Both the position numbers and the translations under genes were made by a program. Positions 1 to 22,477 of a stretch of DNA of 22,477 nt are shown in pieces. The notes beneath the pieces were generated by a model. That model searched no databases. It had not been told where the DNA came from and was given only the letters and a program-made list of their open reading frames with translations. Origin of the DNA: a virus; the IMG/VR virus record IMGVR_UViG_3300031707_000197, positions 1-22,477 of that record, one strand, 5' to 3'. The stretch's first letter is position 1. Each line of letters begins with the position of its first letter.

Positions 1-433
1 CTCTGGTAGCTTCACTGTAATTAGATACGCCAAAGATGTAAAAGCAGCTGTTGGTGGGAAAGCACCTAATGGTATTGCAGTCAACGATGCTGGAAATGGT
101 TCTGGTAATTGGGGTGGAGTCTGGGGCGATGGCAGCAGTAAGAATTTCTTAGCTAGAAATGGTATTGGAAATGATGGTAGAGCAAATGAAGCCCTAGATC
201 CAAGTAAATTCTCAAATGGAGTAACTTTTGATATTGAGATATATCAGAAGACTAAAACTCCAACTTCTACAGACTCAGTGGGTGTAGCTAAAATAAGAAA
301 CTGTAGGATTACGAAGGCAGATTTTTCGCTATCTAAGAAAGGCGTAGGGACGCAGCGATTTGATTTTATAGCTTTATATGCTGATGAAGATAGTTTTGTT
401 GCTGATTTCTCTGGCCAAGGTCAACACTTTTAG
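1..433 (+). CDS. Tail tube-type virion protein, C-terminal part (5' end outside window)
   Basis: The open frame enters from the left edge (first whole codon at position 2) and ends at TAG 431-433, giving 143 residues. There is no start codon in the window context, so it is a C-terminal fragment. The visible part has a Gly/Asn/Trp-rich loop (around residues 26-55) followed by alternating beta-type segments: FDIEIYQK, then VGVAKIRNCRITKADFSLSK, then TQRFDFIALYADEDSF. A final strand pair reading 'rI.n.rIt...f.l.k.gv..q.f.f' is typical of tail tube proteins of contractile phages, and the position just upstream of another tube-like gene and the tail chaperones fits. The tube forms the inner channel through which DNA passes. 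Assignment rests on pattern and position, not a search. A different tube-fold protein (tube initiator or terminator) is the main alternative. Confidence 0.6.
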   Translation, partial: SGSFTVIRYAKDVKAAVGGKAPNGIAVNDAGNGSGNWGGVWGDGSSKNFLARNGIGNDGRANEALDPSKFSNGVTFDIEIYQKTKTPTSTDSVGVAKIRNCRITKADFSLSKKGVGTQRFDFIALYADEDSFVADFSGQGQHF

Positions 434-441
434 GAAGCAGT

Positions 442-1083
442 ATGTCGGGTTTTAATAATCGTCCGTCTAACGGACAAAGACTTTTAGATAATGTTGCTAG
501 TAATGCTAGTGGTGTGTTTTCTACTAAACCCTCTGCTAAATATGCCTCTGGTGCAAGATGCCTACTAAAAATTAATGGAAAACTCTCTGCATTTGCATTT
601 GGAATATCTTGGAAAATCAGCACTCAAGTGATGGAAATCACCACTATAGATGATTATTTACCATATGAACTTGCTCCACAACGAGTTACAGTAGAAGGTG
701 CCATATCAGCACTACATATTCCTGGTCAATCAGCAGGAACAGAGTTGTGGCAACCTGATGCGTTAAGATTTTTATTTAATCAATATATTACTATTGAAGT
801 AAGGGATTCTGTAACTGATCAACTATTGTTTTACACAGGTCAAGCTATGATCACTTCTCGATCTGAGGATATCAAGGTTGATTCACTATCGAATGTCCAA
901 CTTACATGGAAAGCAATTGGTTTTAGAGACGAACGTGCACCTGAAGTACCTAAGGCTGAACCTAAAACTAAAGCTAAAGCTGTATCTCCCTTAGAGCAAG
1001 CAAAAACTAGAATAACATCAGAAGCCTTTGGTGCAATTAGTCGCCAAACTGGTAAGTTACCTTTTGGTAGTGGCTTTGCTTAA
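442..1083 (+). CDS. Second tail tube-like structural protein
   Basis: This 213-residue protein starts at ATG 442, with AGGAAG (432-437) as ribosome binding site overlapping the stop codon of the upstream gene. Residues about 34-165 look like one beta-rich tube-fold domain: ARCLLKINGKLSAFAFGISW, then a loop containing EITTIDDYLPYELAP, the strand VTVEGAISALHIPG, and a closing strand QLTWKAIGFRDE. Residues about 166-213 form a Pro/Lys/Ala-rich, probably disordered tail. Its place between the first tube-like protein and the tail assembly chaperones is typical of a tube protein or of a protein capping or starting the tube. No catalytic motif or membrane segment is visible. I infer a structural role in the inner tail tube. 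Whether it is the major tube subunit or a minor ring cannot be told from sequence. Confidence 0.6.
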   Translation: MSGFNNRPSNGQRLLDNVASNASGVFSTKPSAKYASGARCLLKINGKLSAFAFGISWKISTQVMEITTIDDYLPYELAPQRVTVEGAISALHIPGQSAGTELWQPDALRFLFNQYITIEVRDSVTDQLLFYTGQAMITSRSEDIKVDSLSNVQLTWKAIGFRDERAPEVPKAEPKTKAKAVSPLEQAKTRITSEAFGAISRQTGKLPFGSGFA

Positions 1084-1102
1084 TGCATTAACCTTTTATA
1101 GG

Positions 1103-1108
1103 TATAAT
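1103..1108 (+). promoter_or_regulatory. Candidate -10-only late promoter upstream of the chaperone gene
   Basis: An exact TATAAT lies in the 46-base gap between the tube-like gene and the chaperone gene. Transcription would begin about position 1115, leaving a leader of about 15 bases that contains the strong AAGGAG (1119-1124). No good -35 hexamer lies at 16-18 bases upstream; the nearest TTGCTT (1076-1081) is 21 bases away. Three more exact TATAAT hexamers occur in the other long gaps of this module. Confidence 0.5.
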
Positions 1109-1129
1109 ACTACTTATTAAGGAGTAATT

Positions 1130-1513
1130 ATGGATCTACCAAGTAAAGAAAAATCATTCGCTTTTGAACATATTGGTGAAACTACCGGCAAAAAATATGA
1201 TGGACAGTTCACTGTCAGATGTCTTTTAAATGTTGGTCAAAAACATAGTTTAGCTTTAGAAAAAACAAGACTATTAGGTAGCTATGAATCTCCAACTGAC
1301 GATCTTGCTGGTTTAGCCATTATATTGGCAAATTTAAGAGCAAAAATCGTTGAGGCCCCAGAGTGGTGGAAACAAAGTCAGAGCGGCTCATTGATTGATG
1401 ATGAGGATGCACTAGTTGTGCTATTCCGCAAGATTGAGGAGACTGAGTTAGAATGGAAAGAAGATCTAAAGAAGAAAACTCAAAAAATTCCAGATCAGAC
1501 ACCTCAGTCGTAG
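1130..1513 (+). CDS. Tail assembly chaperone, short form (lambda gpG-like)
   Basis: This 127-residue protein starts at ATG 1130 behind a strong AAGGAG (1119-1124). It has an N-terminal beta-type half (SFAFEHIGETTGKKYDGQFT) and a helical C-terminal half including DLAGLAIILANL, APEWWK (around residue 80) and a Lys/Glu-rich end. The 'PEWW' segment is a feature I associate with tail assembly chaperones of myoviruses. The following frame overlaps it by 61 bases in the -1 phase and continues almost to the tape measure gene, the arrangement of lambda G/GT. Known role: G and GT coat the tape measure protein and bring tube subunits during tail assembly, and are absent from the finished virion. The function is supported mainly by synteny, gene architecture and size. 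Confidence 0.75.
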   Translation: MDLPSKEKSFAFEHIGETTGKKYDGQFTVRCLLNVGQKHSLALEKTRLLGSYESPTDDLAGLAIILANLRAKIVEAPEWWKQSQSGSLIDDEDALVVLFRKIEETELEWKEDLKKKTQKIPDQTPQS

Positions 1514-1959
1514 ATGATATACAGAAACTTGCAGCCTACAATGCAAGATCTGATTTAGATACAGATGAAAAACTACTGCTCTTTCTTCAGAGTTGGTGGT
1601 CTCGTACATATAACCGCCCTCTAAAAGACCTAATACTATTAAGTTATTCCTTAGAAGAACTTCTCTATGAGTTTTATGATCGTATAGAACGAAGTAAAGC
1701 TGAAGATGAGCGACTTGAGCGAGATAGTGTTAAGATAGAAGAAGAGAAGGATAAGTCAGACGAAGATTGGGCTGAGAAGATGGAACGTGAAGAGCGAGAA
1801 GCTACTTTACGTGAAGCTGCCACTAAGTCTGAAGAGCCACTTAAAGATCCAACTAAGGATCCCGCTAATGTTGCCTGGATGGAAGAACAGATCCAAAAGG
1901 GCAAAGAAGAGTTTGGTGAATCCTTTGGCGAAAACATTGATGAAGGATTTAGTGAGTAG
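1453..1959 (+). CDS. Tail assembly chaperone, frameshift extension (lambda T-like)
   Basis: This frame lies in -1 phase to the upstream chaperone. It is open from 1447 (after TGA 1444-1446) to the stop at 1957-1959. Residues about 45-75 hold LQSWWSRTYNRPLKDLILL and YSLEELLYEFYDRIE, close to the 'W..kYN.PLkDp.l..yt.EELlYEy' pattern seen in phage proteins encoded just before tape measures. The rest is a highly charged helical or disordered tail rich in Glu, Lys and Asp. It is most likely made as the C-terminal part of a fusion of about 276 residues through -1 frameshifting. Independent initiation at ATG 1453 is possible, because GAGGAG (1436-1441) lies 11 bases upstream, but that spacing is long. 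It ends two bases before the tape measure start. Expected role: the T part binds tape measure protein during tail assembly. Confidence 0.75.
   Translation: MERRSKEENSKNSRSDTSVVDDIQKLAAYNARSDLDTDEKLLLFLQSWWSRTYNRPLKDLILLSYSLEELLYEFYDRIERSKAEDERLERDSVKIEEEKDKSDEDWAEKMEREEREATLREAATKSEEPLKDPTKDPANVAWMEEQIQKGKEEFGESFGENIDEGFSE
1468..1486 (+). promoter_or_regulatory. Candidate -1 ribosomal frameshift region
   Basis: The two chaperone frames can only be joined between 1447 and 1513. Upstream-frame codons here read CTA AAG AAG AAA ACT CAA AAA ATT. No standard X-XXY-YYZ heptamer occurs in frame. The best single-tRNA slips are Lys on AAA 1484-1486 moving back within the run of six A (1482-1487), which would give ...TQK then NSRSDTSVVDD, and Lys on AAG 1469-1471 moving to AAA 1468-1470. 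The A-run is followed after four bases by a possible nested stem structure. Confidence 0.45.
1491..1552 (+). promoter_or_regulatory. Possible frameshift-stimulating RNA structure
   Basis: CAGATC (1491-1496) can pair with GATCTG (1547-1552). Inside it, CTTGCA (1528-1533) pairs with TGCAAG (1542-1547) around an 8-base loop. The stems compete for base 1547, so five outer and six inner pairs can coexist. The outer stem begins four bases after the candidate slip codon at 1484-1486. Pairing was found by eye and no folding energy was computed. Confidence 0.3.
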
Positions 1960-1961
1960 TT

Positions 1962-4811
1962 ATGGCTAATGATATGAATAAGAAGAATTCAGCAGCTAGC
2001 ATTGCGGCGCGAATTTTTAAGGGTATAGATTATCCCAATATCCCACAAGATATCTTAGGTAATATAGCAAGAACTGGTCAAGCTACTCAAGAACATTCTG
2101 ACATTGCAGCAGATATAGCTCGTCGACAACGAAGTCCAATGTTGCAAGCCGCCATGGGATTTCCTGGTGAATTTGATAAAACTTCGATCGGCCCAGATAT
2201 TGAAAAGGAAATGAATGGTATTGCTAGATTAATCAATCGGCAAGATGCAATTGAACAAGGTCAACGTTCTCGTGGTATGAACACAAACGAGAGTTTTATC
2301 ACTAAACACTTTGATCCCTCTCATATTAGAGGGGAATCAGAACGCAGGATGAATGATCCTGAAAATCAGAGACGAATGCTTACACAAGCATCTAGTGTAT
2401 CGCCATATCAAGTGCACGCTGCAATGAATGCCTCAGATGAGCGAATGGCAGGCTATAAAACAGAATTATTAAACTTAAATAAGAAATTATTTGATTCAGG
2501 TGGTGCAGCATCACCTGAACATCAAGCGAGCATGAATGTTGTTTTTGGTAAACGAAATGAAGAGTTAAATAATAGAGCTATATTGAGTGGTCTTAATAAA
2601 AATTATAAAGCAATGGGCTTAGATTCATTATCAACGACAATGGGCCATTTAAAGATGCAGACTCAAGCACAAGATGTTGTATCTAAAAATGGCGCCGGAT
2701 CTAAAGAGGCTGAAATATTTTTAGAAAATTTAAAGAAACTTAATGCAGAGACCGATAAGACAAGTAATAAATTTAAAGAATTATCTGAAGCAGTAACTAA
2801 GTCTGGTGGCGATTTTATGTCAGGCTCTGGCGGCGGTGGTGGTCATAAATTTATGGGAATGGGCGCGAAGGGATGGGGTCAAGCTGGAGCTATTGGTCAA
2901 GTTATGTCAATAGTGGGCGATAGTATTGGAACACTGGGTGTTGATCATAGAATTAAAGAACGCCAAGTTATGGCTGGATTTGCCAATCTTGCTAATTCTA
3001 AATATGATGTATATAAATCTGCTCGCGATGGTGATGTTGCTTCTCAGATGTTAATGACTCAATGGGGGTCTGCTGATCAGTTTGCGAATCAGATAAAGCA
3101 AACAGCTAGAGCGGGTGAGATTACAAGTGGTATTGGTAATGCCGTCGTTGGTGCGGCAAAAACTGCTGGCGCTGTGTTGGCAACTAAAGCAGCAATAGCT
3201 TCAGGGGCAACAGTTGTTGGACTTCCGGTCTCTGCTCTTTTAGCAGGAGGCAGTGTCGCATTAGGTGCCAGTGCAGCTTCTGATTTTGCAGAAGCTGGTT
3301 CTAATATTTTTCGAGGCAATAAAAGTGGACAAGCTTACATAAATGCTACTAATACTCACATGGAAGCTATGAGAGCAGTAAATGCAATTCCTGCAGAACA
3401 ATATCAGGGATTAAGGGATTTTTATACTGGTGCTGGTGGTGTAGCTAGAGGAATGGGAGCACGTGGTGAGACTTTCTTAAACGAGATAACCCAATCTGGT
3501 CCTGGATCACTTTTGAATGATCTGTCAGCCGCAAGAATGAGTCCAGAGCAATATGTGCAGATGGCGCAAGTTGGCAATGACATGATGGGTTCGCAGTTTT
3601 CCAAGAAAAACATTTTTAGTGCACGTAGTTTAGAAGTAGCTGGTCTTGGTACTGTAGAACAAAATATAAGAAGACAAGGAGCGTTAGCTACATCTGGTAG
3701 TAATAACCCCACAGGATCACTTGAATCTGTCATGGCTGCCGCTATGACAAAGGGTTTAGATAGTTCAAAAGCTATTGATATGATGGTAACAAACACGGCA
3801 ACAATGGTTTCTCAAACTGCTGGTGCAACAGCAGCTGGAATTGATACTTCAGGTGTCACGGCAGCAGCTCTAGCGTCTATGGTTGATCCCAGCATGGCCA
3901 ATAAAGAATTTGCCACCCAACGTGCCATGACTATTGGACAGATAGCAAGAAGCGCAGAAACTAATGTAAGCACAACTTATTCTGGGATGGTAAATACATC
4001 TCGTATCAGTGCTGCCACTGGATTAAGTGGTATTGATGCAATAACAGCTGGTGAAATGACAGGAGCTGAGTGGAAGGCACTAGAAGGTGATCCAGATGCA
4101 GAGAAAAAATTAAGATCAATGGGGATAAGTGTTGGACAAGGTGGTGGAGCCAAAATGATTGCCACTATGATTCGCCTGAAACAACGTCAAGTAGCAGAAG
4201 GTGAAGGTGCTGCAAATGCTCTAGGTGGAATGAGTGATAGTCTTTTTGAAAAATTACGAAATGGCACCTTAACAGACAAAGATCCCGAATATGATCAAGC
4301 AGCAGATATCGCACGACGTTCGAAATATGGGACCGTAGAAGAGTATCAAAAGGCTGTTCAATCTGGCGATACAAATGTAGTCTCAAAAGATAAATTAAAT
4401 GATAAAGTTAAGTCTGCAGAAGGTTCTGAATTAGGTAAAATAGATAAATTAATGACAGGGCAAATGGCACGATTAGCAGATCAAGCTAATGTTGCAGCTG
4501 AAGGTTTAAAAAAGTTAGGAGAAACCCTTAATTTAAAGGGTGGACCATTACAAAGATTTATAGAAGGGCAAGAAGCTGCAGAAAAAAATGGAAGACAACA
4601 AGAGAAAGAAGCCTCTACAATGGCCGCTAATGCTGCAAAAGATTTTAATTTGGCAGCTAGCAATTTGAATAAAGGTTCGTCGGCATTTGCACAAATTATG
4701 GATAAAGTGGCTGATAGATTGAATATAACTGTTAAAATGCCTGCAGATGATAAAACCGTAGCAACAGGAAGAGGCGATACATCTGGCAGACGACGTCCTG
4801 GTGAGATGTAA
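1962..4811 (+). CDS. Tape measure protein
   Basis: This 949-residue protein starts at ATG 1962, two bases after the chaperone stop, with a modest GTGAG (1952-1956) as binding site. It is long, mainly helical and low in Cys/Trp, with heptad-like stretches near both ends. A Gly-rich stretch lies at about residues 284-310 (GSGGGGGHKFMGMG). A hydrophobic Ala/Gly/Val-rich segment at about 385-447 includes AVLATKAAIASGATVVGLPV and resembles the membrane-active segment often present in tape measure proteins. Position directly after the chaperone pair and before the hub gene is diagnostic. No peptidase or transglycosylase motif is evident. At the commonly used 1.5 angstrom per residue, 949 residues would correspond to a tail of roughly 140 nm (family rule, not measured). 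It sets tail length and is probably expelled on infection. Confidence 0.85.
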   Translation: MANDMNKKNSAASIAARIFKGIDYPNIPQDILGNIARTGQATQEHSDIAADIARRQRSPMLQAAMGFPGEFDKTSIGPDIEKEMNGIARLINRQDAIEQGQRSRGMNTNESFITKHFDPSHIRGESERRMNDPENQRRMLTQASSVSPYQVHAAMNASDERMAGYKTELLNLNKKLFDSGGAASPEHQASMNVVFGKRNEELNNRAILSGLNKNYKAMGLDSLSTTMGHLKMQTQAQDVVSKNGAGSKEAEIFLENLKKLNAETDKTSNKFKELSEAVTKSGGDFMSGSGGGGGHKFMGMGAKGWGQAGAIGQVMSIVGDSIGTLGVDHRIKERQVMAGFANLANSKYDVYKSARDGDVASQMLMTQWGSADQFANQIKQTARAGEITSGIGNAVVGAAKTAGAVLATKAAIASGATVVGLPVSALLAGGSVALGASAASDFAEAGSNIFRGNKSGQAYINATNTHMEAMRAVNAIPAEQYQGLRDFYTGAGGVARGMGARGETFLNEITQSGPGSLLNDLSAARMSPEQYVQMAQVGNDMMGSQFSKKNIFSARSLEVAGLGTVEQNIRRQGALATSGSNNPTGSLESVMAAAMTKGLDSSKAIDMMVTNTATMVSQTAGATAAGIDTSGVTAAALASMVDPSMANKEFATQRAMTIGQIARSAETNVSTTYSGMVNTSRISAATGLSGIDAITAGEMTGAEWKALEGDPDAEKKLRSMGISVGQGGGAKMIATMIRLKQRQVAEGEGAANALGGMSDSLFEKLRNGTLTDKDPEYDQAADIARRSKYGTVEEYQKAVQSGDTNVVSKDKLNDKVKSAEGSELGKIDKLMTGQMARLADQANVAAEGLKKLGETLNLKGGPLQRFIEGQEAAEKNGRQQEKEASTMAANAAKDFNLAASNLNKGSSAFAQIMDKVADRLNITVKMPADDKTVATGRGDTSGRRRPGEM

Positions 4812-4813
4812 TA

Positions 4814-7327
4814 ATGAGTGAATATAAAATAAAAACCCCACATGCTGCAGTATTAGTATGGAACTATAAGGACAGAATAGGCATTCCGGAAGGGAATAAT
4901 CCTCGCACGCAGGACTTTCAAGATAGTGGACTTAAGGATAGAGGGATAGAGGGCGGAGCAAGCCAAAAAAATCAAGAAACTGTTCCAGTTATAGTGAGCA
5001 CATTGTCTTGCGTATCTATACAAACAAATAAGAGTAAAGGAAAACCTGATGGATCATTCAACTTAGTCCTTGCTCCATTTAAAAACTGGACATCAAATTT
5101 AACAGCTGGTAGTTGGTGTTGCCTACTAATGTCTAATGAGTCCATCTTAGAGAAAGATCTCAAACACGCCGATAAAAACAAAGTAAAAATGCTTGGTCGA
5201 ATTGAATCTGTTAGAACAGAAACCAAAATGGAAACTGATGGAACCAGACGAACTTTATATTATGTAACTGGAACTGATTGGGGAGATATTTTTAACTCTA
5301 CAATATATATTGATAACTTAATTAAAGGACCAAATGATAAAGGCAATAGTCAGGGTGATGTTGCAGCTCTAGCTCTTAGACAGATTTTATTTGCTAATGC
5401 CGGATCGCCTAAACATTTTACAGTTAATTATAATTTAACAGCATTATTAGGCATAATGGGTAAAAATTTAGGTAACTTCACCGGTACACCTCGAGAGGTT
5501 GGTAGATTAGCAAACGCTATGTATGAGTTTGCTTTACCAAATGAAGTCATTAACTATTTTGATTTTAGATCAATTAGTGCATCGGCTGAAGTACAGAAGA
5601 AAAAATTATCTGGCAAATCTTTGAATAATTTTATTAAGTTAATATCTGGATCGCTAGTTAATTATGATAAGTATTACGATACGGAAGAATCATTAGGCTT
5701 TATAGATCCATTCTCTATTCAGGGTACACACTCATTGTGGCAAATTCTATTAGAAAACAGCAATCCCGCCTTAAATGAAATGCTTTGTGACTTTAGATGG
5801 AGTAATGATGAAGGTGACAATGGTGTTACATTGGCTCTTTATAACAGAATAAAACCATTTGCTTTTAGGAACTTTAATCCTAGAGCAGGTAAAAGCAATA
5901 GATTAAAATCTTACTTTCAATATGTTAAAACAAATAAAATAGAAAATAATGAAGTTATTTCTGTAAATGCTGGAACAAATTGGAGAGATAAAATTAACTT
6001 TATTGAAATTAAACCACAATTTTCTGAGTTTAAAATTGTATCGAATTGGATTAAACAGAAGTCTCAAGTATTTGATCCTAAGTCATTTGAGCGCGAAGGT
6101 TTTCGTTCTATGATAGTTGACACCAAACAGTTTCCTAGAAAAAAGGATGGTGGTGTTAGCGCCAAAAAACTAAAAGCAATCTCAAGTTCAAGTTCAAGTC
6201 CAGTTAAGCCAACGAGTGTTGCTGATGCTGCCATTGCTGCTACTAAAGCTGCTTCAGCTGCTGCTGCTAGAATTATTGAGATGTACAATGTTGGTAACGT
6301 TACAGGCTTTGTTGATGTTATTCATGCCAATTATGACGTTAATAGTAAAGCTCTTGAAGCCATTAAGGCTGACTTAATTGTTCCCACATCTAAATCTACT
6401 GATCCTGTTACCACTGCTGATGCCGCTAAAGCTGCTGCAGAATCCGACGCTTCTGCTACCACTTTTACTAATAATCTCTTTAATATTCCTGGACTTTCAC
6501 CTACAGGAACTGGTAGTGTTCTTCGAAACGAACCTGCAACCCCTGCTTCTCCCACTCCCGCACAAGAGGCTGCCACTGCAACTGCAGCTGCTAGAACTGC
6601 TGCTGCTAAAGTTATTTTAGCGGCTAATTCTGGCACCGTTGAAGAACTAGCTAATGCCATTAGTGAATCAGATAGTGCCAGCGCAACGGCTGCTTCTGCC
6701 CTCTCTTCTCCCACAGTTATTATCCCTACATCTTCCGCTGCTGCACCAGAAGGCGTTTCTGCCAAAGTTGTCGCAACTGCCGCTGCTGCTGAAGCAGATA
6801 AAGCTGCTGCTGCAGCAGTTGCTGCTGCCGCTGCCGCCGCTGATGCCACAGCATTATCGACTAATGACTCAGCAATAGATTGGAATGAATTAGAGAGTTG
6901 GGCACTTTTAATGCGAGAGTGGTTTTTTGGCACACACAGAATGCTTAATGGAACAATTGTTATCCATGGATCTACTCAATATATTGGAATAGGCGAGAAT
7001 ATTATATTTGATGCAGGACTTTTAAATCCCACGCCAAATATAAATGCGGCAACAGTGAAGTCACAAAAAAATGAATCTATATTGGCTCATATAGAGTCAG
7101 TTCAGCATAGTTTTACAGTAGATGACAATGGTGCTAGAACATATAGAACAACAATACAATTCGTACGTGGAATTACTGTAAATAGTAATAATGAAGTCGT
7201 TGGTGAAGGCATGCTTGATCAAAATGTCACAAAAACAACTCAATCTGATGATAGAAATAGTTTAAATACAGTTAGTACTTCTGATATACTGTCTGACCCA
7301 GATCCACAAAAAGTAAAAGGTACATAA
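4814..7327 (+). CDS. Baseplate hub protein (gp27/gpD-like position) with Ala-rich insertion
   Basis: This 837-residue protein starts at ATG 4814, with GGTGAG (4800-4805) upstream. The N-terminal region (about residues 55-400) has features expected of a hub ring: TLSCVSIQTNKSKGKPDGSF, then PFKNWTSNLTAGSWCCLLMS, then GRIESVRTETKME and YYVTGTDWGDIFN, a layout in which the chain builds beta-barrels around the tube axis. The conserved-looking C-terminal part (about 690-800) includes EWFFGTHRMLNGTIVIHG and IESVQHSFTVDDNGARTYRT. Between them, residues about 455-688 are an Ala/Ser/Thr-rich, low-complexity insertion containing an internal duplication. The gene overlaps the spike gene by one base (TAATG), indicating translational coupling and partnership. 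Hub identity is inferred from these features and from position between tape measure and spike genes. Confidence 0.75.
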   Translation: MSEYKIKTPHAAVLVWNYKDRIGIPEGNNPRTQDFQDSGLKDRGIEGGASQKNQETVPVIVSTLSCVSIQTNKSKGKPDGSFNLVLAPFKNWTSNLTAGSWCCLLMSNESILEKDLKHADKNKVKMLGRIESVRTETKMETDGTRRTLYYVTGTDWGDIFNSTIYIDNLIKGPNDKGNSQGDVAALALRQILFANAGSPKHFTVNYNLTALLGIMGKNLGNFTGTPREVGRLANAMYEFALPNEVINYFDFRSISASAEVQKKKLSGKSLNNFIKLISGSLVNYDKYYDTEESLGFIDPFSIQGTHSLWQILLENSNPALNEMLCDFRWSNDEGDNGVTLALYNRIKPFAFRNFNPRAGKSNRLKSYFQYVKTNKIENNEVISVNAGTNWRDKINFIEIKPQFSEFKIVSNWIKQKSQVFDPKSFEREGFRSMIVDTKQFPRKKDGGVSAKKLKAISSSSSSPVKPTSVADAAIAATKAASAAAARIIEMYNVGNVTGFVDVIHANYDVNSKALEAIKADLIVPTSKSTDPVTTADAAKAAAESDASATTFTNNLFNIPGLSPTGTGSVLRNEPATPASPTPAQEAATATAAARTAAAKVILAANSGTVEELANAISESDSASATAASALSSPTVIIPTSSAAAPEGVSAKVVATAAAAEADKAAAAAVAAAAAAADATALSTNDSAIDWNELESWALLMREWFFGTHRMLNGTIVIHGSTQYIGIGENIIFDAGLLNPTPNINAATVKSQKNESILAHIESVQHSFTVDDNGARTYRTTIQFVRGITVNSNNEVVGEGMLDQNVTKTTQSDDRNSLNTVSTSDILSDPDPQKVKGT
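6178..6876 (+). repeat. Ala/Ser-rich low-complexity insertion with internal duplication in the hub gene
   Basis: Hub residues about 456-688 are dominated by Ala, Ser and Thr, encoded largely by GCT/GCA runs, so this DNA is visibly richer in GC than its surroundings. Two copies of a unit align: residues 469-526 (ending ADLIVPTS) and 583-640 (ending PTVIIPTS), offset 113-114 residues with a one-residue indel. Nucleotide identity is low apart from GCT runs, suggesting an old duplication. A 12-base perfect palindrome (CTGCTGCAGCAG, 6807-6818) lies in the final Ala tract. The region is probably helical or disordered. Confidence 0.7.
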
Positions 7328-8334
7328 TGCAGGATCCATTTGATATTGTCAAAGATAGTTCTTTGTGGCAAAGTGGTTCAAATGCAACAGCCATTAATAG
7401 AAAAGACCCATATCTTCGCATTGGTATAGTTAAAAAAATCTATAGAGAGGAAAGAACCTCTGATTTAAAGTATCTTGTAGAAATTCAAGATCGAAATAAC
7501 TCTATTGAAGTTAGTGCCAGAATGATAAGACGTTTTGGTGGAGTTTTTAATTATGAAGATATAGTTTATCATGGTTATAAAATTGACAACAAACTAGATC
7601 CTGTAAGGGATTTTGACGCTAAAGCTGGAGACAGTGTACTTGTAGCATTTATTAATGGAGAGGGGCGAGAAGCGGTCATTCTAGGTTCATTAATACATCC
7701 TGCAAGAAAATCAACTGTAGATATTACAAAAGGTCCACAATATATATCAGAATTTAATGGCATAGAGACAACAATAAATGAGAATGGTGAATATAAGATT
7801 ACCTTTAAAGCCATACCAACAAATATTGGAAAACTTGACGATACACCCAGTAAAACCTTACCAAAACCAACGTATGACACACGAATTGGCGGAAGTTATA
7901 TTCAATTTGATAAGACTGGTAGCATAGAGTTGAACGATAAGGACTTAGCGGGCATTCAAAATCTTAGGATAGATAAGCCTAAAGGCACAATCGAGATAAA
8001 TTCTGGAAAGATTAAGTTAACATTAACTAAAAAAGAAGAGAAAGTTACGTTGAAGTGTAAGATATTAGATATCACTTCAGATAATAAAGTTATAGGAAAA
8101 ACTGAAGAATTTAGCTTAAATGCGTCTAAATTTGTAAAGATTAACTCGCCTAAGGTCGCTATTGGCAAATCAGGAGTTGAATTATTAGACCAATTATCTA
8201 AATTAGTTGATATGCTTGGTAAAGTTACCCCAATATCGCCTATTGGACCATGTACTCCATTAATGTCTACTCCACAGTGGCCTGGTGTAACAGGTGTTCA
8301 GGCCAAGATAAAGGAGATAACAGGTGCCCTCTAA
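7327..8334 (+). CDS. Baseplate central spike protein (gp5/gpV-like, OB-fold)
   Basis: This 335-residue protein starts at ATG 7327, sharing its first base with the hub stop codon; AAAGG (7316-7320) is the likely binding site. Residues about 30-125 form an OB-fold-like domain: RIGIVKKIYRE and YLVEIQD, then the long loop and strands of AGDSVLVAFINGEGREAVIL followed by GSLIHPAR, the pattern of gpV/gp5 spike N-terminal domains. Residues about 185-275 are repetitive short beta strands (IELNDKDLAGIQNLRI, GTIEINSGKIKLTLTKKEEK) as expected for a trimeric beta-helix needle. The C-terminal end has GVELLDQLSKLVDMLGKV and then a Pro-rich segment with a Cys, resembling gpV-type ends. Unlike T4 gp5 there is no internal lysozyme domain. 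It would form the membrane-piercing tip beneath the hub. Confidence 0.8.
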   Translation: MQDPFDIVKDSSLWQSGSNATAINRKDPYLRIGIVKKIYREERTSDLKYLVEIQDRNNSIEVSARMIRRFGGVFNYEDIVYHGYKIDNKLDPVRDFDAKAGDSVLVAFINGEGREAVILGSLIHPARKSTVDITKGPQYISEFNGIETTINENGEYKITFKAIPTNIGKLDDTPSKTLPKPTYDTRIGGSYIQFDKTGSIELNDKDLAGIQNLRIDKPKGTIEINSGKIKLTLTKKEEKVTLKCKILDITSDNKVIGKTEEFSLNASKFVKINSPKVAIGKSGVELLDQLSKLVDMLGKVTPISPIGPCTPLMSTPQWPGVTGVQAKIKEITGAL

Positions 8335-8346
8335 CTAAGGTTGCTA

Positions 8347-8352
8347 TATAAT
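8347..8352 (+). promoter_or_regulatory. Candidate -10-only promoter abutting the start of the next gene
   Basis: An exact TATAAT sits in the 24-base gap after the spike gene, seven bases before ATG 8359. If used, transcription would start at or next to the start codon, giving a leaderless or near-leaderless message. The only SD-like bases are a weak AGAG (8353-8356). No -35 hexamer is visible at normal spacing. The hexamer could instead be an accident of AT-rich DNA, but the other three long gaps share it. Confidence 0.4.
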
Positions 8353-8358
8353 AGAGTT

Positions 8359-9339
8359 ATGTCAATAAGTATTAAAGATATTAAGAGTGTATTTGAGCGA
8401 CCTAAGGTGAAACCATCTACGTCAGCTACTTCTGGTCAGTCTCAACCTGGGGGAATAGCATTTGATGAGAGATTCTTGTCAAATGGAACTAATACATATA
8501 CAATTAAAAGTGAAAACTGGTACACAGCAAAACCCTATGGTTTTAAGGCTACATTAAGAACTGGTGCTACAGTTGTGATGTTTCTACCCATTAATCCAAG
8601 TAATTTAACAATAACTACTAATTTTGCTACTAATATAATTTCTACATTATATGGTACTGTTGAAGAGCACTCTGATGTTAGATATTTTGATATCACTATT
8701 GCAGGAACTACAGGTATAGCTCCTAGGTTTGTTGCACCGTCTATTGTAGATGGCGGCGATATGGATCCTGGTGCAGCATACGAATCTCTTAGAAAATCAG
8801 GTCGTTCGGCATTTGCACCTGTTGATTCTTTTAGTGCAGGCGGTTTCTTTTCTAAAACATTAGCGATAGCAAATCAAATTAAAAATAAAGCAAATGATTT
8901 AGTCAATGGAAGCGCAAAACCTAAAAATGGTCTAAATGCTGATAATAGTGGATATGTTGCTTTTCATAATCTATATCGCTTCCTTCTTCAATATAAAAAA
9001 GATGCAGCTGGTGTTATCAACAGTAATAATCGCAAGAAACATCCATTAACTTTCTTTAATTATAAAGATGGAAATCGGTACGATGTAGCTGTACGCAGTT
9101 TTACAATGGTTAGATCTGCTGATAATCCAATGCTATATAACTATACTATTCAACTTCGTGGGTACAACTTGCAAAGTCTTACCGATAAAGTTGATGAAAA
9201 TATACAAAGAAGACTTCAAGATCTAGGTTTAGCTGGAATTGATGGTTCTTCTATATTAGGTGATATCAAGTCTATTTCTAGTAAAGCAAAGGGAATTATA
9301 GGTTCTGCGGTTGGCGGAATAAATTCACTAGGTAGATAA
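8359..9339 (+). CDS. Baseplate hub-associated structural protein, unnamed family
   Basis: I chose ATG 8359 (326 residues). A TTG at 8341 in the same frame would add six residues but sits directly against AAGG with no spacer and inside the TATAAT-containing gap. After a disordered N-terminus, residues about 45-125 form a beta-rich domain (TYTIKSENWYTAKPYGFKAT, then MFLPINPSNLTITTNF and STLYGTVEEHSDVRYFDITI). A helical linker follows, then a second beta domain at about 220-285 (HPLTFFNYKDGNRYDVAVRS, then YNYTIQLRGYNL). The split-domain layout, with a final strand typical of tail adaptor proteins, and position between the spike and the LysM/gp25 gene suggest a hub or tube-baseplate junction component. 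I do not recognise a named family. Its stop overlaps the next start (TAATG at 9337-9341), so the two are translationally coupled. Confidence 0.6.
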   Translation: MSISIKDIKSVFERPKVKPSTSATSGQSQPGGIAFDERFLSNGTNTYTIKSENWYTAKPYGFKATLRTGATVVMFLPINPSNLTITTNFATNIISTLYGTVEEHSDVRYFDITIAGTTGIAPRFVAPSIVDGGDMDPGAAYESLRKSGRSAFAPVDSFSAGGFFSKTLAIANQIKNKANDLVNGSAKPKNGLNADNSGYVAFHNLYRFLLQYKKDAAGVINSNNRKKHPLTFFNYKDGNRYDVAVRSFTMVRSADNPMLYNYTIQLRGYNLQSLTDKVDENIQRRLQDLGLAGIDGSSILGDIKSISSKAKGIIGSAVGGINSLGR

Positions 9340-10937
9340 TGGCAACTATTAATGAAGCATATAAAAGCATTGCTGATGTGAATCTCTGGTTAAGATCTAG
9401 AGGTGGCGATGATTTAACTCTTGCTGATATACCTTCTATTATTCCACTTCGTTGGTTACATTTTAGAGAAAATTGGGAATTCATGAAACCAGACTTGCTG
9501 AACAACATATCGCAAGATGTAGACCCTGATTTATTTAATCAACAAATAAATGATTTTTCTAATCTTATTGAATCACAAAGAAACTCTAATAAGATCAATC
9601 CATTTCAAGATTCTCAAACTTTTTATCGTTTTTATACTATATTTAATAATATTCTTATTCAAAGTATTAATCTAACCAATGAAGAACAAGAAATCATTGA
9701 TAATGAGCTGACACGTATTAATAGTTTTTCTAAGAATAATTTTCTCAGTGCTAAAAATAATATTATTGATTATAGAGATAGAGTTGCAGATACTTCAGGC
9801 CTTAGTGATAGTGATTACAATAAAGCATTTGGTAAAGATTCAATTCCACCTCAAATTAATGCCACAATAGTGGAAGCTAACTATCTACTTACACTAGAGT
9901 ATTCAATAAGAACATGTGATTTTATTTTAGCAAATCTTTTTGCAGTAGACTCTGCTATTGACCCATTTGCTTTAGCAAGGGCCAATGCAAATAACCCCAA
10001 TATAAATATTGGAAGTTATAAGTCTGGTAAATTAGTAAAAATTAACTATGGTGAAAGTTTAGAAAGTCTCGCTACTAGATACCTAGGTGACCCTAATAAA
10101 TGGTTAGATATAGCTATTGCCAATGGATTAAAACCTCCATATATTGATGAGGTTGGCGTTAGAATACCACTTCTATCAAATGGTGCCGGAAGTCAAATAA
10201 ATTTAGCAGAAACAGATATAGACGGCGAGTTAAATATCAATAAGCTGTATATAAATCAACAAGTATTCTTGCAATCAACTACAGAAGTTGTTCCGAATCA
10301 AAGGACTATTATAAATATTAGGCAAGTGCCAGTTTCAGGCGAAATTATACTTGAACTAGATGGCGATGCTAATATGAATATTTACCAAATAGCAGATCAA
10401 GCTCATATTAGAGTTTATGCCCCAAATACAATAAACAGCTCCTTCTTTGTACTTATCCCCTCTAATGAGCCTTTGGATGATTTTCGTAAAGAAGAGGTGC
10501 CATGGTTTTTAGCTAAGAGCGCCGATGATGAAAAACGAGCTAAAGTCGATCTAGCAATTGACTCAAATGGAGAGTTAACTTTAACATCAAATAGTGACAT
10601 TAGATTAAGTTATGGTCTAGAAAATGCAATTCAGGCTATAAAGCTCAAGATAATTACCGAATTAGGTTCTCTAAGATACCATCCTACTTTTGGATTGGTC
10701 AATGTTTTGGGCACCAAGAACATCAATATAGATGATACTATAGAGTTGATAACTGAGTCAATAGTTTCACAAGTTGAGGCTGATAGTAGGTTTGATAGGA
10801 TCGAGAATCTCTCAGTTGATTATTTAAGCAGTGATGCAACAAATGAGGGAGTTAGTGCTATTCTTATCAACTTAGTAGTAAGATTAGCAGGCGGAAACAA
10901 GGTGATTCCTATTAGTTTTACGGTGAATAACACTTAA
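9339..10937 (+). CDS. Baseplate protein: LysM-like segment joined to gp25/gpW-like domain
   Basis: This 532-residue protein starts at ATG 9339 in a TAATG overlap with the previous stop. Residues 1-220 are mostly helical and unassigned. Residues about 231-280 are LysM-like: VKINYGESLESLATRYLGDP, then NKWLDIAIANGLKPP and the end RIPLLS. In T4, gp53 carries such a domain and XkdP-type proteins do too. Residues about 425-530 resemble gp25/gpW (XkdS type): AIQAIKLKIITELGSLRYHP, then TFGLVNVLG, SIVSQVEADSRFDRIENLSV and a final strand ending PISFTVNN. gp25-type proteins staple the inner baseplate and start the sheath. Having both on one chain suggests an inner-baseplate protein merging gp53-like and gp25-like roles. 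The gpJ-like gene follows, the classic gp25-gp6 order. Confidence 0.75.
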   Translation: MATINEAYKSIADVNLWLRSRGGDDLTLADIPSIIPLRWLHFRENWEFMKPDLLNNISQDVDPDLFNQQINDFSNLIESQRNSNKINPFQDSQTFYRFYTIFNNILIQSINLTNEEQEIIDNELTRINSFSKNNFLSAKNNIIDYRDRVADTSGLSDSDYNKAFGKDSIPPQINATIVEANYLLTLEYSIRTCDFILANLFAVDSAIDPFALARANANNPNINIGSYKSGKLVKINYGESLESLATRYLGDPNKWLDIAIANGLKPPYIDEVGVRIPLLSNGAGSQINLAETDIDGELNINKLYINQQVFLQSTTEVVPNQRTIINIRQVPVSGEIILELDGDANMNIYQIADQAHIRVYAPNTINSSFFVLIPSNEPLDDFRKEEVPWFLAKSADDEKRAKVDLAIDSNGELTLTSNSDIRLSYGLENAIQAIKLKIITELGSLRYHPTFGLVNVLGTKNINIDDTIELITESIVSQVEADSRFDRIENLSVDYLSSDATNEGVSAILINLVVRLAGGNKVIPISFTVNNT

Positions 10938-10942
10938 GACTG

Positions 10943-10948
10943 TATAAT
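10943..10948 (+). promoter_or_regulatory. Candidate -10-only late promoter before the gpJ-like gene
   Basis: An exact TATAAT lies in the 30-base gap before ATG 10968. The predicted start is near 10955, giving a leader of about 13 bases carrying AAGGCGG (10958-10964) as ribosome binding site. The spacing from hexamer to start codon (19 intervening bases) is close to those before 1130 (21) and 21617 (18). No -35 box is visible 16-18 bases upstream. Confidence 0.5.
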
Positions 10949-10967
10949 ATAGTTTATAAGGCGGATT

Positions 10968-13900
10968 ATGGCAATTCAAATTAAGTCATTTAATCAGATC
11001 CTCGGGGATATGATTAGGAAAATAATAGCAGAAACGGCACTTAATGACTTAAATGCTGGGTCTGTATTATTGACATTACTTGAAGCGGCCGCATCAAACG
11101 ATTTTGAAAACAATACTGCAATTCTCAATGTTTTAGAGTTACTTAACATAGATGCAATTAAAAATAATGACCTAGATGCTAAAGCTGGTGATTTTGGACT
11201 TTCTCGAAGAACAGCCATTAAAGCTTCTGGTCTAGTTGATATTTATAACACTAATATTACAAAACGAAGCACTGGGTTATATGTTATTAAGCCGGCACCT
11301 ATTGCTGGACAAACTAAGATATACGTCAACAATACAACTGGATGGTCACTTACTGGTAGTTTATACATTGGTCGAGGGACTCAGTCTTTTGAAGGACCAA
11401 TTACTTATACGAGTATAGTTGTATTTCCTACATACTCAGAAATCACACTTGGATCGGCACTTCAAAAAGATCATCTAATATCTGATTCTGTTATAGATTC
11501 ACAGGGACAACCAGATATATTAATTAATGCTGGAACAAATGTAAATATACCAGCTAACAATCAAAATCCAGAAATTAACTATATCACTCTACGCGATGCT
11601 ATTATTCCTTCCGGTGAAGATAAGGTCTCTGGTGTAAGTGTTATAGCTATTGTAGCAGGATCATTGGGTAATGCTGGGATCAACACTATTACTAATTTTG
11701 ATGTACCTCCATTTTCTGGAGCAGGAGTATCTAATACTTCTGCTTTCTCAAGTGGACGAGATATCGAGACAGACACTGAATTACGAAATAGACTTAAGTC
11801 TTATTCTATTACTCTTGCTAGAGGTACTGCCCCAAGCATAATTTCTGCAGTTATCGGTGTATCTGATCCAGATGATAGCAATCAAGTGGCCTCTGCGGTC
11901 ATTACAGAACCAATTAAAGTCGGTGATCCTTCTATTCTATATATTGATGATGGCAGTGGATTTCAACCCTCTTTTGCTGGACAATCAGTTGATAAATTAC
12001 TTAATAATGCAGTGGGTAGTGAGGAATTTTTACAACTAGCAAATTACCCTCTTCCTCGTCCACAAGTAATAAATGTAGATGAAGGACCGTTTACAATTAT
12101 TGAGGGATCTTTTTTAAGAGTAAGTGTAGATGGTCAAGAAGAGACAATATACTTTGACTCTACTCAGTTTTTAAATATATCTGCAGCAACTTTATCTGAA
12201 ATCATTATAGTAATAAATACAAACTCTACATTGTTTAAAGCTAGATTTGCTAATAATTCTACGGGTATATTACTATATCCCGTAGAACATGATGCAGAGA
12301 TTATTCAAGTAGCTCCATTAAGAAGTACTGATGACCCTACACTTTATGCAAATACACTCTTAAAATTTCCTACAGATGAGTTCAGTTATATATCATTATA
12401 TAAAAACAGTGAACTACTTAGAGAAAAAGCAATAGGTGCTGAATTAGAGACTGCTTCTTTTGCACAATGGAACATCACATCTGTTGGCAATATCATTATA
12501 GCTGTAGACAATACACCAACTCAAGATAGAAACTTTGCCCTAAGTGATTTTCCTGGAGCAGTTTCTTTTGCATCGTTGTCGCTACAAGATTGGGTGGATA
12601 CATTTAATTCAAAATTCGCAGGACTTACTGCTGAGGCTACACCAAGTCAAACTATGATTATTCGCTCTAATAAAATTGGAGCAGAATCTTCTATCGTCGT
12701 AAGCGGTGGAACACTACTTAATAAATGGTTTCCTAATTTACCTCTAGAGTCGCAAGGACAAACTGCACAGTTTGAGTTAAATAGACAGACTGGTAATCTA
12801 CGCATCCTCGCTGATATTGTTGCTGGAGATAGTATCTCTGCCGGCATAGAAGATGCTAAAGGTTTTGCGGTATCTGCTGCAACAACATCTGGCAATTATA
12901 ATCTTTCATCTGATGGGGTCGGAAGACCAGCTGAGATGGTGATTGTAGTTGATTCTACTTATTGCAATAAAAAGGCTATACCTTTACTCATTGGCAGTAA
13001 TATATCTATACTTGCATCTGGATCAACTATGACTATCACATCTGACAGTGCCGACTCTTTTGCTGCACTAAAGCCAGGTGATTTCATATATCTAGTTAAA
13101 AGAACTGCTGGTTGGATCAGTGCAGCAAACTCTGGATTATTTAAGATTAAGGCGAAAGGCAATCATACGGCAGCAGGAATAGATACTTATGTAGTTGTTG
13201 ACAATGATGGTGCCGTCACAGAGGGTGGAATTCCTATTGCAGACTCTTTGGATATAAAAGCTTTCGAGACAGATGGTTTTCCACAGATCTGGCGCGGATC
13301 GTATTTAGCTAATCCGCCAGCAGAACCAATAACTGGAGTTCTAAACTCTTTAAATGAAGATGTTGCAGGTGTGTTAGCAACTATTTTTAGATCAAATTCT
13401 ATAAAAATCACATCTACTTCTGAAAATAGTGGAAGTTTAGCAATACCTATATCTATAGGTAACGCTTCAGTTTTCTTCACTGAGACAGATACTGCTCAGC
13501 TTGGTAATCCATCACATATAGCTACAAGAGTCTCTGATAAGACATTAGTATCTCTATTTAAGGCTACAAGCCCAACAGCTACTAATGTATTTTTAGATAG
13601 ACATATCTATGCAGATGTAAAAGGTGCACTATCATCCAATGCTGTACCTGATGTATCTCCTTTTGCTGGCACTTATAGTGAAACAGTGCAGTCAACTGGA
13701 GTACTTACACCAGCTAATGTTGACTTTGATGACTATTTATCTTTTACTAGAGGCAATAATCGAAATCAATTTAGAACTATAAAAGCTAAGATTGCTGTCG
13801 ATCAAGTTGGAACCCAACAGTCAACAGCTCGCACAGAATTAGATCACATTGCGTTAAACGAATTTGAACTTGTTAGACCAGTATCCATATCATCTGAAGA

Positions 13901-16900
13901 CAGCATAGTCGTGGTGATGGATAAGGATGCGACAATCAATACTGTTGATGTACGCATGTCTAGAACAGGGATAGTCAATTCAGGATCAAATCCTGGGGCA
14001 TTCGTGCCAACAACAACAGAATTCTCTGCAAATGATCAGGACAATGAACCTGGCATCGATTTTAACAACACGAATGTTTGGGGCACTATTGTAAATGGTA
14101 CGGACTTTAGTGACTATGCTGTTTGGTTAAGAGCCCGTAACTGGTATTCTACCGGTGGCGTTGCTGGTTCAGGCGGAAAGATGCTTGTTCGCTCCGCTCA
14201 GTATGGACCAAATGGTGAGAAGATTCGTTTCAATATTGAATATCCTACATCATCTGATCAAGCTGGAACTACTACATTTATTAATACTCCATCTTATAGT
14301 TTATATTCATACTATTTTGGATCTGGTCCAGCAAGAGCTACCACTATAGGTGCTGGCGATACTATTGCAGTAAAAGGTCCTTATCCTGACACTGCTACAA
14401 ACTTTCCAAATGGTGCAGTATCTGCCGGTGATTATTTTGACTACACATTCTCAGCTGGCACTTTAGCTACTGTATCTGTAGGTGATGTACTATCTATTAC
14501 CGATGGTTCAGGCGTATCTGCATCAAACTCTGGACAATTTAGTGTAACGAACAAGAGCGGATTAACGGTTCGAGTATTTAATCCAAGTGCAAGTATCACT
14601 ACTCCTGGTGCCGCTGAAGTTACAACAGTAACTACTGTAGCTGACATCATTGGTACACCTACAAGTTTTACTATTAATACAGTGGCAGATATTGCAGGAT
14701 CTTTACATCAGACATATTTTATTGTTTATGATACACAGGGTTCTGTTGCAGTGTGGTATGACATTGATAACGTTGGTGCTGTTGCACCTCCACATGGAGC
14801 AAATAGAGCTATTAAAGTAGCAACAGTAGTGACTGGCGATAGTGCTAATGACGTTGCTACTAAGACTGGCCAGGCTATTGCACTTGACAATGCTTTTAGT
14901 GTGGGTGTAATTACAAATCAAATTACTATTACAAACTTAATAAATGGAGCATTAGCAAGTGCTTCTGCAGGTACTTCTGGTTTCACACCAGCAACAATTA
15001 CAGGCACTGCAGATAATTCACTTGATGGAAAATATTTCATACTTCATGATGCAGTGGGCTCTGTTGCAGTGTGGTATGACGTAGGCAATGATGGTACATC
15101 TGAACCATTCCATGGAGCAGATCGTTCTATACGAGTATCTGGAGTTAATTATGGTGACTCTGCCACTACAGTTGCAGCAGCCACTGTTGCAGATGTTAAC
15201 CCTGATCTATCTTTTATTGCATCAAATTTAGGCAACGTAATCACTATCACTAATGTCTTTAACGGTAATTCAGCAGCAGCGACAGCTAATACCTCTGGTT
15301 TTGGAGTATCATCTGTAAACGGTTCTTTACCTGCAGATGAACTGATCGCTAATGCAAATAACGTCGTAATATTTCCATTGACAGAGACAGATGTGGCTAC
15401 CATTGCCGCTACAGTAAATGCAGGACAGATAGTAAAACTTGTAGCTGTTGGAAGTAGTGCCTTAACAATTGAAAAGGCAACTAGAGAAGATATCTATGTA
15501 TATGGCGGTAACTCAACAGCGCTAGGATATGGGCATAATCCTACAGTAGCTGCAGATAGAAATCATGTTAAATTATATGATTCTGTAAATTGGGTCAAGA
15601 GCTTTCAAAACTCAAATCCAAACTTTACTTTAAAGACTACTTTTACTCTAAATCTTGTTGCACCATCTGTATATGCCCTAGATACTGCTCCAAACGATGA
15701 TACAGCTAGTCTTGGAGAACAATTTAAACTTATTCCTGTTAGCGTTAAAAATATTCATCACCACTTGACACAAAAAGCACTCTCACAGCTTCCAATTATA
15801 TCTAACGTTAGAATTTCACAAGATCGTAAGAATGTGCAGATAACATCTAAGAGTTTAGGCTCTGATGGTTCTATTGAAGTAATAGGTGGAAATGCAAATA
15901 AAGCTCAAGCATATCTTGTCAGTGAATCTGAAGTATCTTCAGATATAAATGGCAACTTCTTACTAGTTAAAACCCCAGCCTTTCCTGATACATTTAATGC
16001 TGGTGATTTAATTAGCATTCAAAATGATGCAGGTGTTAAGAGATTTTCTAGACTTATAAACACTGACAAAATTACTGTTACTAATCCTTCATCTGGGATC
16101 ATAGAATATAATTACAATCCAAAAGCAATTGGTGTTCTTTCAACAACTGCTTTTACAATTACAGATGTCTCTGGATCATATGGAAGACCTGCTGGATATG
16201 TATGGCGATGGACACACGGTGGCGGCGGAGTTACACTTGCTCAAGTTAGAGCAGGAGATCAAGTGTTTGCATTTGGTCCAAGTCTTTCTTACGATCAGGG
16301 AAATAAAGTAAGGGTTGCAGGCGATGGACAAGTTGCAGGTCTTCCAATTATTTTCGTAAACGACGCATCTAACTATATGGACGTATTAAACCCATATGGT
16401 AAAACAATGCCAGTAGTATTCACTGTCGCTTCAGCAAATGCGACAGCTGGTGCTACATATACTCACGGTGGTCTTACTTTTACTGTCTTATCTACAATTG
16501 CACCTGGTGTATCATTAACTATGTCTGGTCCAGTACCCACTTCACCATCAGGTACATTGACAAAAACAAGTGGGGCCGGTGATGCAACAATTACTTTCAC
16601 ATCTTATACTGCCTCTACGATAGGTGTAGGTCTTACCTTTACAGCCAATACTAATTTTGGAACTTTCTTACCAGCAAATATAACGCTACCAAGCACTATT
16701 ACTTTTGCTAATACTTTTACAGCCAATCAACAAGTTAGTTTTAGTTCAACCGGTACATTACCTTCTGGGTTGCAAGCTGGAATTATATATTATGTAGTAA
16801 ATCCAACAGGTGCAAATTTTCAAGTTTCTAATACTCCAAGTGGAGCAGCTATAAATCTTATAACAATTGGAAGTGGAACACATACAGTTGTATCTGCAAT

Positions 16901-18689
16901 GTTGACTGCTGTATCATCTACAGTTGGACTTATCGTTGGTCAATATGTTACTGGAGTAGGTATTCCTACGGGGACTCAAATTACTAATATAGGCACCAGT
17001 ACTGTAACTATGTCCAATGTGGCCACTACAGCAGGAACAGGTATTACTGTATCGGTACCTAATACTGTTCAAGTTTGTCCTACTCCTATTATTAAATGGA
17101 ATTTAACTCATGCAGCAAAATCTAATATATCTTCAATGTCTAGAATAGCCAACGTAGTCACAGTAGTTTGTGATGGCCCACATATGTTAAATACTGGTGA
17201 CAGTGCAGATATTGCAGACAGCAATAATTTAGTAGATAGTAGTTATGGACCAATTACGTCAACATCTACAAATCAATTCACGTTTGCATCAGTTGGAGCC
17301 AACTTCGCAGAGACAAACGTAGGTTCAACTTCTATTAAAACTGGACTTGTCCCTACACGATATAGATTAGAAAAACTTGGTTTTAACAGTTTGATTCGCA
17401 TATCTAGAACAGATGGTGAATCGCCGCGTTTTACGGATTGCGGTGTAGCACTAGATGATTATGTAGTCATTGGTGGCTCAACCTTTAAATCAAACAATAA
17501 CGGACGTTTTAGAGTTCTTGCTGTAGATAACTCATCGATGATATTAATTAATGAATCTGGCTCAGATGAGCTAAATACTACTGTTCCGTTTAATAATAAA
17601 AGTTTGTACGCTACTTGGACTGCAAATACAAATGTAGTTACAGGTGTTGCGGGAACATTTAAGTATTTGAATATAGGCGACTGGGTTAAGAAACCCGAAG
17701 ATCCTGATTCACTTTACAGACAAGTTCTAAGCTTTTCTCCTGGTACACCTAGCACAGCAACATCTATAATTTTAGGTGGCAATTACGGCGGATCAAGTGC
17801 TATTGCACCTGGTGTTAGCTATGACATGTTAAATGATTACGACAAGGGCGTTATTCTTCAAGGTATAGACGATATCATTATATATGAAGGTGATGCAGCT
17901 GCTACAGGTGACTCACTTTTTGTTCAAAATATAGTCAACACAAATTGGTTTAGCGTAAATAATATTGGTAATTTTGAGGTCAATGAAGTAGGTACAAATA
18001 TAGCTACTTATAAACCTTTTATTCGAATCTCTAATTCTGCAGGTATAGCTGAGTCAAGTAGATTAATGTCTGTTGATACTGCTGGTTTCTATTTAATAGA
18101 GGGACTAGCTAATAAATTCTCGTCTATTCGTAAAATTACACATGCAATATTAGATGATCTAAATGACGAACGACGCTCAATATATTTAACTCCAAGCAAT
18201 AGATCTTATAAGTTTAGCGATGTAAATGCAACAAGTATTACTAATTTAGGTAAACTTGGATATAATACCAATGTCACTACTGGAATAGATGGGTACCTAT
18301 ACTATACTGGACTCTTACGAAGAGTTCAACGTATAGTTGATGGTTATGAACCAGATGCAGATAACTTTCCAGGACGCAGAGCAGTTGGTGGAGCAATAGA
18401 AACATTACCACCTCTTAATAGAAGAATAATGGTTACTATTGACGTAACGACAGATGAAGGTGTAAACTTAGGTGACATTTCTAATAACATTAAGTCAACG
18501 ATAATTAATTATATCGGGACATTGGGTGTTGGTGAAGATGTAATCCTATCTGAGATGATTGCGGCCGTAATGCAGATTAAAGGCGTTGCTGCTGTTACTT
18601 TTACTAACCCAGTTCCTAGTACAGAGCGAATTACTATAACTAGCAATGAGAAAGCGACAATAACACCTAATGATATTGGGATTGCATAA
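10968..18689 (+). CDS. Giant baseplate J/gp6-like wedge protein with about 2100-residue modular insertion
   Basis: This 2573-residue protein starts at ATG 10968 behind AAGGCGG (10958-10964). The N-terminal end matches baseplate J proteins: helical DLNAGSVLLTLLEAAAS (28-44), DAKAGDFGLSRRTAIKASG (70-88), GSLGNAGINTITNF (about 231) and GRDIETDTELRNRLKSYS (263-280), followed by a TAPSIISAVIGV segment. The C-terminal end (about 2478-2573) has RRIMVTIDVTTDEGVNLGDI and EDVILSEMIAAVMQIKGVAA, the usual closing domain of the family. Family members are commonly 300-700 residues. Here about 2100 residues of short beta-type modules lie between, including a 106-residue tandem repeat (1234-1445), fibre-type modules (1824-2034) and several copies of motifs also present in the next protein. 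The ends should dimerise in the wedge ring that drives contraction. The insert probably projects outward, perhaps as a decoration or receptor-contacting arm (inference). Confidence 0.8.
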   Translation: MAIQIKSFNQILGDMIRKIIAETALNDLNAGSVLLTLLEAAASNDFENNTAILNVLELLNIDAIKNNDLDAKAGDFGLSRRTAIKASGLVDIYNTNITKRSTGLYVIKPAPIAGQTKIYVNNTTGWSLTGSLYIGRGTQSFEGPITYTSIVVFPTYSEITLGSALQKDHLISDSVIDSQGQPDILINAGTNVNIPANNQNPEINYITLRDAIIPSGEDKVSGVSVIAIVAGSLGNAGINTITNFDVPPFSGAGVSNTSAFSSGRDIETDTELRNRLKSYSITLARGTAPSIISAVIGVSDPDDSNQVASAVITEPIKVGDPSILYIDDGSGFQPSFAGQSVDKLLNNAVGSEEFLQLANYPLPRPQVINVDEGPFTIIEGSFLRVSVDGQEETIYFDSTQFLNISAATLSEIIIVINTNSTLFKARFANNSTGILLYPVEHDAEIIQVAPLRSTDDPTLYANTLLKFPTDEFSYISLYKNSELLREKAIGAELETASFAQWNITSVGNIIIAVDNTPTQDRNFALSDFPGAVSFASLSLQDWVDTFNSKFAGLTAEATPSQTMIIRSNKIGAESSIVVSGGTLLNKWFPNLPLESQGQTAQFELNRQTGNLRILADIVAGDSISAGIEDAKGFAVSAATTSGNYNLSSDGVGRPAEMVIVVDSTYCNKKAIPLLIGSNISILASGSTMTITSDSADSFAALKPGDFIYLVKRTAGWISAANSGLFKIKAKGNHTAAGIDTYVVVDNDGAVTEGGIPIADSLDIKAFETDGFPQIWRGSYLANPPAEPITGVLNSLNEDVAGVLATIFRSNSIKITSTSENSGSLAIPISIGNASVFFTETDTAQLGNPSHIATRVSDKTLVSLFKATSPTATNVFLDRHIYADVKGALSSNAVPDVSPFAGTYSETVQSTGVLTPANVDFDDYLSFTRGNNRNQFRTIKAKIAVDQVGTQQSTARTELDHIALNEFELVRPVSISSEDSIVVVMDKDATINTVDVRMSRTGIVNSGSNPGAFVPTTTEFSANDQDNEPGIDFNNTNVWGTIVNGTDFSDYAVWLRARNWYSTGGVAGSGGKMLVRSAQYGPNGEKIRFNIEYPTSSDQAGTTTFINTPSYSLYSYYFGSGPARATTIGAGDTIAVKGPYPDTATNFPNGAVSAGDYFDYTFSAGTLATVSVGDVLSITDGSGVSASNSGQFSVTNKSGLTVRVFNPSASITTPGAAEVTTVTTVADIIGTPTSFTINTVADIAGSLHQTYFIVYDTQGSVAVWYDIDNVGAVAPPHGANRAIKVATVVTGDSANDVATKTGQAIALDNAFSVGVITNQITITNLINGALASASAGTSGFTPATITGTADNSLDGKYFILHDAVGSVAVWYDVGNDGTSEPFHGADRSIRVSGVNYGDSATTVAAATVADVNPDLSFIASNLGNVITITNVFNGNSAAATANTSGFGVSSVNGSLPADELIANANNVVIFPLTETDVATIAATVNAGQIVKLVAVGSSALTIEKATREDIYVYGGNSTALGYGHNPTVAADRNHVKLYDSVNWVKSFQNSNPNFTLKTTFTLNLVAPSVYALDTAPNDDTASLGEQFKLIPVSVKNIHHHLTQKALSQLPIISNVRISQDRKNVQITSKSLGSDGSIEVIGGNANKAQAYLVSESEVSSDINGNFLLVKTPAFPDTFNAGDLISIQNDAGVKRFSRLINTDKITVTNPSSGIIEYNYNPKAIGVLSTTAFTITDVSGSYGRPAGYVWRWTHGGGGVTLAQVRAGDQVFAFGPSLSYDQGNKVRVAGDGQVAGLPIIFVNDASNYMDVLNPYGKTMPVVFTVASANATAGATYTHGGLTFTVLSTIAPGVSLTMSGPVPTSPSGTLTKTSGAGDATITFTSYTASTIGVGLTFTANTNFGTFLPANITLPSTITFANTFTANQQVSFSSTGTLPSGLQAGIIYYVVNPTGANFQVSNTPSGAAINLITIGSGTHTVVSAMLTAVSSTVGLIVGQYVTGVGIPTGTQITNIGTSTVTMSNVATTAGTGITVSVPNTVQVCPTPIIKWNLTHAAKSNISSMSRIANVVTVVCDGPHMLNTGDSADIADSNNLVDSSYGPITSTSTNQFTFASVGANFAETNVGSTSIKTGLVPTRYRLEKLGFNSLIRISRTDGESPRFTDCGVALDDYVVIGGSTFKSNNNGRFRVLAVDNSSMILINESGSDELNTTVPFNNKSLYATWTANTNVVTGVAGTFKYLNIGDWVKKPEDPDSLYRQVLSFSPGTPSTATSIILGGNYGGSSAIAPGVSYDMLNDYDKGVILQGIDDIIIYEGDAAATGDSLFVQNIVNTNWFSVNNIGNFEVNEVGTNIATYKPFIRISNSAGIAESSRLMSVDTAGFYLIEGLANKFSSIRKITHAILDDLNDERRSIYLTPSNRSYKFSDVNATSITNLGKLGYNTNVTTGIDGYLYYTGLLRRVQRIVDGYEPDADNFPGRRAVGGAIETLPPLNRRIMVTIDVTTDEGVNLGDISNNIKSTIINYIGTLGVGEDVILSEMIAAVMQIKGVAAVTFTNPVPSTERITITSNEKATITPNDIGIA
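14667..14984 (+). repeat. Tandem repeat unit 1 (106 residues) in the gpJ-like gene
   Basis: Residues 1234-1339. The core reads YFIVYDTQGSVAVWYDIDN, then PPHGANRAIKV, TITNLINGA and the end TSGF. A 21-base stretch at 14742-14762 (encoding SVAVWYD) is identical to 15060-15080 in unit 2, exactly 318 bases (106 codons) later. Domains with a 'GSVAVWY' core and 'HGA.R.I.V' recur in phage tail and fibre proteins from my knowledge of such sequences; their function is unclear. Confidence 0.85.
14985..15302 (+). repeat. Tandem repeat unit 2 (106 residues) in the gpJ-like gene
   Basis: Residues 1340-1445. The core reads YFILHDAVGSVAVWYDVGN, then PFHGADRSIRV, TITNVFNGN and the end TSGF, aligning with unit 1 without net length change at the conserved landmarks. 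Outside the identical 21-base stretch the copies have diverged considerably, so the duplication is not very recent, or that stretch is under selection or conversion. Confidence 0.85.
16437..17068 (+). repeat. Run of fibre-type short modules inside the gpJ-like gene
   Basis: Residues about 1824-2034 contain three modules of the kind common in phage fibres and baseplate appendages: GATYTHGGLTFTVL...SGTLTKTSGAGDATITF, then TLPSGLQAGIIYYVV...GSGTHTV, and then SSTVGLIVGQYVTGVGIPTG with STVTMSNVATTAG. The last resembles a module in the next gene (SVVGLAIGQQVIMDGVPP, about 20023-20076), so related modules sit in both proteins. Confidence 0.6.
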
Positions 18690-18693
18690 TTGA

Positions 18694-21015
18694 ATGGCAA
18701 ACAATAAGGGAAAAGTTGATCAACTACACGACTTGCTTCCTAAGCACTTAAATAGTAAAACCAATACCAATTGGAAAGCTATTGTAGAGGCATTAGGTGA
18801 AGCAGATCAAGGTACGGCAGATTTAGTTGCTGAAGTACGTAAGCAGTTCTTTATTAAGACTGCCTCTAGACCTTATCTTGACAGATTAGCAGCAAATAGT
18901 AAGATTTCTCGTCCACGTCTAGTTGGCATGGATGATCCATCTTTTAGACAGTACATCCCAGTTCTCTCTTATCAACCGAAACAAGTTAAATTAATTATAG
19001 ATCAATTGCTAGATGTATTCTTCTTTAAAGAATCAACGACGGCATTTCTTACTTCACAGAATTTTGAGTCATTTGATTTGAGTGACGGCTGGGAATTAGA
19101 GATGATCATTGATGAGCAAAATAGTGAACGTATTGTTTTTAAGACAGATGACTTCACAAACATAAATGCTGCTTCAGCCGATGAAGTTGTGGCCGCTATA
19201 AATCGTCAATCTAAATATAGCTATGCAACACCATATTACGACAGTATCACTAAGAATACTTATATTAAGATTTTTACTAATACTGTTGGCTCTAAGGGTT
19301 CTTTAAGAATCTTGGGTGGAAGGGCAAATATTGCTATTAGATTGAATGGCTTTATTGATCTTGCTGGCAATGGTGCAAATACTCAATGGACTGTCACTAA
19401 AGTTGGTGATCAAGTTACTTTTCAATATACTGCAGGAGCAAATCCTGGGATAAATGTTTTACAAGAAGATGATTTGATTATAGTTGATCTTGCTGGCAAT
19501 GAAGGCTGGTTCTCTATATCTAATGTCGATCTTGTCAATGGCAGTATAACTTTTACAAACTTATTTGGTACAGCAGGTGTATTTACACAAACAAGTGCTG
19601 AGCAGGTTAAATTTCTTACACCTAATAAATATGTTGCTTACCTAAATCCTAGACGTGCAATGACTTGGGAGACGTCACCGGGTGAGATCACTGTAGAGAT
19701 GCCGACATCTCCACCTGTAGTTAAAAGATCACTTAAGGGGTCAATACATCTAAACGGTGCATTCAGTCAAATGTCTAATAGAGATAGCAATACAGCACTA
19801 ACCCTAGTTGACGCATATCAATTTCCAGAGTCTGGCACATTCTTTTTAGAACGAGTCGATGAGAGATTGACAAGAATGTTGACTATCTCTGAGAACGTTA
19901 TAGTTTCTAAAAAAACTAATAGTAGATTAAACTATGAAACAGATAGGTATGAGTATGCGAGTAGAGTTGCTCTTGCCACTACGGGCGATATAACCGATGG
20001 TGTAGCGCAAATTGTAAATTTAGCTTCTGTAGTTGGTTTAGCTATAGGTCAACAAGTCATAATGGACGGTGTTCCACCGTATGCAAGAGTTACTAGCATA
20101 GCTGGTCCTATTGCAAACATATCTCATCCTGCAACTGCTACAGCGGTAGCTCAGTCTGTTAAATTTTTAGGTAATCAGCTTACAGGGATTACGCCAAATT
20201 TACCAGCATTAGCTAGTTTAAATGAATTTACACTTCTTTCGCTTTCTAGAACTGCAAATGTTGTTACAGGGACTACTGTAGCACCGCATGGCTATGTTGT
20301 AGGAGAATCAATTATAATTTCAAATACAAGTGGTGGACCTGGTTTCTTTAATGGAGCCTTCACTGTAGCGAGTGCTAGTGGTTCGACTTTCACATATAAT
20401 CAAGTTGGTGGCAATGGTGCAGCAACTACATTAGGTGAATCGCGTATCGAGCGAGATGGATTATCTAATGACGGTTCAAAGGTAATCGCGACAGATGCGG
20501 TAGTTAAGGACATAAGTCGTATAACTGGTTCTTATATCTGGGATCAAGCTGCTGCTTTTGTTTTATCATCTAATACAGCTGAAGTGAATGATGCAATACA
20601 GGCTGGAAAAATCATTAGGTTGCTAAATACAACAGCAAATGATATATCGCCAGATGGTGGATTCATAATATTTGACTATGGAAGAGAGAATCAAGAGGGG
20701 CCAGTTAGGTATTTATATAAGCCTACAAATAACACTATTGCCATAGATCCCTCATATACGTTCAAACATAGTCATCCTGCTGGTTCACCTATAGTGGCTA
20801 TCAATAGAAAGGGGCCTCATCAGATGAGTGGTCGTGCCTCTGAGTATCCTGCTTATATCACTGATCCATCAGAAGCTAGATTTATATTACAAGAACTCAT
20901 TAAGTCTGTTAAAAGTGCTGGTATATTCGTAAATTTTTTGGTTAGGTATCCAGAGCAATTGTATGCAACATTGGATGTTTATCAAAGTGGAGTCGATCCA
21001 GATGATATTGCTTAA
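18694..21015 (+). CDS. Baseplate wedge/fibre-connector protein (gpI or gp7 position), modular
   Basis: This 773-residue protein starts at ATG 18694, four bases after the gpJ-like stop, with no strong SD, so it may depend on coupling. Residues 1-110 (NWKAIVEALGEADQGTADLV, RPYLDRLAANSKISRPRL, MDDPSFRQYIPVLS) resemble the helical start of tail protein I-type wedge proteins, which follow gpJ in P2-like tails. The middle is modular: residues 157-215 (SADEVVAAINRQ...SLRILGGRANI), 255-290 (EDDLIIVDLAGNEGWFSIS), 440-480 (SVVGLAIGQQVIMDGVPP) and 513-560 (LSLSRTANVVTG...HGY), each with a relative in the gpJ-like protein. The C-terminal end (about 700-773: SEYPAYITDPSEARFILQEL, VNFLVRYPEQLYATLDVYQ) looks complete. 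It probably links wedge to fibres. Confidence 0.65.
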   Translation: MANNKGKVDQLHDLLPKHLNSKTNTNWKAIVEALGEADQGTADLVAEVRKQFFIKTASRPYLDRLAANSKISRPRLVGMDDPSFRQYIPVLSYQPKQVKLIIDQLLDVFFFKESTTAFLTSQNFESFDLSDGWELEMIIDEQNSERIVFKTDDFTNINAASADEVVAAINRQSKYSYATPYYDSITKNTYIKIFTNTVGSKGSLRILGGRANIAIRLNGFIDLAGNGANTQWTVTKVGDQVTFQYTAGANPGINVLQEDDLIIVDLAGNEGWFSISNVDLVNGSITFTNLFGTAGVFTQTSAEQVKFLTPNKYVAYLNPRRAMTWETSPGEITVEMPTSPPVVKRSLKGSIHLNGAFSQMSNRDSNTALTLVDAYQFPESGTFFLERVDERLTRMLTISENVIVSKKTNSRLNYETDRYEYASRVALATTGDITDGVAQIVNLASVVGLAIGQQVIMDGVPPYARVTSIAGPIANISHPATATAVAQSVKFLGNQLTGITPNLPALASLNEFTLLSLSRTANVVTGTTVAPHGYVVGESIIISNTSGGPGFFNGAFTVASASGSTFTYNQVGGNGAATTLGESRIERDGLSNDGSKVIATDAVVKDISRITGSYIWDQAAAFVLSSNTAEVNDAIQAGKIIRLLNTTANDISPDGGFIIFDYGRENQEGPVRYLYKPTNNTIAIDPSYTFKHSHPAGSPIVAINRKGPHQMSGRASEYPAYITDPSEARFILQELIKSVKSAGIFVNFLVRYPEQLYATLDVYQSGVDPDDIA

Positions 21016-21580
21016 TGATTTTATAACTCACATTAATAAAAGAAAATCACCCAGATACCTTGGAGAAATTAACAAAGAAATTCGATATGCATGTTATTGT
21101 GAAAAATGTAACAGTTTTAGGGGCTATATAAAACTTAGTCATTATAAAAAGAAAAGCAAACTATGTAAGAAATGTTATTGCAATACGGATAATTTTATAG
21201 AAAAACAAAGAAAAAACACTAAAAATTATTTTATTAAAAATCCATATAAAGTGGATCCAATAAAAGCTCTTAAACGAAGAATATCTGTTAATTTAAGAAA
21301 TAGATTAAATAGAGCAATAAAAGGTAACTATAGGACTGGTTCTGCTGTAAGAGATCTCGGCTGTTCAATTAATGGTGTTAAATCTCACTTAGAATCATTA
21401 TTTCAACCAGGTATGACTTGGGAGAACTATGGTTGCAAGGGGTGGCATATAGACCATATTACCCCTTTAAATGCCTTTGATCTTTGTGATTTACAGCAAG
21501 TTAAGAAAGCTTGTCATTATATGAATTTGCAGCCATTGTGGGCTAAAGATAACATATCAAAAAGTGATAGAGCTAATTAA
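21002..21580 (+). CDS. Free-standing HNH endonuclease with zinc ribbon
   Basis: I chose ATG 21002 (192 residues), with GGAG (20989-20992) nine bases upstream. It overlaps the end of the previous gene by 14 bases in another frame. An earlier in-frame ATG at 20963 would add 13 unconvincing residues. Residues 33-36 and 55-58 are paired CxxC motifs (CEKC, CKKC), a likely zinc ribbon. A basic helical segment (90-115) and a possible DNA-contact region (RDLGCSINGVKSHLESLF) follow. The HNH core is GWHIDHITPL (His149, Asp151, His152) with NLQPLW (Asn175) and DNISKSD (Asn184), matching intact phage HNH nucleases. DNA cleavage near this locus and self-spread by homing is the usual behaviour of such genes. 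The gene is more AT-rich and more Lys/Asn-rich than the structural genes around it, suggesting separate origin. It has no promoter of its own that I can see. Confidence 0.85.
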   Translation: MILLNDFITHINKRKSPRYLGEINKEIRYACYCEKCNSFRGYIKLSHYKKKSKLCKKCYCNTDNFIEKQRKNTKNYFIKNPYKVDPIKALKRRISVNLRNRLNRAIKGNYRTGSAVRDLGCSINGVKSHLESLFQPGMTWENYGCKGWHIDHITPLNAFDLCDLQQVKKACHYMNLQPLWAKDNISKSDRAN

Positions 21581-21592
21581 GAGTTTGCATAG

Positions 21593-21598
21593 TATAAT
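21593..21598 (+). promoter_or_regulatory. Candidate -10-only late promoter before the fibre-type gene
   Basis: An exact TATAAT lies in the 36-base gap between the HNH gene and ATG 21617. The predicted start is near 21605, and AGGAG (21606-21610) supplies the ribosome binding site in a leader of about 12 bases. No -35 hexamer lies at standard spacing. The promoter would let the fibre-type gene be expressed independently of the HNH gene inserted upstream. Confidence 0.5.
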
Positions 21599-21616
21599 TG
21601 ATTGTAGGAGAATTGA

Positions 21617-22477
21617 ATGGCTGTTTTAGGTAGAGTGCTCATAAGTTCATCAGAGCGTCTAGATTTACCGGACTTATTATCTGTAGATAGTTATGCTGCA
21701 GGTGATTGGAAATATTTTTTAAAGGGCCTTGTTGGCGATTCTAAACCTTATATTTTAAAAGGTTTCGACGTCATTGATCCACTTAATGCTATAGGTACAC
21801 AAAGTTGCTCTATTAGAGTTGCTGACTCTATGGTATTCTATCCAGAATCTAGTTCCGGTGGTTTCTATCACGGTCTAGCAGAGGGTCATGTACAAGCTGC
21901 TCCCTTAGTTCCTGAACTTCGTAAAAATGCAGTAAACTATGTTTACTTGACATTCAGTACTTTTAATTCTTCTGTTGATACACGAGCCTTCTGGGATCCA
22001 GATAAGGATGGTGGTAATGGTGGTGAGTTTACACAAGATGTTAATACTGAATCAGTATTAAAAGTCGATGTAAACGTATCTGTTGGATCATTTCCTGCTA
22101 ATACTATTCCAATAGCTCTAGTAACTGTTGGTCCTGTAACAATCACAGCTATCGAAGATGCACGAGACATGATGTTCCGTTTAGGTTCTGGTGGAATTAA
22201 TCCAGATCCTTTTAATGGATATGCATGGCGATCTTTACCAGGTGCAGGCTTTACAAGAACAGAACCGCCAACACAGATGTTAGCTGGTGGAACAAATCCA
22301 TTCCAAGGTGCAGATAAGAATATCCTTTCACTAAAAGAGTGGATGGATGCAGTGATGATGAAGCTGCGCGAACTTGGTGGCACCTCATACTGGTATGAAG
22401 ATGCATCCACATTTAGCTTAATATCTAGCTTTATTGACTCTAATGCAACAGCATTTAGATCTAAAGGTAAGTGGTCG
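21617..22477 (+). CDS. Fibre or peripheral virion protein, N-terminal part (runs off window)
   Basis: ATG 21617, behind AGGAG (21606-21610), opens a frame with no stop to the window end: 287 codons, so the C-terminus is missing. Residues 1-115 form an N-terminal domain with VLISSSERLDLPDLLSVDSY, a GDWKYFLKGLVGD segment, LKGFDVIDPLNAIGTQSCSI and FYPESSSGGFYHGLAEG. Residues about 115-200 look beta-rich (VNYVYLTFSTFNSS; VLKVDVNVSVGSFPANTIPI). Residues 200-275 include a Gly/Pro-rich stretch and LSLKEWMDAVMMKLREL followed by GGTSYWYEDAST. Position after the gpI/gp7-type gene is where fibre or fibre-adaptor genes lie, and an N-terminal attachment domain followed by longer modular sequence is expected for a fibre. 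I do not recognise a specific family. It could equally be a large baseplate-periphery protein. Confidence 0.6.
   Translation, partial: MAVLGRVLISSSERLDLPDLLSVDSYAAGDWKYFLKGLVGDSKPYILKGFDVIDPLNAIGTQSCSIRVADSMVFYPESSSGGFYHGLAEGHVQAAPLVPELRKNAVNYVYLTFSTFNSSVDTRAFWDPDKDGGNGGEFTQDVNTESVLKVDVNVSVGSFPANTIPIALVTVGPVTITAIEDARDMMFRLGSGGINPDPFNGYAWRSLPGAGFTRTEPPTQMLAGGTNPFQGADKNILSLKEWMDAVMMKLRELGGTSYWYEDASTFSLISSFIDSNATAFRSKGKWS

What the first reader, a model, noticed from the sequence alone, without database searches (positions are those of the whole stretch)
12183..20400. The same small modules recur in the gpJ-like and the gpI-like proteins
At least four motif types occur in both. (a) An 'A..l...IN......i.I.s...G..gs..i.GG.a' unit at gpJ residues about 406, 540-585, 793-838 and 1601-1648, and gpI-type residues 157-215. 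(b) A 'GD.i.i.......G.F.v' unit at gpJ 701, 1676, 1760 and 2158, and gpI-type 255. (c) A 'vGl.iGq.V...GvP' unit at gpJ 1981 and gpI-type 440. (d) An 'SR.ANVVT...pH.l..Gd...i' unit at gpJ 2055 and gpI-type 513. This points to duplication and shuffling between neighbouring genes, building two wedge proteins with a shared outer surface.
Basis: seen in the sequence. Interest (0 to 1): 0.6.

Follow-up and report, generated by a model that had tools for sequence, protein, structure and literature searches.

The report
Two phage baseplate proteins share modules
Two neighbouring baseplate genes of a large bacterial virus really do share small protein modules, but mostly because the two genes look like ancient copies of one gene; the one clearly recent module gain came from outside, not from the neighbour.

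Summary
J (window 10968-18689, 2573 aa) and I (18694-21015, 773 aa) share all four unit types. Profile-profile scores exceed every column-shuffled or reversed control: a up to 105, b 62, c 39 and d 56, against 21 or less. One listed b site (J 1676) fails, and two b copies were missed. Two further shared parts appear: the N-terminal helical segment (I 1-96 ~ J 1-108) and a unit "e" (I 644-702 ~ J 118-177). I 30-313 runs parallel to J 37-771 once J's extra 110-331 segment (e plus the Baseplate_J core) is left out.

In 63 J and 77 I relatives the shared plan is old. Unit a clusters by position, and in 12 virus records of 153-177 kb it occurs only in J and I. The minimal pair is N-e-core-a-a-a-a-C and N-a-e-C. 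This fits ancient gene duplication, already proposed from structures for TssF/TssG; here it is visible in sequence. Unit d is also position-specific. The one clear recent event is a 217-aa insert in J carrying unit c, private to the window and one near-identical relative, and closer to an unrelated contig than to its own I. So "shuffling between neighbours" is not supported.

The parts
10968..18689 (+). J: baseplate wedge protein with Baseplate_J core, 2573 aa
   Evidence: PF04865 E=9e-9 above cut-off; phrog_6 E=2e-25; 63 distinct full-length relatives
18694..21015 (+). I: gpI/gp7-position wedge protein, 773 aa
   Evidence: phrog_1160 'baseplate protein' in 5 of 8 members; next to or just downstream of J in most relatives
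10968..11291 (+). N-terminal helical segment of J (res 1-108), homologous to I 1-96
   Evidence: hhalign P89 S48, P92 with 60 controls at most 19; public J family phrog_6 matches the N-terminus of two I relatives, E 5e-5 and 3e-5
11304..11501 (+). unit e of J (res 113-178), homologous to I 644-702
   Evidence: P83 S44; P95 with 60 controls at most 23
11505..11972 (+). Baseplate_J core of J (res 180-335), absent from I
   Evidence: no I match
12054..12353 (+). unit a, J copy 1
   Evidence: P98 S105 to I
12423..12770 (+). unit a, J copy 2
   Evidence: P96 to I
12966..13280 (+). unit b, J copy 1
   Evidence: P95 to I
13308..13589 (+). unit a, J copy 3 (weakest)
   Evidence: P26 S37; P86 with a wider segment; keeps its place in 62 of 63 relatives
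   Evidence: P88 S47 to I
14649..15245 (+). tandem repeat f, two copies (res 1228-1320, 1334-1426)
   Evidence: P99 S127 self match; profile region matches phage E217 sheath, E=0.002
15741..15905 (+). unit a, J copy 4 (core part)
   Evidence: P91, P95
16116..16409 (+). unit b, J copy 3
   Evidence: P94
16410..17060 (+). private 217-aa insert in J between b copy 3 and d; carries c at 16872-17051
   Evidence: absent from other orthologues; b3-d gap 20-22 aa in all 33 relatives with both; 651/651 nt identical in L004 only (L158 is the same contig)
17097..17384 (+). unit d of J
   Evidence: P93; own clade in the d tree
17343..17579 (+). unit b, J copy 4
   Evidence: P94
   Evidence: P91
18694..18981 (+). 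N-terminal helical segment of I (res 1-96)
   Evidence: helices in AlphaFold model
18982..19389 (+). unit a of I (res 97-232)
   Evidence: strands-helix-strands, pLDDT mostly above 90
19387..19632 (+). unit b of I (res 232-313)
19981..20160 (+). unit c of I (res 430-489)
   Evidence: one copy in 23 and two in 10 of 77 I relatives
20206..20463 (+). unit d of I (res 505-590)
20623..20799 (+). unit e of I (res 644-702)

Best explanation
J and I are the two wedge-forming ('triplex') proteins of a large contractile-tail phage related to Myxococcus phage Mx1, and they are ancient paralogues. Shown: both carry the N-terminal helical segment, unit a, unit b and unit e; in the first part of each protein they lie in the same order, with the e and Baseplate_J core segment inserted only in J. 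Inferred: one ancestral wedge gene was duplicated, J gained (or I lost) the core segment, and J multiplied unit a to four copies before this phage group radiated. Inferred from T4, T6SS and XM1: the homologous N-termini of two J and one I form the pseudo-threefold helical bundle that ties each wedge together, and a follows directly after it. The long stretches between the conserved units of J and I take up small domains (b, c, d, f, kelch propellers), probably surface decorations or spacers. The window's 217-aa J insert is such a gain, taken from the wider phage tail-protein pool.
For: N~N and e~e profile matches far above 60 shuffled controls each. With J 110-331 left out, I 30-313 aligns to J in one stretch, score 183, against 127 for the best single stretch of intact J and 162 or less for six other deletions. 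The public J family phrog_6 matches the N-terminus of two I relatives, and phrog_15814 matches unit a in both J and I at the same profile positions. Unit a lies only in J and I in 12 virus records of 153-177 kb, including all of Mx1, and in none of 9317 other ORFs. All 77 I relatives have N-a-e-C and 62 of 63 J relatives have the four a units in order; spacing around N-e-core-a1 is nearly fixed (2-16 aa) while a3-a4 and a4-C vary by hundreds. a and d trees cluster by position. Insert. TssF/TssG are structurally related with a 2:1 pseudo-threefold complex and a proposed ancestral duplication (PMC6300606); XM1 gp16 and gp17 share domain I (PMC10457771).
Against: N and e similarity is detectable only with profiles (N_I against J: best E 0.006 in one ORF). 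The deletion gain is partly the trivial sum of two matches. e has a different place in J and I, so at least one rearrangement is needed. b and d also occur in other tail genes, so part of the likeness may be general tail-module likeness. The C-termini of J and I show no similarity. The a_I clade has modest support (53/80), and a2 and a3 are not clean clades. Stoichiometry and contacts are borrowed from other systems.
Confidence: 0.72

Rival explanations
1. One reading: modules were duplicated and shuffled between the adjacent J and I genes by repeated copying or recombination.
For: All unit types occur in both genes. A second c unit is nested in the d loop of I in several relatives, so modules do move.
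Against: a and d cluster by position, not by genome. The recent c insert in J is closer to an unrelated contig (43%) and to other relatives' c units than to its own I; the two c copies inside one I are only 29-41% alike, about as far apart as copies in different phages. The insert DNA was found nowhere else but in L004.
Confidence: 0.1
2. No paralogy: J and I each recruited common phage and bacterial beta-modules independently from a shared pool, and the N-terminal likeness is convergence of helical hairpins.
For: b, c, d and f occur in other tail ORFs; mosaicism of tail and baseplate proteins is well documented (PMC10684548); similar folds recur in FliD, E1 and endosialidases.
Against: Unit a is exclusive to J and I in each large record; a_I is closer to a_J1 (score 105-117) than a_J1 is to a_J2 (54-58); N-a-b are collinear; N and e match beyond shuffled controls.
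Confidence: 0.15
3. Low-complexity artefact: beta-rich, Gly/Ser/Thr-rich tail proteins look alike by composition only.
For: The proteins are compositionally biased and the motifs short.
Against: Composition-preserving column permutations and local shuffles never reach the observed scores.
Confidence: 0.02

Closest known systems
T6SS TssF/TssG, phage T4 gp6/gp7, XM1 gp16/gp17 wedge ('triplex') pairs
   Same: J-like and I-like wedge proteins; N-terminal helices similar in both partners; the J partner has an extra domain set
   Different: TssF and TssG have no detectable sequence similarity (PMC6300606), whereas J and I here match by BLASTP and profiles; both are much larger and full of extra beta-units
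Myxococcus phage Mx1 baseplate J-like protein (WNM70274) and 'kelch repeat protein' (WNM70275)
   Same: Orthologues of J and I, adjacent, same N-e-core-a plan in J and N-a-b plan in I
   Different: About 27% (J) and 26% (I) identity over the alignment; kelch propeller inserted in I; no insert with c in J
Flagellin_IN motif / FliD D2-D3 fold
   Same: Unit a has the '..A..l...IN..' pattern and a strands-helix-strands layout; several FliD entries among Foldseek hits of the I model (prob up to 0.97); FliD-like insert reported in XM1 sheath (PMC10457771)
   Different: Pfam Flagellin_IN best E only 0.049; Foldseek E about 0.01 and low TM-scores
E1 ubiquitin-activating enzyme FCCH-like small beta-barrel
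   Same: The I model matches Uba1 over 90 columns (rmsd 4.3, prob 1.00) and the J-segment model matches UBA6 (prob 0.82-0.84); probably through the b/d units (inference)
   Different: No Pfam match; which unit aligns was not shown by the tool; no enzyme context

Membership tests
Baseplate_J / phrog_6 wedge protein (J) | Baseplate_J domain above curated cut-off | tested here: met
   35.4 bits against cut-off 21.1; phrog_6 E=2e-25; profile matches triplex and wedge proteins of solved baseplates
gpI/gp7-type wedge protein (I) | Downstream neighbour of J in the baseplate operon | tested here: met
   same order in most relatives; extra ORF-sized gaps between J and I in some
gpI/gp7-type wedge protein (I) | N-terminal helical hairpin of the core bundle | tested here: met
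   predicted helices within residues 7-115 (moderate confidence); phrog_1160 baseplate protein match; weak match to phi92 gp146, E=0.023
gpI/gp7-type wedge protein (I) | 2:1 complex with J | not testable with these tools
   needs cryo-EM or multimer modelling
Paralogous wedge pair (TssF/TssG kind) | Shared N-terminal part, extra central domain in one partner only | tested here: met
Paralogous wedge pair (TssF/TssG kind) | Shared C-terminal (trifurcation) fold | tested here: inconclusive
   no sequence similarity of the C-termini; a is a possible equivalent but not shown
Flagellin_IN (PF07196), unit a | Pfam family match | tested here: not met
   best E 0.049, 2 of 20 members
E1_FCCH-like barrel, units b/d | Sequence family match | tested here: not met
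   no Pfam match; fold resemblance only

The most novel reading that the evidence does not exclude
In this phage group the J2-I wedge is a heterotrimer derived from an ancestral homotrimer, and the pseudo-threefold elements (N-terminal bundle plus the first a unit of each chain) are still recognisable in sequence. That would give a sequence-level fossil of how the contractile-tail wedge arose, where TssF/TssG show it only in structure.
Probability: 0.35. Interest if true: 0.6.

Novelty: new variant of a known kind. Interest (0 to 1): 0.38.

Why it matters
Paralogy of the two wedge proteins of contractile tails has been argued from structures because sequence similarity was gone. A group in which it is visible in sequence makes the duplication testable by phylogeny, and gives a set of 63 J and 77 I relatives, from small (1060-aa J and 569-aa I in L135) to huge (2922-aa J, 1441-aa I), showing where baseplates tolerate extra domains. 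It also corrects the idea that neighbouring tail genes swap modules: here the one recent gain came from outside.

Tried and rejected
(1) b unit at J 1676: not above controls. (2) Recent copying of c from I to J: rejected. (3) Finding the donor of the J insert: only partial 39-49% matches of its sub-modules to tail proteins of unrelated phages and contigs. (4) PDB sequence search with an a-unit profile: only a chance ribosomal protein. (5) Foldseek of the J 1560-2420 model gave no significant hit; the insert and the cut a4 unit were modelled with low confidence, so the fold of c in J and of a in J could not be compared directly. (6) Host assignment: Mx1 infects Myxococcus; three MAG contigs with relatives were labelled Cyclobacteriaceae, Cytophagales and Mariprofundaceae, too weak to name a host. 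(7) Literature search for Mx1 baseplate work: nothing held.
Full report
WHAT IS THERE. The finding concerns two adjacent genes: J (10968-18689, 2573 aa) and I (18694-21015, 773 aa). The window is a 22,477-base virus record. J carries the Baseplate_J domain and matches phrog_6 'baseplate wedge subunit'; I matches phrog_1160 'baseplate protein' at its N-terminus. Two upstream genes also match baseplate or tail families. The nearest phage found in the cultured-phage collection is Myxococcus phage Mx1, with the same gene pair.

HOW THE UNITS ARE DISTRIBUTED. Module HMMs run over 9616 ORFs in all fetched loci split the units into two classes. Unit a occurs in J and I ORFs only, and so does b in those loci; c, d and f also occur in other ORFs, mainly the large tail protein downstream of I. 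In 12 virus records of 153-177 kb, including all of Mx1, every a match lies in the J or I ORF; b is found a few times elsewhere. The minimal pair (L135) is N-e-core-a-a-a-a-C (1060 aa) for J and N-a-e-C (569 aa) for I. All 77 I representatives keep N-a-e-C, and 62 of 63 J representatives keep the four a units in order. Spacing is almost fixed between N, e, core and a1, and varies by up to several hundred residues between a3 and a4 and between a4 and the C-terminus. So extra domains gather in a few permissive intervals on an old scaffold.

PARALOGY, NOT NEIGHBOURLY SHUFFLING. N of I matches N of J (P92; 60 controls at most 19) and e matches e (P95; 60 controls at most 23). When J 110-331 (e plus core) is left out, I 30-313 aligns to J in one stretch with score 183, against 127 for intact J and at most 162 for six other deletions; part of that rise is simply two matches joining. 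The public J family phrog_6 independently matches the N-terminus of two I relatives, and phrog_15814 matches a in both J and I at the same profile positions. In the tree of a units, J1 and J4 are single supported clades and I is a single clade with modest support, across phages whose J proteins go down to about 27% identity; J2 and J3 need one extra change each. In the tree of d units, J, I and the downstream protein form three clades. Copies therefore track position in the protein, not the genome they sit in.

THE ONE RECENT EVENT. J residues 1815-2031 (16410-17060), which contain c, are absent from the other orthologues examined. The b3-d gap is 20-22 aa in all 33 representatives with both units. 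L004 has the insert with identical DNA, 651 of 651 nt, and no other contig has any DNA match. Its c unit is 43% identical to a module in an unrelated contig (L160) and 34-47% to the better c units of other phages' I proteins, and its own I is not among the 25 best matches. Sub-modules of the insert match tail or hypothetical proteins of Rhizobium, Sinorhizobium and Microbacterium phages. I conclude that it was gained from the common tail-module pool. In some I relatives a second c sits inside the loop of d, again only 29-41% like the first c in the same protein.

FOLDS. The I model is good locally (mean pLDDT 84): an N-terminal helical segment at moderate confidence, then a as strands-helix-strands, then small beta units. 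Foldseek places FliD entries, phage endosialidases and E1 enzymes among its PDB neighbours, and 'Baseplate protein J-like' and a sheath protein among viral predictions. The J 1560-2420 model has confident b and d regions and an undefined insert, and also finds E1 enzymes. These are resemblances with weak E-values in the PDB. No superposition of J units on I units could be made, so 'same fold' is inferred from profiles.

MECHANISM. In T6SS and T4 two J-type and one I-type chains form a pseudo-threefold wedge, and the authors of the TssF/TssG structure suggested an ancestral duplication with gain or loss of the central domain, while noting no detectable sequence similarity (PMC6300606). In XM1 domain I of both partners is homologous (PMC10457771). 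The pair here fits that scheme: shared N segment, extra core only in J, then a. I infer that N and the first a of two J and one I build the pseudo-symmetric hub of each wedge, and that b, c, d, f and propeller inserts are peripheral. This step is inferred, not shown.

VERDICT.

Noticed in passing
window 20963-21580 (+): ORF with HNH-endonuclease-like residues that overlaps the 3' end of the I gene by 53 bases; L002 has the same ORF at that place, and short similar-looking ORFs sit between tail genes in L005 and L006. No Pfam match.
   Followed up: no
window 4814-7327 (+): This 837-aa protein is about 220-265 aa longer than its counterparts (572-614 aa open frames in L004, L005, L006, L009, L010); the extra length appears to be alanine-rich segments in its middle.
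   Followed up: no
window 9339-10937 (+): Apparent fusion of a weak LysM-like segment (about res 229-283) with a gp25-like baseplate domain (404-495), two functions that are separate genes in many phages.
   Followed up: no
window 14649-15245, J residues 1228-1426: Tandem repeat f within J; the profile matches the sheath protein of phage E217 (E=0.002) and f units also occur in the large tail protein downstream of I.
   Followed up: partly
L003, L005, L006 I proteins: A c unit is nested inside the loop of the d unit, a domain inserted within a domain.
   Followed up: partly
L135 locus 13185-14891, residues 133-198: A tail-fibre-like segment (phrog_1980/2712) is inserted inside the a unit of this short I protein.
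   Followed up: no
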